A DNA stretch of 64,000 nt from Kaistia dalseonensis (GTDB taxonomy: Bacteria; Pseudomonadota; Alphaproteobacteria; Rhizobiales; Kaistiaceae): NCBI RefSeq assembly GCF_030814715.1, contig NZ_JAUSVO010000002.1, forward strand, positions 310,001 to 374,000. Reading direction: 5' to 3'. Shown in pieces: positions 1 through 64,000 of this stretch. Both the position numbers and the translations under genes were made by a program. Positions within the stretch are counted from its first letter, which is position 1. Each line of letters begins with the position of its first letter. Below the pieces are notes generated by a model. That model was not told the DNA's origin, did no database searches, and saw only the letters and a program-made list of their open reading frames with translations.

Positions 1-17
1 GAGGGTTGGGCACTCAT
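1..17 (-). CDS. First codons of a further gene of the sugar ABC operon (cut by window edge)
   Basis: An ATG on the minus strand at 17..15 starts the peptide MSAQP and runs out of the window. An AAGGAG ribosome site at 24-29 lies six bases upstream. It begins 41 bases after the permease stop and points the same way, so it probably belongs to the same operon. An ABC ATPase or a sugar-processing enzyme would be usual here, but five residues do not identify it. Confidence 0.5.
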
Positions 18-58
18 GGAGGTCTCCTTGGCGTTTGATTTTGTTAGGGGGGCGAGCG

Positions 59-925
59 CTACTTCACGGCCCCGGCCGTCAGGCCGCGAATGTAGAAGCG
101 CTGGAGCAGCAGGAAGAGGATCAGGCACGGGATCATCATGACGGTGACGCCCGCCTGGACGGCGCCCCAGTCGATGGCGCCGAAGCGGCCGGACTGGACC
201 GCCGTCATCATGATCGGCAGCGTGAACTTGGACTGGTCGGTCATCAGCACGAGGGCCGCTAGGAACTCGTTCCAGGTGTTCAGGAACGCGAAGAGCGCGA
301 CCGTGACGACACCGGGCCAGACCAGCGGCAGCATGATCTTGGTCAGCAGCGCGACGCTTCTGGCGCCGTCGATCCGGGCCGCTTCCTCGATCTCCTTCGG
401 CACGGCGTCGAAGGCGTTCCGCATCATGAAGATCGAGAAGGGCAGTTGCAGCGTCACATAGACCAGCACGAGGCCGGTGAGCGTGTTCTGCAGGCCGAGC
501 CACGACAGGATCAGGAAGATCGGCGTCAGGATCGACTGGAAGGGGATCATGATCGTCGACAGGATGATGATGAAGAAGAAGTTCTTGAACGGGAAGCGGA
601 AGCGCGAGAACCCGTAGCCAGCGAGCAGGCTGATGACCGCGGTGAGGACCACGCTGGAGACGGCGACGAAGATGCTGTTCTGCGCGGAATGCCAGAGGCC
701 GGCACCGAAACTGTCGAGCGTCAGGTAGTTCTGGATCGAGAAGCCCGTCGTCGGCCATGGCGGAATCGGCGGCTGGCGGGCCTCCGACGGCGGCTTGAAG
801 GTCGACAGGATCGCCCAGACGATCGGCGCGATGAAGATCACCGACAGGAACAGGCCGACACTGTGCTCGGCGACGAGGCCTCCGAGCGTTCGGTTGTCGC
901 GGATACGGTTCGCAGCGGCCATCAT
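59..925 (-). CDS. Carbohydrate ABC transporter permease, MalG/UgpE type
   Basis: Inner-membrane permease of 288 residues, one half of the channel of a sugar importer. Six hydrophobic segments can be read, the first near residues 22-42. The cytoplasmic EAA loop (EEAARIDGA...ILMP-type ending in LPL) near residues 190-215 contacts the ATPase. The open frame extends upstream, but ATG 925 is chosen because it overlaps the stop of the preceding permease (ATGA) and follows a GGAGGG site. The neighbours are the second permease, a binding protein and a LacI regulator. The substrate cannot be told from sequence; the CUT1 family carries oligosaccharides, polyols or glycerol phosphate. Confidence 0.93.
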   Translation of the reverse strand: MMAAANRIRDNRTLGGLVAEHSVGLFLSVIFIAPIVWAILSTFKPPSEARQPPIPPWPTTGFSIQNYLTLDSFGAGLWHSAQNSIFVAVSSVVLTAVISLLAGYGFSRFRFPFKNFFFIIILSTIMIPFQSILTPIFLILSWLGLQNTLTGLVLVYVTLQLPFSIFMMRNAFDAVPKEIEEAARIDGARSVALLTKIMLPLVWPGVVTVALFAFLNTWNEFLAALVLMTDQSKFTLPIMMTAVQSGRFGAIDWGAVQAGVTVMMIPCLILFLLLQRFYIRGLTAGAVK

Positions 926-1854
926 GTGCCCTCCGGATTGCGCAGAAGGCGGAGCTGGACGAGGCTCAGCACCACGAGGATGACGAGGAGGACCATCGAC
1001 AGTGCCGCGCCATAGCCGAGCTTGAACGACACGAAGGACTGGTTGAAGATCCAGTAGACCGCCGTGATCGTCGAGTTGCGCGGCCCGCCACGCAGCAGGA
1101 TGTAGAACTGGTCGAAGGCGAGGATCGATCCGGCGACGGACAGGATCAGCGCCAGCGCGACCGTCCTGCGCATCAGTGGCAGCGTGATCGCGCGGAAGCG
1201 CTGCCAGGCATTGGCGCCGTCGATCTTGGCGGCTTCCTGCAGCTCGGTCGGGATCGACTGGAGCCCGGTCATCAGGATCACCATGGTGAAGCCGGCGACC
1301 TTCCAGACCACCATGACGATGATCGACCAGAAGGCGGGATTGAACGTCGCGAGCAGGTTGAACTTCTTCTCGGTCAGGCCGAGCATCTGCGCCGCGGGGC
1401 TGAAGAGGCCCGAATCCACATTGAGCAGCCACGCCCAGAGCAGGCTCGCCGACGCGAAGCCGACCACCACGGGCATGAAGAAGGCCGTGCGATAGACACC
1501 TGCCATCGGCCGCGGCTTCTCGACGAAGAGCGCCAGCGGGAAGGCGACGGCGAAGATCGCGATCGTCACGATCACCGTATAGTAGAGCGTGAATTTGAGG
1601 GCGTTCCAGAAGCGGACGTCCTTGGTGATCGCGACGTAATTGTCGAGGCCGATGAAGCGGTGCCCGCCCATCAGCGGCCAATTGTGCAGCGACATCCAGG
1701 CCGTCATGCCGAGCGGGATGACGAAGAACACCGTCACCAGCGCGATCGCCGGCGCGATATAGAGCAGTCCGATCCAGTGGCTGCGGTCCACCTTGGACGA
1801 GCGCACTGTCCGTCGCACGGGGACGGTGCCTGCCTTGGCCGAGATCGAGGACAT
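922..1854 (-). CDS. Carbohydrate ABC transporter permease, MalF/UgpA type
   Basis: Inner-membrane permease of 310 residues. A basic N-terminal tail of about 30 residues is followed by six membrane segments. The EAA motif reads QEAAKIDGANAWQRF followed by ITLPL, about residues 205-230. It pairs with the downstream MalG-type permease, which overlaps it by four bases, so the two are translationally coupled. Together with the binding protein encoded just upstream it makes a CUT1 sugar importer. No ATPase is seen inside the window; it may lie past the left edge or be a shared one. Confidence 0.93.
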   Translation of the reverse strand: MSSISAKAGTVPVRRTVRSSKVDRSHWIGLLYIAPAIALVTVFFVIPLGMTAWMSLHNWPLMGGHRFIGLDNYVAITKDVRFWNALKFTLYYTVIVTIAIFAVAFPLALFVEKPRPMAGVYRTAFFMPVVVGFASASLLWAWLLNVDSGLFSPAAQMLGLTEKKFNLLATFNPAFWSIIVMVVWKVAGFTMVILMTGLQSIPTELQEAAKIDGANAWQRFRAITLPLMRRTVALALILSVAGSILAFDQFYILLRGGPRNSTITAVYWIFNQSFVSFKLGYGAALSMVLLVILVVLSLVQLRLLRNPEGT

Positions 1855-1885
1855 GGCGTTTCCTTCAACGCGGAGGAGCGGACAT

Positions 1886-1911
1886 GCGAGGGCGCGTCCG
1901 CGCGCCCTCGC
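1886..1911 (-). repeat. GC-rich stem-loop between binding-protein and permease genes
   Basis: A perfect 11-base inverted repeat, GCGAGGGCGCG at 1886-1896 and its complement at 1901-1911, with a four-base loop. It lies in the 71-base gap between the binding-protein stop and the permease start. There is no T tract, so it is not a classical terminator. Hairpins here often stabilise the binding-protein message and lower permease expression. The second ABC operon in this window has one in the same place. Confidence 0.65.
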
Positions 1912-1925
1912 TGTTGCGGGATGGC

Positions 1926-3173
1926 CTACTGGCCGGTGCCCGCGTCGATGATGCCCTGCATCGTGTCCTGGGCATTCTTGATCGAGCCGTCGACGTCGTC
2001 GCCGTAGAAGACCTCGCTGATCAGCTGCGCCCAGGGACCATTGGCCGAATTGATGATGTCGTTGAACACCACCGAATAGGGCGTATGGCCGTTGGCCATG
2101 GCTTCGGCCGCGATCTGGTAGCGCGGATCGAGATCCTTCAGCGCTTCCTTGGCGATATCACCACGCACCGGCAGGCTGCCGAGGCTCGCGAGCAGGGTCT
2201 GCCCCTCCAGCGAATAGGAGAAGTCGAGGAATTCCTGCAGGACCTTGAGCTTCGGCGTGCCCTTGGTGACGACGAAATTGTCGCCGCCGGCAAAGGAGGA
2301 CCAGCCGCCATCCTTGCCCGGCAGGAAGGTGACGCCGTAGTCGATGTCCTTGTACTGCGTGTTGAGCGCGCCGATGGCGAAGGCACCCGACGGGGCGATG
2401 CCGATATTGCCGCCGGCGAACGCCGCGAAGAAGTTGGCGCCGGTGTCGGTCTGCGCGCCCTCGGGCACGAGGCCCTTCTTGACCATGTCGCGATAGAAGT
2501 CGATCGCCTCGCGCAGCTTCGGATCGTTCAGCGTCGCCTTGCTGCCGTCATCGGAGAGAATGCTGCCGCCCGACGCCCAGACCAGCGGCGCGAAGGTGAA
2601 GATGTTGCAGCCGGGGCACGCGCCGGAGAAGTAGAAGCCCTTGATGTCGCCGCCGAGCGCATTGACCTTCTCGGCATCGGCTTCGATCTCGGCCCAGTTG
2701 GTCGGTCCCTTTTCCGGATCGAGGCCGGCCTGCTTGAACAGCTTCTTGTTCCAGATCAGGACCGAGCTGTCGGCCGAATAGGGCAAGCCGTAGATCTTGT
2801 CCTTATAGGTGCCGGTCTTCACATGGGCCGGCGACAGATCCTTGTAATAGGGCAAGGACTTGGCCCAGTCGGTGATGTCCTCGAGCTGGCCGGCCGCCGC
2901 GAAGGCCGGCGTGTAGATCAGGTCGAGCGAAAGCCCGTCCGGCGCCGTGCCGCCAGCAGCCGAGGTCGCGTATTTCTGCACCAGTTCGCCCGTCGGGATG
3001 ATGTCGAGCTTGATCTGGTTTTCATGGCTCTTGTTGAAGGCCTCGACGATCTTCGGCATGAAGGTCGACGAATCCGAGCGGGCCCAGATCGTGGCCGTCT
3101 CGGCCGCGGCAGCCAGCGCCGTCATCGACATCAGGGCCGCCGTGGCGGCCATCAGGCGTGTCAGTCTTTTCAT
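1926..3173 (-). CDS. Extracellular sugar-binding protein of ABC importer (family 1 SBP)
   Basis: Periplasmic solute-binding protein of 415 residues for the two permeases that follow. It has a clear Sec signal peptide (MKRLTRLM, then an Ala-rich core ending ALAAAAE at about residue 24) and then the usual start of family 1 binding proteins (ETATIWARSDSS). In-frame ATGs also lie at 3203 and 3179. ATG 3173 is preferred because GGGAGG sits seven bases before it and the signal peptide begins there. It lies 63 bases downstream of the LacI gene on the same strand. The substrate is unknown. Confidence 0.92.
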   Translation of the reverse strand: MKRLTRLMAATAALMSMTALAAAAETATIWARSDSSTFMPKIVEAFNKSHENQIKLDIIPTGELVQKYATSAAGGTAPDGLSLDLIYTPAFAAAGQLEDITDWAKSLPYYKDLSPAHVKTGTYKDKIYGLPYSADSSVLIWNKKLFKQAGLDPEKGPTNWAEIEADAEKVNALGGDIKGFYFSGACPGCNIFTFAPLVWASGGSILSDDGSKATLNDPKLREAIDFYRDMVKKGLVPEGAQTDTGANFFAAFAGGNIGIAPSGAFAIGALNTQYKDIDYGVTFLPGKDGGWSSFAGGDNFVVTKGTPKLKVLQEFLDFSYSLEGQTLLASLGSLPVRGDIAKEALKDLDPRYQIAAEAMANGHTPYSVVFNDIINSANGPWAQLISEVFYGDDVDGSIKNAQDTMQGIIDAGTGQ

Positions 3174-3236
3174 TTCCATTCCTCCCTTGAGACATCGCAT
3201 CACCGCAGCTCCTCCCGCGGTGCACGACGGTTTCGT

Positions 3237-4289
3237 TCAGCCGTCCGGTGGTGGATGGCCGCAAGACTGGCGCACCACGAGACGGCACGGCAGTTTCCGG
3301 ATACCCGGCTCGACGGGCTTGCCGTCGACCAGGGAAAGCAGGGTCAGCCCGGCCTCGCGGCCGAGCGCGACAAGGTTCATGTCGACGGTGGTGAGCGGCG
3401 GGCGCGAGGCGCTGGCCACGATCTCCCAATTGTCGAAGCCGATCACGCCGACATCTTCCGGCACGCGGATGCCGCGCTCGCGCAGCGCATCGATCACGCC
3501 GCGCGCGATCTGGTCATTGCCGCAGAAGACAGCGTCCGGGGCCGGTCCATCGCCGCCGAAGAGCCGGGCGACCGCCTCATGGCCCCAGGCCTCCGACCAC
3601 CGCCCCATCAGCACGTCGTAGAGCGGCAGGCCCGCCGCGCGCAGCACGGCCTGATAGGCGGCCGCGCGCTGGTGCACGACGGTGAACGTGTCGGGCCCCG
3701 TGACATGAACGATCCGCCTGCGGCCGAGGCCGACCAGATGCTCGACCGCCAGTTGCGCGCCCTGCTCGTCATCCGAGACGAAGGCGATCGAGCCCGGATC
3801 GGGCTGGGTAAAGGCATAGATGACGGGAATGCCGAGCTGGGCGAGATCGACGGGAAGGTGACGGTCGACACGCTTGCCGGTCGCGATGATGCCGTCGACG
3901 CGCTTGTCGAGCATGGCGTCGACATGCAGCTGGCCGAGGCGCGAATCGTCCTCGACATTGCAGAGGAATACCGAGACGCCATTATCGACCAGCGCATCGG
4001 AAATGCCGGCCATGACCGGCAGCGAGAAGCGGCCGTAAGTGTCGTTGGTGAGCAGACCGACCGTGAAGCTGCGCTGGCGCAACAGGCTCTGCGCCAGGCT
4101 GTTCGGCCGGAAGCCGAGCCGGCGCGCCGTCTCCTGGATCCGCGTGCGCGTCTCGGCCGTCATGCGGCCCTGGTCGTTGAGCGCCTTGGACGCGGTCGCG
4201 ACGCTGACGCCGGCCTCGAGCGCGACATCGCGCAGCGTCACGGGTCGCCTGCGGGCGATCCTGATCTCGCTGTCCGTGATGTCGGTCAT
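3237..4289 (-). CDS. LacI-family transcriptional regulator of the sugar operon
   Basis: A 350-residue repressor-type protein. An N-terminal helix-turn-helix and hinge occupy about residues 18-75 (VTLRDVALEAGVSVATASKAL), followed by a periplasmic-binding-like effector domain. ATG 4289 follows GGGAGAG at good spacing; the open frame continues upstream without a ribosome site. As first gene of the operon it probably controls its own transcript along with the transporter. The two palindromes at 4337-4354 and 4404-4421 fit the A-T-rich symmetric sites such proteins bind. The effector is probably the transported sugar or a derivative (inference). Confidence 0.93.
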   Translation of the reverse strand: MTDITDSEIRIARRRPVTLRDVALEAGVSVATASKALNDQGRMTAETRTRIQETARRLGFRPNSLAQSLLRQRSFTVGLLTNDTYGRFSLPVMAGISDALVDNGVSVFLCNVEDDSRLGQLHVDAMLDKRVDGIIATGKRVDRHLPVDLAQLGIPVIYAFTQPDPGSIAFVSDDEQGAQLAVEHLVGLGRRRIVHVTGPDTFTVVHQRAAAYQAVLRAAGLPLYDVLMGRWSEAWGHEAVARLFGGDGPAPDAVFCGNDQIARGVIDALRERGIRVPEDVGVIGFDNWEIVASASRPPLTTVDMNLVALGREAGLTLLSLVDGKPVEPGIRKLPCRLVVRQSCGHPPPDG

Positions 4290-4336
4290 GGCGCTCTCCC
4301 TGTGAGCCGGCGAATTCATTTCCGCTCGCCTTGCTC

Positions 4337-4354
4337 TGAGAAAAGCTTTTCTCA
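4337..4354. promoter_or_regulatory. Operator palindrome 1 for the LacI-type regulator
   Basis: TGAGAAAAGCTTTTCTCA is a perfect 18-base palindrome 48 bases upstream of the regulator start codon. It shares TGAGAAAA/TTTTCTCA arms with a second site whose centre is 67 bases away. Even spacing and a central CG-type step are usual for LacI-family sites; here the centre is GC. Confidence 0.75.
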
Positions 4355-4403
4355 TCCGGCACTTAAAAATGGCGGAGGAAAGGACCGACCGCCAGGAACC
4401 AGA

Positions 4404-4421
4404 TGAGAAAACCTTTTCTCA
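4404..4421. promoter_or_regulatory. Operator palindrome 2 for the LacI-type regulator
   Basis: TGAGAAAACCTTTTCTCA has the same two 8-base arms as the site at 4337-4354 and differs only in the central step. The centres are 67 bases apart (about six and a half helical turns), so looping or cooperative binding over the promoter of the lacI-transporter operon is possible. No clear -35/-10 pair was found between the two sites. Confidence 0.75.
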
Positions 4422-4534
4422 TTGAAAAGCTATACGGAGTTTTCGATCGGCGCAAGCGGCCGTGGCGAAGATTTGCGCAAGCCTCCGCCCGTCGCGACAC
4501 ACCGGCTCTGAGGCTTGCAACTGGCCTCGGGCGG

Positions 4535-5218
4535 TCAGAGCGCCTGCCAGAACGCCGTCGCCCAGCGATAGAAGAAGAGGCTCAGTTCCGCCCCGAAGAA
4601 GACGATGGCACTGTTCCATGCGATGGCGATCACGGTCAGCACCGTGCCGGCGAGCACGGCCACGCCGTCGCGCTCGATGAGGCCGAAGGCGAAGGCGATC
4701 ACGGCGAGCGCCGGCAACTGATTGCCGAGCGGGATCGGCAGCAGGATCATCACGGCATGGACGAAGATCGGCAGCGCCAGGATGAATTGCGCGACCCGCC
4801 CCGTCAGAATCGGCCAGCGCGGCCGCAGCAGCCATTCAACCCGTCGGAACCAGGGCGCGATCCAGGCGCCACCCTTGACCACCGGCCCGCGCGGCAGGCT
4901 GAAGCGCCGGAGCCTCTGCGGCAGGATCAGCCGATCGGCGCCGAGCATCACCTGAAGCGACAGGATCGCCAGCGCCGTGCCGAACACCACGCCTGTGGGC
5001 AGGCCAGGCATCGGGATGAACGAGGGCAGCGCCAGCATGAGGATCGTGATGCCCAGCCCCGATTCGCCGAGCGCATCGACCATTTCGCCCAGCGAAACGC
5101 GATCCTCCGTCAGCACGCTGTCGAGGCTCGACAGGATCACCGAGGCCGAGCGCGGCGGGATGAAGATGTGTGCGGCGGCGCCAGCGGGCAGATCCGACGT
5201 CAATCGAGCGATCCTCAT
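4535..5218 (-). CDS. exoD: ExoD-family exopolysaccharide synthesis protein
   Basis: Integral membrane protein of 227 residues with the ExoD family layout. A cytoplasmic N-terminal part carries SLGEMVDALGESGLG near residues 42-56, followed by the MLALPSFIPMPGLPTG-like segment and several membrane helices to the C terminus. In Sinorhizobium ExoD affects exopolysaccharide production and alkali tolerance; its biochemical role is unsettled. It is transcribed alone, toward the sugar operon, and diverges from the MscS gene. The C-terminal helices (VAVLAGTVLTVIAIAWNSAIVF) are typical of the family. Confidence 0.88.
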   Translation of the reverse strand: MRIARLTSDLPAGAAAHIFIPPRSASVILSSLDSVLTEDRVSLGEMVDALGESGLGITILMLALPSFIPMPGLPTGVVFGTALAILSLQVMLGADRLILPQRLRRFSLPRGPVVKGGAWIAPWFRRVEWLLRPRWPILTGRVAQFILALPIFVHAVMILLPIPLGNQLPALAVIAFAFGLIERDGVAVLAGTVLTVIAIAWNSAIVFFGAELSLFFYRWATAFWQAL

Positions 5219-5377
5219 TGGCTACGGCAGGGCGAAGCGCATATAGGTCTGTTCGCCGCATCCGCCACCTTCATGGCGCGGTTTCCTTGACCGCCGCATG
5301 AAGGTGGGCCTTCGTATTATCGACACGTTTCATCCTTCTTCTACCCACGCCTCAACGATTTCTGCCGGGAGATAAGC

Positions 5378-7738
5378 TTGGTTGGCGATATCGCGCGCCG
5401 TTTCGCGCCCCAAAGCTTGCGATCGATCGTCTTCGCGCTTGCGAGCCTCATCGTGCTTGCCTTCTGCGCGGGCGCTTCCGCCCAGAGCGCGGCGACCGAT
5501 GAGGCGCAGGTCACGATCAATGGCTGGAACGCCACGCTCGAGCGCATCGATACGGCCCTGCGCGCAGAGGGCATCGCGGAAGCCGATCTCCGCCGGCTGC
5601 GCGACCAGGTCTCCGAGGTCATCGACAGCGCCAATGCGTTTGCCAACAGCCTGACCGGACAGGTCGCGGCGGCGGCCGCCCAGGTCAAGCAATTGGCGCC
5701 GATGGAAGGGGCCGACGCCAGCGTCTCGGATGCGATCAAGGCCGATCGCGACGCGGCACAAAAGGTCTATGCCGACCTTGCGGGCAGCCAGCAGCAGGCC
5801 CAGGCCGTCGCGGCGCACGGCCTCTATACCTCGACGCAGATCAATGACCGCCGCCGCGCGCTGTTCACCGCGCGGCTGCTGCAGCGCAACAGCAGCCTGC
5901 TCGATCCTTCGCTCTGGCAGGATGCCGCCGCCGAAGTGCCGGTACTGATCGAGCGGACCGGCATTCTCTTCGGCGACTGGATCAAGCTGCTCGCCAATCG
6001 CAGCGACCGCTCGGCGATCGCGATGGTGGTGGGCCTGCTCGCGGTCATGGTGGCCGTGACGCTGCCCGGCCGCGCCCTGCTGCTCCGCCGGCTTGGACGT
6101 CGGGCCGCCCTGAAGCCCAAGGCGAGCCGGCCGCGCATCGTCACGGCCACGACGATCATCGCCATCAATACGATCGTTCCGCTCCTGGTCCTGGCGAGCG
6201 GTCACGCGATCCTCAACGCGCTCGATCTCTCGCCCGACAGGATCGACCAGCTCTGGTACGGCTTCACCTCGGCGGTCGTGTTCTTCTCGCTCGGCTTCGG
6301 CCTCGCCCGCGCGCTGCTCACGCCGGCAGGCTCCGACTTCCGGCTGGTCGCGCTCGACGACAACGTGGCACGGCGTGTCTTCCGGCTGACGGTCGCCATC
6401 GCGGCGATCCAGGCGCTCGTCGTCTTTCTCGATGCCTTCACGCGGATCACCTTCACCGCCCTGCCCCTGATCGTCGCCGCCGATGGCGTGCTGTCGGGTA
6501 TCACGGCCATCCTGATCATCCTGAGCGTGCGAACGCTGAACCGGCGCCTGCCGATCGACGAGGAGGACAAGGACGATCCGCCGAACGACGAGAACGGCCT
6601 GCTGCGCTTCGCCCTCATCATGGCCGGCATACTGGCGACGACCGCCGTGGTCGTCGCCCTTCTCGGCTATGTGGCGCTGTGCCGCTTCATCGTCACCCAG
6701 ATCACCTGGATCACGATCATCGCGGCGCTCCTGATCCTACTGTTGAAGCTCGCCGACGAGGTGACCGCGGCGGCGTTCAAGCGCGACGGACTCGTCGGCA
6801 GCCGCCTGGTCTCGTCGATCGGCTTCGCCCCGCGCTCGGTGACGCAGGTCGGCGTCATCGTCAACGGCCTGGTGCAGGTCGGGCTCGTGGTTCTCGCCGT
6901 GCTCGCCGTCGCAGCGCCCTGGGGGGTTGACTCCGCGAGCCTGCTGGAGAGCATGCGCGTCCTGTTCTTCGGCTTCAAGATCGGCGCGATCACCATATCG
7001 ATCTCGACGATCGTCACGGCCATCGCCGTGTTCATCGTCGGCCTCATCATCACCCGCGCGATCCAGAACTGGCTCGATACGCGCTTCCTACCGACGACGC
7101 GGCTCGATTCGGGCCTGCGCAACTCGATCCGCACCAGCGTCGGCCATGTCGGCTGGATAGCGGCCGCGGCAATCGCCTTCGGTTATGCCGGGCTCGACCT
7201 CTCCAGCATCGCGATCGTCGCAGGTGCGCTGTCGGTCGGTATCGGCCTCGGCCTGCAATCGATCGTGAACAATTTCGTCTCGGGCCTGATCCTGCTCGCC
7301 GAGCGGCCGATCCGCGCCGGGGACTGGATCGCCGTTGGCGCCGAGGAAGGCACGGTCAAGCGCATCAATGTCCGCGCCACCGAGATCGAGACCGTCGACC
7401 GCGCCACCGTCATCGTGCCGAATTCGAGCCTGATTTCCGGCGTCGTGAAGAACATGGTGCTGCGCGACCGCTCGGGCCGTATCGTCGTGCCGGTGATGGT
7501 CTCCAAGAAGGCCGATGCGGAGCAGGTCCGGTCGATCCTGCTCGCGGCCGCCAAGGCGCATCCGCTGGTGCTCAACTATCCGGAGCCTGTGGTGCTGTTC
7601 ATGGCGTTCAACAATGTCTCACTCGATTTCGAGCTGCGCTGCTATCTCGCCGACATAACCAATGGCGCGACCACGCGATCCGATCTGCGCTTCGACGTGT
7701 TCAACCGGCTGCGCGATCAGGGGGTCGACCTGCCCTGA
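5378..7738 (+). CDS. Large MscS-family mechanosensitive channel with DUF3772 domain
   Basis: Inner-membrane channel protein of 786 residues. A signal peptide or first helix (about residues 14-36) is followed by a periplasmic region of some 190 residues resembling DUF3772, a run of membrane helices (about 210-560), and the C-terminal MscS pore and beta domain. The pore region reads VGIGLGLQSIVNNFVSGL, then AERPIRAGDWI and VPNSSLISGVVKN. The start is a TTG after GGGAG (5368-5372), six bases upstream, and no ATG fits the signal sequence. Such channels release solutes on hypo-osmotic shock. It stands alone and diverges from exoD. Confidence 0.92.
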   Translation: MVGDIARRFAPQSLRSIVFALASLIVLAFCAGASAQSAATDEAQVTINGWNATLERIDTALRAEGIAEADLRRLRDQVSEVIDSANAFANSLTGQVAAAAAQVKQLAPMEGADASVSDAIKADRDAAQKVYADLAGSQQQAQAVAAHGLYTSTQINDRRRALFTARLLQRNSSLLDPSLWQDAAAEVPVLIERTGILFGDWIKLLANRSDRSAIAMVVGLLAVMVAVTLPGRALLLRRLGRRAALKPKASRPRIVTATTIIAINTIVPLLVLASGHAILNALDLSPDRIDQLWYGFTSAVVFFSLGFGLARALLTPAGSDFRLVALDDNVARRVFRLTVAIAAIQALVVFLDAFTRITFTALPLIVAADGVLSGITAILIILSVRTLNRRLPIDEEDKDDPPNDENGLLRFALIMAGILATTAVVVALLGYVALCRFIVTQITWITIIAALLILLLKLADEVTAAAFKRDGLVGSRLVSSIGFAPRSVTQVGVIVNGLVQVGLVVLAVLAVAAPWGVDSASLLESMRVLFFGFKIGAITISISTIVTAIAVFIVGLIITRAIQNWLDTRFLPTTRLDSGLRNSIRTSVGHVGWIAAAAIAFGYAGLDLSSIAIVAGALSVGIGLGLQSIVNNFVSGLILLAERPIRAGDWIAVGAEEGTVKRINVRATEIETVDRATVIVPNSSLISGVVKNMVLRDRSGRIVVPVMVSKKADAEQVRSILLAAAKAHPLVLNYPEPVVLFMAFNNVSLDFELRCYLADITNGATTRSDLRFDVFNRLRDQGVDLP

Positions 7739-7865
7739 TCGAGCCTGCCAGCCTGTGAAAAGCGGGGTCATTGCGCGATTGCCGCAATTCGGCCAACACT
7801 GACGGCTCTCCAGAAGCCGTTCCATAGAATCGTTCCTGTCCCCCGGTTCCGCACGAGGCCGTCCG

Positions 7866-8474
7866 ATGAAGTCTCTACCCAGACCCTTGACCCTGATTGC
7901 CATGGGTCTTCTCGGTGCCACGGTGCTGGCCGGCTGCTCCGAGACGGTCGAAACGCCCCGATCGCCGATCTTCTATGACCGCCTCGACGCGGCCGGCGCG
8001 GCGGTCGATCCGCAAACTGCGGCCAATCTGATCACGGGATACCGCACCGCCCGCGGGCTCAGCGCGGTCGTGCCGGATGCGGCGCTGAACAAGATGGCCG
8101 CCGACCAGGCCCGCGCCATGGCCGCCGTCGATCAGGTCAGCCATGACGTCAAGGGTGGCGGCGCGTTCAACAAGCGCCTTGCCGCTTCGGGCTTCGATGC
8201 GGGCATCGCGGTCGAGAATGTCGGAGCGGGCTATCGCACGCTCGCGGAGGCCTTTTCCGGCTGGCGCGATTCGAAGTCGCACAACGCCAACATGCTGCGC
8301 CCCGGCGTGACGAAGCTCGGCATCGGCACCGCCTATGCGCCGAACAGCAAGTACAAGGTCTATTGGTCGCTGATCCTCGCCAAGCCCTATGAGCCGCCAG
8401 CGGCAATGGGCGCGCCACTGCCGGCCGATGGCAGCACCGTCGTCTCGATCGGCGGCGCGGTGATGACCAAATAG
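7866..8474 (+). CDS. CAP-domain (SCP/PR1-like) lipoprotein
   Basis: A 202-residue lipoprotein. The signal peptide ends in the lipobox LAGC, with the acylated Cys near residue 24. The CAP domain covers about 55-175. Its marks are GYRTARGLSAVVPDAALNKMAADQARAMA, the SHD motif with His near residue 93, and the NVGAGYRTLAEAFSGWRDSKSHNANML stretch with a second His. The bacterial CAP family (YkwD, CDC14-like) is widespread and its molecular role is mostly unknown. It stands alone between the channel gene and the convergent cupin gene. Confidence 0.9.
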   Translation: MKSLPRPLTLIAMGLLGATVLAGCSETVETPRSPIFYDRLDAAGAAVDPQTAANLITGYRTARGLSAVVPDAALNKMAADQARAMAAVDQVSHDVKGGGAFNKRLAASGFDAGIAVENVGAGYRTLAEAFSGWRDSKSHNANMLRPGVTKLGIGTAYAPNSKYKVYWSLILAKPYEPPAAMGAPLPADGSTVVSIGGAVMTK

Positions 8475-8499
8475 CTGCGATGAAGCGGCCTGGCCCCGG

Positions 8500-9468
8500 T
8501 CAGGCCTTCTTCCCGGGCTTTGCGTAGAAGTAGTTCGCCTTGCGGCCGAAGATCAGGCCGCGCAGCCGGCGGCGCATGGCTTCGCTGCGCCGCAGCGGTT
8601 CGATCGGCACGCGCGCCAGCGTATAGGCCGCGACCTTGAGGCCGTCCGTCCAGGGACGCGCTCCGGGCCTTGCCTGCGGCAGGCCGAGGCGCCGCATCAC
8701 GGCATTGACGAAATAGAGCTTGTTGAGCCGCCGATCGGCCGGCGATTTCCACGTGATCGCCATGGAGATCGACCAGTCCTCGCCCGTTTCGACCCAATGC
8801 GGCCAGGTATAGGGCAGGAAGAGCCCGTCGCCGGGCCCGAACCGGAACACCCGTCCCCTGGCCTCGTATGCCGCGCTGTAGCGATGATTGCGGTGCTTGC
8901 CCGGATAGGTTTCGAGCCCCGCCTCGTCGACGATCGACCGATCGCGATTGTCGAAGACGTGCATGGCCTTGTCGCCATGCAGGTGAACGAAGAAATTCTC
9001 CTCATAGTCGATGTGGAACGGCGTCACCGAATGCGCCGACGAAACGAAGATGAAGCCCATAGGCTCGATCATGCCGGCCCCGGCGAGACTATCGCGACCG
9101 GCGGCGCGCGCGGCATCGGCGAGCACCGCGTCGATCAGGGCGCGATAGGCGGGCAGAGCCTCGACATTCTTCAGCACCATCCAAGCGCCGGCCGTTTCGA
9201 TCTGGCGCACGATTGCCTCCGGCTCGAGATCGATGCCGGGCGTTTCCTCGGGCCGCTGGTCCGGCTGCAGGCGGCCGGAATTATATTCGAGCCGGTCGCG
9301 CGGCAGCTCCGCCGCGAGCTGCGCCAGCGCGTCGAGCTGCAGCAGCGGATGATCGGCAAGGCGGTGACGATAGGTGAAGGGCTCGGCCGGAAACGCCTTT
9401 GCCAGCGTCGCCCTGTCGAAATCGATCCATCGCGCGCCCTCGGCCCCGCCCGGCTTCGCCTTCGTCAT
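8500..9468 (-). CDS. Cupin-like / JmjC-type dioxygenase family protein
   Basis: A 322-residue protein with the double-stranded beta-helix fold of cupin-like, JmjC-related oxygenases. The iron-binding signature can be read: SVTPFHIDYEENFFVHLHG gives H-x-D near residue 165, and the distal His lies in the LPYTWPHWVETGED stretch. These support an Fe(II)/2-oxoglutarate enzyme, but the substrate is unknown. It is the last gene of a three-gene run (flippase, BioF2-like acetyltransferase, this gene) joined by four-base ATGA overlaps. A role in modifying an exported polysaccharide or a peptide is therefore possible (inference). Confidence 0.82.
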   Translation of the reverse strand: MTKAKPGGAEGARWIDFDRATLAKAFPAEPFTYRHRLADHPLLQLDALAQLAAELPRDRLEYNSGRLQPDQRPEETPGIDLEPEAIVRQIETAGAWMVLKNVEALPAYRALIDAVLADAARAAGRDSLAGAGMIEPMGFIFVSSAHSVTPFHIDYEENFFVHLHGDKAMHVFDNRDRSIVDEAGLETYPGKHRNHRYSAAYEARGRVFRFGPGDGLFLPYTWPHWVETGEDWSISMAITWKSPADRRLNKLYFVNAVMRRLGLPQARPGARPWTDGLKVAAYTLARVPIEPLRRSEAMRRRLRGLIFGRKANYFYAKPGKKA

Positions 9469-10568
9469 GAGGAAACCTCCCTGCCGGACCGCGCCGCCCT
9501 GCGGCGAATGACATTGCGCAGCATGGCGCGGGCCTTCGCCTCGGCACGCGCCAGCGCCACGCCGAGCACGAAGCCGAGCCGTCCATTGCGCGGGCCGATC
9601 ACCAGCGTAGCGATGCCGATGCGGTCCGGCCAGAGCCGGTCGATCATCGGGTGGTCGGCGCTGGCGAGGGAATCGATCCGCCTGAGTGCGGGATCGGACA
9701 TCAGCCGGTCGGATGCTTCCAGCATCAGCTGGACGCCGGGCGAAAAGCGCGCCAGCGCCTCGTCATGGGCGATCTTCCAGGTGACGGCCATATCGCCCGA
9801 CCGGAAGACGAGCAGCATCGCGACTGGACGACCGTCGAGCCGCATGGCGATGATCGCCGCAGCACCCTCCTCCGCCCCCTCAATGGCCGCGCGCATAAAG
9901 GCTTCGGCCTCGGGCCGGCGGGCAAGCGCCGTGCCGCGCGCGCCCTTCCAGCCCCCCGCTTCCAGAGCGAGGAAATCGTCGATCGCCGTGGCGGCCGGGC
10001 TCACCTCGATGGTGAGTACGCCCTCTTCACTGAGACGGCGCAACTGCCGGGACAATTCCTTGCGCCGCTTCGGAGGCAACCCGTCGCGAACGGCGACAGG
10101 CGGTTCGTCGGCATGGAACAGCGCCGCCCGGCGATAGGGCGCGATGATCGCCACCGGTCGTCCGGCCGCCCGGGCCTGCGCCTGAAGCGTCTGTGAGACC
10201 GGCCCGTCGATCGGCAGATCAGGAAAGACCAGCAGGGCGCCATGGCGACGCTTGCCATCCATAGCGGCGATGAGCCCTGAGACCGCCTCGTCCTGCTGTT
10301 CGGCATCGATCAGCGGCGTGCCGAGCGGCCCGTAGAGATGCGTCCAGACGGCGCGGGCCGGCAGGAGGCGCCCAAGTCGCATGCCGCCCACGGGCGCCAG
10401 GGCGATCAGTCGCCCGCAGGCGTTACGCACCGCCGCGAGGTGGACATGGCCCTTGGCGAGATGGGCAAGCGCCGCGCGGGTGAGAAAAGGGGCGAAGAAG
10501 GGATTCTGTTCGATCGACCTCACCGCGAGGCCGGCCCAGTCCGAAGGCGGCGGTTCAGCGGCGTTCAT
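9465..10568 (-). CDS. GNAT acetyltransferase, BioF2-like / cellulose-biosynthesis CelD type
   Basis: A 367-residue protein resembling the BioF2-like acetyltransferase domain found in proteins of polysaccharide clusters (COG5653). Two FemAB-like halves can be seen. The second contains FLALEAGGWKGARGTALA, the region that in this family begins the acyl-CoA fold, followed by AAIIAMRLDGRPVAMLLVFRSGDMAVTWKIAHDE. ATG 10568 is chosen because it overlaps the flippase stop (ATGA); an open frame reaches further upstream inside the flippase gene. A likely role is acetylation of a sugar or lipid-linked intermediate (inference from family and neighbours). Confidence 0.82.
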   Translation of the reverse strand: MNAAEPPPSDWAGLAVRSIEQNPFFAPFLTRAALAHLAKGHVHLAAVRNACGRLIALAPVGGMRLGRLLPARAVWTHLYGPLGTPLIDAEQQDEAVSGLIAAMDGKRRHGALLVFPDLPIDGPVSQTLQAQARAAGRPVAIIAPYRRAALFHADEPPVAVRDGLPPKRRKELSRQLRRLSEEGVLTIEVSPAATAIDDFLALEAGGWKGARGTALARRPEAEAFMRAAIEGAEEGAAAIIAMRLDGRPVAMLLVFRSGDMAVTWKIAHDEALARFSPGVQLMLEASDRLMSDPALRRIDSLASADHPMIDRLWPDRIGIATLVIGPRNGRLGFVLGVALARAEAKARAMLRNVIRRRAARSGREVSS

Positions 10569-11995
10569 GCCGCATCCGCGCGCGGCAAAATCCGCAGGCT
10601 GCCGCTGAAGATGTGCAGGATCGAGCAGCGCAGGCGGAGCCGCCAGCGGACGGCCCAATAGACGGCGACCGTTTCCACGATCAGGGCCGTCGTCGTCGCG
10701 ATCGCCGCCCCCTCCAGGCCGAAGCGCGGGATCAGCGAGTAGTTCAGCACCAGATTGACGAGGAAGGTGCCGGCATAGACCGCCGCGCAGATGCGCTGCT
10801 CCCCCGCCATGGTCAGAATGCTCTCGGCCGGGCCGATTGAGGCACGGAACAGCAGGCCGATCGCAAAGATGAAGAGCAGCGAATAGCCGCCGACGAAGCT
10901 CGGCCCGAACATGGCGAGCAGCAGCCGGCCGAAGACGAAAAGCAGCAATACCGCCGCGACCGATGGCCAGAAGGTCCAGTGCAGCGAATCGCGTACCGAG
11001 GCCTCGAAGCGATCATGTTCGCCCGAGGCGTAATATTGCGAGAAGCGCGGCATCAGCGCAGCGCGGACGGCGAAATAGACGAAATGGACCAGCGCCAGCG
11101 TCTTCACGGCCGCGAAATAGACCGCGACTTCCTCCGGCGGGCGCAACTGGCCGACGATCAGTATGTCGACATTAGTGAGCAGGTTGAAGAAGCCCTCGAC
11201 GAGGAAGATCGGCAGTGCCACGGCGATCCAGTGCAGCGACTGGGTGCGCCGCGGGCCGGCGGGCACCGTCCGGCGCACGCGGCGGCTGATCGCGACCATC
11301 TGGCCGAGCGCCACCAGCCACGTCGCCACGATCGCCGCGATCATGGCCGTGACCGCATCGGGCGCGCCGCCGAGCCGGATCGCGGCATAGGTCAGCACGA
11401 TGATCAACAGCGGCCGAATGATGAAGGTCGGCCAAAGCGCGAGATCGGCCCAGTTGAAGCCACGCGCCAGCCCGTCCTGGATTTCGCCGATCGCCAGCAT
11501 AGGAATGCAGATCGCCGCGAGATAGAGCGGCATCAGGTAATAGTGGGCGATCTCGGCACGGAAGAGCGCCACACCGGCGACGCCCGCCGCCGCCACGATT
11601 GTTGCCGTGACGATGCCGTGGAGGCGACTGCCGAGCATCACGCCGCGCAGCAGATCGAATGCGCCGCGGGCGGCATATTCGGGGATGAAGCGGACGAGCG
11701 CCGTCTGGATGCCGAGGCAGGAGAGGCCGCCTATGATAACGGCACCGACCCAGACGACGACATAGACACCATATTCGAAATCGCCCATCCAGCGCGCGAG
11801 CAGGACCTGGCTCAGATAGGCGATCACGGCGGAGGCGATTCGGACCAGGAAGGTCGCGAGCGCGATCCGCCGCGCCACGGCGCGATCATCTGCGCCGAGC
11901 AGCGCGCCATCAGCCCAGGCGGCGGGGCCGGCCAGCCGGGCGCGCAGCGGCCGCGGCGCCCAGCGCTCGATCACACCGGCAACGGAAACGCGCAT
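10565..11995 (-). CDS. Oligosaccharide flippase (MATE/Wzx-type polysaccharide export protein)
   Basis: About 476 residues with 12-14 hydrophobic segments and the layout of the polysaccharide flippase family. The N-terminal RRIALATFLVRIASAVIAYLSQVLLARWMG segment is typical. Such proteins move lipid-linked glycans across the inner membrane. The start is uncertain: ATG 11995 (MRVSVAGVIERW) is used, but in-frame ATGs at 12031 and further upstream also lack a strong ribosome site. It is first gene of the cassette with the BioF2-like and cupin proteins. No glycosyltransferase lies nearby, so the glycan is probably made elsewhere. Confidence 0.85.
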   Translation of the reverse strand: MRVSVAGVIERWAPRPLRARLAGPAAWADGALLGADDRAVARRIALATFLVRIASAVIAYLSQVLLARWMGDFEYGVYVVVWVGAVIIGGLSCLGIQTALVRFIPEYAARGAFDLLRGVMLGSRLHGIVTATIVAAAGVAGVALFRAEIAHYYLMPLYLAAICIPMLAIGEIQDGLARGFNWADLALWPTFIIRPLLIIVLTYAAIRLGGAPDAVTAMIAAIVATWLVALGQMVAISRRVRRTVPAGPRRTQSLHWIAVALPIFLVEGFFNLLTNVDILIVGQLRPPEEVAVYFAAVKTLALVHFVYFAVRAALMPRFSQYYASGEHDRFEASVRDSLHWTFWPSVAAVLLLFVFGRLLLAMFGPSFVGGYSLLFIFAIGLLFRASIGPAESILTMAGEQRICAAVYAGTFLVNLVLNYSLIPRFGLEGAAIATTTALIVETVAVYWAVRWRLRLRCSILHIFSGSLRILPRADAA

Positions 11996-12142
11996 TCGAC
12001 CATCCACAAGGCGAAGCTCGACGACCAGCATCCGGCCTGCTGCCGACGATGCCGAATGTGCGTATGCTCTCCGGCTTAAGAAAGCGTTCGCCGAGATCGC
12101 AGCGCGCGAGTGCGCCAAATGCAACGGGATGCAACATCAGGG

Positions 12143-12463
12143 ATGGATCAGGGCAACACCATTGTCGGCTCGCACGCCCCCTCTCCGGACGATCGCCGGC
12201 TCGACGCCATCGGCCTCGCCTGTCCCCTCCCCGTCTTGAAGGCGCGGAAAATGCTCGCGCAGATGGCGCCCGGTGCGCGGCTCCTGGTCGAGGCGACCGA
12301 CCCGATGGCGGCGATCGACATCCCGCATCTCTGCCACGAGGACGGCCACATTCTCGTGAACCAGGATCGCTCCGCGCCGCCGATCTTGCGGTTCCTGATC
12401 GAACGGGGCACGGATCGAGCCGAGTCGGCCTCTGAGCGACGGCTCGACCGCGACCCGCTTTGA
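12143..12463 (+). CDS. TusA/SirA-family sulfur carrier-like protein
   Basis: A 106-residue protein with the TusA fold. The hallmark LDAIGLACPLPVLKARKML carries the sulfur-accepting Cys in CPxP at about residue 27. LLVEATDPMAAIDIPHLCHEDGH follows, which matches the second half of the fold. A C-terminal tail of about 25 charged residues is longer than in typical 75-80 residue TusA. The ATG at 12143 is an internal choice; an in-frame ATG lies at 12110. Members pass persulfide sulfur to tRNA modification or other pathways. The specific partner is unknown. It diverges from the flippase gene and precedes the sugar dehydrogenase by 55 bases. Confidence 0.88.
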   Translation: MDQGNTIVGSHAPSPDDRRLDAIGLACPLPVLKARKMLAQMAPGARLLVEATDPMAAIDIPHLCHEDGHILVNQDRSAPPILRFLIERGTDRAESASERRLDRDPL

Positions 12464-12518
12464 TCCTAGAAGCAGTGTGAGGCTCGCCAGAGCAGACGAA
12501 CAGAGGGGAGGAGCCGGC

Positions 12519-13457
12519 ATGGCCAAGCACAAGATAGCGATCATCGGTCTCGGCAAGATCGCGCAGGACCAGCATCTGCCGGTCATCGACAAGAACAGTG
12601 ATTTCGAGCTGGTCGGCGTGACCAGCCAGCGCGGCCTCGGCCATGGCGCGGTGCCGAGTTTCAAGACGCCGGCGGAGATGTATGCGGCCGTGCCCGATAT
12701 CGAGGCCGTCGCGATCTGCACGCCGCCGGATGTCCGCCACGCCATTGCCCGTCAGGCGATCGACGCCGGCAAGGATGTTCTGCTCGAAAAGCCGCCGGCA
12801 GCAACCCTCGCCGAGTTTGCCGACCTCGAGGCCTATGCCGCATCGAAGGGCCGCGTGCTGTTCGCGACCTGGCATTCGCAATTCAATCCGGCCGTCGACG
12901 CCACCAAGGCGCTGCTTGCCGAAGCCGGGGTCAAGTCGATCCGGATCGAATGGCGCGAGGATGTGAAGAAGTGGCATCCGGGGCAGGATTGGGTCTGGGA
13001 GCCCGGCGGCTTCGGCGTGTTCGATCCCGGCATCAATGCGCTCTCGATCTTCGTCAAGATCATGCCGACGCCGCCCTTCGTGAAGAGTGCGGAGCTGACC
13101 TATCCCGCCAATCGCCAGACGCCGATCGGCGCCAAGCTCGTCTTCTCCTCGGCCGATCCCGCCAATCCGACGCTGACCGCCGATTTCGACTGGCGCGAAC
13201 AGGGCGACGAGAAGTGGCACATGATGATCGAGACCGGCGATGGCCGCAGAGTCCGCCTCTACAAGGGCGGCACCATTCTGGAGATCGACGGCAAGATCGT
13301 CGTCGAGGCACCGAGCGAGGAATATGAGCGCATCTATGTGCGCTTTGCCGAACTGCTCGATAAGCGCGAGAGCGATGTCGACGGGGCGCCGCTCCGTCTC
13401 GTCGCCGACGCAATGCTGGTGGGGCGGCGTCAGACCACCGACGCCTTCGACTGGTAG
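12519..13457 (+). CDS. D-galactose / L-arabinose 1-dehydrogenase (Gfo/Idh/MocA family)
   Basis: An NAD(P)-dependent sugar dehydrogenase of 312 residues. The N-terminal Rossmann motif reads IAIIGLGKIAQDQHLP, followed by EKPPAATLAE. The signature blocks KKWHPGQDWVWEPGGF and GVFDPGINALS match, as recalled, the Azospirillum arabinose and rhizobial galactose 1-dehydrogenases. These enzymes start non-phosphorylative oxidation of galactose or arabinose to the lactone. GGGGAGGAG precedes ATG 12519. None of the other pathway enzymes is adjacent. Galactose versus arabinose preference cannot be read from the sequence. Confidence 0.88.
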   Translation: MAKHKIAIIGLGKIAQDQHLPVIDKNSDFELVGVTSQRGLGHGAVPSFKTPAEMYAAVPDIEAVAICTPPDVRHAIARQAIDAGKDVLLEKPPAATLAEFADLEAYAASKGRVLFATWHSQFNPAVDATKALLAEAGVKSIRIEWREDVKKWHPGQDWVWEPGGFGVFDPGINALSIFVKIMPTPPFVKSAELTYPANRQTPIGAKLVFSSADPANPTLTADFDWREQGDEKWHMMIETGDGRRVRLYKGGTILEIDGKIVVEAPSEEYERIYVRFAELLDKRESDVDGAPLRLVADAMLVGRRQTTDAFDW

Positions 13458-13526
13458 GATCTCCGTGCCGCGAAACCAAATCATGCAGTCCAGCGTTAGT
13501 CGGAGAGATTAGCGGGGGAGCGGCTC

Positions 13527-14927
13527 ATGACAGCGCGAACACGGGCAGTGATCAGACGTCTGGCATGTTTCGCCGCGCTGCTCCTGCCCGTGTCGCTGCT
13601 TTTGCCCGTGTCGATGCCGATCACAGCTCAAGCGGTCACGCCGGACCAGCTCTTCGAAAAGATCATCCCGCGCGTTCAGCAGAAGCCGCTCAAGACCCAT
13701 CGCCGCACCAAGCCGACCAAAGCGCCTGAGACAGTTGAAAAACAGGTGGAAGCCCCGGTCGACAAAGCCGTCGTAACCGCCAAGCCGCGGCCGAAGCCCA
13801 CGGCAGCCGAGACGACGCCCGCAGGCCTTCCGGCAGATGCGCCTTTGGCCGACAAGGCGGAAGCACCGCAGACGGAGCAAGAAGCGCCGCTTGTCGCGAC
13901 CGTTCCGCCGCCGCGCGCGAAACCGACTGACAGCGGGGACGCGATCGCTTCTCCGTCCGGCCAGCCGACGGGCGTTGCGCCGGCCCCCTCCGCCAGGATC
14001 GAAAAGGTGGCGACCGTCGCCATTGCGCCGGACGGCACGATCCGCGCGGAGCGAGCCCGTGCGGCGACGGCCGCAATGGCGGGCGCCGCTCCCGCCTGGT
14101 CCGACCGGGCCGACGAACTGGCCTTCGCGCCGCCTGCGCTGGCGACCCCGATGAACTGGCCGTCCACGGCGAGTTCCGCGATCCCGCTCGGCACGGTCAT
14201 CGTGCCCGACCGGGCCGAGGTCGAGCAGGACGATCACGCGCCCGACGCGACGGCACCCATGGAGCCGCTGGTCAAGGACATGGATGGCGCGGACGGTGTG
14301 CCGCTGCCACGCGGCAAGCCGAGCGTCATGCTCGCCGCGATCATTCCGCCGATCGTGCCGGCGATCCCCAGCACGCCGGCCGAGTTCGCGGCCTGCCGGG
14401 CAGGACTTGCCGGGCTCAAGATCGCTGCCAAGCCTATGCCAGCGGTGCAGCAGGATGCCTGCGGCGCGCCGGACCCTTTCAGCGTGACCGCGCTCGACGA
14501 CGGCAAGGTCGCGCTGCAGCCTGCCGCGACGATCAATTGCGAGATGACGACCATGCTTGCTCGCTGGCTCGATACAGAGGTGCAGCCCGCAGCGCAGGCC
14601 AAGTTCGGCGCGCCCGTGACGGCGCTGCGGGTCGCGGATTCGTACAGCTGTCGCGGCCGAAACCGTGTCGTCGGCGCGCAATTGTCAGAGCATGCCTTCA
14701 TGAACGCGATCGATATCAGCGCCTTCGAGATTGGTGGCCGCTGGGTGACGGTCGAGAAGGATGACGACCAGCCCGGCGACAGCGATTTCATCCAGGCGGT
14801 GCGAGAAGAGGGCTGCAGCGTTTTCATGACGGTGCTGGGCCCGGGTTCGGATGGCTATCATGAAGACCATCTCCATCTCGACATGCGCCATCGCGGCCGG
14901 AACGGGAACAGCCGCTATTGTCACTAG
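13527..14927 (+). CDS. Extensin-like family protein with long Pro/Ala/Lys linker
   Basis: A 466-residue exported protein with three parts. A signal peptide (about residues 1-36) is followed by a low-complexity Pro-Ala-Lys-rich linker of roughly 230 residues, then a C-terminal extensin-like domain (about 285-466). That domain shows several Cys residues (CRAGL, DACG, INCEM, YSCRG, EEGC) and metal-site-like motifs LSEHAFMNAIDIS and HEDHLHLDM, recalling the D-Ala-D-Ala peptidases of the MepA/M15 fold. A role at the peptidoglycan is therefore likely (inference). GGGGAG lies before ATG 13527. The linker could span the periplasm or cell wall. Confidence 0.87.
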   Translation: MTARTRAVIRRLACFAALLLPVSLLLPVSMPITAQAVTPDQLFEKIIPRVQQKPLKTHRRTKPTKAPETVEKQVEAPVDKAVVTAKPRPKPTAAETTPAGLPADAPLADKAEAPQTEQEAPLVATVPPPRAKPTDSGDAIASPSGQPTGVAPAPSARIEKVATVAIAPDGTIRAERARAATAAMAGAAPAWSDRADELAFAPPALATPMNWPSTASSAIPLGTVIVPDRAEVEQDDHAPDATAPMEPLVKDMDGADGVPLPRGKPSVMLAAIIPPIVPAIPSTPAEFAACRAGLAGLKIAAKPMPAVQQDACGAPDPFSVTALDDGKVALQPAATINCEMTTMLARWLDTEVQPAAQAKFGAPVTALRVADSYSCRGRNRVVGAQLSEHAFMNAIDISAFEIGGRWVTVEKDDDQPGDSDFIQAVREEGCSVFMTVLGPGSDGYHEDHLHLDMRHRGRNGNSRYCH

Positions 14928-15038
14928 CGCGGACTCGATCGACCCGCATTGCCGCGCCCCTCCGGCAATGGCAGATAGCATCAGCCGCCATCGTCGCGCG
15001 GCGCGGCCCCGCAAGTGGCCGATGCTGAAGGTGTTCGC

Positions 15039-15872
15039 ATGTCCCTGCCCCGCACGATCCTGATCACCGGCGCTTCGTCCGGCATCGGCTATGACGCGGC
15101 GCAAACCCTCAAGGCGCGCGGTTGGCGCGTCTTCGCTACCGCCCGAAAGGCCGACGATCTGGCGCGCCTCCAGGCGGAGGGGCTGGACTCTCTGAGGCTC
15201 GATTATGCCGACGAAGCATCGATCCTCGACGCCGCTGATGCCGTACTTGCGGCCACCGGTGGTCAGCTCGACGCACTCTTCAACAACGGCGCCTATGGCC
15301 AGGTCGGAGCCATCGAAGACCTGACAACCGATGTTCTGCGCCGCCAGTTCGAGGCCAACCTTTTTGGTTGGCACACGCTGACGCGCCGCATGGTGCCGGT
15401 CATGCGGGCGCAGGGCGGTGGCCGGATCATCCAGTGTTCGTCCATTCTCGGCCTCGTCGCCGGCAAATATCGCGGCGCCTATGTCGGCTCCAAATATGCG
15501 CTGGAAGGGCTGACGGACACGCTGCGCATCGAACTTGCGGGCAGCGGTATCCACGTTTCGCTGATCGAGCCAGGCCCGATCGCCACGCGCTTCACGCAGA
15601 ACGCGCTCGCGAATTTCCGCACGACGGTCGATGTCGAGACGTCGGTCCATCGTGCCGAGTACCAGTCGCAACTCGCCCGACTGACCGGCACCCGCCGCCC
15701 GTCACGATTCAAGCTCGGACCGGAGGCCGTGACAGCGGCCTTGATCCACGCGCTCGAAAGCCCACGGCCGAGGGCGCGCTATCACGTCACGACGCTGACG
15801 CGCGGCGCGGCCTTCCTGAAGCGGATCCTGCCGACGAGGCTGATGGACAAGCTCATCGCTGGCAATTCGTGA
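15039..15872 (+). CDS. Short-chain dehydrogenase/reductase
   Basis: Classical SDR of 277 residues. It has the nucleotide-binding TGASSGIG near residue 10, the NNG motif in LFNNGAYG, a Ser in SSILG, and the catalytic YVGSKYALEG. ATG 15039 is chosen because GAAGG lies seven bases upstream; the open frame also has a GTG at 15015. The layout matches the SDR group often annotated as retinol-dehydrogenase-like or YbbO-type aldehyde reductases. The substrate is unknown. It stands between the extensin-like and TspO genes on the same strand. Confidence 0.9.
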   Translation: MSLPRTILITGASSGIGYDAAQTLKARGWRVFATARKADDLARLQAEGLDSLRLDYADEASILDAADAVLAATGGQLDALFNNGAYGQVGAIEDLTTDVLRRQFEANLFGWHTLTRRMVPVMRAQGGGRIIQCSSILGLVAGKYRGAYVGSKYALEGLTDTLRIELAGSGIHVSLIEPGPIATRFTQNALANFRTTVDVETSVHRAEYQSQLARLTGTRRPSRFKLGPEAVTAALIHALESPRPRARYHVTTLTRGAAFLKRILPTRLMDKLIAGNS

Positions 15873-15931
15873 CGGGAACCAAACGGCCGAGGCGGAATTG
15901 ATTCAGGCTTTGCCATGAAGGGTCGTCGTCC

Positions 15932-16441
15932 ATGAGCGCGGTACATCAGGCTGAAGGTCTGAAACAATCGGGCCTGCCATCGATCGCTATTCTTGCGATC
16001 TGCCTGGTCGTCTGCTTTGCAGCCGCGGGGATCGGATCCCTGCTGACGACCCCGAACATCCCCGGATGGTACGAGAACCTCGTCAAGCCGCCCTTCAATC
16101 CGCCGAACTGGATATTCGCTCCGGTCTGGACCGCCTTGTTCGCGCTGATGGCGATCGCCATGTGGCGCGTCTGGATTCGCGCCACCGGCTCCACCCGGCG
16201 CAAAGCCACCATCGCGTTCGCAATCCAGCTGGCTCTCAATATCGGCTGGTCGGCGGCGTTTTTCGCAGCCCATGCGCCCGGCCTCGCGATCTTCGTCATC
16301 ATCGCGCTGCTCGTGGCCATTGCGGCGACGATCAGGCTTTTTTACCCGGTCGACCGGCCGGCTTCCTGGATGCTTGCACCCTACTTCGCCTGGGTCTCGT
16401 TCGCGACGCTGCTCAACGTCTCCATCTTCGCCCTGAACTGA
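15932..16441 (+). CDS. tspO: TspO/MBR-family membrane protein
   Basis: A 169-residue protein with five membrane helices after a 16-residue polar N terminus. Hallmarks are PGWYENLVKPPFNPPNWIFAPVWT in the first loop (short family motif KPPFNPP), then IGWSAAFFA in helix 4 and YFAWVSFATLLN in helix 5. TspO binds porphyrins and cholesterol-like ligands. In Rhodobacter it tunes photosynthesis genes, and in rhizobia it responds to stress. It starts 59 bases after the SDR gene and may share its transcript. Confidence 0.93.
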   Translation: MSAVHQAEGLKQSGLPSIAILAICLVVCFAAAGIGSLLTTPNIPGWYENLVKPPFNPPNWIFAPVWTALFALMAIAMWRVWIRATGSTRRKATIAFAIQLALNIGWSAAFFAAHAPGLAIFVIIALLVAIAATIRLFYPVDRPASWMLAPYFAWVSFATLLNVSIFALN

Positions 16442-16521
16442 CGCTGCGACGGCGCTGCATGACACGCTTTCGTGCTTCCCGCGTATAAGGGAATAAATCC
16501 GATTCCCGTTACGGCAGAGCC

Positions 16522-16713
16522 ATGAGCAGCTTCTTCTATTTCCTGACACCGATCGCGCTGATTGCAGTCGCGGGCGTATTGATCCTCGGCTTGATCAACA
16601 TGATGCGTGGCGGATCGGCCAATCGCTCGCAGACATTGATGCGCTGGCGCGTGATCCTGCAATTCGTGGCGCTCGTCGTCATGATGGCCGCGCTCTATTT
16701 CTCCTCGAAATAG
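16522..16713 (+). CDS. Twin-transmembrane / HIG1-domain small protein
   Basis: A 63-residue protein made of two hydrophobic helices (about 9-27 and 44-60) joined by a short basic loop that contains NMMRGGSANRSQTLMRWRV. This is the layout of the bacterial HIG1-like small proteins. Eukaryotic and alphaproteobacterial HIG1 proteins associate with cytochrome oxidase. It lies 10 bases before the cobalamin adenosyltransferase gene, a pairing common in Hyphomicrobiales as far as recalled. Confidence 0.85.
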   Translation: MSSFFYFLTPIALIAVAGVLILGLINMMRGGSANRSQTLMRWRVILQFVALVVMMAALYFSSK

Positions 16714-16723
16714 GAGAAATGCG

Positions 16724-17296
16724 ATGGTGGTCCTGAACCGCATCTACACCAAGACCGGCGATGACGGCACGACCGGCCTCGGCGCGGGCGAACGACGCTT
16801 GAAATCCGATCTGCGTGTCGAAAGCTACGGCACGGTCGACGAGACCAATTCCGTGATCGGCACGGTTCGGCTTCATCTGGCGGCCTTTCCCGATCTCGAC
16901 GCCATGCTCGGGCGTATCCAGAATGACCTGTTCGACCTCGGCGCCGATCTCTCGACGCCACCCGCCAGCGTCAAGCCCGGCCGGGAGGCGCTCAGGATCA
17001 TCGATCATCAAGTCGAGCGGCTGGAGGGCGAGATAGACCTGCTCAATGCCGAGCTCGCGCCGCTCCGCTCCTTCGTGCTGCCCGGCGGTACGGCGGCGGC
17101 CGCGCATCTCCATGTCGCGCGGACAGTGGCCCGCCGCGCCGAGAGATTGATGGTGGAACTCGCCACCCGAGAAGAAGTCGGCCCATCGGCAATGCGCTAT
17201 ATCAATCGCCTATCGGATTTCCTTTTCGTCGCGGCCCGATTCGTGAATGATCGCGGTTCGGGCGATGTTCTGTGGGTGCCCGGCCAGAATCGCTGA
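16724..17296 (+). CDS. Cob(I)alamin adenosyltransferase, PduO type
   Basis: An enzyme of 190 residues that transfers the adenosyl group of ATP to Co(I) corrinoids, forming adenosylcobalamin or its precursor. Family motifs: RIYTKTGDDGTTGLGAGERR at the N terminus, VESYGTVDETNS, then RTVARRAERLMVE and YINRLSDFLFVAARF near the C terminus, where the ATP-contacting Arg and Asn lie. AGGAG sits ahead of the ATG at 16724. It follows the twin-membrane gene by 10 bases. No cobalamin riboswitch was seen upstream. Confidence 0.95.
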   Translation: MVVLNRIYTKTGDDGTTGLGAGERRLKSDLRVESYGTVDETNSVIGTVRLHLAAFPDLDAMLGRIQNDLFDLGADLSTPPASVKPGREALRIIDHQVERLEGEIDLLNAELAPLRSFVLPGGTAAAAHLHVARTVARRAERLMVELATREEVGPSAMRYINRLSDFLFVAARFVNDRGSGDVLWVPGQNR

Positions 17297-17332
17297 TACC
17301 GAACCGCCGAAGAGCAGGCGCAGAGACGATCC

Positions 17333-18052
17333 ATGTTCGTTCCGCTGCACGACCAGAACCCGCTTCGCTACATCCGCTTCCCCTGGGTGACGCGCAGTAT
17401 CGTTGTGCTCAACGTATTGATCTTCCTGCTCTATCAGGGCGGCGGCAATGCCGAGGCCGAGGCCCGCTCGGTGATGGCCTTCGGGCTCATCCCCTCGACG
17501 CTCGCCGGCATCCATGTCCGCACGCCCGGCATCTTCCATGCGCCGGAATATCTGACCTTCATCACGTCGAGCTTCCTGCACGGCGATGTCTGGCATCTCG
17601 CAGGCAACATGCTGTTCCTCTGGGTCTTCGGCGATAATGTCGAGGATGCGATGGGGCCGGTGCGGTTCCTGGTGTTCTACCTGCTCTGCGCGATCGGCGG
17701 TGGTCTTGCCCATGTCGCCGTTGCGTCGGGCTCGGACATGGCGTTGATCGGTGCGTCGGGCTCGGTTGCCGGCGTCATCGCCGCTTATCTGATCCTGCAT
17801 CCGCGCGTGAAGATCTGGATCCTGCTGCTCTTCCGCATTCCGCTCAGGCTGCGCACCGTCTGGGTGCTCGGCTTCTGGATCCTGTGGCAGGTCTACAGCT
17901 TCTTGTTCGGCCCCCCGGGCGAAATCTCCTGGGCGGCCCATCTCGGCGGCTTCCTGACCGGCGCAGTCTTGATCCTCGTCATGCGCCGGCGCGGCGTTCC
18001 CCTGCTCGCGCGCGACGAGCCGGCTCTGATCGCCGCTGAACCGGTGATTTGA
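17333..18052 (+). CDS. Rhomboid-family intramembrane serine protease
   Basis: A membrane protease of 239 residues with six or seven helices. Features: the His-rich start of the core SSFLHGDVWHLAGNMLFLWVFG (about residues 80-101), the nucleophile Ser in GASGSVAGVIAAY near residue 144, and the catalytic His in SWAAHLGGFLTG near residue 203. The loop-1 stretch (YLTFITSSFLHGD) is also typical. Rhomboids cleave substrate helices inside the membrane; the target here is unknown. It lies 36 bases after the adenosyltransferase gene, so one transcript is likely. Confidence 0.93.
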   Translation: MFVPLHDQNPLRYIRFPWVTRSIVVLNVLIFLLYQGGGNAEAEARSVMAFGLIPSTLAGIHVRTPGIFHAPEYLTFITSSFLHGDVWHLAGNMLFLWVFGDNVEDAMGPVRFLVFYLLCAIGGGLAHVAVASGSDMALIGASGSVAGVIAAYLILHPRVKIWILLLFRIPLRLRTVWVLGFWILWQVYSFLFGPPGEISWAAHLGGFLTGAVLILVMRRRGVPLLARDEPALIAAEPVI

Positions 18053-18077
18053 GCCGTTCCAAGCGGTCCTGCGCGCG

Positions 18078-18106
18078 TTGACTTGGCCGGATACCGCCGA
18101 TACGGT
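18078..18106 (+). promoter_or_regulatory. Possible promoter of the etfBA-hbd operon
   Basis: TTGACT (18078-18083), a 17-base spacer and TACGGT (18101-18106) lie in the 118-base gap ahead of etfB. The -35 box is near consensus; the -10 box is weak. Placement by eye only. Confidence 0.35.
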
Positions 18107-18170
18107 CCCGCGCCGAAAGCCGGCCAACTGGTCATGAGCCGGCGCGCCCGAACTGGGGACGATTGCCGAT

Positions 18171-18917
18171 ATGAAGATCCTTGTACCCGTGAAGCGGGTG
18201 GTCGACGCCAACGTGAAGATCCGGGTCAAGCCGGATGGGACCGGCATCGATTTCGCCAACGTCAAAATGGCCATGAACCCCTTCGACGAGATTTCCGTCG
18301 AAGAAGCGTTGCGCATCAAGGAAGCCGGCCTTGCAACCGAGGTCGTGGTTGTGTCGATCGGCCCGGACAAGGCGGCCGAAACGCTTCGGACCGGCCTCGC
18401 CATGGGTGCCGATCGCGGCATTCTCGTCAAGACCGACGCCCGCATCGAGCCGCTCGCGGTCGCGAAGCTGCTGAAGGCCGTCATCGCGGCGGAAGAGCCC
18501 GGCCTCGTCATTCTGGGCAAGCAGGCGATCGACGACGATTCGAACCAGACCGGCCAGATGCTGGCGGCACTGCTCGGCTGGCCGCAGGCGACCTTCGCCT
18601 CGAAGATCGTGCTCACCGATGGCGGCGCCACCGTCAGCCGCGAGATCGACGGCGGATCGGAGACGATCGCGCTCAAGCTTCCCGCGATCGTGACAACGGA
18701 TTTGCGCCTGAACGAGCCGCGCTACGCCTCGCTGCCCAACATCATGAAGGCCAAGAAGAAGCCGCTCGACGAGACGACGCCGGAAGCGCTCGGCGTCGAC
18801 GTCACGCCGCGTCTCACCGTCCTCGGTACCGTCGAGCCCGCAGGCCGCACCGGTGGCATCAAGGTCGCATCCGCCGCCGAACTCGTGGCGAAGCTGAAAG
18901 AAGCGGGAGCCATCTGA
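18171..18917 (+). CDS. etfB: Electron transfer flavoprotein beta subunit
   Basis: Beta subunit of ETF, 248 residues, which binds AMP and pairs with EtfA. It carries electrons from acyl-CoA and other dehydrogenases to ETF-ubiquinone oxidoreductase. The start [19 protein letters not shown], the [16 protein letters not shown] block and the [15 protein letters not shown] block (about residues 119-133) are all typical. The C-terminal arm ([20 protein letters not shown]) is present, so the protein is full length. The stop TGA is one base before the etfA start, so the subunits are coupled. Confidence 0.97.
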
Positions 18918-18918
18918 C

Positions 18919-19854
18919 ATGACCACGCTGATCATCGCTGAACATGACGATCACAGCCTCAACGAGGCGACCGCCAAGACCCTGACCGCGGCAAAGGCCC
19001 TCGGCGCGCCGGTCGACATACTGGTCGCCGGACTCCATTGCCGCGCAGTGGCCGAGCAGGCCGCGCAACTCGATGGCGTCGCCAAGGTGCTGCTCGCCGA
19101 CGACGAGGAATTGGCGCACCGCCGCGCCGAGCCAGTCGCGGCGCTGATCGTCTCGCTGGCCGACGGCTATGACGCGATCGTCGCGCCTGCGACGGCATCG
19201 GGCAAGAACGTGCTGCCGCGCGTCGCGGCGCTGCTCGACGTGATGCAGGTGTCCGAGATCACCAAGGTCATCTCGCCAACCGTGTTCGAGCGTCCGATTT
19301 ATGCAGGCAATGCGATCGAGACGGTCGAAAGCCACGATCCGAAGCGCGTGATCACGGTCCGCATCGCAGCCTTCCCTGCGACCGGAACGGGCGGCAATGC
19401 GCCGATCGAGACCGTCGGCGTGCCGACGGACACCGGCCTTTCCAGCTGGATCAGCGCGGATCTCTCGACCTCGGACCGCCCCGAACTCGCCGGGGCGCGC
19501 ATCGTGGTTTCCGGCGGCCGCGCCCTTGGTTCGGCGGAGAAATTCAACGAGGTCATCGCCCCTCTCGCCGACCAGCTGAAGGCTGCGATCGGCGCCTCGC
19601 GCGCGGCTGTCGACGCGGGTTATGCAGGCAATGATCTCCAGGTCGGCCAGACCGGCAAGGTCATCGCGCCGGACCTCTATGTCGCCGTTGGCATTTCCGG
19701 CGCGATCCAGCACCTCGCCGGCATGAAGGATTCGAAGATCATCGTCGCGATCAACAAGGATCCCGACGCGCCGATCTTCCAGGTTGCCGATTACGGCCTG
19801 GTCGACGATCTTTTCTCGGCCGTACCGGCTTTCATCGCCGCGCTGAAGGGCTAA
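18919..19854 (+). CDS. etfA: Electron transfer flavoprotein alpha subunit
   Basis: FAD-binding alpha subunit of ETF, 311 residues. The C-terminal domain II contains [27 protein letters not shown], the FAD-contacting [29 protein letters not shown] stretch (as short motifs QVGQTGK and GISGAIQH), and [16 protein letters not shown]. It follows etfB directly and precedes hbd, a common alphaproteobacterial order that links ETF to fatty-acid or polyhydroxybutyrate metabolism. Confidence 0.97.
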
Positions 19855-19956
19855 GCTCGGCCTGCAGTGGTTGACATTCCGCACGGCCGTGCTCGATTGG
19901 CACGGCCGGCGTTCCGGCGCCAAGTGATGTCGAAAGAAGAGAGGCCCGTTTCGAGC

Positions 19957-20838
19957 ATGAGCAACGCGATTTCAACGATCGGCGTCATCGGCGCGGGCCA
20001 GATGGGCAACGGCATCGCCCATGTGAGCGCGCTGGCGGGCTATGACGTCTTTATCCACGACGTCGCCGAAGAGCGCGTGATCAAGGGTCTTGCGACCATT
20101 GACGGCACGTTGTCGCGCCAGGTTCACTCAGGCCGCATCACCGAGGATGACCGCAAGGCCGCCATGGCGCGCGTCAGGCCGGCAATAGCCGTCGACGCGC
20201 TCGGCGATTGCGATCTGGTCATCGAGGCCGCGACGGAGAACGAACAGGTCAAGCGCAAGATCTTCGCGTCGGTCTGTCCGGTGCTGCGGCCGGACGCGAT
20301 GCTGGCGACCAACACCTCCTCGATCTCGATCACGCGCCTCGCCTCGGCGAGCGACCGCCCGGAGCGGTTCATCGGCATTCACTTCATGAATCCCGTCCCG
20401 GTCATGCAGCTCGTCGAGCTGATCCGCGGCATTGCAACGGGCGACGAGACCTTCGAGGCCGCGAAAGCCTATGTCGCGAAGCTCGGCAAGACCGTCGCCG
20501 TCGCCGAGGACTTCCCGGGCTTCATGGTCAATCGCATCCTGCTGCCGATGATCAATGAGGCGATCTACGTGCTCTATGAGGGCGTCGGCTCGGTCGAGGC
20601 GATCGACACGGCGATGAGGCTTGGCGCCAACCATCCGATGGGGCCCCTGCAGCTCGCTGATTTCATCGGCCTCGACACCTGCCTCTCGATCATGCAGGTG
20701 CTTTATGAAGGGCTGGCCGATTCGAAATACCGCCCCTGCCCGCTTCTCGTGAAATATGTCGAAGCCGGCTGGCTCGGCCGCAAGACCAATCGCGGCTTCT
20801 ACGATTATCGCGGCGAGCACCCCGTCCCGACGCGATAA
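19957..20838 (+). CDS. hbd: 3-hydroxybutyryl-CoA dehydrogenase
   Basis: An NAD(P)-dependent enzyme of 293 residues that interconverts 3-hydroxybutyryl-CoA and acetoacetyl-CoA. It has the Rossmann motif [16 protein letters not shown] at the N terminus. The catalytic region [19 protein letters not shown] carries the active His (about residue 141). The C-terminal domain includes [34 protein letters not shown] and a final NRGFYDY. ATG 19957 is used; an in-frame ATG at 19927 would add ten residues, and neither has a close ribosome site. It is 102 bases downstream of etfA. Confidence 0.95.
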
Positions 20839-20848
20839 GGGCTATCTG

Positions 20849-21253
20849 GTGGCCGAGGAACAGGAACCGCCTCCTCGTGTAGCGCCACGACTGAAGTCGG
20901 CACCCAAGATCCGACAGATCTATTGGTGTGATTTTCCGCTCGATGCACACCTGCCTGAGTTCTGGAAACGGCGTCCTGTGGTCATCCTGTCCTACAGGGC
21001 CACTCTGTTTGGGTCCGTCACGGTCATTCCGTGTTCAACACAGGCGCAGCAGGATCCGCGCTTGGCATTTCCATTGCGGACAACCATAGACGGCCGCGCT
21101 GCTTGGGCGATTTGCGACAAGCCCACCACCGTGGCCGTCAGCCGATTGTTGCCTGACAAGAATGGCATCGTTCGGATGCCGGAGGACGAATTTCACGCGT
21201 TGTTGCGGATCGTGCTGGACTTGCTGCCCAAGCTGCCGCCGTCGTCGGAATGA
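20849..21253 (+). CDS. Orphan PemK/MazF-family toxin-like protein
   Basis: A 134-residue protein with the PemK/MazF fold. After a 20-residue tail comes RQIYWCDFPLD (the usual RGEIWWVDF), then FWKRRPVVILSYRATLFGSVTVIPCST, AWAICDKPTTVAVSRL (the usual CDQIRTVDKSRL), and a C-terminal helix. MazF proteins are RNA endonucleases or gyrase inhibitors. No antitoxin gene lies on either side: hbd ends 10 bases upstream, and a small RNA gene follows. The GTG start at 20849 is preferred because AAGGG lies about eight bases upstream; the frame is also open back into hbd. It may be a domesticated member. Confidence 0.8.
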   Translation: MAEEQEPPPRVAPRLKSAPKIRQIYWCDFPLDAHLPEFWKRRPVVILSYRATLFGSVTVIPCSTQAQQDPRLAFPLRTTIDGRAAWAICDKPTTVAVSRLLPDKNGIVRMPEDEFHALLRIVLDLLPKLPPSSE

Positions 21254-21277
21254 GAGCTTGAGCGCCGGCCGTATACA

Positions 21278-21306
21278 TTGAAAGAGATCGTATCATTGCG
21301 TATATT
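21278..21306 (+). promoter_or_regulatory. Promoter of the small RNA gene
   Basis: TTGAAA (21278-21283), a spacer of exactly 17 bases, and TATATT (21301-21306) form a strong housekeeping-sigma promoter. Transcription would start near 21313. It lies 25 bases after the MazF-like stop and points to the RNA and terminator that follow. Confidence 0.75.
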
Positions 21307-21312
21307 GATAAC

Positions 21313-21391
21313 ACATACGGCCCCGTAAGGGTGTCCGCTTCCCGCGAGGGAACTACAGACTAAGGGAGCCGCGTGGCTCCCTTAGTTTTTT
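21313..21391 (+). ncRNA. Small non-coding RNA with promoter and terminator (about 79 nt)
   Basis: No coding frame fits this stretch, yet it has a complete transcription unit: a near-consensus promoter at 21278-21306, a first hairpin TTCCC-GCGA-GGGAA (21339-21352) closed by a GNRA tetraloop, an ACTACAGA single strand, and a perfect 11-bp terminator stem with T6 (21360-21391). Size and architecture recall the suhB/MmgR (alpha-r8) small RNAs of Hyphomicrobiales, Hfq-bound regulators that in Sinorhizobium limit polyhydroxybutyrate storage. That assignment is from memory of their shape and needs a covariance-model search. It could also be an unnamed RNA. Its place downstream of hbd is suggestive. 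Confidence 0.7.
21360..21391. terminator. Strong intrinsic terminator of the small RNA
   Basis: CTAAGGGAGCC (21360-21370) pairs perfectly with GGCTCCCTTAG (21375-21385) around a four-base loop, followed by TTTTTT. It also lies at the 3' end of the convergent tlpA gene. Confidence 0.92.
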
Positions 21392-21394
21392 GTC

Positions 21395-22054
21395 TCACAC
21401 ACTCGTTCGCGCCGCAGCGATCAGCGCCTTGGCGTCCTCGGAATCCCATTCGGCCGGGCCCGACATCACGCCGAGCGCGCAGCCTTTCCGGTCGATCAGC
21501 ACGGTCGTCGGCAGGCCAACGGCCATGGCGCGACTCTTGAGGCCGGAGAAGATTCCCGTCGTCGGATCGCCGTAGAAATCCAGTGCCTTGACGCCGATCT
21601 CGTCCAGGAACTGCTTCGGCTTCGCGGGGTCCTGCGTGTCGATCGAGACGGCCACCACGGAAAAATCGTCGCCCGGCTTGCTCGCCTCGAGCCGATCGAG
21701 CGCAGGCATTTCCTTGCGGCACGGCGCGCACCATGTCGCCCAGAGGTTCAGCAGCACGGTCTTGCCGGCGAAATCGCCGATTGTCGCCTTGGAGCCATCG
21801 GCCTTCTGGAAGCTCAATCCATGCAGCGAGACGGGTTCGGTCGCGACCTGGAAGGCCGCCACGTCGCCCTTGGCGAGCGGCGCCAGCAGGCCCGCAGCCT
21901 TGACCGCAGGCGCGCAATCGGCAGAGGCTTGATCACCGCCGTTGCCATCCAAGGCCCCGCTCACGTATACCGCCGCCAAACCTGCGGCGATCCCCGCGAT
22001 CGCCGCCACACCGATCACCATTCGCAGACGCGTCTTGCCGCGCGTTTCGTCCAT
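21395..22054 (-). CDS. tlpA: TlpA-family membrane-anchored thiol:disulfide oxidoreductase
   Basis: A 219-residue thioredoxin-fold protein. An N-terminal helix (about 12-34) anchors it in the inner membrane with the catalytic domain in the periplasm. The active site is LWATWCAPCRKEMP, with Cys at about residues 109 and 112. The extra Cys near residue 47 is common in TlpA. In Bradyrhizobium TlpA reduces ScoI and CoxB for cytochrome oxidase copper-site assembly. It diverges from argH, a pairing frequent in the order. Confidence 0.93.
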   Translation of the reverse strand: MDETRGKTRLRMVIGVAAIAGIAAGLAAVYVSGALDGNGGDQASADCAPAVKAAGLLAPLAKGDVAAFQVATEPVSLHGLSFQKADGSKATIGDFAGKTVLLNLWATWCAPCRKEMPALDRLEASKPGDDFSVVAVSIDTQDPAKPKQFLDEIGVKALDFYGDPTTGIFSGLKSRAMAVGLPTTVLIDRKGCALGVMSGPAEWDSEDAKALIAAARTSV

Positions 22055-22082
22055 CTAGTTCCGACCTCCGAAGAGAGTGTTC

Positions 22083-23477
22083 ATGAGCAATTCGATGTGG
22101 GGCGGCCGCTTCTCCGAAGGCCCGGCCGCGATCATGGAAGAGATCAACGCGTCGATCGACTTCGACAAGAAGCTCTACCGCCAGGACATCGCCGGATCAC
22201 AGGCGCATGCCCGGATGCTCGCCCGCCAGGGCATTATCGGCGCGGACGATGCCGAAAAGATCGTAGCGGGTCTAGACACGATCCTGCGAGAAATCGAAGC
22301 GGGCACGTTCACATTCTCGCGGGCGCTGGAAGATATCCATCTCAATATCGAATCGCGCCTCAAGGAGCTGATCGGCGAGCCCGCAGGCCGCCTGCATACG
22401 GCGCGCTCGCGCAACGACCAGGTCGCGACCGACTTCAAGCTTTGGGTCCGCGACACGATCGATGCTGTCGACGCAGCGCTGCGCGAGCTTCAGATCGCGC
22501 TCGCCGACAAGGCGTTTCTCCATGCCGGCCAGGTCATGCCGGGCTTCACCCATCTGCAGAGCGCGCAGCCGGTCACCTTCGGCCATCATCTCCTCGCCTA
22601 TGTCGAAATGATCGGGCGCGATCGCGGCCGTTTCCAGGATGCGCGCAGGCGCTTGAATGAGAATCCGCTCGGCGCCGCGGCGCTCGCCGGCACGAGCTTT
22701 CCAATCGACCGTTTCGACACCGCCAAGGCGCTCGGCTTCGACCGTCCGACGGCCAATTCGCTCGACAGCGTCTCCGACCGCGATTTCGTCATCGAGGCGC
22801 TGGCCGCTGCGAGCCTTTGTGCGATCCACCTGTCGCGCTTCGCCGAGGAGATCGTGATCTGGTCTTCGGCGCAATTCCGCTTCATCAAGCTTTCCGACAA
22901 GTTCACGACCGGCTCGTCGATCATGCCGCAGAAGCGCAATCCCGACGCGGCCGAACTGGTGCGCGCCAAGACGGGGCGCATCATCGGCGCGCAGACCGCG
23001 CTGCAGATCGTCATGAAGGGTCTTCCGCTCGCCTATCAGAAGGATATGCAGGAAGACAAGGAACAGGCCTTCGACGCCTTCGAGAGCCTGGAACTCGCCA
23101 TCGCGGCCGCGACCGGCATGGTGCTCGACATGGAGCCCGAGGCGGCGAACCTCAAGAAGGCGGCTGGCTCCGGCTTTGCGACGGCGACCGATCTCGCCGA
23201 CTGGCTGGTGCGCGCGCTCAATATGCCGTTCCGCGAAGCCCATCACGTGACGGGACGCATCGTTGCGATCGCGTCGGAGCGCGATATCGAGCTGACCAAG
23301 GTGCCGCTTGCCGACATGCAGGCCGTGCACCCCGCGATCACCGATGCCGTCTATTCGGTGCTGACCGTCGACAAATCGGTCCGCAGCCGTACGAGCTATG
23401 GCGGGACTTCGCCGAAGAATGTGCGGTCGCAGGCCAAGCGCTGGCAGAACGCGCTGGCGCGCGAGAAGCGCCGCTGA
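22083..23477 (+). CDS. argH: Argininosuccinate lyase
   Basis: Last enzyme of arginine synthesis, 464 residues, splitting argininosuccinate into arginine and fumarate. Motifs: SNSMWGGRF at the start, [23 protein letters not shown], the [16 protein letters not shown] block with the catalytic His, SSDRDF-like [12 protein letters not shown], and the superfamily signature [12 protein letters not shown]. The length is normal. ATG 22083 follows GAAGAGAG; a GTG two codons earlier is also possible. It is followed by the lipoprotein gene lptM and by lysA. Confidence 0.97.
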
Positions 23478-23552
23478 GCCAACTTCGGCAATGACGCGGC
23501 GGCGCGATCGGATAAGATGCGCCGCCATCTGGAAATTCCTGGAGACGTCGCC

Positions 23553-23750
23553 TTGGCCGCCTCGACCCGTATCGTTCTTTTCCTCGCCGCCCTGACCCTC
23601 GCCGGCTGTGGCGTCAAGGGGCCGCTGGAGCCGCCGCCGAGCGGCGCTCAGGCAACCAGTGCGGCCGAAGCGCAGAAGCGCGGCGAGAAGGTCGACACTT
23701 CGGTCCCGCTGCGCCCGGACCGAAAACTCTGGATCGACAAGCTGATCTGA
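23553..23750 (+). CDS. lptM: LptM-like small lipoprotein
   Basis: About 65 residues. A signal peptide ends in the lipobox LAGC, followed directly by GVKGPLEPP, the conserved motif of the small lipoprotein (YifL/LptM) that in E. coli helps mature the LptDE lipopolysaccharide translocon. The TTG at 23553 is chosen because GGAGA sits eight bases before it and the signal peptide then has normal length. An ATG at 23517 would add 12 residues. The gene lies between argH and lysA, its usual place in proteobacteria. Confidence 0.88.
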   Translation: MAASTRIVLFLAALTLAGCGVKGPLEPPPSGAQATSAAEAQKRGEKVDTSVPLRPDRKLWIDKLI

Positions 23751-23824
23751 TCGCGGACGGGCCGAGGCCCAGCCGCTCCCGACACCACGAATGAAAGCGG
23801 CGGCGTGCCGGTCGCCGATCCACC

Positions 23825-25093
23825 ATGAATCATTTCGAATATCGCGACGGCGTCCTCCATGCCGAGGGCGTGCCCGTCCCCGAGATCGCAGCCGCCGTCG
23901 GCACCCCGTTCTATTGCTATTCGACCGCGACGCTGACGCGCCATTTTCGTGTCTTCCGCGAGGCGTTGACCGGGCTCGACACGCTGGTCTGCTACGCCAT
24001 GAAGGCGAATTCGAACCAGGCCGTTCTGCGTACGCTCATCAATGAGGGCGCGGGCATGGACGTGGTCTCCGAGGGCGAGTTGCGCCGCGCGCTCGCCGCC
24101 GGCTGCCCGCCGGAGAAGATCGTGTTTTCGGGCGTCGCCAAGACGGCGCGCGAGATCGCCTTCGCGCTCGACACCGGCATCAACTGCTTCAACGTCGAAT
24201 CGGAGCCGGAGCTCGTCCAGATTTCCGAGGTCGCGGCCTCGAAGGGGCTGCACGCTCCGGTCTCGATCCGGATCAATCCCGACGTCGACGCGAAGACCCA
24301 CGCCAAGATCACCACGGGCAAGGCCGAGAACAAGTTCGGCATCCCCTATGAGCGCGCACGGGCGGTCTATGCCCACGCCGCCGCGCTGCCCGGCATTCGC
24401 ATCATCGGCGTCGACATGCACATCGGCAGCCAGATCACCGATCTGGAGCCGTTCGACACGGCCTATGGGCTGCTCGCCGACCTCGTCCGCGAGTTGCGCG
24501 AAGACGGCCACACGATCGAGCATGTCGATGGCGGTGGCGGCCTCGGCATACCGTACCGCCTCGACGATCCGGCACCGCCGGACCCGATGGCCTTCGCGGC
24601 CATCGTCAGGAAGCGGCTCGGCAATCTGGGCGCCAAGATCCTGTTCGAACCGGGCCGTCTGATCGTCGGCAATGCCGGCATCCTCGTCGCCGAGGTCGTG
24701 TATGTGAAGGAAGGCGCGGCGAAGAACTTCGTCATCGTCGATGCCGGGATGAACGATCTCATCCGCCCGACTCTCTACGAGGCGCATCACGATATTCGCC
24801 CCGTGCGCTTGCCCGGCATCGCGACGCCGACCATGAAGGCGGACATTGTCGGCGGCATCTGCGAGACCGGCGACTATCTCGGGCTCGATCGCACGATCGC
24901 GGCGGTCAACCCGGGAGACCTCATGGCGGTGATGACGGCGGGCGCCTATGGCGCGGTGCAGAGTTCGACCTACAACACCCATCCGCTCGCTGCCGAGGTT
25001 CTCGTCGATGGCGACCGCTTCGCCGTGATCCGCCCGCGCCAGACCTATGAGGAACTGATCGGCATGGACCGCCTGCCGCCCTGGCTGCCTTAG
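23825..25093 (+). CDS. lysA: Diaminopimelate decarboxylase
   Basis: A PLP enzyme of 422 residues that makes lysine from meso-diaminopimelate. The PLP lysine lies in CYAMKANSN near residue 59. The glycine-rich phosphate site is in [12 protein letters not shown], the EPGR block reads [12 protein letters not shown], and CETGDYLG carries the catalytic Cys donated across the dimer. The [11 protein letters not shown] block near the end is normal. It forms a run with argH and lptM on the plus strand. Confidence 0.97.
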
Positions 25094-25178
25094 CGAACGT
25101 CGTTTGGTGGCGCGACCCGCGGTCGATCCTGGGGCAACGCGCATTGCCAAGGCGCCGCACAGGGCCGATATAGGCTGG

Positions 25179-25508
25179 ATGACGAACGCCGACACGTTCA
25201 TTTCATCCTCGAATGCCGCAACGGGAGAGCGCCTGCGCCTCAGCGATCGGCAGTTCACGCTCATCTCCAAGGCGCTGGCTGAGCCCCGGCGCTATCAGAT
25301 CCTGAAGGAAATCGGCGCCGCTGGTGCACCGGTTGCCTGCAGCTGCGTTGTCCAGAGCCAGAAGGTGAGTGCGGCGACGATGTCGCATCACATGAAAGAG
25401 CTGGAGAATGCGGGCCTGATCGAGATCGTGCGCGAGGGCAAGTTCGCGAGCCTCGTGCTGAAGCGTGGCGTTCTCGACGCCTATCTGCGCCAGCTTTCGG
25501 AAATCTGA
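25179..25508 (+). CDS. ArsR-family transcriptional regulator
   Basis: A winged-helix protein of 109 residues. The fold runs through [21 protein letters not shown], the recognition helix in [25 protein letters not shown], and a wing ending in [16 protein letters not shown] pair sits in the helix before the recognition helix, but the classic CxC metal-site spacing (ELCVCDL) is not clearly kept, so the signal is unknown. ATG 25179 is chosen because the frame upstream lacks conserved content. The SDR gene follows 94 bases on, with a multi-half-site palindrome between, so this protein probably controls that gene. Confidence 0.88.
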
Positions 25509-25546
25509 AAAGAAGTAGCTCTCCGACACACCTGTCGCACTTGTAA

Positions 25547-25576
25547 TGATTAGATGATTATCTAATTGTCTAATCA
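25547..25576 (+). promoter_or_regulatory. ArsR-type operator overlapping the SDR promoter
   Basis: Three half-sites with core ATTAGA are packed here. ATTAGAT (25549-25555) and ATCTAAT (25560-25566) form a perfect inverted repeat with a four-base gap. TGATTAGA (25547-25554) and TCTAATCA (25569-25576) form a second perfect 8-base inverted repeat that shares the left arm. The site is AT-rich in GC-rich surroundings and covers the spacer and -10 region of a possible promoter (TTGTAA 25541-25546, TAATTG 25563-25568). Confidence 0.75.
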
Positions 25577-25602
25577 ACTCGAACCCAACAGGAGTGGATG
25601 AG

Positions 25603-26352
25603 TTGAGCAAACTGACAGGCAAGGTTGCGGTCGTGACGGGCGCATCGAAGGGCATCGGGGCGGGCATCGCCAAGGAACTGGCGGCCGCCGGCGCTTCGGT
25701 CGTGGTGAACTACGCCTCCAGCCGCGAAGGTGCCGATCGCGTCGTCGCGGATATCGAGAGCAAGGGTGGCAAGGCCGTCGCCGTCCAGGGTGACATCTCG
25801 AAGGCAGCCGACGTGAAGCGGCTTTTCGACGAAGCGAAGACGGCCTATGGCGCGGTGGACATTCTGGTGAACAATGCCGGTGTCTACCAGTTCGGGGCGC
25901 TCGAGGCCGTCACGGAAGACGAGTTCCACCGGCAATTCAACACCAATGTGCTCGGCTTGCTGCTGACGACACAGGAAGGTGTGAAGCACTTCAACGCCGA
26001 TGGTGGCAGCGTCATCAATATCGGCTCGACCATCAGCCAACTCCCCATGCCGAATACCGCCATCTATACGGCGACCAAGGCTTCCGTCGACGCGATTACG
26101 CATGTGCTGTCGAAGGAACTCGCCGGCCGGAACATCCGCGTGAACTCGATCAATCCGGGCGGCGTCGAGACCGAAGGCACGCATGCGGCCGGCATAGTCG
26201 GCAGCGACATGGAAAAGCAGCTGGTCGCGCAGACTCCGCTCGGACGTATAGGTCAGCCGGCCGATATCGGCACGATCGCGGTCTTCCTCGCCTCGTCCGA
26301 TTCCGCCTGGCTCACGGGTGAGCTCCTGCTCGCCTCCGGCGGCATGCGCTAA
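25603..26352 (+). CDS. SDR-family oxidoreductase (glucose/3-oxoacyl reductase type)
   Basis: A classical SDR of 249 residues. It has [12 protein letters not shown] at the cofactor site, NNAGVYQFG, a catalytic Ser in NIGSTISQ, and the [12 protein letters not shown] block with Tyr and Lys near residues 153-157. A C-terminal [14 protein letters not shown] follows. The start is taken as TTG 25603 ([13 protein letters not shown]), eight bases after GGAG; a GTG nine bases upstream overlaps that ribosome site. It is probably repressed by the ArsR-type protein encoded upstream. The substrate is unknown. Confidence 0.9.
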
Positions 26353-26383
26353 CATAAGAAGCGGCGCCGACACGGCGTCGAAT

Positions 26384-26415
26384 GGCGTTCCGCCCGGACA
26401 TCCGGACGGAACGCA
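26384..26415 (+). repeat. Hairpin after the SDR gene
   Basis: GCGTTCCG (26385-26392) pairs with CGGAACGC (26407-26414). An inner CCGGA/TCCGG stem continues after a one-base mismatch. Only a weak ATTTG follows, so it may be a poor terminator or a message-end structure. Confidence 0.5.
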
Positions 26416-26510
26416 TTTGAAATCGACGTCTTGCCTTTAGGGTCGCGCTGCACCAGCTCTCTTGCTAGAGTGCTTGTCGTGGCGGGCGCGGAGGACGAGA
26501 CGGAGCGGTG

Positions 26511-29060
26511 ATGACCGACCCCGCTAGGGAAAACGACCAGAACGGCCCCGCTATTCGACGGGACCTTCCCCCGGCCGCAGAGGCCATGGCCCGCCGGCGC
26601 ATTGCAGCGGCGGGCGGGCGTGCACAGGCGGCACTTCTGTGGGAGCGCGTCTGGCCCCTGATCGTTCCGATCCTTTGCACCGTCGGCGTCTTCCTCATCC
26701 TGTCCTGGCTCGGCATCTGGACGGCGCTGCCTGAGCTGGCGCGCTTCGGCCTGCTGGGTCTCTTCGGCACCATTCTGCTCTTTCTGGCGCTGCGATTTCG
26801 CCACGTCGCCTGGCCCGGCCCTGATGAAGCGCTGGCGCGCGTCGCACGGCAAAGCGGCGAGGCTCATCGTCCGGCGGTTGCCTTCGACGATCCTCTCTCG
26901 CATCCGACCGAGGACGAACTGACGCTGGCGCTGTGGCGTGCCCACCGATTGCGCCTGCTCGAACGCCTGCAACAGCTCAAGGCCGGCTGGCCCGCGCCGG
27001 GCATGAACCGCCGCGACCCCTATGCGCTGCGCTTCCTGGTGCCGCTGTTGCTGCTCGTGACCTTCATCGCGGCCGGACCCGATCGCGGCGGCCGGCTCGC
27101 GGATGCCGTGCGGCCGACCACGATCATGGCCGAGGCGGCGCCCCGCATCGATGCCTGGGTCACGCCGCCGGCCTATACCGGCCATCCCCCGATATTCCTG
27201 ACCGGTGACGTGAACCGACCTGTTGCGGCAGAGTCCGAGCGCGCCATCACGGTGCCGCAGGGTTCCACCGTCACCATCCGCATGCCCGACACCGCCGATC
27301 TCGGTGTCACGGCCCTCACCAAGGACGGCCGGCCGGTTCCGCTCGATGTTGCCCCGGCGGACAAGGCGGGCCCGACCGGCGCACCGGCGGAGCGCCGTCT
27401 GACGCTGGTCGGAGACAGCACGGTCAGGATCGATCGCAACGGCACGACGATGATGGGCTGGAGCTTCGCGGTCACGCCCGACGAGCCGCCGAAGATCAGC
27501 CCGACGCGCGAACCCGGCGCGACGGCCAGCGGCTCGCTGTCGCTCGCCTACTCGGTCAGCGACGATTACGGCGTCGTCTCCGCCAAGGGCCTCATCGTCA
27601 ATGCAGATCCCACGACCGGCGATGGCGCGCGGCCGCTCGTCGAGGCGCCGGAATTGCCGCTGAACCTGCCGCGGCTGCGCATGCGCGAAGGCACAGGCGA
27701 GACCATACGCGACCTGAGCGCGCATCCCTGGGCCGGCGCCAAAGTCCGCATGACGCTGGTCGCGACCGACGAGATGAACCAGACCGGCGAAAGCGCGCCG
27801 ATCGAGTTTGTGCTGCCGGCCCGGCGTTTCAACAATCCGCTGGCGCGCGCTGTCGTCGAACAACGCCGCACGCTGGCGCTCGACGCCAACAAGGCCGGCT
27901 ATGTCGCCATGGCGCTCGACGCGATCACCGTCGACCCGTCCAAGTTCCAGCAGGACGGCGTCTATCTGTCCCTGCGCGCTGCCTATCACCGCCTGACCGG
28001 CGCTCGCGATGACGCCGATCTGGTCAGCGTCGTCGACTTCCTCTGGGAAATCGCGCTCGGCATCGAGGATGGCGATCTGTCGCTTGCGGCGCAGGATCTG
28101 CGGCAGGCGCAGGAAGCATTGCGCAAGGCGATCGAGAACAACGCCTCGGACGCCGAACTTGAAAAGGCGATGCAGGATCTCCGCGCCGCAATGGACAAAT
28201 ATCTCCAGGCCCTGGCCGAGCAGGCGCAGAAGAACCCGCAGGCAAACCAGCAGGCCGCGAACCCGAACGCCCAGATGCTGCGGCCGGAAGACCTGCAGAA
28301 GATGCTCGACCAGATCGAGAACCTCGCCAAGACCGGCTCGAAGGAGGCCGCGCAGCAAATGCTGAGCGAGCTGCAACAGATGATGGAGAATCTGGAGGCT
28401 GGTCGTTCACAGCAGGCCCAGCAGCAACAGGGCCAGCAGGGTGAGATGAACCAGGCGCTCGACAAGCTTGGCGAGATGATCCGTCGCCAGCAGGAGCTGA
28501 TGGACAAGACCTTCAAGATGGATCCCGACACCGATGGCAGCGGCGCCGAACAGCAGCCCATGACGCCGCAGGAACGCCAGCAGGCTCTCGATGCGCTCCG
28601 CAAAGGCCAGCAGGACCTCGCCCAGGCGCTGCAGGACCTGCAGAAGCAGATGGAAGGCCAGGGCATGAAGCCCGACGGCAAGCTCGGCCAAGCCGGTCGC
28701 TCCATGGGCGAGGCGACGGATCAACTCGGGCAGGGCCAGCCGGGACAGGCGGTCGGGCCGCAGGGCGAGGCGCTGCAGGCGCTACGCGACGGCGCGCGCA
28801 GTCTGGCTGAGCAGATGGCGCGGCAGAACGGCACGGGTACGCAGCCCGGTACCGGGACGGCGCGCGGCCAGGGACAGGATCCGCTCGGTCGGCGCCAACA
28901 AAGCCGGGGCACGGACCTCGGCTCGTCGGTCAAGGTTCCCGACGCGATCGATACCCAGCGCGCCCGCGAGATCCTCGACGCGATCCGCAAGCGCCTGGGT
29001 GATGCAGCGCGCCCCTTGATCGAGCGCGACTATCTGGAGCGGCTGCTCGAGCCCTATTGA
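26511..29060 (+). CDS. TIGR02302/DUF4175 large membrane protein
   Basis: A protein of 849 residues. Two N-terminal helices (about 48-70 and 78-95) and a third (about 170-190) anchor it. A long periplasmic-type region follows, with AWVTPPAYTGHPPIFL near residue 225 and a beta-rich stretch to about 480. The C-terminal third is Gln-rich and helical (about 540-800: long runs with QQAANPNAQ, QQAQQQQGQQGEMNQ) and likely forms coiled coils. It matches the TIGR02302 (DUF4175) family seen in alphaproteobacteria, whose function is unknown. ATG 26511 is preferred over GTG 26508. It ends 7 bases inside the convergent cpdR gene. Confidence 0.88.
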   Translation: MTDPARENDQNGPAIRRDLPPAAEAMARRRIAAAGGRAQAALLWERVWPLIVPILCTVGVFLILSWLGIWTALPELARFGLLGLFGTILLFLALRFRHVAWPGPDEALARVARQSGEAHRPAVAFDDPLSHPTEDELTLALWRAHRLRLLERLQQLKAGWPAPGMNRRDPYALRFLVPLLLLVTFIAAGPDRGGRLADAVRPTTIMAEAAPRIDAWVTPPAYTGHPPIFLTGDVNRPVAAESERAITVPQGSTVTIRMPDTADLGVTALTKDGRPVPLDVAPADKAGPTGAPAERRLTLVGDSTVRIDRNGTTMMGWSFAVTPDEPPKISPTREPGATASGSLSLAYSVSDDYGVVSAKGLIVNADPTTGDGARPLVEAPELPLNLPRLRMREGTGETIRDLSAHPWAGAKVRMTLVATDEMNQTGESAPIEFVLPARRFNNPLARAVVEQRRTLALDANKAGYVAMALDAITVDPSKFQQDGVYLSLRAAYHRLTGARDDADLVSVVDFLWEIALGIEDGDLSLAAQDLRQAQEALRKAIENNASDAELEKAMQDLRAAMDKYLQALAEQAQKNPQANQQAANPNAQMLRPEDLQKMLDQIENLAKTGSKEAAQQMLSELQQMMENLEAGRSQQAQQQQGQQGEMNQALDKLGEMIRRQQELMDKTFKMDPDTDGSGAEQQPMTPQERQQALDALRKGQQDLAQALQDLQKQMEGQGMKPDGKLGQAGRSMGEATDQLGQGQPGQAVGPQGEALQALRDGARSLAEQMARQNGTGTQPGTGTARGQGQDPLGRRQQSRGTDLGSSVKVPDAIDTQRAREILDAIRKRLGDAARPLIERDYLERLLEPY

Positions 29061-29464
29061 ATGGCGGCAGCCGTCTCGGCGCCGCCGAGGCGCATACGGC
29101 CGGCGGCCAGCGCGCCACCGACCGCGTGGCGGATTTCAGCCAGCGAGAACGGCTTCGGCACGACATCATGGACGATGCGGTCGAGCTCCTCGGCCCGCTC
29201 GCGCTGGTCGGCGAAGCCGGTCATCAGCAATATTGTGAGGTTCGGGAACTCGGGCGCGGCCTCGAGCGCAAGTGCTATGCCGTCCAGCATCGGCATCTTG
29301 ATATCCGAAAGCAGAAGGTCGAAGGCCCCGGCCTCACGGCGAAGCACGTCGAGCGCGTCGGCGCCATCCTCGGCAGTGACGATCCTGTGGCCGTCGAGCG
29401 TCAACGCCCGCGCCACAAAGCTCCGCACCGCATCATCATCTTCCGTGACAAGAATTCGTGCCAT
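29054..29464 (-). CDS. cpdR: Single-domain response regulator, CpdR type
   Basis: A receiver domain of 136 residues with no output domain. It has the acidic pair in TEDDD (residues 9-11), the phospho-acceptor Asp54 in LLLSDIKMPMLDG, the Thr in LLMTGFADQRERA and the Lys in PKPFSLAE. The extended MTGFADQRERAEELD helix and the position next to hpt match CpdR proteins of Hyphomicrobiales as recalled. In Caulobacter unphosphorylated CpdR primes ClpXP for cell-cycle proteolysis. Its kinase pathway (CckA-ChpT) is not in the window. Confidence 0.85.
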   Translation of the reverse strand: MARILVTEDDDAVRSFVARALTLDGHRIVTAEDGADALDVLRREAGAFDLLLSDIKMPMLDGIALALEAAPEFPNLTILLMTGFADQRERAEELDRIVHDVVPKPFSLAEIRHAVGGALAAGRMRLGGAETAAAIQ

Positions 29465-29487
29465 CGCGCCCCTTAGTCCCGTGCCTC

Positions 29488-30027
29488 TCAGTCCTCGACC
29501 ACGCCGACAAACGGCAGTTCGCGGAACGCATGCGCCGCATCCATGCCGTAGCCGACCACAAACAGATCCGGGCAGACGAAGCCGACATGATCGGCCTTGG
29601 TCTCGACGACCCGCTTGCCCGGCTTTTCAAGGAGCACCGCCACGCCGACCCGGCGCGCACCGCGCTCGACCATCAGCTGGCGGGCAAAGGAGAGCGTGCG
29701 GCCCGATTCGAGAATATCGTCGATGAGAAGAACGTCTCGACCCGCGACTTCGCTCTCGATGTCCTTGACGACGCGGACCTTGCCGCTCGATTCCGTACCG
29801 GCGCCATAGCTCGACAGCGAGATGAACTCGACCTCCGGCGCCAGACCCGCCTCGTGCAGCGCCCGGATCAGGTCGGCCGCGAAGACGAAGCTCCCCTTGA
29901 GGATCGAGATCACCAGGAGATCGTGATAGCCGGCCTCCGCAATCTCGGCCGCGAGTTCGCGGTTGCGCGCTGCGATGGTGTCAATGTCGTACAGTATCCG
30001 GATAGACCGGCCACGAACCACGGGCAT
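29488..30027 (-). CDS. hpt: Hypoxanthine phosphoribosyltransferase
   Basis: A purine salvage enzyme of 179 residues joining hypoxanthine (or guanine) to PRPP. The PRPP loop is VLLIDDILESGRT, with the two Asp near residue 100. ISILKGSFVFAADL near residue 45 and the base-contacting region KADHVGFVCPDLFVVGYGMD near the C terminus are normal. ATG 30027 follows GGAAGGA; a TTG one codon earlier is less likely. It is transcribed toward cpdR with 23 bases between them. Confidence 0.95.
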   Translation of the reverse strand: MPVVRGRSIRILYDIDTIAARNRELAAEIAEAGYHDLLVISILKGSFVFAADLIRALHEAGLAPEVEFISLSSYGAGTESSGKVRVVKDIESEVAGRDVLLIDDILESGRTLSFARQLMVERGARRVGVAVLLEKPGKRVVETKADHVGFVCPDLFVVGYGMDAAHAFRELPFVGVVED

Positions 30028-30554
30028 CAATCAGTTCCTTCCGTCGCCGTGCCGGCGAAGCGCGCCACAACCCGGAAGGCTCGGTCCGGTCGCGGCGCAA
30101 TCCTCGTTTCGAAGCTCGGGGACATCACGGGCAAGGCAAAAACCCCGACCGGTCCCCTGGACCAAGCCCGGATGTCCTGACCGCCTTCCGCCAAAAGCAC
30201 AAGCCTGCGGTCGCGATATCCGGCGGCTTTGCCGCCAAATTGTGCCGATCGCGCCGGTCTGGGCTGCGCCGGAGCCGCTCGACGTCCCGCTCTCTCACCG
30301 ATTGGCCACATGCTCATCTGCCCTCGCCCCGACCGGACGGCAAAAAGACAGGGGCATCGCGATCGGGGAGCCGCCGTGTCTTTGCCTTGATCGAATGGCA
30401 TTTCCACGTCATGAACCGCGGAGTATTGGCAAATCGTTAACGCCGATGCTGACATGGTAAACGAAACGGCGGGACCCGCCATCCGGCACGACCGGACCGG
30501 ATCGGTGGATCCCGGTCACGAGGGGCTGATGAGGGCGGAAACAGGGACGATCAG
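30028..30554. other. 527-base gap between hpt and ftsE, no convincing gene
   Basis: A minus-strand frame stays open for about 150 codons (30027-30482), but its product lacks any recognisable motif and its codon pattern differs from that of neighbours. No plus-strand frame is convincing. The right part (about 30410-30470, ATTGGCAAATCGTTAACGCC and on) is AT-richer and contains GTTAAC and GGTAAAC steps often seen near rhizobial promoters. The gap should hold the hpt promoter (leftward) and the ftsE promoter (rightward). Confidence 0.5.
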
Positions 30555-31214
30555 GTGATCCGCTTCGAAAATGTCGGCTTGCGCTACGGAATGGGAGCCG
30601 AGGTCCTGCGCGACCTCTCGTTCCAGATCGCGCCGAAATCCTTCCAGTTCCTGACCGGCCCTTCCGGTGCCGGCAAGTCGACCCTCCTGCGCCTTCTGTT
30701 CCTGTCGCTGAAGCCGACTCGCGGCCTGATCACCGTCTTTGATCGTGACGTGGCGAGCCTCCCCAAGACCGAGCTGCCGTCGCTCAGGCGCCGTATCGGC
30801 GTCGTCTTCCAGGATTTCCGCCTGCTCGACCATCTGACGACCTTCGAGAATGTCGCGCTGCCACTGCGCGTGCTCGGCCGTGAAGAGGCGAGCTATCGGG
30901 CCGATGTGATAGAGCTCTTGAAATGGGTTGGCCTCGGCGACCGGGTTCAGGCCTTGCCGCCGGTTCTTTCCGGGGGCGAGAAACAGCGCGCCGCGATCGC
31001 GCGCGCGCTGATCGGCCAGCCGGAAATCCTGCTTGCCGACGAACCGACGGGCAATGTCGATCCGCCGCTCGCCAAGCGCCTGCTCCGCCTCTTCGTCGAG
31101 CTGAACCGCCTCGGCACGTCGGTCGTCATCGCCACCCATGACATCGGGCTCATGAACCAGTTCGACGCGCGCCGTCTCGTGCTCCATGAAGGACGATTGT
31201 CGATCTATGACTGA
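30555..31214 (+). CDS. ftsE: Cell division ATP-binding protein FtsE
   Basis: ABC ATPase of 219 residues acting with FtsX at the septum to control peptidoglycan hydrolases. It has Walker A in TGPSGAGKSTLL, a Q-loop in VVFQDFRLLD, the signature LSGGEKQRAAIARAL, Walker B ILLADEPTGNVD and a switch His in IATHD. The start is a GTG (VIRFENVGLRYG). The stop lies eight bases inside the ftsX start, so the two are translationally coupled. Confidence 0.95.
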   Translation: MIRFENVGLRYGMGAEVLRDLSFQIAPKSFQFLTGPSGAGKSTLLRLLFLSLKPTRGLITVFDRDVASLPKTELPSLRRRIGVVFQDFRLLDHLTTFENVALPLRVLGREEASYRADVIELLKWVGLGDRVQALPPVLSGGEKQRAAIARALIGQPEILLADEPTGNVDPPLAKRLLRLFVELNRLGTSVVIATHDIGLMNQFDARRLVLHEGRLSIYD

Positions 31215-32190
31215 CAAGCGATCGACGACAACGTCTTTCGGCCGGATGGCAGGCGGCCTGATGCCGGCGAGGTCGCGCAGGGGCCAGAAGTCGGCTGGCC
31301 CCGGCCCGATCGTTCCCGCCCAGTCGATTGCCGGCCGATCGCTCACGATCGTCGTCGCGATCATGAGCTTCCTCGCCTGCCTGACGCTGGGCGCGGTATC
31401 GCTCGTGCGCGACGCCTCGCTCGACTGGCAGTCCGACATCGTCCGCGAGATCACGATCCAGGTTCGGCCCGTCGAAGGCGTCGATACGGATGCTGAAGCC
31501 GCCAAGGCATCAGCGATCGCGACGGCCGTGCCCGGCGTGGCGAGCGCTCGGGCGCTGTCGAGCTGGGAGAATGCGCAGCTGCTCGAGCCCTGGCTCGGCA
31601 GCGGCCTCGACATGAGCGACCTGCCGATTCCGCGCCTGATCGTCGTGGAACTGTCCGATCCGGACGGTGTCGACCTCGCGGCGCTTTCCGCCCAATTGCA
31701 GCAGGGCGTCAAAGGCGCGAGCCTCGATGACCATCGCAGTTGGACCGACCGGCTGAAGACGATGGCGAACGCAACCGTCATCATCGGATTCTCCATCCTG
31801 GCACTTGTCTTTGTCGCGACGGTGCTCTCGGTCGTCTTCGCCACGCGCGGCGCGATGGCGTCCAATCGCGATATCGTGGCGGTGCTCCATTATGTCGGCG
31901 CCGAGGCGAGCTTCACGGCCCGCGAATTCCAGCGTCATTTCCTGCTCCTGGGCCTCAAGGGCGGGCTCTGTGGCGCTGCCGGCGCGACCATCCTCTTCGC
32001 GGTCCTGAGCTTCTTCATCGGTCGCTCGGTCGCGACGCCCGAGGGAGACCAGGTCTCGGCGCTGTTCGGTCGCTTCGCCATCGGCCCGACCGGCTATCTC
32101 GGCGCGCTCGCCATCGCGATCCTGATCGCGATCATGACGGCGATTACCTCGCGCCTCACCGTCTACCGGCACCTCGCCTCGATCGAATGA
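31207..32190 (+). CDS. ftsX: Cell division protein FtsX
   Basis: Membrane partner of FtsE, 327 residues. A basic cytoplasmic N terminus of about 45 residues precedes helix 1 (about 48-70). A periplasmic loop of about 125 residues follows (DIVREITIQVRPVEG...), the part that contacts hydrolase activators. Three helices then close the protein (about 180-315). GAEASFTAREFQRHFLLLGLKGG is the FtsX-type linker. ATG 31207 overlaps the ftsE stop. The frame begins upstream inside ftsE, but that part is not FtsX-like. Confidence 0.93.
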   Translation: MTDKRSTTTSFGRMAGGLMPARSRRGQKSAGPGPIVPAQSIAGRSLTIVVAIMSFLACLTLGAVSLVRDASLDWQSDIVREITIQVRPVEGVDTDAEAAKASAIATAVPGVASARALSSWENAQLLEPWLGSGLDMSDLPIPRLIVVELSDPDGVDLAALSAQLQQGVKGASLDDHRSWTDRLKTMANATVIIGFSILALVFVATVLSVVFATRGAMASNRDIVAVLHYVGAEASFTAREFQRHFLLLGLKGGLCGAAGATILFAVLSFFIGRSVATPEGDQVSALFGRFAIGPTGYLGALAIAILIAIMTAITSRLTVYRHLASIE

Positions 32191-32283
32191 GACCACCCTG
32201 CCGAGAACGAGCCGCCGCCCTGACGCGCCGCTACGCGATCTTCTTGCCAAGCCATGGCCTTATTCTGCTACCATCTTGATTGG

Positions 32284-33033
32284 ATGATGGATGCTGCCCG
32301 TTCCCAGCTCACTTTTGGCGACCCCGCCCTCCCCGGCGGGCGGAGCGGTGCGGCCCGCGCAACGGGCAGGAATCCGCGCCACGGCAGGCTGCGTCGCGGC
32401 CTTAGCTTCCTCGCGCTGCTGATGATCGCTCTCCTCGGCATCGATTTCCTCCGCTTCGAGCGGCAGGTGTCGCATTTCGCCGAGCCGGGCGACGTGCGGG
32501 CCGAAGGGATTGTTGCGCTGACGGGTGGCACGGCCCGAATCGACGGCGCACTGGCGCTGCTGGCCGACAATCGTGCCGAAAGGCTGCTGATATCGGGCGT
32601 CAACCCGTCGGTCGGACGCCGCGACATCGCCACGGCCGTCGAGGCCAGCTACCGCGCTTCGCTCGACCAGCGCGTCGAGCTCGGGCACTCCGCGCGCGAC
32701 ACGATCGGCAATGCCGACGAGGCCCGCGCGTGGGTCGAACGGCGCGGCTTCCATTCGTTGATCGTCGTCACGAGCGACTATCACATGCCGCGCAGCATGG
32801 CCGAACTCCATGGCGCCATGCCCGATGTCGAACTCATCCCCTATCCGGTCAGGAACCCGCAGCTCGATATGGACCGCTGGTGGCGTCATCCAAGCTCGGT
32901 AAAGCTTCTCCTGAGCGAATACGTGAAGTATACGGTCGCTCGTGCGCGGCTTGCCTTCAAGGCGCCGCGGAGCGCGCGCAGCACCGAATCGACTGCTGCC
33001 GCCACCGCGACGACGAACGAGGTTTTGCGCTGA
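32284..33033 (+). CDS. YdcF/SanA-like DUF218 family membrane protein
   Basis: A protein of 249 residues with one N-terminal helix (about 40-58) and a DUF218 domain (about 75-220). Domain marks: GIVALTGGTARIDGALALL, ERLLISGV and VVTSDYHMPRSMAELHGAMP. The ElyC/SanA relatives in E. coli affect envelope polysaccharide precursors. It lies between ftsX and plsC, all on the plus strand, a cluster devoted to envelope building. Two adjacent ATGs begin it; the ribosome site is weak. Confidence 0.87.
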   Translation: MMDAARSQLTFGDPALPGGRSGAARATGRNPRHGRLRRGLSFLALLMIALLGIDFLRFERQVSHFAEPGDVRAEGIVALTGGTARIDGALALLADNRAERLLISGVNPSVGRRDIATAVEASYRASLDQRVELGHSARDTIGNADEARAWVERRGFHSLIVVTSDYHMPRSMAELHGAMPDVELIPYPVRNPQLDMDRWWRHPSSVKLLLSEYVKYTVARARLAFKAPRSARSTESTAAATATTNEVLR

Positions 33034-33067
33034 CGCCGTTGTTCCGACGCCGACGCAGAGCCCCATC

Positions 33068-33859
33068 ATGCTCATCATTCGCTCGCTCGCCTACCAGATC
33101 GTCTTCTACCTGATCATGGCGGCGATCCTGATCGTCACCCTGCCCTTCTTCTTCTTCCTGCCGCACCGCGCGGCCATAGCGGTCGTCAAATTCTGGACCG
33201 GCGCGTCCATGTGGGCGCTTGGCGTCGTCGCAGGCACGAAGATCGAGGTGCGGGGGCTGGAGAAGCTGCCCAAGGGCGGTGCGCTGATCGCGCCCAAGCA
33301 CCAGTCGGCTTTTGAGACGATGGCGCTCTTCCCGCTGCTCAGCGATCCGACCTTCGTCATGAAGCGGCAGCTGATGCTGATTCCGCTCTTCGGCTGGTAC
33401 ACATGGAAGGCCGGCATGATTCCGGTCGATCGCGCAGGCGGCTCGAAAGCGCTCCGCAAGCTTGCGGCCGATTCGAAGGCGGCCGCTGCAGCCGGCCGGC
33501 AGGTGATTCTCTTCCCCGAAGGCACGCGCCGGCCTGCCGGTGCCCCGCCAGACTACAAATTCGGCATCATCCACCTCTACCGCGAACTCAAGGTTCCTGT
33601 GGTGCCGATCGCGCTCAATGCCGGGCTCTACTGGCCCCGCCGCAGCTTCCTGCGCTATCCCGGCACGATCATCATTGAAGTGCTCGACCCGATCCAGCCC
33701 GGGCTCGATTCGAAGACGTTCCTCTCGACCCTGATCGCACGGATCGAACCCGCGACCGACCACCTGATGGCCGAGGCAGCCGCGAGCACCAATCCGCCGC
33801 CTATCCCGGCCGAAGCGCAGACGCGCATCTCCGCGCTCGCCGTGGCCGGAACAGCCTAG
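33068..33859 (+). CDS. plsC: 1-acyl-sn-glycerol-3-phosphate acyltransferase
   Basis: A phospholipid synthesis enzyme of 263 residues, adding the second acyl chain to make phosphatidic acid. A double hydrophobic segment (about 5-45) sets it in the membrane. The acyltransferase motif I appears as APKHQSAFETMAL (usual H-x4-D replaced by H-x4-E, seen in several alphaproteobacterial members). Motif III is LFPEGTRRP. ATG 33068 is the first Met of the membrane segment. It ends overlapping the convergent cyclotransferase gene. Confidence 0.93.
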   Translation: MLIIRSLAYQIVFYLIMAAILIVTLPFFFFLPHRAAIAVVKFWTGASMWALGVVAGTKIEVRGLEKLPKGGALIAPKHQSAFETMALFPLLSDPTFVMKRQLMLIPLFGWYTWKAGMIPVDRAGGSKALRKLAADSKAAAAAGRQVILFPEGTRRPAGAPPDYKFGIIHLYRELKVPVVPIALNAGLYWPRRSFLRYPGTIIIEVLDPIQPGLDSKTFLSTLIARIEPATDHLMAEAAASTNPPPIPAEAQTRISALAVAGTA

Positions 33860-34377
33860 CGCAGTTCCTCCGCCAGCCAGGAAAGCAGCGAATCGCGAAT
33901 GCCGGCGCCGGCAAGATGTTCGGCAGTCGCGGTGACATAGTCACGGTTCCGCCCCGATACGCCGACGCTGTCGCGCACCCGCTCGAGCACCGCCTCGCGG
34001 CTCAACATTCCGGCATATTGCTCATGTTCGCGATCGACGACATAGGTCAGCGCCTTGACGTAACGACGCTCCGGACCTTCGAGCCGAATGTTGCGCTCGA
34101 CCTCCAGATAGACGTTCGTCACCAGTTCGCGCTCGCGCAGATAGGCCAGCACGGTATCTCGATCCTCATCGGCGACACGGAACGCGGCCCCCCGGCAGGA
34201 ACCGCCTCGATCGAGCCCCAATACGAGGCCAGGATGTTCCCGTGTCCCCCGATGGACGAAGGAAAGGACGCAGAGCGCGCGATGCTCGCCGTGAAGATGG
34301 GCGGGGCGCGTTTCCACATAGGGAAACCCCGGCCGCCACATCAGCGAGCCATAGCCAAAAACCCAGAAATCGGACAT
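33856..34377 (-). CDS. ChaC-type gamma-glutamylcyclotransferase
   Basis: A 173-residue enzyme of the ChaC family, which splits glutathione into 5-oxoproline and Cys-Gly. The substrate loop reads VFGYGSLMWRPGF near the N terminus, and the catalytic Glu lies in YLRERE near residue 89. YAGMLSREAVLERVRDSVGVSGRNRDYV is also usual. ATG 34377 is the only sensible start. It is convergent with plsC (4-base overlap) and divergent from the DUF2125 gene. Confidence 0.92.
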   Translation of the reverse strand: MSDFWVFGYGSLMWRPGFPYVETRPAHLHGEHRALCVLSFVHRGTREHPGLVLGLDRGGSCRGAAFRVADEDRDTVLAYLRERELVTNVYLEVERNIRLEGPERRYVKALTYVVDREHEQYAGMLSREAVLERVRDSVGVSGRNRDYVTATAEHLAGAGIRDSLLSWLAEELR

Positions 34378-34448
34378 GAGTGACGTCCCCGGAACGGCAG
34401 CGCTCTCGCGTAACAGCGCGGGACGGCAAGTTCAACGGAGTTAAGCGG

Positions 34449-35579
34449 ATGACGACACCGGCGGAACCGGACGAGCCGATCGCAACGGATATGGACCACG
34501 CGCCCAAGGCCGATCCGACCGAAGCGCCACCAGCAAAGCCCGCGCGCCGGCGCTTTCAGCTCATCATCCTGGCGGCGCTGCTTCTTGTAGCGCTCTGGAG
34601 TGCGGGCTGGTTCGCGATTCGCCATTATGCCGAGGGCCGCCTTGCTGCGATCCAGCAGGATGTCGCCGATCAGGGCGGGTCGTTCGCCTGCGAAAGCGAG
34701 CGCATCAGCGGCTTTCCATTCCGTTTCGTGCTGAACTGCACGCCCGCCGCCATCACTTTGCCGGACAGCGGGCTATCGGCTCGGGTCAGTGCCGTCGAGG
34801 CCATTGCGCTCGCCTATAATCCAACCCATCTGCTCGCCGCGGCACAAGGCCCGCTCGTGCTCCGCCTGCATGACGGCCTCGGCGTCAATGCCGAATGGAG
34901 CGCCGCCAAGGCCAGTCTGCGCGTCGGCCTGTCCGGCCGGCTGAAGCGCTTCTCGGGCGTCGTCGACGATCTCGATATCTCGCTCGAAAGCCCGGACAAG
35001 CTCATCGCAGCGACTGATCTGAAGGCCAAGCACGGCGAACTGCATCTGCTTCAGGCTGACGGCGACGCCACCGCGCTCGAAATCTGGTCGACGGCGCAGG
35101 GTCTGGCCGCGATGCTTCCCGGAGCGCCTGCCCTGCCGACGCTGAACGGCGATGTCCATGCCATCCTGCCCGGCGCCCTGCCGGCCCATCGCGACGAGAC
35201 GGTCGATCCCGTCGCGGCCTGGCTCGCTGCCGGCGGCGAGGTCAAGCTCGATCGGCTGGGCGTGGATGTCGGCGGCTTCATGGCTGTCGCCTCTGGCGAT
35301 CTGACTGTCTCACCCGACGGTCTTGTCTCCGGCCGCGTTGCCGTCCGCGTCGATCAGCTCGACAAGCTTCCTGATCTCATCGAGGCGATCCGGCCGGGCC
35401 ATCGCGACCAGGTCGCCCGCATCATCGGGCCGCTCGCCGCCTTCCTGAAGCCCGTCACGGTCGACGGCAAGACCTGGCGCGAGACGACGGTCACCATCAA
35501 GGATGGCCGCGCCACGGTCGGCTTCATCCCGCTCGGCACGATCCCGCCACTGAAGCTCGCGAAAACCGCCGAGGGCTGA
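34449..35579 (+). CDS. DUF2125-domain protein
   Basis: A membrane-anchored protein of 376 residues. A charged N terminus of about 35 residues precedes one helix (about 40-58) and a periplasmic domain matching DUF2125, including EGRLAAIQQDVADQGGSFACESERISGFPFRF and later TTVTIKDGRATVGFIPLG (both as family signatures). The two Cys near residues 82 and 99 may bond. Function is unknown. It has weak likeness to AsmA-like lipid-transfer proteins (inference). GCGG precedes ATG 34449. Confidence 0.86.
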   Translation: MTTPAEPDEPIATDMDHAPKADPTEAPPAKPARRRFQLIILAALLLVALWSAGWFAIRHYAEGRLAAIQQDVADQGGSFACESERISGFPFRFVLNCTPAAITLPDSGLSARVSAVEAIALAYNPTHLLAAAQGPLVLRLHDGLGVNAEWSAAKASLRVGLSGRLKRFSGVVDDLDISLESPDKLIAATDLKAKHGELHLLQADGDATALEIWSTAQGLAAMLPGAPALPTLNGDVHAILPGALPAHRDETVDPVAAWLAAGGEVKLDRLGVDVGGFMAVASGDLTVSPDGLVSGRVAVRVDQLDKLPDLIEAIRPGHRDQVARIIGPLAAFLKPVTVDGKTWRETTVTIKDGRATVGFIPLGTIPPLKLAKTAEG

Positions 35580-35593
35580 AGACGAAAGGCGTC

Positions 35594-36523
35594 CTATTCC
35601 GCCGGCTTGTGGTCGCGCCGGCCGAAATCCGGAGCCGCCGTATCCTGGCCGATGGCGATGATCGAGCGGCGGATGGCGCGCGTGCGGGTGAACAGGTCGA
35701 ACAGCGTATCGCCGTCGCCATTGCGGATCGCGCGGGTCAGGAGCGCCAGGTCCTCGTTGAACCGGCCCAGCATCTCGAGCACGGCGTCCTTGTTGTTCAG
35801 GAAGACGTCGCGCCACATGGTCGGATCGGAGGCCGCGATGCGCGTGAAGTCGCGGAAGCCGGAGGCCGAGAACTTCAGCACTTCAGAGCGCAGGCCCGAT
35901 TCGAGGTCCGCGGCCGTGCCGACGATATTGTAGGCGATCAGATGTGGCAGATGGCTGGTGATCGCAAGCACGAGATCATGGTGCTCGGCCGACATCGCCT
36001 CGACATTGGCACCGAGCGCCCGCCAGAAGGCCGTGAACCGCGCGACGGCCTCGGAATCGACGTCCGGCGCCGGCGTGAGCACGGTCCAACGGTTCTGGAA
36101 CAGTTCGGCGAAGCCCGCATCCGGGCCCGAATGCTCGGTGCCCGCCAGCGGGTGGCCGGGAATGAAATGCACGGTCGGCGGCAGATGCGGCGCCATGGCG
36201 CGGATCACCGCGGCCTTGACCGAGCCGACATCGGATATGACGGCACCGGTCTTCAGATGCGGCCCGATCTCGATCGCGACGCCCTCGCAGGCGCCAACGG
36301 GGACGCAAACGATGACGCAATCGGCATCCTTCACGGCTTCGACGGCCGTCGAGCAATAGACGTCGCCGAGACCGAGTTCCTCGGCCCGCTTCAACGTTGC
36401 CGGGCTGCGCGTGTGGATCGCGATCTCGCCCACCACGCCGGCACGGCGCGCCGCCAGCGCAATCGAGGCGCCGATCAGCCCGATGCCGATCAGCGCAAGG
36501 CGCGGAAACAGTGGATCCGCCAT
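35594..36523 (-). CDS. tyrC: Prephenate/arogenate dehydrogenase (TyrA/TyrC family)
   Basis: An NAD(P)-dependent enzyme of 309 residues in tyrosine synthesis. Rossmann motif LALIGIGLIGASIALAARR, then DVGSVKAAV, the HFIPGHPLAGTEHSGPD block with the catalytic His, and SHLPHLIAY. Last of three overlapping genes: chorismate mutase, aminotransferase, this enzyme. The start overlaps the aminotransferase stop by one base. A transaminase partner suggests the arogenate route, but prephenate use cannot be excluded. Confidence 0.93.
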   Translation of the reverse strand: MADPLFPRLALIGIGLIGASIALAARRAGVVGEIAIHTRSPATLKRAEELGLGDVYCSTAVEAVKDADCVIVCVPVGACEGVAIEIGPHLKTGAVISDVGSVKAAVIRAMAPHLPPTVHFIPGHPLAGTEHSGPDAGFAELFQNRWTVLTPAPDVDSEAVARFTAFWRALGANVEAMSAEHHDLVLAITSHLPHLIAYNIVGTAADLESGLRSEVLKFSASGFRDFTRIAASDPTMWRDVFLNNKDAVLEMLGRFNEDLALLTRAIRNGDGDTLFDLFTRTRAIRRSIIAIGQDTAAPDFGRRDHKPAE

Positions 36524-37647
36524 CAGCCGGCGCCGTGCATGAAATGGCGCAGCGCCGCGATCGTCGCCTCATTGGCCTCGGCCGTGCCGATCGTCATGCG
36601 CAGGGCATCCGGCAGGCCATAGCTCGCGACCCGGCGCAACACGATACCGTGCGACAGCAGATAGTCGTCCGCCTCGGCCGCCGTCTTGCCCTTCGTGCCC
36701 GGAAAGTGAATCAGCACGAAATTGGCGACGCTGGGCGTGACCTGAAGGCCGAGACCCTCCAGAGCATATGTCACGCGCGGCAGCCATTCCTCATTGTGAG
36801 CGACGGCGCTCTCGACATGGGCCCGGTCGGACAGAGCGGCCGCACCGGCTGCGATAGCCGGCGCCGAGACATTGAACGGTCCACGGATGCGATTGAGCGC
36901 GTCGACGACCTCGGGCGGGCCATACATCCAGCCGATCCTGAGCGCGGCAAGGCCATGGATCTTCGAAAAGGTCCGCGCCATCACGACGTTGGACGACTGC
37001 CCGACCAATTCGATGCCGCTCTCATAGTCGTTGCGGCGCACATATTCGGCATAGGCCGCGTCCAGCACCAGCAGCACGCGCGGCGGCAGCGCCGCATGCA
37101 GGCGGCGGATCTCGCTGAACGGCACATAGGTGCCCGTCGGATTGTTGGGGTTCGCGACGAACACCACGCGCGTCTTCTCGCTGACCCGATCGATGATGGC
37201 ATCGACATAGGTCGTGAAGTCCTTTTCAGGCGCCACGACCGGGATTCCGCCCGAAGCGCGGATCGCGATCGGGTAGACGAGGAAGCCGTGCTGCGTGTAG
37301 ATCGCCTCGTCGCCCGGCCCGATATAGGCGTGCGCGATCAGGTTCAGGATCTCGTCCGACCCGGCGCCACAGATGATGCGTTCGGCCTTGATCCCATGTG
37401 CCTCGGCAATCGCGGCGCGTAGCGCCGAGGCGCTTCCATCCGGGTAGAACTCAAGGTTGTCGGCAGCGGCGCGATAAGCCTCGATCGCCTTCGGGCTCGG
37501 CCCGAGCGGTGTTTCGTTCGAGGAGAGCTTGTAGAGCTTCGTGCCACCCGTTGCCTTGGATTTGCCAGGCACATAGGCGGCGATATCGAGAACCCCGGCG
37601 CGCGGAACCGGCCGATCGATCGGCTTCGTGTCGGACGGCTTGGTCAT
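36523..37647 (-). CDS. hisC: HisC-type histidinol-phosphate / aromatic aminotransferase
   Basis: A PLP aminotransferase of 374 residues. [14 protein letters not shown] near residue 42, [10 protein letters not shown], the [13 protein letters not shown] block and the PLP-lysine region [15 protein letters not shown] (Lys near residue 230) place it in the HisC family. Because it lies between chorismate mutase and TyrC and overlaps both, it more likely serves as the prephenate or aromatic amino-acid transaminase, possibly also histidinol phosphate. Confidence 0.93.
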
Positions 37648-38540
37648 TTCAAAGCTCCCGCCTCGTCGAGGCGCTGGTAGAGAACCGGATTGACGGCGAC
37701 GTCGCCGACCGCAATGCCGCGTGAAAGCGCGCCAACGCGCGCAATATCATCGAGGCCGGCACGGGCCGAAAGCGCGGCAAGCTGCGTACCGCGCGGCACA
37801 GCCACCATCAATTCACGGTGCACCCGGGCAAGCACGGTGCCCCCGGCCGCCCCGATGACGGGTGCCGGATCGACACCGAGCATGGTGACGGCGAAGAGCT
37901 CCAGATCGGGCGGGGTCGGATCCGCGAGTTCAGGTGCGATCACCAGAGCGGGATGATCGGCCGGGCGGCCGGCAATCTCGATGAAGGGCGAGAGCGCCAT
38001 GATTCGGGGGCCGGCGGGGCGGCCGAGCGCCCGCCACCAGGCACCGGCCGAGGCCGGCTGCTCGAGCGCGACAAGACCGAGATCCGTGCCGCTCTCGCGA
38101 ATGTGATTGATCGTCGAGAGCGCATCGGGCTGGCGATGGAGCGCTACAGTGAAGCCGAACAGGAAGCGCGCGGTATCGCGCATCTGATCGCCATTCGCCC
38201 CTGCATCATAGGCGACATCGAACGACGCCTGCATGCGGGTGAACGTCGTGATGATTTCGCGCCAGATATGCTCGACCGTCCAGAGCGGCAGCGCGCCCTG
38301 ATGGCGGGCAACGAGCCGGCGCATCATGTCGGCCTCACGGCCCGGGCGGAAGGCGGCGCCTGGACGGCTCGTGCCCTTGACCTTGATCAACGTTCCGATC
38401 GCCCGGCCGCGCTCGATCAGATGGCCATGCATCTCGGCATCGAGCCGATCGATGGTGGCGCGGATTTCGGCCAGCGTCCTGGCATCGGCCTCATTCGCTT
38501 GGCCTGGTTCTGGGGTCCGGGGCATCTCGGTCGAAGCCAT
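37644..38540 (-). CDS. Chorismate mutase with C-terminal prephenate-dehydratase-like domain
   Basis: A 298-residue protein. Residues about 20-100 form an AroQ-type mutase ([27 protein letters not shown], then [14 protein letters not shown] and IWREIIT). The following 190 residues look like a periplasmic-binding-type fold and weakly recall prephenate dehydratase, but the TRF and other dehydratase motifs were not found. It could be a regulatory or degenerate domain. ATG 38540 (MASTEM) is chosen; an upstream in-frame ATG at 38579 gives an unlikely extension. First gene of the Phe/Tyr operon. Confidence 0.88.
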
Positions 38541-38628
38541 GCTCAAACGCTCTTGGGCGGGAAAACAGAAAGCCGGCATGTGAGCGAGCCAGCGGGCGCC
38601 GATTCATAGGCAAGCCCAAAGGTGAAAT

Positions 38629-38664
38629 CAAAGAAAACTGTCAAACCAAAGAAAACATTGACAG
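38629..38664. repeat. Direct and inverted repeats in the metX / chorismate mutase divergent region
   Basis: CAAAGAAAAC occurs twice (38629-38638 and 38647-38656), 18 bases apart. CTGTCAA (38638-38644) and TTGACAG (38658-38664) form a perfect 7-base inverted repeat. The region lies between two divergent genes and is AT-richer than its surroundings. It may bind a regulator of methionine or aromatic synthesis; none is identified. Confidence 0.5.
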
Positions 38665-38686
38665 CTCCGAGGCCCCGACCCTAGCT
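38658..38686 (+). promoter_or_regulatory. Candidate promoter of metXW
   Basis: TTGACA (38658-38663), a 17-base spacer and CTAGCT (38681-38686), 32 bases before the metX start codon. The -35 box is perfect; the -10 box is weak. No SAM-II (metA) riboswitch was found. Confidence 0.45.
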
Positions 38687-38718
38687 AGTCGCCCATTTCC
38701 TAGCGGTCCTGAACCGAC

Positions 38719-39903
38719 ATGACGACACTGCGGCACCCAGCCCCCCTTGATGGCGCCAGCCAGGCGCGAAGCGAAGCCGATACCCCGTCGAGCCTCGTCA
38801 TGCGCTTCGGCCCCGACCACCCGCTGGTCCTCGATTCGGGCGCCAAGATCGACAATCTCCAGATCGGCTACCAGACCTATGGCGAGCTCAATGCGGATCG
38901 CTCCAATGGCGTGCTCGTCTGCCACGCGCTGACCGGCGACCAGCATGTGGCGAGCGTCAATCCGGTCACGGGGAAGCCCGGCTGGTGGGAGACCATGGTC
39001 GGCCCCGGCAAGCCGATCGACACCAACCGCTTTTTCGTCATCTGCACCAACGTCGTCGGTGGCTGCATGGGAACGACCGGCGCCGCCTCGACCAATCCGG
39101 CGACGGGCCAGCCTTACGGCCTCGACCTGCCGCTGATCACCATTCCCGACATGGTGCGCGCCCAGGCCATGCTAGTCGATGCGCTCGGTATCGACCAGCT
39201 CTTCTGCGTGGCGGGCGGCTCCATGGGCGGCATGCAGGTGCTGCAATGGGCGGCGGCCTATCCGGAGCGTGTCTTCGCGGCTCTGCCGATCGCGACCGGC
39301 CCGCGCCATTCCTCGCAGAACATTGCCTTCCACGAGGTCGGCCGCCAGGCGATCATGGCCGATCCCGACTGGCATGGCGGGCGCTATCTGAGCGTCGGCG
39401 CGAGCCCGCGCAAGGGCCTCGCGGTCGCGCGCATGGCGGCGCACATCACCTATATGTCCGACGAGGGTCTGCACAAGAAATTCGGCCGCAACCTGCAGGA
39501 CCGGGACAAGATCGCCTTCGGCTTCGACGCCGATTTCCAGGTCGAATCCTATCTGCGCCACCAGGGCCTTTCCTTCGTCGAGCGCTTCGACGCCAATTCC
39601 TATCTCTATGTGACGCGGGCGATGGATTATTTCGACCTCGCCGCCGACCATGGCGGTCGACTCGCCAACGCCTTCCTGGGCACGAAGACGCGCTTCTGCA
39701 TCATTTCGTTCACCTCCGACTGGCTGTTCCCGACCACGGAGAGCAAGGCCGTGGTGCGCGCCCTGAATGCGGCCGGCGCGAGCGTCTCCTTCGTCGAAGT
39801 CGAGACCGATCGCGGCCATGACGCGTTTCTGCTCGACGAGCCAGTCATGTTCGCCAGCGTGCGTGGCTTCCTGTCCTCCGCCGCAGCCGCGCGCTGGCAA
39901 TAG
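38719..39903 (+). CDS. metX: Homoserine O-acetyltransferase
   Basis: An alpha/beta-hydrolase enzyme of 394 residues that acylates homoserine at the start of methionine synthesis. The nucleophile Ser lies in [14 protein letters not shown] (about residue 168), with Asp in [10 protein letters not shown] and His in [11 protein letters not shown] completing the triad. [13 protein letters not shown] and CHALTGDQH are typical of MetX. MetX may use acetyl- or succinyl-CoA; sequence alone does not settle it. Cotranscribed with metW nine bases downstream. Confidence 0.96.
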
Positions 39904-39912
39904 GAGAGAGCG

Positions 39913-40539
39913 ATGACCGAGCCTGTAACCGGCAGTCTCTCCAACCGCGTCGACCTGCTGCTCATCGCCGAACTCGTCGAGCGCGGCGCTCGCGTCCTCG
40001 ACGTCGGCTGCGGCGATGGCGAACTCTTGAAGCTCATCGAGGATACCCGCGACGTCGATGGTCGCGGCATCGAACTGTCCTATCAGGGCGTCAACGAATG
40101 CCTGGCGCGCGGCCTGTCCGTCATCCAGGGCGATGCCGACACGGATCTGGTCGACTATCCCGACGACAGCTTCGACTATGTCATCCTGAGCCAGACCATC
40201 CAGGCGACGCGCAATCCCAAGGCCGTGCTCGGCGAGATGCTGCGCATCGGCCGGCGGGCGATCATTTCGTTCCCGAATTTCGGCCACTGGACGGTCCGCA
40301 CCTCGCTCGGCTTCAAGGGTCGCATGCCGGTGACGGAGAACCTGCCCTATAGCTGGTATGACACGCCGAACATCCATTTCTGCACGATCCGCGACTTCGT
40401 CGCGCTCTGCCACGAGGTGGACGCGAAGATCGAAAAGGCGGTCGCGCTCAATGCCGGCGGCCAGCGCATGACGCTGAACGCTCCCTGGTGGTTCTGGAAC
40501 CTGTTCGGCCAGCAGGCGGTGTTCGTGCTGAGGCGCTGA
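39913..40539 (+). CDS. metW: Methionine biosynthesis protein MetW
   Basis: A 208-residue SAM-methyltransferase-fold protein. Motif I reads RVLDVGCGDGELL near residue 33, and IELSYQGVNECLARGLSVIQGDADTDL and SFPNFGHWTVR are hallmarks of MetW. It is always paired with MetX, as here, with GGAGAG before the ATG. MetW activates MetX in the species tested, as recalled. Confidence 0.95.
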   Translation: MTEPVTGSLSNRVDLLLIAELVERGARVLDVGCGDGELLKLIEDTRDVDGRGIELSYQGVNECLARGLSVIQGDADTDLVDYPDDSFDYVILSQTIQATRNPKAVLGEMLRIGRRAIISFPNFGHWTVRTSLGFKGRMPVTENLPYSWYDTPNIHFCTIRDFVALCHEVDAKIEKAVALNAGGQRMTLNAPWWFWNLFGQQAVFVLRR

Positions 40540-40596
40540 ACCACCACGTCACCGCGCGCGGTCGCTCAACTCCCCACGCTGCGAGGAGAGGCGCCA

Positions 40597-41409
40597 CTAT
40601 GGCTCGCGGACACGCTCCACGCCGAACACGACCGAGCTATCATTGCGCAGGTCTCTCGCGCTTCGCCCTCCGGCCGGGATCAACGCGGGCTGCAGGACCG
40701 GCATGCTGCGGCGACTGGTGCGGCGGGCAGGCAGGCCTTGATAGATCAGCTTGGTCGCCTCGACGATGAGGACGCCGGGGAAGGCGGGCCAGAGGATGGC
40801 GCCGATCTTGTCCCAACCCTTTCCGCTCCTGAGGAACAGCCGGTTCGAGATCGGCGGCGCGAACAGCGCGCCCGACCAGGCGACTTCGCTGAACTGCGTC
40901 TCGCGCAAGAGGCTTGCGATTTGTCCGCGCGAGAACGGCCGCCCATAGCCGAAAGGCGTGCGCTCGACGCGAGCCCAGATGCCGCGGCGGTTGGGCACGA
41001 CCACGATCAGCCGCCCGCCGGGGACGAGGACACGCCAGAGTTCGCGCAGGAGATCGCGGACATTGGCCGTCGTCTCCAGGCAGTGGATGACGAAGATACG
41101 ATCGATCGACGCGTCGGGAAGCGGCAGGGCGTCGTCGTTGACGAGCGCGGCCAGATTGCCGCCATCGGCCGACCAGTTCATGACGCCCTGCGCCGCCGGC
41201 ATGAAGGCGAGCACGCGCTCGGATTTCGCGGCAAAGGGTTCGAGATAGGGCGTCGCATAGCCGATGCCGAGCACCCGGTCATTGGTCGTGGCCGGCCAGT
41301 GCTCCGCAAGCTTGGCCGCGATCAGCCCGCGCGCGACCACGCCGATCCGCTCCGCATAAAAGGAACGGAGGTCGACGACGTCGGGCGATATGGTGCGGCC
41401 CTCTTCCAA
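40597..41409 (-). CDS. SAM-dependent class I methyltransferase next to gloB
   Basis: A methyltransferase-fold protein of 270 residues. The first motif is degenerate: DRVLGIGYATPYLEPFA takes the place of the usual GxGxG. DDALPLPDASIDRIFVIHCLE, LRELWRVLVPGGRLIVVVPN and a Pro/Trp-rich end are present. The start is a TTG (LEEGRTIS) eight bases after GGGGAG, since no ATG precedes the conserved region. It diverges from gloB, an arrangement common in the order as recalled. The substrate is unknown. Confidence 0.87.
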   Translation of the reverse strand: MEEGRTISPDVVDLRSFYAERIGVVARGLIAAKLAEHWPATTNDRVLGIGYATPYLEPFAAKSERVLAFMPAAQGVMNWSADGGNLAALVNDDALPLPDASIDRIFVIHCLETTANVRDLLRELWRVLVPGGRLIVVVPNRRGIWARVERTPFGYGRPFSRGQIASLLRETQFSEVAWSGALFAPPISNRLFLRSGKGWDKIGAILWPAFPGVLIVEATKLIYQGLPARRTSRRSMPVLQPALIPAGGRSARDLRNDSSVVFGVERVREP

Positions 41410-41517
41410 ATTCTCCGCTCCCCTGTCGATATCGGCTCTCGAATGTTAGGAAACGAATCCGAGCGGCGCCAGCCTCGCTGGCACCCGCCCCATCATCGCA
41501 GCGCTGCGGAGTTCGAC

Positions 41518-42288
41518 ATGGCCCTCGACATCTATCTCTTTCCCTGCCTCTCCGACAATTACGGCGTGCTGGTTCATGATCCTGTTTCCGGCCGCACCGC
41601 CTCGATTGACGCGCCCGAAGCGTCCGCAGTGCTCGGCGCGCTGAAGGAAAAGGGCTGGACGCTCTCGGACATCTTCACGACGCATCACCATGTCGACCAC
41701 GTCCAGGGCAATCTGGAAGTGAAGGCCGCAACCGGCGCGACGATCACCGGCCCGGCCGATGAAGCCGACAAGATCCCCGGCATCGACAAGACGGTGCGCG
41801 ATGGCGACGTGATCGATTTCGCCGGCCATCCCGTCAAGATCATCGCGACGCCCGGCCACACGCTCGGGCACATCGTCTATTATTTCGAGAATGATGCGGT
41901 CGCCTTCGTCGCCGACACGCTGTTTGCCCTCGGCTGTGGCCGCGTCTTCGAAGGCACGCTCGATCAGATGTATGAATCCGTCTCGAAGGTCGGCGCGCTG
42001 CCGGCTGAGACACAGCTCTATGTCGGACACGAATATACGGAATCGAACCTCCGCTTCTGCTTGACCGTCGATCCGACCAACGAGGCGTTGATCGCACGCG
42101 GGGGCGAGATCAAGGCGCTGCGAGCCGCCGGCAAGCCGACCATCCCGACCAATGTCGCAATCGAGCGCGCAACCAATCCCTATCTGCGCGCCGATACGCC
42201 CGAGCTGCGCGCCTCGATGAACCTGCCGAACGGCACCCCGGCCGAGGTCTTCGCCGCGATCCGTCTCGCCAAGGACGTGTTCAAGTAA
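41518..42288 (+). CDS. gloB: Hydroxyacylglutathione hydrolase (glyoxalase II)
   Basis: A metallo-beta-lactamase-fold enzyme of 256 residues that hydrolyses S-lactoylglutathione. The metal motif THHHVDHVQG lies near residue 56, with further ligands in TPGHTLGH, FVADTLFALGCGR and VGHEYTESNLRF. C-terminal helices (TNPYLRADTPELRASM) are those of glyoxalase II. ATG 41518 follows GGAG; the frame is open far upstream, antisense to the methyltransferase gene. It is followed by the cupin gene 8 bases on. Confidence 0.95.
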   Translation: MALDIYLFPCLSDNYGVLVHDPVSGRTASIDAPEASAVLGALKEKGWTLSDIFTTHHHVDHVQGNLEVKAATGATITGPADEADKIPGIDKTVRDGDVIDFAGHPVKIIATPGHTLGHIVYYFENDAVAFVADTLFALGCGRVFEGTLDQMYESVSKVGALPAETQLYVGHEYTESNLRFCLTVDPTNEALIARGGEIKALRAAGKPTIPTNVAIERATNPYLRADTPELRASMNLPNGTPAEVFAAIRLAKDVFK

Positions 42289-42296
42289 GCGGGGAG

Positions 42297-42746
42297 ATGC
42301 TTGTGACCAGCGCCGACGACATCATCCGCATCCTCGACCTGCAGCCGCACCCCGAGGGTGGCTTCTATCGCCAGACCTTTCGCGACAGCGCACTCTATGA
42401 CGGCCGGCCTGCCTCGACGGCGATCTATTTCCTGCTGAAGGGCGGCGCCCCGTCGCATTGGCATCGGGTCGATGCGATCGAGACCTGGCACTATTATGCC
42501 GGTGCGCCGCTCGCGCTCGGACTTTCCGAAACCGGTGCGACGAGCGAGACGCTCATGATCGGGCCCGACCTCGTGGCGGGTGAGAGACCACAGGGCATCG
42601 TGCCGCTTGGCTGGTGGCAGGCGGCGGCGAGTCTCGGCGACTGGACTCTGGTCGGATGCACGGTGGCGCCCGGCTTTCGCTTCGAGGGTTTCGAGCTCGC
42701 CCCGCCCGGCTGGACGCCGCAAGACCGGACACCCGAGGGGCGTTGA
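42297..42746 (+). CDS. DUF985 cupin-fold protein
   Basis: A small cupin of 149 residues matching DUF985. LQPHPEGGFYRQTFRD at the start, STAIYFLLKGGAPSHWHRVDAIETWHYYAGAPL in the middle and LVGCTVAPGFRFEGFELAPPGW at the end are its hallmarks. Function is unknown; some relatives bind sugar phosphates. It lies 8 bases after gloB and is probably cotranscribed. Confidence 0.9.
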   Translation: MLVTSADDIIRILDLQPHPEGGFYRQTFRDSALYDGRPASTAIYFLLKGGAPSHWHRVDAIETWHYYAGAPLALGLSETGATSETLMIGPDLVAGERPQGIVPLGWWQAAASLGDWTLVGCTVAPGFRFEGFELAPPGWTPQDRTPEGR

Positions 42747-42900
42747 TGAGAAATATCGGCGCAAAGCGTGGACTTTGGCTGCGTCTTCATGTAAATGCGC
42801 GCATCCCATGCGGTCTGCAGACGGCAGGGAAACCAACTGAAAACAGCGCACCGAAACGCTCGCAGCCCGAAACAGGGCCGCATCGGCAGGAGTCAGGTCA

Positions 42901-43287
42901 ATGACCAATATCATCGAAGAACTCGAGAAAGAGCAGCTCGAGAAGGTTGCGGCGATGCGCGCCGTTCCCGAGTTCGGCCCCGGCGACACCGTCAAGGTGA
43001 ACGTGAAGGTCGTCGAAGGCACGCGTTCGCGCGTTCAGGCCTATGAAGGCGTCTGCATCGCCCGTTCGGGTGGCGGCCTCAATGAGAGCTTCACCGTCCG
43101 CAAGATTTCCTATGGCGAAGGCGTCGAGCGCGTCTTCCCGGTCTACACCCCGCTGATCGACTCGATCGAGGTTATCCGTCGCGGCAAGGTTCGTCGCGCC
43201 AAGCTTTATTACCTCCGCGATCGTCGCGGCAAGTCGGCCCGTATCGTCGAAAAGACCGAGCCCCGCAAGGACAAGGCGAAGGTCTGA
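42901..43287 (+). CDS. rplS: 50S ribosomal protein L19
   Basis: A ribosomal protein of 128 residues at the subunit interface. The body [28 protein letters not shown], then [31 protein letters not shown], is standard; the tail is Lys-rich. The usual partners rpsP, rimM and trmD do not lie upstream, so the gene stands alone here with its own terminator. The 154-base upstream gap should hold its promoter, but no good match was seen. Confidence 0.98.
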
Positions 43288-43320
43288 ACCTCGCCTTTCT
43301 GAAAAGGCTGGACGGTTTGA

Positions 43321-43350
43321 AGGCGGGTCGCATCGATCCGCCTTTTTCTT
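43321..43350 (+). terminator. Terminator of rplS
   Basis: A 10-bp stem (AGGCGGGTCG with its mate ending CCGCCT, one G-T pair, loop CAT) spans 43321-43343 and is followed by TTTTC. It ends 15 bases before the methyltransferase start, so that gene has its own promoter or relies on read-through. Confidence 0.85.
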
Positions 43351-43364
43351 TGGGATGTCCGATC

Positions 43365-44180
43365 ATGGATGCCTTCAAACTCAGCAATCGCAAGAACTGG
43401 GACGAGCGCGCCGATATTCACGCGCAGGACCGCACCGGTTTCTATGCCATCGACGCCTTTCTGGCGGGCGAGGACGTTCTCTATCCGATCGAGAAGCGCG
43501 AGATCGGCGATATTGCCGGGCTGAAACTCGCACACTTCCAGTGCCATATCGGCATCGACACGCTCTGCCTCGCGCGCCGCGGCGCCGTCGCGACGGGCCT
43601 CGACTTCTCGCCGAACGCCATCGCGCAGGCTCGTACATTGTCCGAGCGCTCCGGGATCAAGGCGGATTTCGTCGAGGGTGAAGTCTATGACGCGCCCGAG
43701 CTCATCGGATCGGGTTTCGACATGGTGTTCACCAGCTGGGGTACCATCACCTGGCTGGACGATATTCGTGCCTGGGCACGGGCGATCGCCGGCGTCCTGA
43801 AACCCGGCGGCCGGCTCTATTTCGCCGACAGCAACCCCTCCGTCATGCAGCATGAGGAGATCGAGGGATCGATCCGTGCGCGCTATGACTGGCGCTCGGC
43901 GCGCGAAAGCCCGCAGCGCTTCGATTCCAAGACGACCTATACCGGGGACCAGACGCCGCTCGTCACCGACGTCACCTATGAATGGATGCGCGGCCTTTCC
44001 GACGTGATCGGCGCGCTGCTCGAGGCGGGCATGCGGCTCGATTGGCTGCGCGAGCATGAGACGCTGCCATTCAAGCTGTACCCGATGATGGTGGACGCGG
44101 GCGAGCGCATGTTCCGCCTTCCGCCGGGTGTGCCCCGCATGCCGCTCGCGCTTTCGCTGCAGGCCACCAGAACGGGTTGA
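43365..44180 (+). CDS. SAM-dependent methyltransferase
   Basis: A class I methyltransferase of 271 residues. LKLAHFQCHIGIDTLCLARRGAVATGLDFSPN carries a variant motif I with CHIG in place of GxGxG. SGIKADFVEGEVYD, FTSWGTITWLDD and GVLKPGGRLYFADSNP follow. ATG 43365 is chosen because the frame upstream crosses the rplS terminator. Its target is unknown. It sits between rplS and leuC without being part of either operon. Confidence 0.9.
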   Translation: MDAFKLSNRKNWDERADIHAQDRTGFYAIDAFLAGEDVLYPIEKREIGDIAGLKLAHFQCHIGIDTLCLARRGAVATGLDFSPNAIAQARTLSERSGIKADFVEGEVYDAPELIGSGFDMVFTSWGTITWLDDIRAWARAIAGVLKPGGRLYFADSNPSVMQHEEIEGSIRARYDWRSARESPQRFDSKTTYTGDQTPLVTDVTYEWMRGLSDVIGALLEAGMRLDWLREHETLPFKLYPMMVDAGERMFRLPPGVPRMPLALSLQATRTG

Positions 44181-44207
44181 GCCGCCCTGATCGCATCAAC
44201 GAACACA

Positions 44208-44236
44208 TTGTCCGCCGATGCGGGCGCTGCTATTTA
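44208..44236 (+). promoter_or_regulatory. Promoter ahead of the small ORF and leuC
   Basis: TTGTCC (44208-44213), a 17-base spacer and TATTTA (44231-44236). Transcription would begin around 44243, two bases from the ATG at 44245 and about 200 bases before leuC. Confidence 0.6.
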
Positions 44237-44244
44237 GAACCCCT

Positions 44245-44382
44245 ATGAACAAGTCGCTCATCACCAGCTGCCATTTGCCGACGACCGCGAATTTCGCGGC
44301 CTTGACGGATCATGCGCGGTTGCCCTGGCGTTTCTTCGCCCGGCTGCAGGCGACCGAGGATCGGGGACAGGATCGACTTTGA
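44245..44382 (+). CDS. Possible leaderless 45-residue ORF upstream of leuC
   Basis: An ATG-to-TGA frame of 45 residues starts MNKSLITSCHLPTT and ends in a polar tail. It begins almost at the predicted transcription start, so it would be translated without a leader. It has six Leu codons, but not in a run, so it is not an obvious leucine attenuator peptide. A short GC hairpin (GGGGC/GCCCC, near 44384-44397) follows without a T tract. It may be chance. Confidence 0.3.
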   Translation: MNKSLITSCHLPTTANFAALTDHARLPWRFFARLQATEDRGQDRL

Positions 44383-44443
44383 CGGGGCGATGGCCCCGAT
44401 CGATCCCCCTCATCCGATATCCGATCCTTAGGAAGAAGACGCC

Positions 44444-45862
44444 ATGACCGCTTCGCAGGAAAAACCCCGTACCCTCTACGACAAGATCTGGGACGACCAC
44501 GTCGTCGAGCAGACCGAGGACGGCACCGCCATCCTCTATGTCGATCGTCACCTCGTGCATGAAGTGACGAGTCCGCAGGCCTTCGAGGGCCTGCGCATTG
44601 CCGGCCGCAAGGTGCACCAGCCGGCGAAGACGCTGGCCGTCGTCGATCACAATGTGCCGACGACCGACCGCACGCACGGCATCGAGAACCCGGAATCGGC
44701 GCTGCAGGTCGCGACGCTGGCCGAGAATGCCGCCGATTTCGGCGTCGAGTATTATTCCGAGCTCGATCATCGCCAGGGCATCGTCCACATTGTCGGCCCC
44801 GAGCAGGGCTTCACCTTGCCGGGCATGACCATCGTCTGCGGCGACAGCCACACCTCGACCCACGGCGCTTTCGGCGCGCTGGCGCATGGCATCGGCACGT
44901 CGGAGGTCGAGCATGTGCTCGCCACGCAGACGCTGATCCAGAAGAAGGCCAAGAACATGCTGATCACGGTGGACGGCGTCGCGCCGGCCGGCGTGACGGC
45001 CAAGGACATCATCCTCGCCATCATCGGCGAGATCGGCACGGCCGGCGGCACCGGCCACGTCATGGAATATGCTGGCGAGGCCATCCGCGCGCTGTCCATG
45101 GAAGGCCGCATGACGGTCTGCAACATGTCGATCGAAGGTGGCGCCCGCGCTGGCCTGATCGCGCCGGACGAGAAGACGTTCGAATATATCAAGGGCCGTC
45201 CCAAGGCGCCGTCGGGCGCGAACTGGGACGCTGCGATGCGCTATTGGGAAAAGCTGCATTCGGACGAAGGCGCGCATTTCGACACGCATGTCCGTCTCGA
45301 TGCCGCGAGCCTGCCGCCGATCGTCACCTGGGGTTCTTCGCCCGAGGACGTCATCGCCATCACCGGTGTCGTGCCCAATCCGGACGACATCGCCGATGAG
45401 AATAAGCGTTCGTCGAAGTGGCGCGCGCTCGACTATATGGGCCTGAAGCCCGGCACGAAGATGGTCGACATCCCGATCGAGCGCGTCTTCATCGGCTCCT
45501 GCACCAATGGCCGCATCGAAGACCTGCGCGCCGCTGCCGCCATGATCGGTGGCAAGACGGTTCGCGAGGGCGTCAATGCGATGGTCGTGCCCGGATCGGG
45601 CCTGGTCAAGGAGCAGGCCGAGGCCGAGGGTCTCGACAAGATCTTCAAGGCGGCGGGCTTCGAATGGCGTGAGCCGGGTTGCTCCATGTGCCTCGCCATG
45701 AACGACGACCGGCTGAAGCCGCATGAGCGCTGCGCATCGACCTCGAACCGCAATTTCGAGGGCCGCCAGGGCTTCAAGGGTCGCACCCATCTCGTTTCGC
45801 CGCAGATGGCGGCGGCCGCGGCGATCGCCGGCCACTTCGTCGACATCCGCAACTGGGGCTGA
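44444..45862 (+). CDS. leuC: 3-isopropylmalate dehydratase large subunit
   Basis: The iron-sulfur subunit of isopropylmalate isomerase, 472 residues, in leucine synthesis. [12 protein letters not shown] opens the protein. The [32 protein letters not shown] stretch (short motif GDSHTSTHG) holds substrate and cluster contacts. Cluster Cys lie in [13 protein letters not shown] and [11 protein letters not shown], and [10 protein letters not shown] is also present. AGGAAGA precedes the ATG. It is separated from leuD by three unrelated genes and its own strong terminator, unlike in many bacteria. Confidence 0.97.
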
Positions 45863-45886
45863 TCGCCCCGGGCGACATCGCCTGAT

Positions 45887-45928
45887 CGAAAAGGCCCGGC
45901 GCCTCGTGGTGTCGGGCCTTTTCGTTTC
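45887..45928 (+). terminator. Terminator of leuC
   Basis: A perfect 12-bp stem CGAAAAGGCCCG (45887-45898) and CGGGCCTTTTCG (45913-45924), then TTTCC. The flanking A and T runs let it work in both directions, and a gene on the minus strand ends just beyond. Confidence 0.9.
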
Positions 45929-45931
45929 CGG

Positions 45932-46204
45932 TCACCAGCGATAGCCGTTCGACCAGAAGCAGCGCTCGCCGACTACCACGCGCTTCCAGTACCAGCCTTG
46001 GTAGCCGCGTACCTTCACGGAACGGAAGACCGGCTTGCATACACGATGCGGGCGATGGCCCCATCCCGGCCCACCGGGTCCGCCGCCATGCCAGTACGGA
46101 CCGTTATGATAGGGCTGCGCCGACGCGGTGCCGGTCATCGCCGTGAGCGAGCCGGCCGCGATAGCGAGTGTGGTGGCTGCAGCGATTAATGTGGTCTTCA
46201 GCAT
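45932..46204 (-). CDS. Small secreted Gly/His/Trp-rich protein
   Basis: An exported protein of 90 residues. A signal peptide (MLKTTLIAAATTLAIAAGS, cut after TASA near residue 29) is followed by a Gly-Pro-His-Trp-rich stretch (NGPYWHGGGPGGPGWGHRPH) and a C-terminal part with two Cys and WYWKRVVVGERCFWSNGYRW. Similar short proteins are common in Hyphomicrobiales and are uncharacterised; His and Trp richness might bind metal (inference). AGGAGA lies ahead of ATG 46204. Confidence 0.83.
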   Translation of the reverse strand: MLKTTLIAAATTLAIAAGSLTAMTGTASAQPYHNGPYWHGGGPGGPGWGHRPHRVCKPVFRSVKVRGYQGWYWKRVVVGERCFWSNGYRW

Positions 46205-46431
46205 TTTGGCGTCTCCTTTTGAAAGGGCGATGTGCTGAACGTCACATCGTCTGGGCGCTATCAAAGGACACGACGCCTGAACCCTGGCTGAGTTCCTCGT
46301 TCATCAGGCGTTCAACCGATCATTGATCGTCTTCGCAAACGCGATATTGCATCGCCGCACGCTATGCGACATTTCTATGAATTAGGAATAGGGTCGAGCG
46401 GCAGTCGGCTTTGCCGGCCTGCCGACAAGCA
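46205..46431. other. Intergenic region with two inverted repeats
   Basis: CGATGTG (46228-46234) and CACATCG (46243-46249) form a 7-base inverted repeat in the 5' region of the secreted-protein gene. ACGCCTGA (46273-46280) and TCAGGCGT (46304-46311) form an 8-base one. Either could be an operator or part of a 5' leader. The right part, up to 46400, is AT-richer and probably holds promoters. Confidence 0.4.
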
Positions 46432-46923
46432 ATGGTAGCGACCATGGAAACGCTTCCCCTGAGGACACGCTTTGACATCGTCACCCTCACCCCGGACGAT
46501 GCCCATGAACTGTCACCCCTGATCGCCGCTTACGTGCAGGACATGAAGCACGGCGCCCCGGGGCGACCGGATGATTTCTATGCCCAGACACTGCTCGGCG
46601 ACCGCACGGCCGAGATCATGGGTGCCCGACTTGACGGCGAACTCGTCGCCTTCGCGGTCTATCATGACCTGCCGGACGCCCTGAGTGGTCGGAGAATCGG
46701 CCAGATCGACGACCTTTTCGTCATTCATCATGCACGCGGCCGCGGCATTGCGCGGGCCCTTGTCGATTCACTCACCCGCACCGGCAAGATGCGCGACTGG
46801 CTGTCGCTGCGCTGCATGGTTCCGTCGGGATCGGACGAGCGGATCCACTTCGCGGAAACGCTCGGCCCACGGGCGCCGATCGAGAGTTTCACGGTCGATA
46901 TCGGCCGGCGGCTTACGGTCTGA
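46432..46923 (+). CDS. GNAT-family acetyltransferase
   Basis: An N-acetyltransferase-fold protein of about 163 residues. GELVAFAVYHDLPDALSGRRIGQIDDLFVIHHARGRGIARALVDSL holds the acetyl-CoA-binding V-x-x-x-x-RGRGIA motif (about residues 100-112). The C-terminal strand region ends with a variant of the usual fold. The start is uncertain (ATG 46432 or 46444; no clear ribosome site). It precedes the metallopeptidase gene by 2 bases, so the pair is probably cotranscribed. The substrate is unknown. Confidence 0.85.
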   Translation: MVATMETLPLRTRFDIVTLTPDDAHELSPLIAAYVQDMKHGAPGRPDDFYAQTLLGDRTAEIMGARLDGELVAFAVYHDLPDALSGRRIGQIDDLFVIHHARGRGIARALVDSLTRTGKMRDWLSLRCMVPSGSDERIHFAETLGPRAPIESFTVDIGRRLTV

Positions 46924-46925
46924 TC

Positions 46926-47342
46926 ATGGCCACATCGCTGAAGATCGGAGCGCTCAAGGCGCCATCGCTCGACGATATCGAAGCGCTCGGCCGTGTCGCG
47001 CTCGACACCCTGCCCGAGGAGTTTCGGAAACTCGCCGGCGACGTGGAACTGCGCGTTGACGATTTCCCCACGCCGGAGGTGCTCGACGACCTCGGCGCCG
47101 AAACCGAATTCGACCTGCTCGGGCTCTTTCACGGTGTCGGCATGGCTCATGCGCCGGCGGTCGAATATACCGGCGTCATGCCCAATCGGATCTGGCTCTA
47201 TCGTCGCCCGATCCTCGATTATTGGGCCGAACACGACGAAACGCTCGAAGCGATCGTGAGCCATGTCCTCATCCACGAAATCGGCCACCATTTCGGCCTT
47301 TCAGACGACGACATGGAGGAGATCGAGGATGCGGCCGGCTAG
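46926..47342 (+). CDS. Minimal zincin-type metallopeptidase family protein
   Basis: A protein of 138 residues of the family with a single HExxH zinc motif. HVLIHEIGHHFGLSDDDMEEIE near the C terminus gives zinc ligands and the catalytic Glu (HEIGH). ELRVDDFPTPEVLDDLG and LLGLFHGVGM are typical of this minimal-protease family. Function is not established in most bacteria. It follows the acetyltransferase gene directly and precedes leuD. Confidence 0.9.
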   Translation: MATSLKIGALKAPSLDDIEALGRVALDTLPEEFRKLAGDVELRVDDFPTPEVLDDLGAETEFDLLGLFHGVGMAHAPAVEYTGVMPNRIWLYRRPILDYWAEHDETLEAIVSHVLIHEIGHHFGLSDDDMEEIEDAAG

Positions 47343-47427
47343 GGTGCTGCAACCTCGAAACCCTTGACCCAGGCCAGTTTTCGGCGCATTTAGCCCTGTC
47401 CAACCGCTAGTTCCAGGAATGATGGCA

Positions 47428-48033
47428 ATGGAAAAATTCACCACGCTCACCGGTGTCGCGGCCCCGCTGCCGTTCATCAATATCGACACCGACATGATCA
47501 TTCCGAAGGACTATCTGAAGACGATCAAGCGCACCGGCCTTGGCAAGGGCCTCTTCGCCGAGATGCGCTATAATGACGATGGCAGCGAGAACGCCGATTT
47601 CGTGCTGAACAAGCCGGCCTACAGGCATGCCTCGATCATTGTTGCCGGCGACAATTTCGGCTGCGGCTCGTCGCGCGAGCATGCGCCCTGGGCGTTGCTC
47701 GATTATGGGATCCGCTGCGTGATCTCCACGTCCTTCGCCGACATCTTCTACAATAACTGCTTCAACAACGGCATTTTGCCCATTCGCGTTTCGAAGGAAG
47801 ATCTCGACAAGCTCTTCGACGACGCCGATCGCGGCTCCAACTCGACGCTGACGGTCGACCTGGCCTCGCAGGAGATCCATGGCCCCGATGGCGGCATCGT
47901 GCATTTCGAAATCGACCCGGCCAAGAAGGAAAAGCTCCTGAACGGCCTCGACGAGATCGGCCTGACCTTGGTCAAGGCGCCGTCGATCGCGACCTTCGAA
48001 GAGACGCTCGCCACCGAACGTCCCTGGGCCTGA
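47428..48033 (+). CDS. leuD: 3-isopropylmalate dehydratase small subunit
   Basis: The swivelling-domain subunit of isopropylmalate isomerase, 201 residues. The protein opens with [30 protein letters not shown] (short motif NIDTDMIIP). [17 protein letters not shown] holds the substrate loop. [17 protein letters not shown] is also typical. The ATG at 47428 is chosen, with AGGA ten bases upstream; two ATGs at 47419 and 47422 are possible. It lies about 1.6 kb from leuC and ends at a strong terminator. Confidence 0.96.
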
Positions 48034-48057
48034 GCCGCCTCATTCGTTATGACATGC

Positions 48058-48094
48058 GAAAACGGCGCCCGGATCATCTCCGGGCGCCGTTTTC
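48058..48094. terminator. Strong bidirectional terminator between leuD and the secreted-protein array
   Basis: A perfect 16-bp stem (GAAAACGGCGCCCGGA, 48058-48073, with its complement at 48079-48094) and a five-base loop. The A run on one side and the T run on the other let it serve both leuD and the leftward array. Confidence 0.93.
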
Positions 48095-48114
48095 ATTGGG
48101 CAACAGCAAACTGA

Positions 48115-48390
48115 CTAGTTGCTGTCGTTATTGTCCGAGGCGGCACGGTTCGGGTTGAACGCGCCCACGCCCTGGTTACCATTCGCCGTTACGCCGACGA
48201 CCTGGCCCGGCAGAATGCCGTAAAGCTGGGCGCCATTGGCGAACTGGTAGGTCTGGCCGTTCTGCAGCGTCAGCGTGCCAGCGGCCGGGTTGACCGAGAC
48301 GGCGGTGCCGATCGTCTGCTCAGCGGCGAGCGCCGAGCCGGCAGAGGCGAGGAAAGCGACCGAAGCCGCAGCGATCATGAAATTGCGCAT
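48115..48390 (-). CDS. DUF1344-like secreted protein, array copy 1 (class A)
   Basis: A 91-residue exported protein. Signal peptide about 1-22 (MRNFMIAAASVAFLASAGS, cut at ALAA), then a small beta-rich domain (TIGTAVSVNPAAGTLTLQNG, FANGAQLYGILPGQVVGV) and an Asn-rich tail. The pattern of a short strand, GTLTL-Q-G, then ILPGQ-V-V recalls DUF1344 and OB-like domains. Copy 1 differs from copy 4 at only four residues, while its upstream block matches that of copy 2. It is the last of five paralogues. AGGA lies before the ATG. Confidence 0.9.
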   Translation of the reverse strand: MRNFMIAAASVAFLASAGSALAAEQTIGTAVSVNPAAGTLTLQNGQTYQFANGAQLYGILPGQVVGVTANGNQGVGAFNPNRAASDNNDSN

Positions 48391-48480
48391 AGTGAATATC
48401 CTGTCTTGGGTGACCGGCCCGCCGTCATGCGGCGAACACCGGTCCCCTGGGTTCGAACAGATCCGTGTTCGACGTTTCGC
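48391..48480 (-). repeat. 90-base block, first copy, with two-part hairpin
   Basis: This spacer between copies 1 and 2 is repeated at 48757-48846 with two base differences. It contains a nested stem, GACCGG (48412-48417) with CCGGTC (48439-48444), enclosing CGCCG/CGGCG. It also carries a GTTCGAAC palindrome (near 48451) and the ribosome site for copy 1. Confidence 0.85.
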
Positions 48481-48756
48481 TTAGAACTGGCCGCCGTTAT
48501 CCGAGCTTTCCGGATGCGGGTTGAAGGCACCGACGCCTTCGGCGCCGTTATGGGTCACGCCCACCGTCTGGCCCGGCAGGATGCCGTAGAGCTGTGCGCC
48601 ATTGGCGAACTTGAAGCTCTCACCCGACTGAAGGGTCAGCGTGCCCGAAGCCGGGTTGACGCTCTGAACCGTGCCCTCGACCTGGTCAGCGGCAAACGCC
48701 GCACCAGCCGAAGCGAGGAAGGCGACCGAAGCCGCAGCGATCATGAAATTGCGCAT
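48481..48756 (-). CDS. DUF1344-like secreted protein, array copy 2 (class B)
   Basis: A 91-residue paralogue with signal peptide (MRNFMIAAASVAFLASAGA) and mature part opening DQVEGTVQSVNPASGTLTLQSG. Its body matches copy 3 except for residues 4 and 89. Its mature domain keeps the block FANGAQLYGILPGQTVGVTH that all copies share, and its tail reads NPHPESSDNG. AGGA precedes the ATG, within a block shared with copy 1. Function is unknown. Confidence 0.9.
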   Translation of the reverse strand: MRNFMIAAASVAFLASAGAAFAADQVEGTVQSVNPASGTLTLQSGESFKFANGAQLYGILPGQTVGVTHNGAEGVGAFNPHPESSDNGGQF

Positions 48757-48846
48757 AGTGAATATCCTGTCTTGGGCGACCGGCCCGCCGTCATGCGGCG
48801 AACACCGGCCCCCTGGGTTCGAACAGATCCGTGTTCGACGTTTCGC
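48757..48846 (-). repeat. 90-base block, second copy
   Basis: Second copy of the block at 48391-48480, differing in two bases. One difference changes the outer hairpin arm so that CCGGTC becomes CCGGCC, breaking one pair, so the stem is a little weaker. It lies upstream of copy 2 and downstream of copy 3. Confidence 0.85.
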
Positions 48847-49122
48847 TTAGAACTGGCTGCCGTTATCCGAGCTTTCCGGATGCGGGTTGAAGGCACCGAC
48901 GCCTTCGGCGCCGTTATGGGTCACACCCACCGTCTGGCCCGGCAGGATGCCGTAGAGCTGCGCGCCATTGGCGAACTTGAAGCTCTCACCCGACTGAAGG
49001 GTCAGCGTGCCCGAAGCGGGGTTGACGCTCTGAACCGTGCCCTCGACCTGGTCAGCGGCAAACGCCGCACCAGCCGAAGCGAGGAAGGCGACCGAGGCCG
49101 CAGCGATCATGAGATTGCGCAT
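48847..49122 (-). CDS. DUF1344-like secreted protein, array copy 3 (class B)
   Basis: A 91-residue paralogue almost identical in body to copy 2 but opening MRNLMIAAAS like copy 4. The leader upstream also differs from that of copies 1 and 2 (AAGGACAAAAACT before the ATG). The frame is open upstream past 49122, but ATG 49122 is supported by paralogue alignment and by its ribosome site. Signal peptide cut expected after AFAA. Confidence 0.9.
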   Translation of the reverse strand: MRNLMIAAASVAFLASAGAAFAADQVEGTVQSVNPASGTLTLQSGESFKFANGAQLYGILPGQTVGVTHNGAEGVGAFNPHPESSDNGSQF

Positions 49123-49200
49123 AGTTTTTGTCCTTGTTCTTGCTGATGGATCTGCCGCCGGGCGGCAGGCCATTTGTTGTTCCGAGCTTTCGCCCGTGGA

Positions 49201-49476
49201 TTAGTTGCTGTCGTTGTTGTCCGAGGCGGCACGGTTCGGGTTGAACGCGCCCACGCCCTGGTTGCCATTCGCCGTTACGCCGACGACCTGGCCCGGCAGG
49301 ATGCCGTAGAGCTGGGCGCCATTGGCGAACTGATAGGTCTGGCCGTTCTGCAGCGTCAGCGTGCCGGAGGCCGGATTGACCGAGACGGCGGTGCCGATCG
49401 TCTGCTCAGCAGCAACAGCTGCACCAGCCGAGGCGAGGAAAGCGACCGAAGCCGCGGCGATCATGAGATTGCGCAT
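49201..49476 (-). CDS. DUF1344-like secreted protein, array copy 4 (class A)
   Basis: A 91-residue paralogue of class A. Compared with copy 1 it differs at residues 4, 19, 21 and 37 only; the mature domain and Asn-rich tail (FNPNRAASDNNDSN) are otherwise the same. AAGGA precedes the ATG. It lies 78 bases upstream of copy 3 and 73 downstream of copy 5. Signal peptide cut expected near AVAA. Confidence 0.9.
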   Translation of the reverse strand: MRNLMIAAASVAFLASAGAAVAAEQTIGTAVSVNPASGTLTLQNGQTYQFANGAQLYGILPGQVVGVTANGNQGVGAFNPNRAASDNNDSN

Positions 49477-49549
49477 GATGAAGTCCTTATTATCTGTATG
49501 GGGTGGCCCGCCGACCGGCGGCGGGCCGAGCGAGCGATCGGTCAGCCGA

Positions 49550-49825
49550 TCAGAAGCTCACATCGCTGTCGGAATTGGCCGGGTGGGGATTGAAGGCACC
49601 GACACCCTGGTTGCCATTATAGGTGACGCCGATGGTCTGGCCCGGCAGGATGCCGTAGAGCTGGGCGCCATTGGCGAACTTGAAGCTCTCGCCCGACTGC
49701 AGGGTCAGCGTGCCATTGGCAGGGTTGACGCTCTGGACGGTGCCTTCAGTCTGCTGTGCGGCAAAAGCCGAAGCGCCCGAGGCGAGAAAAGCGACCGAAG
49801 CCGCAGCGAAGATGAAATTGCGCAT
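49550..49825 (-). CDS. DUF1344-like secreted protein, array copy 5 (most divergent, class B)
   Basis: First gene of the array in transcription order, 91 residues. It shares the class B core (TEGTVQSVNPANGTLTLQSG) but has its own signal peptide ending (FIFAAASVAFLASGASAF) and tail (NPHPANSDSDVSF). It is probably the oldest copy of class B. ATG 49825 aligns with its paralogues; an upstream extension is not conserved. The promoter of the array should lie upstream, but no good boxes were seen. Confidence 0.9.
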   Translation of the reverse strand: MRNFIFAAASVAFLASGASAFAAQQTEGTVQSVNPANGTLTLQSGESFKFANGAQLYGILPGQTIGVTYNGNQGVGAFNPHPANSDSDVSF

Positions 49826-49954
49826 GATGCAAGTCCCGTTCTTTTCAGTTTCAAACACCGTGGCGGGCGTTGGCCGGAGGTTTTGGCTAGCCGGTGTGTC
49901 CGTCGCTGGTGACGCTGATTTGGGGGTAGCTTGCCGGCGAAACAAATCACGCAA

Positions 49955-50210
49955 ATGTCATCCAAGCAGGCCTTGAACTGCCCCTTTGGACGATTTTTTC
50001 TTGAGACCGAATTATTCGGATACAGCGTTCCAGATTATGCGGACTTATAGGAACGAAAAATCCAAACGGGGCGCTATTGTTCACTATTCCATGCATAGCT
50101 GTTCAACGAAAATAGCGAAGCTCATGATAAGCTTTGCATATTTTCAGCGGCCCCATGACAAGATCGCGAGCGCACTGCGATAACGAGTCGCCGCGCCGTG
50201 AGCTGAATGC
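49955..50210. other. AT-rich gap between the array and the CitE-like gene
   Basis: This 256-base stretch is visibly richer in A and T than its surroundings (GATTTTTTCTTGAG, AATTATTCGG, GATAAGCTTTGCATATTTTC). A plus-strand frame of 65 residues (49986-50183) is open, but it lacks a ribosome site and motif. The array promoter and the 3' end of the leftward CitE-like gene lie in or beside it. It may be a remnant of foreign DNA. Confidence 0.4.
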
Positions 50211-51098
50211 TCAGCCGGCGCTGCGATGCGTGATCGCAGCAGCGATCGCGAGCGTCCGGCGGGCCATTTCGGCATGAAGGCGCTCGACCATGCGCCCATC
50301 CACCATCACCACGCCCTGCCCTGCATGCTCCGGCAGGTCGAAAACCGAGGCGATCCGCTTCGCAAGGGCCAGCTCCGTGGCATCGGGCGAGAATGCTGCG
50401 TTGCAGGAGGCAATCTGGGAGGGATGGATGACGGTCTTGCCGTCGAACCCACAATCCCGTGCGGCGGCGCATTCGGACACGAAGCCCTCATGGTCAGCGA
50501 TAGCGTTGAAGACGCCATCCAATATATCGAGGCCGGCCACCCGGGCAGCGGCCAGGGCCGCCATCATCCAGGCCATCATCGGTGCACGGCCCGCCACCTG
50601 TCGTGCCCGCGTCTCACGAGCGAGATCATTGAGGCCAAGCACCAGCGCGGCCAGCGGCCAATGCTCGTCCGCCGATAGCGCGATCGCCAAGGGATCGAGC
50701 ACGGCACGCGGCGTCTCGATCATCGCCCAGATCGGCAGACGAGGGGCATCGGTGGCACGCAGGACTGCCCGAACCCGCTCTATGTCGGCCGCGAGGGACA
50801 CCTTGGGGATCAGAACGGCATCCGGCGCCGCCTTCACTATCGCGGCAAGATCCGCATGGCCCCATGGCGAATCGAGTCCATTGCAGCGGATTACGACTTC
50901 ACCGCGAAAGCCCGACATCCTGAAGCCGACAGCCGCCTCGACGACTCGCCTCCGCGCATCATCCTTCTCTGTCGGCGCCACGGCGTCTTCCAGATCGAGA
51001 ATGAGGACGTCGGCACCGAGCGTGCCGGCCTTGTCGAGGGCGCGCTGGTTCGATCCCGGCACATAGAGCGCCGTACGGCGCGGACGGATCTGGGTCAT
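50211..51098 (-). CDS. CitE/HpcH-family CoA-ester lyase
   Basis: A TIM-barrel lyase of 295 residues of the HpcH/HpaI aldolase family. RTALYVPGSNQRALDKA opens it. LILDLEDAVAP carries the acidic metal site, and VVIRCNGLDSPWGHADL, IPKVSLAADIE, AMIETPRAVLD and GKTVIHPSQIASCN are the family blocks. Members split citryl-, malyl- or methylmalyl-CoA. CitD and CitF are absent nearby, so a stand-alone malyl-CoA-type lyase is likely. The precise substrate is open. Confidence 0.9.
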   Translation of the reverse strand: MTQIRPRRTALYVPGSNQRALDKAGTLGADVLILDLEDAVAPTEKDDARRRVVEAAVGFRMSGFRGEVVIRCNGLDSPWGHADLAAIVKAAPDAVLIPKVSLAADIERVRAVLRATDAPRLPIWAMIETPRAVLDPLAIALSADEHWPLAALVLGLNDLARETRARQVAGRAPMMAWMMAALAAARVAGLDILDGVFNAIADHEGFVSECAAARDCGFDGKTVIHPSQIASCNAAFSPDATELALAKRIASVFDLPEHAGQGVVMVDGRMVERLHAEMARRTLAIAAAITHRSAG

Positions 51099-51207
51099 CG
51101 GCTTGTCATGATCAAAGGCATTGGCTCGACCATAACGATGGGCGGGGCGGTTCGAAAGCGAATCGGCTAGTTTCCGCCCTCATCCTTATGCCGGAGCGAG
51201 CCAGGAC

Positions 51208-52071
51208 ATGACGGGGACCACCACCGAACGAGCGCCGCGGCCCGCAGTGCTGGTCATATCGAGCACGGTCGTTCGCGGCGCCATCGGCGGACGCGGCGCG
51301 ATCTTTGCGCTCGAAAGGCTCGGCTTCCCCGTCTGGGCCGTCCAGACCGTGACATTGCCCTGGCATCCCGGACACGGACCGGCTGGCCGGATCGTGCCCG
51401 ATCGGGCAGCTTTCGTGACGCTGATCGACGATCTCATTCGCGCACCTTGGCTCGGCGAGATCGGCGGCATTCTCTCAGGCTATATGGGCGCTTCCTGGCA
51501 GGCAGCCGAGGTCGCGCGGTTGATCGACGCCGTCAAGGCGAAGCGGCCAGACGCACTTTATATATGCGACCCCGTAATGGGCGACGCCGGACGGCTCTAC
51601 GTACCGGAGCCGACGGCCGTGGCGATCAGGGACGAGCTGGCCGCGCGGGCCGATATTGCGACGCCCAATCTGACGGAACTCAATTTCCTCGCCAGCGTAC
51701 CGACGGATTCGATGAGCGATGTCGTCGCGCTCGCGGGAACGCTCAGCCCCGCTCGCGTCGTCGTGACATCGGCGCGTAGTGATCAAGGCGATACAGAGAC
51801 ATTGCTGGTCGGGCAGGCCCGGACGATCATTGCGAGCCATCCTCGCATCGAGGGCCGTGTCGCCAATGGCACGGGCGACCTGTTCGCGGGCTTGCTGCTG
51901 GGCCGGTTGCTCGAAGGCGCAACCGATGGCGAGGCGCTGCAGCTCGCGACGGCCTCGGTATTCGAGATGCTGGGCGCCGCGCTTCGCCTCGGCACCGATG
52001 AACTGCCACTCGCAACCTGCCAGGAAAGTCTGGTTGCTCCCCAAGCCCACATCGCATTGCGCGAGCAATGA
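51208..52071 (+). CDS. pdxY: Pyridoxal kinase
   Basis: A ribokinase-fold enzyme of 287 residues for B6 salvage. ISSTVVRGAIGGRGAIFALERLG at the N terminus, LPWHPGHGPAGRI at the substrate lid, ICDPVMGDAGRLYV, ATPNLTELNFLA, VTSARSDQGDTETLL and the catalytic GTGDLFAGLLLGRLL are typical of PdxY. The stop overlaps the following DUF429 gene by four bases. Cofactor-dependent enzymes such as lysA and hisC depend on its product. Confidence 0.92.
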   Translation: MTGTTTERAPRPAVLVISSTVVRGAIGGRGAIFALERLGFPVWAVQTVTLPWHPGHGPAGRIVPDRAAFVTLIDDLIRAPWLGEIGGILSGYMGASWQAAEVARLIDAVKAKRPDALYICDPVMGDAGRLYVPEPTAVAIRDELAARADIATPNLTELNFLASVPTDSMSDVVALAGTLSPARVVVTSARSDQGDTETLLVGQARTIIASHPRIEGRVANGTGDLFAGLLLGRLLEGATDGEALQLATASVFEMLGAALRLGTDELPLATCQESLVAPQAHIALREQ

Positions 52072-52790
52072 CCAGCGCGGGCCGCCTCGCCGGCGTCGAC
52101 GGCTGCCCCAGCGGATGGATCGTGGTTGCCATTGCGGCCGAGGGCCCGCTCGACCCCACAGTGGCGATCGCCACAAGCTTCAAGGCCGTGATGGACGAAG
52201 ACACCGCCATCATCGCGGTCGATATGCCGATCGGCCTGCCCGACAGCATCGGCCCGACAGGCCGTGGACCCGAACAACGCGTCCGCCCTCTTCTCGGCGG
52301 CCGGCAATCCTCCGTCTTCGCGGTTCCCTCGCGCGCGGCTGTCTTCACCGAGGATTATCGCGCGGCCTGCGATGTCGCCGCCGCGACCTCGACCCCGCCG
52401 CGCATGGTGGCCAAGCAGTGTTATCACCTCTTCCCGAAAATGCGCGAGATCGACGCGCTGATGACGCCGGCAGCCGAGTCGCGAATCTATGAGGTTCATC
52501 CCGAGCTCGCCTTCTGGCGACTGAATGACGATCACGCGCTTGCCCTTCCCAAGAAGGTCAAGGGCCGCCCCGATCCAGCCGGACTCGACGAGCGGCGCGC
52601 GATCCTGGTGCGTCACGGCTTTGATGCCGGCTTTCTCGCCCGTGCACCGCGCGGCGCGGGGGCCGACGATCTGCTGGACGCCGCCGCCAATGCGCTGATC
52701 GCCCGACGCATCGCTTCCGGCCTCGCCGAACCCTTCCCGCGGGAACCCCAGCGCGACGGCCGCGGCCTGCGCATGGCGATCTGGGCGTGA
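52068..52790 (+). CDS. DUF429-domain predicted RNase H-like nuclease
   Basis: A 240-residue protein of the DUF429 family. AGVDGCPSGWIVV carries the first Asp of the RNase H fold, IIAVDMPIGLP the second, then RGPEQRVRPLLGGRQSSVFAVPSRAA, YEVHPELAFWRL and DDLLDAAANALIA. Acidic residues suit a nuclease, but activity is unproven in most members. It overlaps the pyridoxal kinase gene by four bases, so the pair is made together. Confidence 0.88.
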   Translation: MTSAGRLAGVDGCPSGWIVVAIAAEGPLDPTVAIATSFKAVMDEDTAIIAVDMPIGLPDSIGPTGRGPEQRVRPLLGGRQSSVFAVPSRAAVFTEDYRAACDVAAATSTPPRMVAKQCYHLFPKMREIDALMTPAAESRIYEVHPELAFWRLNDDHALALPKKVKGRPDPAGLDERRAILVRHGFDAGFLARAPRGAGADDLLDAAANALIARRIASGLAEPFPREPQRDGRGLRMAIWA

Positions 52791-52900
52791 AACCCGGCGC
52801 ATGACTTGACCGCGCGGCGCGCGCCCCGCAGAGATTGGGCACTGGGACAGTGTATCCCGCCCAACGCATCAACCCGGAAAGACAGGACCTGCGAACCGCG

Positions 52901-53317
52901 ATGACCAAGCTGAAAATCACTGCCGGCCCCTTCACATTCTACGGCAAGCTCGAAGAGGAAGCCGCGCCGAAGACGGTCGCCGTGTTCAAGAGCCTGCTGC
53001 CCTACAAGGAAAAGATCATCCATGTTCGCTGGAGCGGCGAGGGCTGCTGGATCCCGCTCGGCGATCTCGATCTCGGCCTTTCCTATGAAAACCACACCAG
53101 CCACCCGGCGCCGGGCGAATTCATCCTTTATCCCGGCGGCATCAGCGAGACCGAGATCCTGCTCGCCTATGGCGGCGTCGATTTCGCGAGCAAGGTTGGC
53201 CAGCTCGCCGGCAACCATTTCCTGACCATCACCGAAGGCCGCGAAAACCTTGTCGCGCTCGGCAAGATGACGCTCTGGCAGGGCGCGCAGGACATCCTGT
53301 TCGAACTGGCCGAATAA
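52901..53317 (+). CDS. DUF3830-family cyclophilin-like protein
   Basis: A 138-residue protein matching DUF3830. KLKITAGPFTFYGKLEEEAAPKTVAVFKSLLPYKEKIIHVRWSGEGCWIPLG opens it (short motif WSGEGCWIP). NHTSHPAPGEFILYPGGISETEILLAYGG and LAGNHFLTITEG follow. DUF3830 has a cyclophilin-like fold and often lies near transporters or amidohydrolases; its function is unknown. ATG 52901 is favoured over upstream in-frame starts because it begins the conserved part. Confidence 0.87.
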   Translation: MTKLKITAGPFTFYGKLEEEAAPKTVAVFKSLLPYKEKIIHVRWSGEGCWIPLGDLDLGLSYENHTSHPAPGEFILYPGGISETEILLAYGGVDFASKVGQLAGNHFLTITEGRENLVALGKMTLWQGAQDILFELAE

Positions 53318-53501
53318 TCTCACGCTGCGACGAGCCGGCGCGATAGCGCGCCGGCCCATCCAGAAGCCGCCACGATCGATGGCGCCGTCGCACCCCCGGC
53401 GCTCGGCGCTTTCCCGCGCTTTCGCCTTAAGGGCGCTCTCGCCAGCGCGGCCGCTCTCGACACCATTGCCGTCGACCTGCCGATAATTCGCCCAAGCTGG
53501 C

Positions 53502-53529
53502 CTTGCCTCGTCGAAAAAGTCATTATAAC
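53502..53529 (+). promoter_or_regulatory. Promoter of the second sugar ABC operon
   Basis: CTTGCC (53502-53507), a 16-base spacer, and TATAAC (53524-53529). The -10 box lies inside the left arm of the operator, so a repressor there would block transcription. The start codon is 68 bases further on. Confidence 0.5.
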
Positions 53530-53547
53530 GTCCTTACGTCATAATGA
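53520..53547. promoter_or_regulatory. Palindromic operator, probable GntR-type binding site
   Basis: TCATTATAACGT (53520-53531) and ACGTCATAATGA (53536-53547) are inverted repeats matching at 11 of 12 positions around a CCTT centre. It overlaps the likely -10 box of the operon that encodes a GntR regulator. Confidence 0.75.
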
Positions 53548-53596
53548 ATAAGCGACCATTGATCGATGGATCGCCGACATAGAACGGAGGGGTTCC

Positions 53597-54892
53597 GTGA
53601 CCATCAGACCATTTATGGGCTTGTTTCTCGGCTCGGCCATTGCAGCGCTCTCGACGGGCCTCGCCTGGGCGGAGGACGTTACCGTCTCGTTCCTGACGCA
53701 TTGGCCGCCGGAGACGGTCGCCAAGCTCGAGGCTGCCGCCGCGACCTATTCGAAGGATCATGCCGGTGTGAAGATCGAGGTTCGGGCCGTACCGTTCGGC
53801 GACCTCCTGACCACGCTCCGCTCGCAGGCCGGCCAGGCCGGCGGCCCGACGATCACCGGCATCTATGACCTCTGGCTGCCCGAGCTCGCCCGCGACAAGC
53901 TCGTCAACGCGGCCCCGGAAGCCAACAGCACCGACGTCACGACCAACTGGCCGAAGGGCGTCGCCACGGCGGCGAGCGTCGGCGGCACGGTCTATGGCTA
54001 TCCGAACGAGATCGACGTCTACGCGCTCAACTACAACAAGAAGCTCTTCGAGGAAGCCGGGATCACGGCAGCGCCGAAGACCTGGGACGAGTTCTTCGCC
54101 GCCGCCGAGAAGCTGACCAACAAGGACAAGGGTCAGCAGGGCTTCGGCATGATCAACTCATGGGCCGCGGGCGTGGTCCATCCCTTTGCCTCGCTGCTCG
54201 CCTCGAATGGCGGCTCGCTGGTCGTGGACGGAAAGCCGGCGCTCGACAGCGAAAACGCCAAGGAGACCTTCGACCTCTACGAGAAGCTGATCAAGTCCGG
54301 CGCCTCGGTTGCAACCATGGGCACGGCCGACGCCAACACGACGGGCCCGTTCCTCGACAATTTCGTGTCCGGCAAGACCGGCATGATCATCATGGCGAAC
54401 TGGTGGGAATCGGCGCTGAAGGCCGGCATGGGCGAACGCTTCGCCGACATCGCCACTGCGCCGATCCCGGTCGGCCCCAAGGGCGACGGACCGCACTCAA
54501 TCTCCTACTCCTGGATGACCGTCGTCTCGGAAGGTGCATCCGACGCCGAGAAGAAGGCCGCCTGGGATTTCCTCGCCTGGTTCAACGGTCCTAATTCCGG
54601 CGCAAATGGCGCCTCCGCGATGGGTGACCTGCTCCAGTCCATGGGCATCCTGCCGTCGCGCACCTCCGATGTCGCAGCCTTCGCCGAGCGGCTGAAGACA
54701 CCGTTCCTCGCCGGCTATGTCGACGTGCTCTCGCAGGCTCATCCCTTCCCGACCGTCCTCGGCGGACAGGAATTCACGGAAGCGCTGCAGGGCCATATCG
54801 AAGCCGTGCAGTTCGGCAAGGAGACGGCGGCGGAAGCAGCGGCAGCAGCGCAGGCCGATGCGGCCGCGATCCTGGAGAAGGCGGCCAAGTAA
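53597..54892 (+). CDS. Extracellular sugar-binding protein of second ABC importer
   Basis: A periplasmic binding protein of 431 residues. The signal peptide is cut near ALSTGLAWAE (about residue 26). EDVTVSFLTHWPPETVAKLEAAAATYSKDHAGVKIEV is the usual opening (family 1; short motif VSFLTHWPPET). The C-terminal tail is Ala-rich. The start is GTG at 53597 after CGGAGGGG. The adjacent ROK and SIS proteins suggest an amino sugar, for example N-acetylglucosamine or its oligomers (inference). It is followed by a strong hairpin before the permease genes. Confidence 0.92.
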   Translation: MTIRPFMGLFLGSAIAALSTGLAWAEDVTVSFLTHWPPETVAKLEAAAATYSKDHAGVKIEVRAVPFGDLLTTLRSQAGQAGGPTITGIYDLWLPELARDKLVNAAPEANSTDVTTNWPKGVATAASVGGTVYGYPNEIDVYALNYNKKLFEEAGITAAPKTWDEFFAAAEKLTNKDKGQQGFGMINSWAAGVVHPFASLLASNGGSLVVDGKPALDSENAKETFDLYEKLIKSGASVATMGTADANTTGPFLDNFVSGKTGMIIMANWWESALKAGMGERFADIATAPIPVGPKGDGPHSISYSWMTVVSEGASDAEKKAAWDFLAWFNGPNSGANGASAMGDLLQSMGILPSRTSDVAAFAERLKTPFLAGYVDVLSQAHPFPTVLGGQEFTEALQGHIEAVQFGKETAAEAAAAAQADAAAILEKAAK

Positions 54893-54943
54893 CCGCCGCG
54901 CAAGCTGGCCGCGGCTCGCTGCGGCCCGTTCCGTCACGCTCCT

Positions 54944-54976
54944 TTCTCATCCCCGGTGCAATCCCGGGGATGAGAA
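54944..54976 (+). repeat. Perfect stem-loop between binding protein and permease
   Basis: TTCTCATCCCCGG (54944-54956) pairs perfectly with CCGGGGATGAGAA (54964-54976) around seven bases. No T run follows, so it is probably an attenuator or a message-stabilising hairpin within the 159-base gap after the binding-protein gene. Confidence 0.85.
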
Positions 54977-55051
54977 GCAGCCCGCCCTTTCAAACCTTCC
55001 TCGAAGACGTCTCGCGAATTCAAACCCCATGCAACGCGTAAGTCGCAGCGA

Positions 55052-55939
55052 ATGACCGGCATCAGAAAATGGACCTTCACCATGCTCGCGCCGGGCATCG
55101 GGCTGATTGCGGTCTTCATCCTCGTGCCCATGGCGCTGACGGTCGCGCTCGCCTTCACGAAATGGTCGTCGCAGACACCGTTCTCGACCGCGACCTTCAT
55201 CGGCCTCGACAATTTCGCCGAGATCTTCGGATCGAGCTCGGTCGGGCGTGACTTCAAGGGCGCCCTGATCAATACCGCGCTCTATGCGCTGCTCTCGATC
55301 GCGTTGATCCTGCCGCTCTCCATCCTGTTCGGCATGCTGATCCACCAGGCGCAATTGCGCGGCGCCAATATCCTGCGCACGATCCTGTTCGCGACCTATA
55401 TGGTGCCGATGATCGCGGTGGCGCTGGTCTTCTCCAAGCTCTATTCGCCGTCGGAAGGTCCGTTCAACCAGATGCTCGGCTGGGTCGGCATCGGTCCGCA
55501 GCCCTGGCTCTCCTCGCCCGACACCGCCCTCGTTTCCGTTGTGCTGCTCAATGTCTGGCAACAGGTCGGCTATTTCACGATCCTCATCATTGCCGGCCTG
55601 ACCCAGATCCCACCCTCGCTCTATGACGCGGCGCGGATCGACGGCGCGCGGGGCCTCAATCTGTTCGGCTTCATCACGCTGCCGCTCCTCAGGCGCACGC
55701 TGCTCTTCTCGGCCGTGATCGCGCTCATCAACGCCGTCCAGGTGTTCGAGCCGGTCGCTCTGATCACACAGGGCGGGCCCGTCGGCTCCACCAACGTCAT
55801 GACCTATTATATCCGCCGCGTTGGCATCGAGCGTGCGCAGGGTGGTCTCGGATCGGCCATGTCCGTGACGCTGCTGCTTGCCCTCGTCGTCACCGTCACG
55901 GCGGTCTTCGCCCTTGCCCGCAGGGAGCCGCAGCGATGA
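55052..55939 (+). CDS. Carbohydrate ABC permease, MalF type
   Basis: A permease of 295 residues with six helices. MLAPGIGLIAVFILVPMALTVALAF is helix 1. The EAA motif is YDAARIDGARGLNLFGF followed by ITLPLLRR near residues 190-215, and TQGGPVGSTNVMTYYIRRVG lies near the C-terminal end. It overlaps the next permease gene by four bases, so the two are coupled. Pairs with the binding protein at 53597. Confidence 0.92.
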   Translation: MTGIRKWTFTMLAPGIGLIAVFILVPMALTVALAFTKWSSQTPFSTATFIGLDNFAEIFGSSSVGRDFKGALINTALYALLSIALILPLSILFGMLIHQAQLRGANILRTILFATYMVPMIAVALVFSKLYSPSEGPFNQMLGWVGIGPQPWLSSPDTALVSVVLLNVWQQVGYFTILIIAGLTQIPPSLYDAARIDGARGLNLFGFITLPLLRRTLLFSAVIALINAVQVFEPVALITQGGPVGSTNVMTYYIRRVGIERAQGGLGSAMSVTLLLALVVTVTAVFALARREPQR

Positions 55940-56802
55940 GCGCCCGCGACATCACGATCGCCCCCGGCGCCGCCTCGCCCGCCTGGAAGGCCCTGCTCTA
56001 TCTCCTGATGATCGGCATTGCCGTCGCCTCGGCCTTTCCGCTGGCCTGGATGGTGTTGTCGAGCCTGAAGACGCCGGCCGAGGCAATGCAGACGCCCCCC
56101 GTCTGGATACCGGCGACGCCATCGCTCGACGCCTATTCCAAGGTCGCGGAACTGATCAATGTCGGACGCTCCTTCGCCAATTCGGCATTGATCGCCGGCG
56201 TGACCACCTTCGGCATATTGGTCACCAGCCTGATGGCGGGCTATGCGTTTTCGAAATACAGGTTCCGCGGCCGCGACGCGCTTTTCGCGATCACCATCGC
56301 GACCATGTTCCTGCCGCCCATCGTGACGCTGATTCCGCTCTATCGCCTGGTGGGTTCGCTCGGCCTCAATGCCAGCCTCGTCGGCGTCATCCTGCCGAAC
56401 CTCGCCAATGCCTTCGGCATCTTCCTGATGCGCCAGTTCATCGCAGGAGTTCCGGACGAACTGCTGGAGGCGGCACGGCTCGATGGCGCCTCTGAGATGC
56501 GCATCCTGTTCCAGATCGTGGCGCCTGCCGTCGCGCCTGCCCTCGCAGCACTCGCGCTCTTCGCCTTCGTCTATCACTGGAACAGCTATCTCTGGCCGCT
56601 CACGGTCCTGCAGGGCAATTCCGACAACTACCCGATCGTGATCAGCCTCTCCCGCCTGCTCTCCTATAACCGCTCGGCCGTGAACACGAACCTCGTCATG
56701 GCTGGCGCGACGCTCGCCGTCCTGCCGCCGCTGATCCTCTTCGTCTTCCTCCAGCGCTTCTTTGTCCGCACCATCACCGCTTCCGGGATGACCGGACAAT
56801 GA
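55936..56802 (+). CDS. Carbohydrate ABC permease, MalG type
   Basis: A permease of 288 residues with six helices. WMVLSSLKTPAEA is near the N terminus, YAFSKYRFRGRDALFA is mid-protein and the EAA loop reads LEAARLDGASEMRILFQIVAP. VYHWNSYLWPLTVL is typical of this half. Its stop overlaps the ROK gene by four bases. No ATPase gene is in the operon, so the transporter would need one encoded elsewhere, such as a shared MsmK or UgpC type. Confidence 0.92.
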   Translation: MSARDITIAPGAASPAWKALLYLLMIGIAVASAFPLAWMVLSSLKTPAEAMQTPPVWIPATPSLDAYSKVAELINVGRSFANSALIAGVTTFGILVTSLMAGYAFSKYRFRGRDALFAITIATMFLPPIVTLIPLYRLVGSLGLNASLVGVILPNLANAFGIFLMRQFIAGVPDELLEAARLDGASEMRILFQIVAPAVAPALAALALFAFVYHWNSYLWPLTVLQGNSDNYPIVISLSRLLSYNRSAVNTNLVMAGATLAVLPPLILFVFLQRFFVRTITASGMTGQ

Positions 56803-57704
56803 GCAACAACCAGCCTCACGTCCTGGCGCTCGATCTTGGCGGCACCAGCCTGCGCGCCGCCTTCGCGCCGATCGAATATCCGACCGCGCTGGAAAGCATC
56901 GGACGATGGCCGGCGCCCGATAGCGCAGCCGCACTCCGCGACAAGGTCATCGAGATCATCGCTGCGCATACGGCGTCGGGCCCGCTCGCCGGCATCGGAA
57001 TCACCATACCGGGGCTTGTCGAAGGCACGGTTTCGCGCTGGGTGCCGAATTTGCCGTATCTCGACGGCATCGACCTCGCCGGTCTGTTGAGGCCCGCGGG
57101 GGCGCCCGTCGCTGCCGGCAACGACGCGCAGATCGCACTGCTGGCGGAAGCAACCGTCGGCGCCGCCCAGGGGCTCGACGACGCGATCCTGCTTGCGATT
57201 GGCACCGGCATCGGCTCGTCGGTGCTCGCCGGGGGCCGGATCGTGCGCGGCGCGCATGGCGGCGCCTGTTCGTTCGGCTGGGCCGTCGCCGATGTGACGG
57301 ATCGCGGGGGCGACCGTTCCGGTTGGCTCGAGCGCCAGGCAGCCGGCCGCGCGCTCGATGCGCGCGCCGAAGCGGTGGGTCTCGCCAATGGCGCCGCACT
57401 CATCGATGCGGCGCGATCCGGTGACGCTACGGCAAGAGCAGCGATCGATGCGGCCGGAACCGCGCTGGGCACGGCGCTCGCCGGCGCCGTGGCGCTGCTC
57501 GACCCGCAGGCGATCCTCCTCGCCGGCGGCGTATCCGAGACGATCGACGTCCTCGGACCGCCGCTCCTCGAATCCCTTCGACGGCATGTCCCGCCGCATC
57601 TGAGGACAATCAGCATCCGACCCGGCCTGTTCGGCCCGCGCGCAGGCCTTGTCGGCGCCGCAGTGGCTGCGGGGCATGGACCGCAATGGTGGAGAATAAG
57701 ATGA
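56799..57704 (+). CDS. ROK-family kinase-like protein without the zinc motif
   Basis: A sugar kinase-fold protein of 301 residues. ALDLGGTSLRAAFAPIE holds the ATP phosphate loop, GIGITIPGLVEG follows, VAAGNDAQIALLAEA carries the catalytic Asp, and AIGTGIGSSVLAGGRIV is typical. The usual ROK zinc signature (CxCGxxGCxE) is not found. The region after GAHGGACSFGW has only one Cys. It could be a glucokinase-like or GlcNAc kinase, or a non-catalytic member (inference). It overlaps the permease and GntR genes by four bases each. Confidence 0.85.
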   Translation: MSNNQPHVLALDLGGTSLRAAFAPIEYPTALESIGRWPAPDSAAALRDKVIEIIAAHTASGPLAGIGITIPGLVEGTVSRWVPNLPYLDGIDLAGLLRPAGAPVAAGNDAQIALLAEATVGAAQGLDDAILLAIGTGIGSSVLAGGRIVRGAHGGACSFGWAVADVTDRGGDRSGWLERQAAGRALDARAEAVGLANGAALIDAARSGDATARAAIDAAGTALGTALAGAVALLDPQAILLAGGVSETIDVLGPPLLESLRRHVPPHLRTISIRPGLFGPRAGLVGAAVAAGHGPQWWRIR

Positions 57705-58444
57705 GCAGCGATCCGATTGTTTCGCTCGACCGCCGCCGCCCCGAACCGCTCTGGCATCAGGCGGAGCGCGCCATTCGTGCCCGCATCGAGGCGGGCGAAT
57801 GGCCGGCAGGCACCCGTATTCCGGCCGAGGATCGGCTCTGCGAACTGCTCGGCGTCAGCCGCATCACCGTGCGCCACGCGCTGCGAAACCTCGAATCGCT
57901 GGGCCTGCTCCGGCGCGAGCATGGACGCGGCACCTTCGTCAGGAGCGCGACCGTCGTCGCCGGCCTGCGTGGGTTGACGAGCTTCACCGAGGAAATGGCC
58001 GCGCTCGGGCTCGTGGTCGGCTCCACATTGCTTTCGCAGGAGATCATCCCCGCCGATGCGATGACGTCCGCCGCGCTCGAGATCGAGGAAGGCGAGCCGG
58101 TCCTGCGAATCCGCCGTCTCCGCCTCGGCAATGACGCGCCGATCGGCGTGCAGGCGGCCCATCTGCGACTCGACCGGGTGCCGGGACTGATCGACGAGGA
58201 CCTTTCCAAGGGCTCTCTCTATGATCGGCTCGACCGGCTCTACGGCATCCAGCCGACCGAAGCGACCGAGACCTATCGTGTCGGCGCCGTCGACGCCGTC
58301 GACGCAGCCCTTCTCGGCGTAGCCCCCGGCAGCGCCGCCTTCGTGGTCGAGCGCGTCACCGTCGATCCACGCGGCCCCTATGAATTCACCCATTCGATCA
58401 TGCGCGGCGATCGCTACGAGATCCGCTCCACGCTGCGCGTCTGA
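57701..58444 (+). CDS. GntR/HutC-family transcriptional regulator
   Basis: A 247-residue regulator. An N-terminal winged helix (about 15-85) contains LWHQAERAIRARIEAGEWPAGTRIPAEDRLCELLGVSRITVRHALRNLE; the C-terminal part (about 95-245) is a UTRA effector domain, with SLYDRLDRLYGIQPTEATETYRV. HutC-type members often sense sugar phosphates (NagR, DasR). The start overlaps the ROK stop (ATGA). It most likely binds the palindrome at 53520-53547 and answers to a phosphorylated product of the imported sugar. Confidence 0.9.
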   Translation: MSSDPIVSLDRRRPEPLWHQAERAIRARIEAGEWPAGTRIPAEDRLCELLGVSRITVRHALRNLESLGLLRREHGRGTFVRSATVVAGLRGLTSFTEEMAALGLVVGSTLLSQEIIPADAMTSAALEIEEGEPVLRIRRLRLGNDAPIGVQAAHLRLDRVPGLIDEDLSKGSLYDRLDRLYGIQPTEATETYRVGAVDAVDAALLGVAPGSAAFVVERVTVDPRGPYEFTHSIMRGDRYEIRSTLRV

Positions 58445-58479
58445 CCCGATCCCCTCCCATTACCCCCAAGGAGACTGCA

Positions 58480-59265
58480 ATGTCCGATTTCTACCTGCAC
58501 CGGCTGATCAAGCTGATCGAAAAGGCCGGTTCGGCCAATGATTCCAACCTGACCGAGGCGGCCGCGAAGTTCTCCGAGACGCTGGCCAAGGGCGGGCTGA
58601 TCCATCTCTTCGGTTCGGGCCATTCGGTGCTGCCCACCCAGGAGGCCTTCCCGCGCTATGGTTCCTATGTCGGCTTCAACCCGCTGACCGACCCGCGTGT
58701 CATGTGGCACAACGTGCTCGGCGCCGGCGGCGTGCGCGAACTGCTCTGGCTGGAGCGGACCGAAAACTACATCGACAAGTTCCTCGACCACCAGCCGCTC
58801 AATCCCGGCGATTCGATCATCATCTACTCGCATTCCGGCACCAATTCCGCCGGCATCGAGACGGCGATCTATGCCAAGAAGCGCGGCCTCTTCGTCGTGG
58901 CGATCACCTCCAAGGCGAACGACAAGCCCGCCAAGCACTCCTCCGGCAAGCGGCTGAAGGATGCGGCCGACATCGTGATCGACACGAACTCGCCGGTCGA
59001 GGACGCGATCGTCCCGATCGAGGGCTGGAGCCGTCCGGTCTCGGGTTCGTCGACGGTGCTCGCGATGATCCTGACGCATGAGCTGATCGCGCGGACCGCC
59101 GATGCGCTGTCGAAGAAGGGCGTCGAGCTGCCGGTTTTCGCGTCGCCGACCATCGAGGGCGTCACGCTGCACGACACCGACATCATCTATGGCATCTATC
59201 GCGAGAAGATGCTGGAAGCCCAGCAGAAGCACCTGAAGACCTTCCAGGACACCATGAAGGGCTGA
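58480..59265 (+). CDS. SIS-domain sugar isomerase (UPF0309-like)
   Basis: A 261-residue SIS protein. GGLIHLFGSGHSVLPTQEAFPRYG begins the fold (short motif GSGHS). GDSIIIYSHSGTNSAGIETAIYAKKRGLFVVAITSK is the second SIS strand (YSHSGTNS), and GSSTVLAMILTHELIARTADALSKKG the long helix. The pattern matches the UPF0309 group of phosphosugar-binding proteins. Together with the ROK protein it suggests handling of an amino-sugar phosphate. AAGGAGA precedes the ATG. Last gene of the operon. Confidence 0.9.
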   Translation: MSDFYLHRLIKLIEKAGSANDSNLTEAAAKFSETLAKGGLIHLFGSGHSVLPTQEAFPRYGSYVGFNPLTDPRVMWHNVLGAGGVRELLWLERTENYIDKFLDHQPLNPGDSIIIYSHSGTNSAGIETAIYAKKRGLFVVAITSKANDKPAKHSSGKRLKDAADIVIDTNSPVEDAIVPIEGWSRPVSGSSTVLAMILTHELIARTADALSKKGVELPVFASPTIEGVTLHDTDIIYGIYREKMLEAQQKHLKTFQDTMKG

Positions 59266-59288
59266 TCCACGCCCCGACTGACGAATTT

Positions 59289-59318
59289 AAGCCGCGGGGC
59301 CCACTCCGCGGCTTTTTT
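59289..59318 (+). terminator. Terminator of the second sugar operon
   Basis: AAGCCGCGG (59289-59297) pairs with CCGCGGCTT (59306-59314) around eight bases, ending in a T6 run (59313-59318). Confidence 0.92.
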
Positions 59319-59327
59319 CTTGGGCAC

Positions 59328-59461
59328 AGCATTCCCCAAGCGAACTCGCTCTCCCTGTGAATCCGGGGAAAGATCGCAGCGCAACCATTCGAACCCGCAT
59401 TGCGGGATACACGATCGAGCCAGTCGGGTTTGTTGACAGCGCCCGCCCGTTGGGGAATGCT
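59328..59461. repeat. 12-base inverted repeat pair 122 bases apart
   Basis: AGCATTCCCCAA (59328-59339) and TTGGGGAATGCT (59450-59461) are perfect inverted copies. The right copy covers the -10 box of a possible promoter. They lie in a 307-base stretch without a large gene. No target-site duplication flanks the pair. Confidence 0.5.
59433..59461 (+). promoter_or_regulatory. Possible promoter of the 59-residue protein
   Basis: TTGACA (59433-59438), a 17-base spacer and AATGCT (59456-59461) lie about 110 bases before the start of the small ORF at 59573. The -35 box is perfect; the -10 box is weak. Confidence 0.4.
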
Positions 59462-59572
59462 CGCCTTCGGCACGCGGTTTCAGGCCCGCGACCATGAGGA
59501 TGGAGGACGGCGGCGGCCGCGCAAGCGGCCTTGAATGCAACATTGTGGGGACCTGGACGATAGGAGACGAAC

Positions 59573-59752
59573 ATGACCTTCGCCTACGATTTTGTCTGCG
59601 ATCAACCCGTGCTGCGGCGCGCCGAAACGCCTCTCGCTTCCCTTGCGGCCGAAAAGGCCCGCCGCCAGCCGAAACGCGAAAGACCGGCCGACGACGACAG
59701 CGACGAGACCTCGGATGTCGTCTGGACGCTCGCCTACTGGTCCTGGCTCTGA
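59573..59752 (+). CDS. Small 59-residue uncharacterised protein
   Basis: A frame of 59 residues with a good ribosome site (TAGGAGACGAAC) before the ATG. It reads MTFAYDFVCDQPVLRR, a basic middle with acidic DDDSDE, and an aromatic end SDVVWTLAYWSWL. No known family was recognised. It stands alone between the terminator of the sugar operon and convergent xerD. The clean ribosome site, promoter-like sequence and compact aromatic tail favour a real gene. Confidence 0.6.
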   Translation: MTFAYDFVCDQPVLRRAETPLASLAAEKARRQPKRERPADDDSDETSDVVWTLAYWSWL

Positions 59753-59780
59753 CGTTTAGTCCGGTGAACGACCGGACCCA

Positions 59781-60752
59781 TCAACCGTCGACGGGATCCT
59801 TGGCCAACGGGTGATGCTCGGCGACCAGCGCCCGAAGCCGCTCTTCCAGCACATGGGTATAGATCTGGGTCGTCGAGATGTCGGCATGACCCAGCAATTG
59901 CTGCACGATCCTGAGATCGGCGCCGTTCTGCAGCAGATGACTCGCAAAAGCGTGGCGCAGCACATGCGGCGAGACACGCTTCGACGGAATTTGCGCGGCC
60001 GCCGCGAGATCCTTCAAATCGCGCGCAAAGGCCTGGCGGGTGAGCGTGCCCGTCTCGCCGAAGGATGGAAACAGCCATTGGCTGCTCGGCGCCTTGCCTT
60101 CATGCTCGCGGCGGAGCGCGACATAGCGGCTGATCGCGTCGCGCGCGCGCTCGGTGAGCGGGACGATCCGCTCCTTGCCGCCCTTGCCGCGCACCGTGAT
60201 GAAGCGCAGATCGGCCCGGGCCGCCGAGGCCGGTAATGCGACGAGTTCCGAGACCCGCATGCCGGAGGCATAGAGGGTCTCGAGCAGCGCCGCGAGCCGC
60301 GCCGCGCGCAGGGCCGCGATCGGCGTCTTGGCGGTGAGGATCGCCGCCTCCGCGGTCCCCAGCAGGCGATCGACCTCCGCCTCGGACAGGATCTTCGGCA
60401 AGGGCGCCTTCTTCTTCGGGCCCTCGACAATGCCCGAGGGATCGTCCGTCCGCACGCCCTCGGTAAACAGGAAGCGATGCAGTTGGCGAAGCGCCGAAAG
60501 GCGCCGTGCCGCCGACGATGCCGCAAAGCCCCGCGTCTCGAGATCGATCATGTAGCCGCGAATTTCGCCGATGCCGGCCTTCTCGAAATCCGACGCATTC
60601 GAGGCGAGATAGCCCGCATAGTCCTCGAGGTCGCGGCGATAGGAAATGAGCGTATTGGGCGAGGCGCCGCGCTCGGCGCTCATCATTTCCAGAAAGGCCT
60701 CGAGATGGTGCAGCCCGGCAAGTGCCGGCCTGCTCTTTCGTGTCACGCTCAT
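59781..60752 (-). CDS. xerD: Site-specific tyrosine recombinase XerD
   Basis: A chromosome-dimer recombinase of 323 residues acting with XerC at dif. The N-terminal arm-binding domain (about 10-95) begins [26 protein letters not shown]. The catalytic domain carries Arg in [14 protein letters not shown], Lys in [13 protein letters not shown], HxLR in [14 protein letters not shown], His in [11 protein letters not shown] and Tyr in IYTHV. ATG 60752 has AGGA six bases upstream; ATG 60758, overlapping the stop of the 48-residue gene, is an alternative. There is no flanking sign of an integrated element. Confidence 0.92.
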
Positions 60753-60754
60753 CT

Positions 60755-60901
60755 TCATTCCTGCAGCAGCCTATCCGTCGGGACGCGGACCGTAATCTCC
60801 CGCTGTGTCGGCTCCACGAAGGTTGCGAGCGCGAAAACGACGCCATAGGCCACTGCAGCGATCACGATCAGCGCCAGGATGAAGCGCGAGAGGGTCGGCA
60901 T
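60755..60901 (-). CDS. 48-residue single-helix membrane protein upstream of xerD
   Basis: A short frame overlooked by usual length cut-offs. [20 protein letters not shown] opens it; one helix (about 6-26) is followed by [18 protein letters not shown] and a short tail. Its stop lies within the start region of xerD (ATGA at 60758-60755), which supports translation. Similar short proteins are found ahead of xerD in other Hyphomicrobiales as recalled. Function is unknown. Confidence 0.75.
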
Positions 60902-61043
60902 ACGGGGGCAGCCTTTTCGTCATTTCAGGCAGAAACTTATGCCCATGGCAGCCGTGTCGTGGCAAGCGCATGCGCTTCGGCTTGACAGCGTCGCCCGCCT
61001 CCGCTTCTTCCTGCACGGCGCGAGCGCACGGGCGGACGGAAAG

Positions 61044-61646
61044 ATGGACGACAGCTCTGATGAGGCGAAGCCTGCCGACACGGCCCTGGTCGACCGACTG
61101 GGCACGCGCACCATCGTGCTGGTCGGGCTGATGGGCGCCGGCAAGACATCAGTCGGCAAGCGCCTCGCGGCCAAGCTGCAACTGCCCTTCATCGACGCCG
61201 ACGCGGAAATTGAAAAAGCCGCCAATGCGACGATTCCCGAGATCTTCGCAAAGCATGGCGAGGCCTATTTCCGCGACGGTGAGCGGCGCGTGATCCGCCG
61301 CCTGCTGGATGGCCGTCCAAAGGTGCTGGCGACGGGCGGCGGTGCCTTCATGAGCGAGGAGACGCGCGAGGCGATCGCCGCCGGCGCCATCTCGATCTGG
61401 CTGCGCGCAGACCTCGACATTCTGATGGCGCGTGTCCGCAAGCGCTCCAACCGGCCATTGCTCCAGACGGCCGATCCCGAGGCCACCATGCGTGGCCTGA
61501 TGGACCAGCGCTATCCGGTCTATGCGAAGGCCGATATCCATATCCTGTCGCGCGATGTTGCCCATGACGTCGTCGCCGACGAAACCATACGCGCCATAGA
61601 CGCCTTCCTGACCGAGGAAGAGGCCGCACGAAGGAACCCGCAATGA
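61044..61646 (+). CDS. aroK: Shikimate kinase
   Basis: An enzyme of the shikimate pathway, 200 residues. Walker A is in [45 protein letters not shown] follows, ATGGGAF is the substrate loop, and lid Arg residues lie in RSNRPLL. An N-terminal tail of about 25 residues is longer than E. coli AroK. ATG 61044 follows GGACGGAAAG; an open frame further upstream overlaps a divergent gene. Its stop overlaps aroB by four bases. Confidence 0.95.
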
Positions 61647-62773
61647 ACACCGCCGCGACCACACCCGATGTGACGACCGTTCGCGTCGAACTGGGCGAGC
61701 GGGCCTATGACATCGTCATCGGCCGGGGGCTTCTCGCGGCGGGCGGCAAGCTGGTCGCGGAGCGGCTGCCGAAGGTACGCGCCGCGATCGTGACCGACGA
61801 GAATGTCGGCCGGCTGCATCTGCCGACGCTGTCCGCGAGCCTTGCCGAGGCGGGCATCGATCATGTGCCGGTCATCGTGCCGCCGGGCGAGGGATCGAAG
61901 AACTTTGCGACGCTGGAGCAGGTGGTGCGCGCCGTACTGGCCGCCCGGCTCGAACGCGGCGACATCGTCATCGCCCTCGGCGGTGGCGTCATCGGCGATC
62001 TCTCCGGCTTTGCCAGCGCGATCGTCCGGCGCGGCATGCGCTTCGTCCAGGTGCCGACGTCGCTGCTGGCGCAGGTCGATTCCTCCGTCGGCGGCAAGAC
62101 GGGCATCAACACGCCGGAGGGCAAGAACCTCGTTGGCGCTTTCCACCAACCCGACCTCGTCATCGCCGATACCGGCGTGCTCGACACGCTCTCCCCGCGC
62201 GAGTTTCGCGCCGGCTATGCCGAGGTCGCCAAATACGGGCTGATCGACGATCCCGACTTCTTCGCATGGCTGGAAGCGAACTGGGCCGGCATCTTCTCCG
62301 GCGGGCCGGAGCGCGAATATGCCGTCGCGACCAGCTGTCGCGCCAAGGCCAAGGTCGTCGCCGCCGACGAGCACGAGACCGGCGAGCGCGCTCTGCTCAA
62401 TCTCGGCCACACCTTCGGCCATGCGCTGGAGGCGGCGACGGGTTATTCGCAGCGCCTCGTCCATGGCGAGGGCGTGGCGATCGGCATGGCGCTGGCGCAT
62501 CAGTTTTCCGCGCGCATGAACCTATGCTCCCCCGATGATGGCGAGCGTGTCGTGCGCCATTTGAAGGCGGTCGGCCTGCCGACGACGATTGGCGACATAG
62601 CGGGCGACCTGCCGGACGCCGATGGGCTGATGAAGCTGATCGCGCAGGACAAGAAAGTTTCCCGTGGAACACTCACCTTCATTCTGACACGTGGCATCGG
62701 CCAGGCCTTCATCGCGAAGGATGTGCCGCCCGACGCCGTCCGCAGCTTCCTCCAGGAGAAGCTCGAAGCCTGA
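61643..62773 (+). CDS. aroB: 3-dehydroquinate synthase
   Basis: Second enzyme of the shikimate pathway, 376 residues, NAD- and zinc-dependent. It contains [37 protein letters not shown] (cofactor and zinc region), the zinc His in [11 protein letters not shown] and [10 protein letters not shown]. The aroK-aroB order with an ATGA overlap is standard in proteobacteria and gives balanced production. Feeds chorismate to the chorismate mutase encoded at 37644. Confidence 0.96.
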
Positions 62774-62951
62774 GCTTTCGCTCGCGCGGCGAAAGAACGG
62801 GCGCAAACAGCAGAGCGGCGACGCCAGAACCGCCTTTGATCCTGCAGTGCCATTGCCGGCCGGCCTTCATCATGCCTAGACTTGGCAGTGGGGGCGAGAG
62901 GATGCGAGGACGGGCGACGTGATCTCCGTCGGGCCCCGATGGAGGTGGCCC

Positions 62952-63647
62952 GTGTTTGACGTGCTCGAAACTTTTGGCGGCTGGTACGATCTGCCCGCCA
63001 ACATCTCCTATATTCTGTTCGCGATCTCGTTCTTCCTGACCAACATCTTCTGGCTCAGGATTTTCGTCATCGTCTCGCTCGCTTTCGAGATCGTCTATTT
63101 CGCGATGTCGAGCAGCTATCTCTACACCGGCATGATCTGGGATGTGATCATCATCCTGATCAACCTCTACCGCCTCATCACGCTGCTGAACGCCCGGCGG
63201 ATCCTCGGAAGCGCGAGCGGCGGCTACCTGCTGAAGCAGAGCATCGGCGAACTGGACGACGAAAACCTGGTCGAGCTGATGAAGCTCGGCGAGGCCTTCG
63301 ACCTGACGCCCGGTGCGCTGCTGACCGAGCAGGGCAAGCCGGTGGAGTTCGTCTATCTCGTCGCGGCGGGGCACGCGGTCGCCGAAGTGGCGGGCGTCGA
63401 GGTTGGGCGCATCAACCCCGGCGAATTCGTCGGCGAAGTCTCGTTCCTGACCGGCATTCCCGCCACGGCGACCGTCAGGGCGTCGGAGCAGCTTTCGGTG
63501 ATCGCGCTCGACAGCCTCAAGCTCTCCGAGGCCTGCGCTGCCGATCCCAAGGTCTCGGCCGCCATTCACCAGGTCATCGGCAACGCGCTGGCGCGCAAGC
63601 TGGTCGCCTCGAACCGCCAGATCGTGGCCGAGGCCAGGCCGGCCTGA
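62952..63647 (+). CDS. Membrane-anchored cyclic-nucleotide-binding domain protein (Popeye-like)
   Basis: A 231-residue protein. Three hydrophobic segments (about 15-32, 35-55 and 60-80) precede a cNMP-binding-type domain (about 110-215) with GALLTEQGKPVEFVYLVAAGHAVAE, GEFVGEVSFLTGIPATATVRASEQ and the RALDSL-type end. GEFVGEVSFLTG resembles the phosphate-binding cassette (usual GExxxxxxLxxxxxxxATxxA), with Glu kept. Start GTG 62952 follows GGAGG; GTG 62919 would add 11 residues. Its membrane layout recalls Popeye-type proteins. The bound ligand is unknown. Confidence 0.8.
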   Translation: MFDVLETFGGWYDLPANISYILFAISFFLTNIFWLRIFVIVSLAFEIVYFAMSSSYLYTGMIWDVIIILINLYRLITLLNARRILGSASGGYLLKQSIGELDDENLVELMKLGEAFDLTPGALLTEQGKPVEFVYLVAAGHAVAEVAGVEVGRINPGEFVGEVSFLTGIPATATVRASEQLSVIALDSLKLSEACAADPKVSAAIHQVIGNALARKLVASNRQIVAEARPA

Positions 63648-63664
63648 GGCCGCAGGAGGCGCCG

Positions 63665-63928
63665 CTAGCCCGGAGCCCGGGCTTCGATCGCGAGCGCGTG
63701 CACGCCTGCCGCGAGCTCATCCTTCAGCAGAGCGTTGATGGTCCGGTGCATGTCCACGCGGCTCTTGCCCCGAAAGGCCTCGGCGGTGATCCTGACGCGG
63801 TAATGTGTCTCGCCCCCCGGGCGGGCACCCTGATGGCCCTTGTGCAAATGCGACTCGTCGATCACATCTAGGCTCTCTGGCGACAGCGCTGCTTCCAGCA
63901 CCGCCGCAATCCGTTCCTTCGTATTCAT
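63665..63928 (-). CDS. bolA: BolA-family protein
   Basis: A BolA-type regulator of 87 residues, linked to iron-sulfur assembly with monothiol glutaredoxins. KERIAAVLEAALSPESLDVIDESHLHKGHQGARPGGETHYRVRI (motif SHLHKGH with His) and AFRGKSRVDMHRTINALLKDEL are typical. ATG 63928 is the likely start, with GAGG ten bases upstream. Past it, 70 bases remain, in which a plus-strand ATG at 63998 may begin another gene. Confidence 0.93.
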   Translation of the reverse strand: MNTKERIAAVLEAALSPESLDVIDESHLHKGHQGARPGGETHYRVRITAEAFRGKSRVDMHRTINALLKDELAAGVHALAIEARAPG

Positions 63929-64000
63929 TCCCAACCTCTTTCACTGGGGGCGAAACTTCGCCTTGTCCGTGAGGGGGCTGGCTACCATAATCGCATCATG

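Follow-up and report, generated by a model that had tools for sequence, protein, structure and literature searches.

Tandem arrays of small DUF1344-like genes in Kaistia: a common upstream module and concerted evolution at leuD-citE

Pfam names DUF1344 (PF07076) as a domain of unknown function, and in those parts of the literature that were available to the search the family appears merely as a list entry; no account of arrays built from such genes was found in the literature searched. The genes described here resemble other DUF1344 genes in encoding a small domain after a signal-like N-terminus, and differ from them in having been multiplied into homogenised arrays, located at leuD-citE in one set of species, as well as in possessing their own upstream module and a conserved FANG..LYGILPGQ core. 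Two further groups of proteins invite comparison. Firstly, the metal chaperones CusF and SilF are of comparable size and have an OB-type barrel, a fold that a model of moderate confidence predicts here, whereas the Kaistia array proteins appear to be devoid of the metal-binding loop and have neither cysteine nor tryptophan in their mature parts, and no efflux operon occurs among their identified neighbours. Secondly, ExtJ (NF040942), a selenite/tellurite reduction operon protein, is matched weakly by P0002 (32 bits) and, below the cut-off of 52.5 bits like this match, by P0001 (21.2 bits) and P0005 (24.4 bits). With respect to the manner in which copies evolve, the nearest likeness is gene conversion between Mycobacterium tuberculosis paralogues, in which, as the accessible portion of that paper has it, copies in the same genome overwrite each other (PMC12046097); that case concerns another organism and another gene family, and Kaistia adds an array-specific codon bias and a single module.

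The window, a stretch of 64,000 nucleotides from Kaistia dalseonensis, contains one such array, and its comparison with related genomes reveals persistence of the array in the genus, concerted evolution at leuD-citE and a common upstream module. The explanation that we favor, and regard as reasonably probable, is that the array is a dosage-amplified operon for an abundant small OB protein of the envelope, maintained through purifying selection and gene conversion.

Array architecture and distribution

Five leftward open reading frames, each of exactly 276 bp (91 aa), occupy positions 48115-49825 of the window, flanked by leuD on one side and a citE-like gene on the other; the spacers measure 90, 90, 78, and 73 bp in coordinate order (48115 -> 49825). 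This bears out an earlier note on this DNA, which had described five tandem paralogues with spacers of 73-90 bases; a repeat family of 284 nt spans the genes in five copies, four of which match the fifth, taken as reference, at 70-92% identity, and relatives are present in all 14 Kaistia genomes compared. The features of the interval are as follows.

47419..48033, plus strand: leuD (3-isopropylmalate dehydratase small subunit), flanking and convergent on the array (family matches)
48058..48094, minus strand: GC-rich 16-bp hairpin, flanked by A and T runs at the foot, separating copy 5 from leuD; probably terminates transcription in both directions (fold z; coordinates by eye)
48115..48390, minus strand: copy 5, subtype I, 91 aa, ends the row (ORF and translation)
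48391..48480, minus strand: spacer between copies 4 and 5, with hairpins (fold scan)
48481..48756, minus strand: copy 4, subtype II, 91 aa, recent duplicate of copy 3 (ORF, pairwise differences)
48757..48846, minus strand: spacer between copies 3 and 4, with hairpins, near-identical to the next spacer (fold scan)
48847..49122, minus strand: copy 3, subtype II, 91 aa (ORF and translation)
49123..49200, minus strand: spacer between copies 2 and 3, with hairpins (fold scan)
49201..49476, minus strand: copy 2, subtype I, 91 aa (ORF and translation)
49477..49549, minus strand: spacer between copies 1 and 2, with hairpins (fold scan)
49550..49825, minus strand: copy 1, subtype II, 91 aa, leads the row (ORF and translation)
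50211..51098, minus strand: HpcH/HpaI aldolase/citrate lyase family gene, citE-like, upstream flank of the array (below the NCBIfam citE cut-off)

All five proteins display a signal-like N-terminus and an AxA-like site, as read by eye, and the block FANGAQLYGILPGQ, noted earlier as kept in every copy, is indeed identical in 5/5. The copies fall into two sequence subtypes, I (48115, 49201) and II (48481, 48847, 49550), which follow one another in the order of transcription as II, I, II, II, I. Per 276 nt, copies 2 and 5 differ at 20 positions and copies 3 and 4 at 6, copy 1 differs at 60 from copy 3 and at 56 from copy 4, and the six I-II pairs differ at 68-82. The terminator-like hairpin between the array and leuD has a fold z of -4.95, a value equaled in 0/200 shuffles, and is not listed by a pattern scan. 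Across Kaistia, 17/30 spacers fold with z < -2, while the four short spacers of G006 and G013 show no such folding; hairpins are, therefore, not a defining part of the array.

At E <= 1e-5 the window genome contains 11 members of the family, the five of the array and six scattered elsewhere, and the 14 genomes together yield 93 matches at this threshold. A count of tandem copies in related genomes, as the earlier note had proposed, found arrays in 13 of the 14, of which seven have theirs at leuD-citE and the other six at fabI-aroC. The leuD-citE arrays comprise five copies in the window genome and three in each of six relatives (G001, G004, G005, G006, G008, G013), and those at fabI-aroC belong to G002, G003, G009, G010, G011, and G012, that of G009 being split across two contig ends. 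The fourteenth genome, G007, a MAG in fragments, shows two copies, located on short contigs. In 5/6 fabI-site genomes leuD and the citE-like gene lie near each other without an array; in G011 a 1.5-kb flank, which ends short of leuD, is likewise free of one. Conversely, fabI-aroC carries one copy each in the leuD-type genomes compared at this site, G000 (that of the window), G001, and G006; the identities of fabI and aroC were confirmed in the window genome by family matches. In G049, a genome from another family, a DUF1344 gene adjoins fabI, and in G021 aroC has a weaker relative beside it, for which reason fabI-aroC looks like the older chromosomal home of the two.

Beyond Kaistia, a genus of the same family (g3; G015, locus L068) has its own seven-copy array at fabI-aroC, from which the upstream module is absent. 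Within an order-wide sample of 297 genomes, six of them Kaistia, 60 possess a relative at E <= 1e-6, and at least six of those outside Kaistia have two or three neighboring matches, with up to 17 candidates scored per genome. A mobile element was considered and rejected: the array DNA has no match in a plasmid collection, nor P0002 in a phage collection.

Protein family, predicted fold and the question of metal binding

At the DUF1344 gathering cut-off of 23.1 bits, P0002, P0003, and P0005 pass (26.4, 26.4, and 23.3 bits) and the subtype I copies P0001 and P0004 fall below (19.5 and 21.1 bits); since the latter are 75-76% identical to P0002, their homology is not in doubt. Among 33 aligned relatives, profile matches at E <= 0.01 number 28 for DUF1344, 15 for CusF_Ec, and three for DUF5666. 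An AlphaFold2 model built from 33 sequences is a five-strand barrel with a mean pLDDT of 75.9 and a pTM of 0.55, and at this moderate confidence the window proteins look like OB-type barrels. Foldseek returned no match to the model at E <= 0.001, and a profile search against solved structures found no convincing relative (best E 0.05). In VIA-align comparisons SilF reaches Z 8.7, but with an rmsd of 7.8, and PilY2, SSB, and CusF also reach Z 7-9; CusF structures align over 59-68 residues at Z 6.9-7.3 and rmsd 2.0-2.9, and unrelated OB proteins score equally. These matches therefore indicate an OB-type barrel and nothing more specific. The earlier suggestion of a DUF1344/OB-like domain is thus upheld, by three of the five proteins and by the barrel model, though with the reservations set by the two sub-threshold copies, the middling model confidence and the Foldseek result. 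Superantigen OB domains also occur among the generic OB matches of the model. Shiga toxin B-subunit models, which P0002 matches at E 0.05-0.13, were dismissed as chance (at most 13.7 bits versus cut-offs of at least 175).

For counts of residue composition the mature parts were taken as cut at residue 22. So defined, those of the five window copies have a pI of 4.05-4.35, and among the 47 array proteins cysteine and tryptophan occur in 0/47, methionine in 4/47, and histidine in 42/47; in both window subtype I copies histidine is absent from the mature part. The prevalence of histidine, together with the weak CusF_Ec matches (15 of the 33 relatives, as above) and the rank of CusF and SilF among the best fold matches of the model (Z 6.3-8.7), could be taken to mean that the array encodes a CusF/SilF-like copper or silver chaperone amplified for metal tolerance. 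E. coli CusF binds metal through a histidine, a tryptophan and two methionines carried on a loop. In the Kaistia array proteins the corresponding loop is an alignment gap (in an alignment of 47 columns and only 15% probability), the loop residues tryptophan and methionine are missing from 47/47 and 43/47 mature parts, respectively, cysteine is missing throughout, and the subtype I copies of the window are without histidine as well. In addition, the window proteins miss the CusF_Ec (PF11604) cut-off of 27 bits, the best scoring 22.3, and the neighbors identified at both chromosomal sites are leuC, leuD, citE-like, pdxY-like, fabI, and aroC genes, with metal efflux genes absent. A chaperone function of this kind appears very improbable indeed.

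Upstream module and codon usage

Alignment of the upstream regions brings out two islands of conservation. Upstream of copy 1, three conserved elements can be distinguished.

50076..50105, minus strand: direct repeat TGAACA-N16-TGAACAAT with a 22-bp period, probable regulator site (upstream comparison, genome search)
50048..50054, minus strand: short conserved TTC-centered element, ~21 nt past the repeat; GTTCCTA here, ATTC-type in most relatives (by eye)
49908..49945, minus strand: promoter-like box of TTG-N17-CA type, then TCAGCGTCACC; variants in 14/14 array units (upstream alignment)

A scan of 61 Kaistia copies for this module, in which the repeat was allowed a spacing of 13-18 and at most one substitution and the box at most two, found that the two co-occur upstream of 14 copies, distributed over 13 genomes, and upstream of 0/47 remaining copies. 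Each of the 14 stands first in an array, with the following qualifications: G012 has two modules, the second following a gap of ~730 bp within the row, and upstream of the module of G002, as of that of G009, there is one further copy (L054:6885 and L060:1148), of a type that the 67-row tree joins weakly (81/81) to the lone copies which G001 and G006 have at the fabI site. The repeat begins 267-287 bp ahead of the start codon and 186-190 bp ahead of the TCAG/CAG of the box. When the 14 Kaistia genomes were searched in full with up to two mismatches, the repeat was found at 22 places, as compared to two for a reversed control. At no more than one mismatch, 13 of 15 places lie ahead of arrays; the repeat of the G004 array has two mismatches, G007 has no place within two, and in the window genome the repeat of the array is the only place within two mismatches of the searched pattern. 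Because the motif was derived from these same sequences, finding it at arrays tests nothing independently; independent evidence comes from how rare it is elsewhere and from the other copies, which are without it. The one-mismatch places outside arrays lie in G002:C12 and G008:C1 (compared through ORFs), and that in G008:C1, which by eye overlaps the 3' end of an rseP-like ORF in antisense orientation, is probably due to chance.

The promoter-like box is less distinctive. The TCAGCGTCACCGGCGACG box alone is unspecific, with 101 places at up to three mismatches in the window genome against 18 for the reversed control, and that of the array is the only one-mismatch place among the matches listed for this genome; TCAGCGTCACC alone is likewise not specific, and a standard sigma-70 promoter scan gave no hit on the array strand. 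By eye the box resembles the RpoH-type promoter, quoted as CTTGAA-N15-16-CCTATAT in the accessible part of the source (PMC4843759), a likeness that can serve as a lead. A CenR-type regulator was considered and set aside, the published site, TGA-N8-TGA in the portion of that paper available, being unlike the 22-bp period found here (PMC9275681). The near-constant distance from repeat to box, across poorly conserved intervening sequence, could also be accounted for by a regulatory RNA or leader acting post-transcriptionally, with no DNA-binding site involved. RNAalifold applied to the 14 upstream regions, however, recovered two pairs and no covariation, and neither the vicinity of the array nor the window has an Rfam match, so that a reading of this kind seems to us decidedly doubtful.

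Codon usage was employed as a proxy for expression, with weights drawn from 14 ribosomal-cluster ORFs of the window genome only, picked by eye (10 of 10 checked match ribosomal protein families). When left out in turn, these 14 genes have a codon adaptation of 0.739 (sd 0.060), and 52 background ORFs of the window average 0.611. Four array copies score 0.774-0.783, a level reached by 2/52 background ORFs, although the measure is noisy for so short a gene and 15% of 91-codon stretches of background ORFs also reach 0.774; copy 1 scores 0.695, with 13/52 background ORFs as high, and the six scattered paralogues 0.541-0.695. Similarly, genus-wide means are 0.78 for the 23 leuD-site copies, 0.74 for the 24 fabI-site array copies and 0.60 for 13 other copies; the p of 4e-6 for the 47 array copies versus these 13 is too strong, since rows share ancestry. 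Exceptions occur in both directions, with low values in one G005 array copy (0.653) and in four fabI-site copies of G002 and G009 (0.51-0.64), and a high one in a scattered G011 copy (0.766). The single copies at fabI-aroC score low (0.588 in G000, 0.467 in G001, and 0.651 in G006), which indicates that codon bias follows the array and not the site. Array copies thus tend to a codon usage biased toward that of ribosomal genes, and scattered copies mostly do not.

Codon usage and a dedicated upstream module lend indirect support to dosage amplification, one of two functions that the earlier note had thought possible, and the occurrence of similar sets behind the same switch region in relatives suggests that the sets are kept for high protein output. 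We infer high expression, export, co-transcription and a regulator of the array. In the proposed mechanism an activator would probably bind the TGAACA direct repeat, and the promoter-like box 186-190 bp downstream would start a multi-gene message, each of whose five cistrons would encode a precursor of the Sec type. Once cleaved, this precursor would leave a mature barrel of the OB type, acidic, free of cysteine and ~69 residues long, in the periplasm or outside, and the strong hairpin would terminate the message before leuD. Gene conversion, unequal exchange and purifying selection may together hold the copies similar, which would make the array mainly a dosage device for one protein, present in two slightly different forms in the window species.

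Concerted evolution and the two subtypes

When the 23 copies from the leuD site are placed on a tree, the genome label changes 8 times, compared to a minimum of 13 in 500 shuffles, while the position label changes 13 times against a shuffle mean of 11.2 and is, therefore, ungrouped. Copies at this site cluster by genome and not by position in the row, and the leuD-citE arrays are accordingly under concerted evolution; array copies resemble one another beyond what array position predicts. Mean pS within the six other leuD-site arrays is 0.19-0.35, and between the seven genomes 0.22-0.49. Counting against the conversion signal, two close pairs of genomes lack this contrast, their copies being not clearly more alike within genomes: for G001-G008 pS is 0.224 between and 0.193 and 0.226 within, and for G006-G013 it is 0.320 between and 0.345 and 0.201 within, with leuD differing by only 0.173. 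As to the two chromosomal sites, a constraint placing the arrays of both (47 rows) in one clade was not rejected (p-AU 0.44), yet such a clade is not thereby shown; a 45-row constraint, minus the nested single copies L066 and L069, was rejected (p 0.026).

Purifying selection is indicated by pN/pS, which within arrays is 0.08-0.22, and thus below 0.25, in the six leuD-site relatives and 0.38 in the window array; the higher values of some other arrays, 0.33-0.44 in G002, G011, and G012, and 0.79 in G015 of genus g3, count against the favored reading. These values bear on the suggestion that the arrays are a neutral by-product of tandem duplication, in which unequal exchange changes copy number without benefit. 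Copy number does vary, from 2-6 in Kaistia arrays to seven in L068 of genus g3, and the end copies of the G002 and G009 arrays look degraded, as would suit such a process. Nevertheless, arrays occur in 13/14 Kaistia genomes, the 12 Kaistia arrays for which pN/pS was calculated all stay far under 1 (0.08-0.44), the upstream module is conserved at two chromosomal sites and codon bias tracks array membership, and we regard neutrality as quite unlikely.

A more serious alternative is posed by the subtypes. Between I and II in the window, pN is 0.185-0.217, as compared to means of 0.017-0.074 in the six other leuD-site arrays; this counts against pure dosage, which does not need such divergence. 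At silent sites I and II stand as far apart as species do, and this divergence is distributed unevenly: by codons it is 0.26 in 1-16 (the signal), 0.58 in 17-49, 0.15 in 50-63 (the core block), and 0.74 in 64-91, whereas between the window genome and the other leuD-site genomes the same four regions give 0.40, 0.48, 0.31, and 0.47, all values resting on few sites (~11 silent in the block). The subtypes being alike at silent sites solely in the signal and the FANGAQLYGILPGQ block, the block looks homogenised at the DNA level, and local gene conversion appears to have homogenised signal and core block in the window genome. Codon constraint may contribute: across genomes A51, G53, and T54 of the block are conserved beyond what codon usage predicts, and N52, L56, L60, and P61 are not. 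When conversion tracts were sought by run length, one of the ten pairs that the five copies form fell below 0.05 (p 0.027), which is insignificant after ten tests.

This pattern could indicate a deliberate mixture, in which subtypes I and II and their variable tails are distinct building blocks of a single envelope structure or binders of different ligands. The elevated silent divergence of the variable segments relative to that between genomes, the low divergence of signal and core block and the interspersed order of the row would all fit such a mixture, with selection separating the subtypes and conversion refreshing the common signal and core block. Against this stand the three-copy arrays of the six leuD-site relatives, whose mean pN is low, and a 67-row tree in which no subtype common to several species was seen; the silent divergence of the variable segments may, moreover, stem from an old or imported copy. 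The mixture of variants entertained in the earlier note keeps some plausibility insofar as two subtypes persist in the window genome, but less in view of the six relatives, whose copies are more alike, and we consider both the mixture and the mechanism proposed for it unlikely, albeit deserving of attention.

A dosage-amplified operon, then, remains the reading that we prefer. It can be extended, tentatively and with the possibility of error the greater, to a genus-specific dosage cassette: a conversion-maintained operon, under a near single-target module, for a protein that would rank among the most abundant of the cell envelope. Such a cassette would have used two chromosomal sites, and in the window species it would separate two forms while conversion overwrites only signal and core block. 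A genus-wide array with ribosomal-like codons and a near-unique repeat offers a practical entry to DUF1344, by way of one operon and one regulator, and the Kaistia arrays, with 2-6 copies at two sites, constitute a natural series for measuring gene conversion and dosage selection.

Lastly, the recent amplification implied in the earlier note does not apply to the array as a whole. A recent five-fold event was rejected, given that six relatives hold three copies at the same site and that I-II divergence is at the level found between species; the sole recent duplicate in the window array is the neighboring pair 48481/48847, with 6/276 differences.

Family arrays and their end copies

Among the Kaistia arrays at the second chromosomal site, between fabI and aroC, those of G002 and G009 each end in a copy whose core block, the stretch identical in all five window proteins, is degraded:
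L054:4140-4409 (G002), array-end copy, core block LLRILPVQRLGI
L061:4293-4556 (G009), array-end copy, core block LLRLLSVQRLGI
Codon adaptation, our expression proxy, is lower in these copies (0.54 and 0.64, respectively), and decay or divergence is perhaps under way in both.

Outside Kaistia but within the same taxonomic family, a fabI-aroC array of seven copies (G015:C2, locus L068, 4523-7056) comprises four near-identical copies and divergent outer ones; the Kaistia upstream module is absent there. Also in a genus of this family other than Kaistia, three adjacent relatives form a small tandem group (G017:C23, locus L101, near 4275-5231).

Opposite-strand frame

Window 48406-49146, + strand, open frame of 246 aa spanning two array copies on their opposite strand
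This frame recurs along with the array repeats; the likeliest reading of it is a shadow frame of high-GC DNA.

Neighbouring proteins

L048 2051-3964, - strand, protein frame adjoining fabI
L055 7569-9443, + strand, protein frame adjoining fabI
Window 45932-46264, - strand, putative secreted protein of 110 aa, Gly/His/Trp-rich, flanked by leuC and a GNAT-like gene
The fabI-adjoining frame carries a long, low-complexity tail rich in Arg/Pro/Asn/Gln and variable in length. The 110-aa protein matched no Pfam family; relatives with 39-53% identity occupy the equivalent position in five further genomes.
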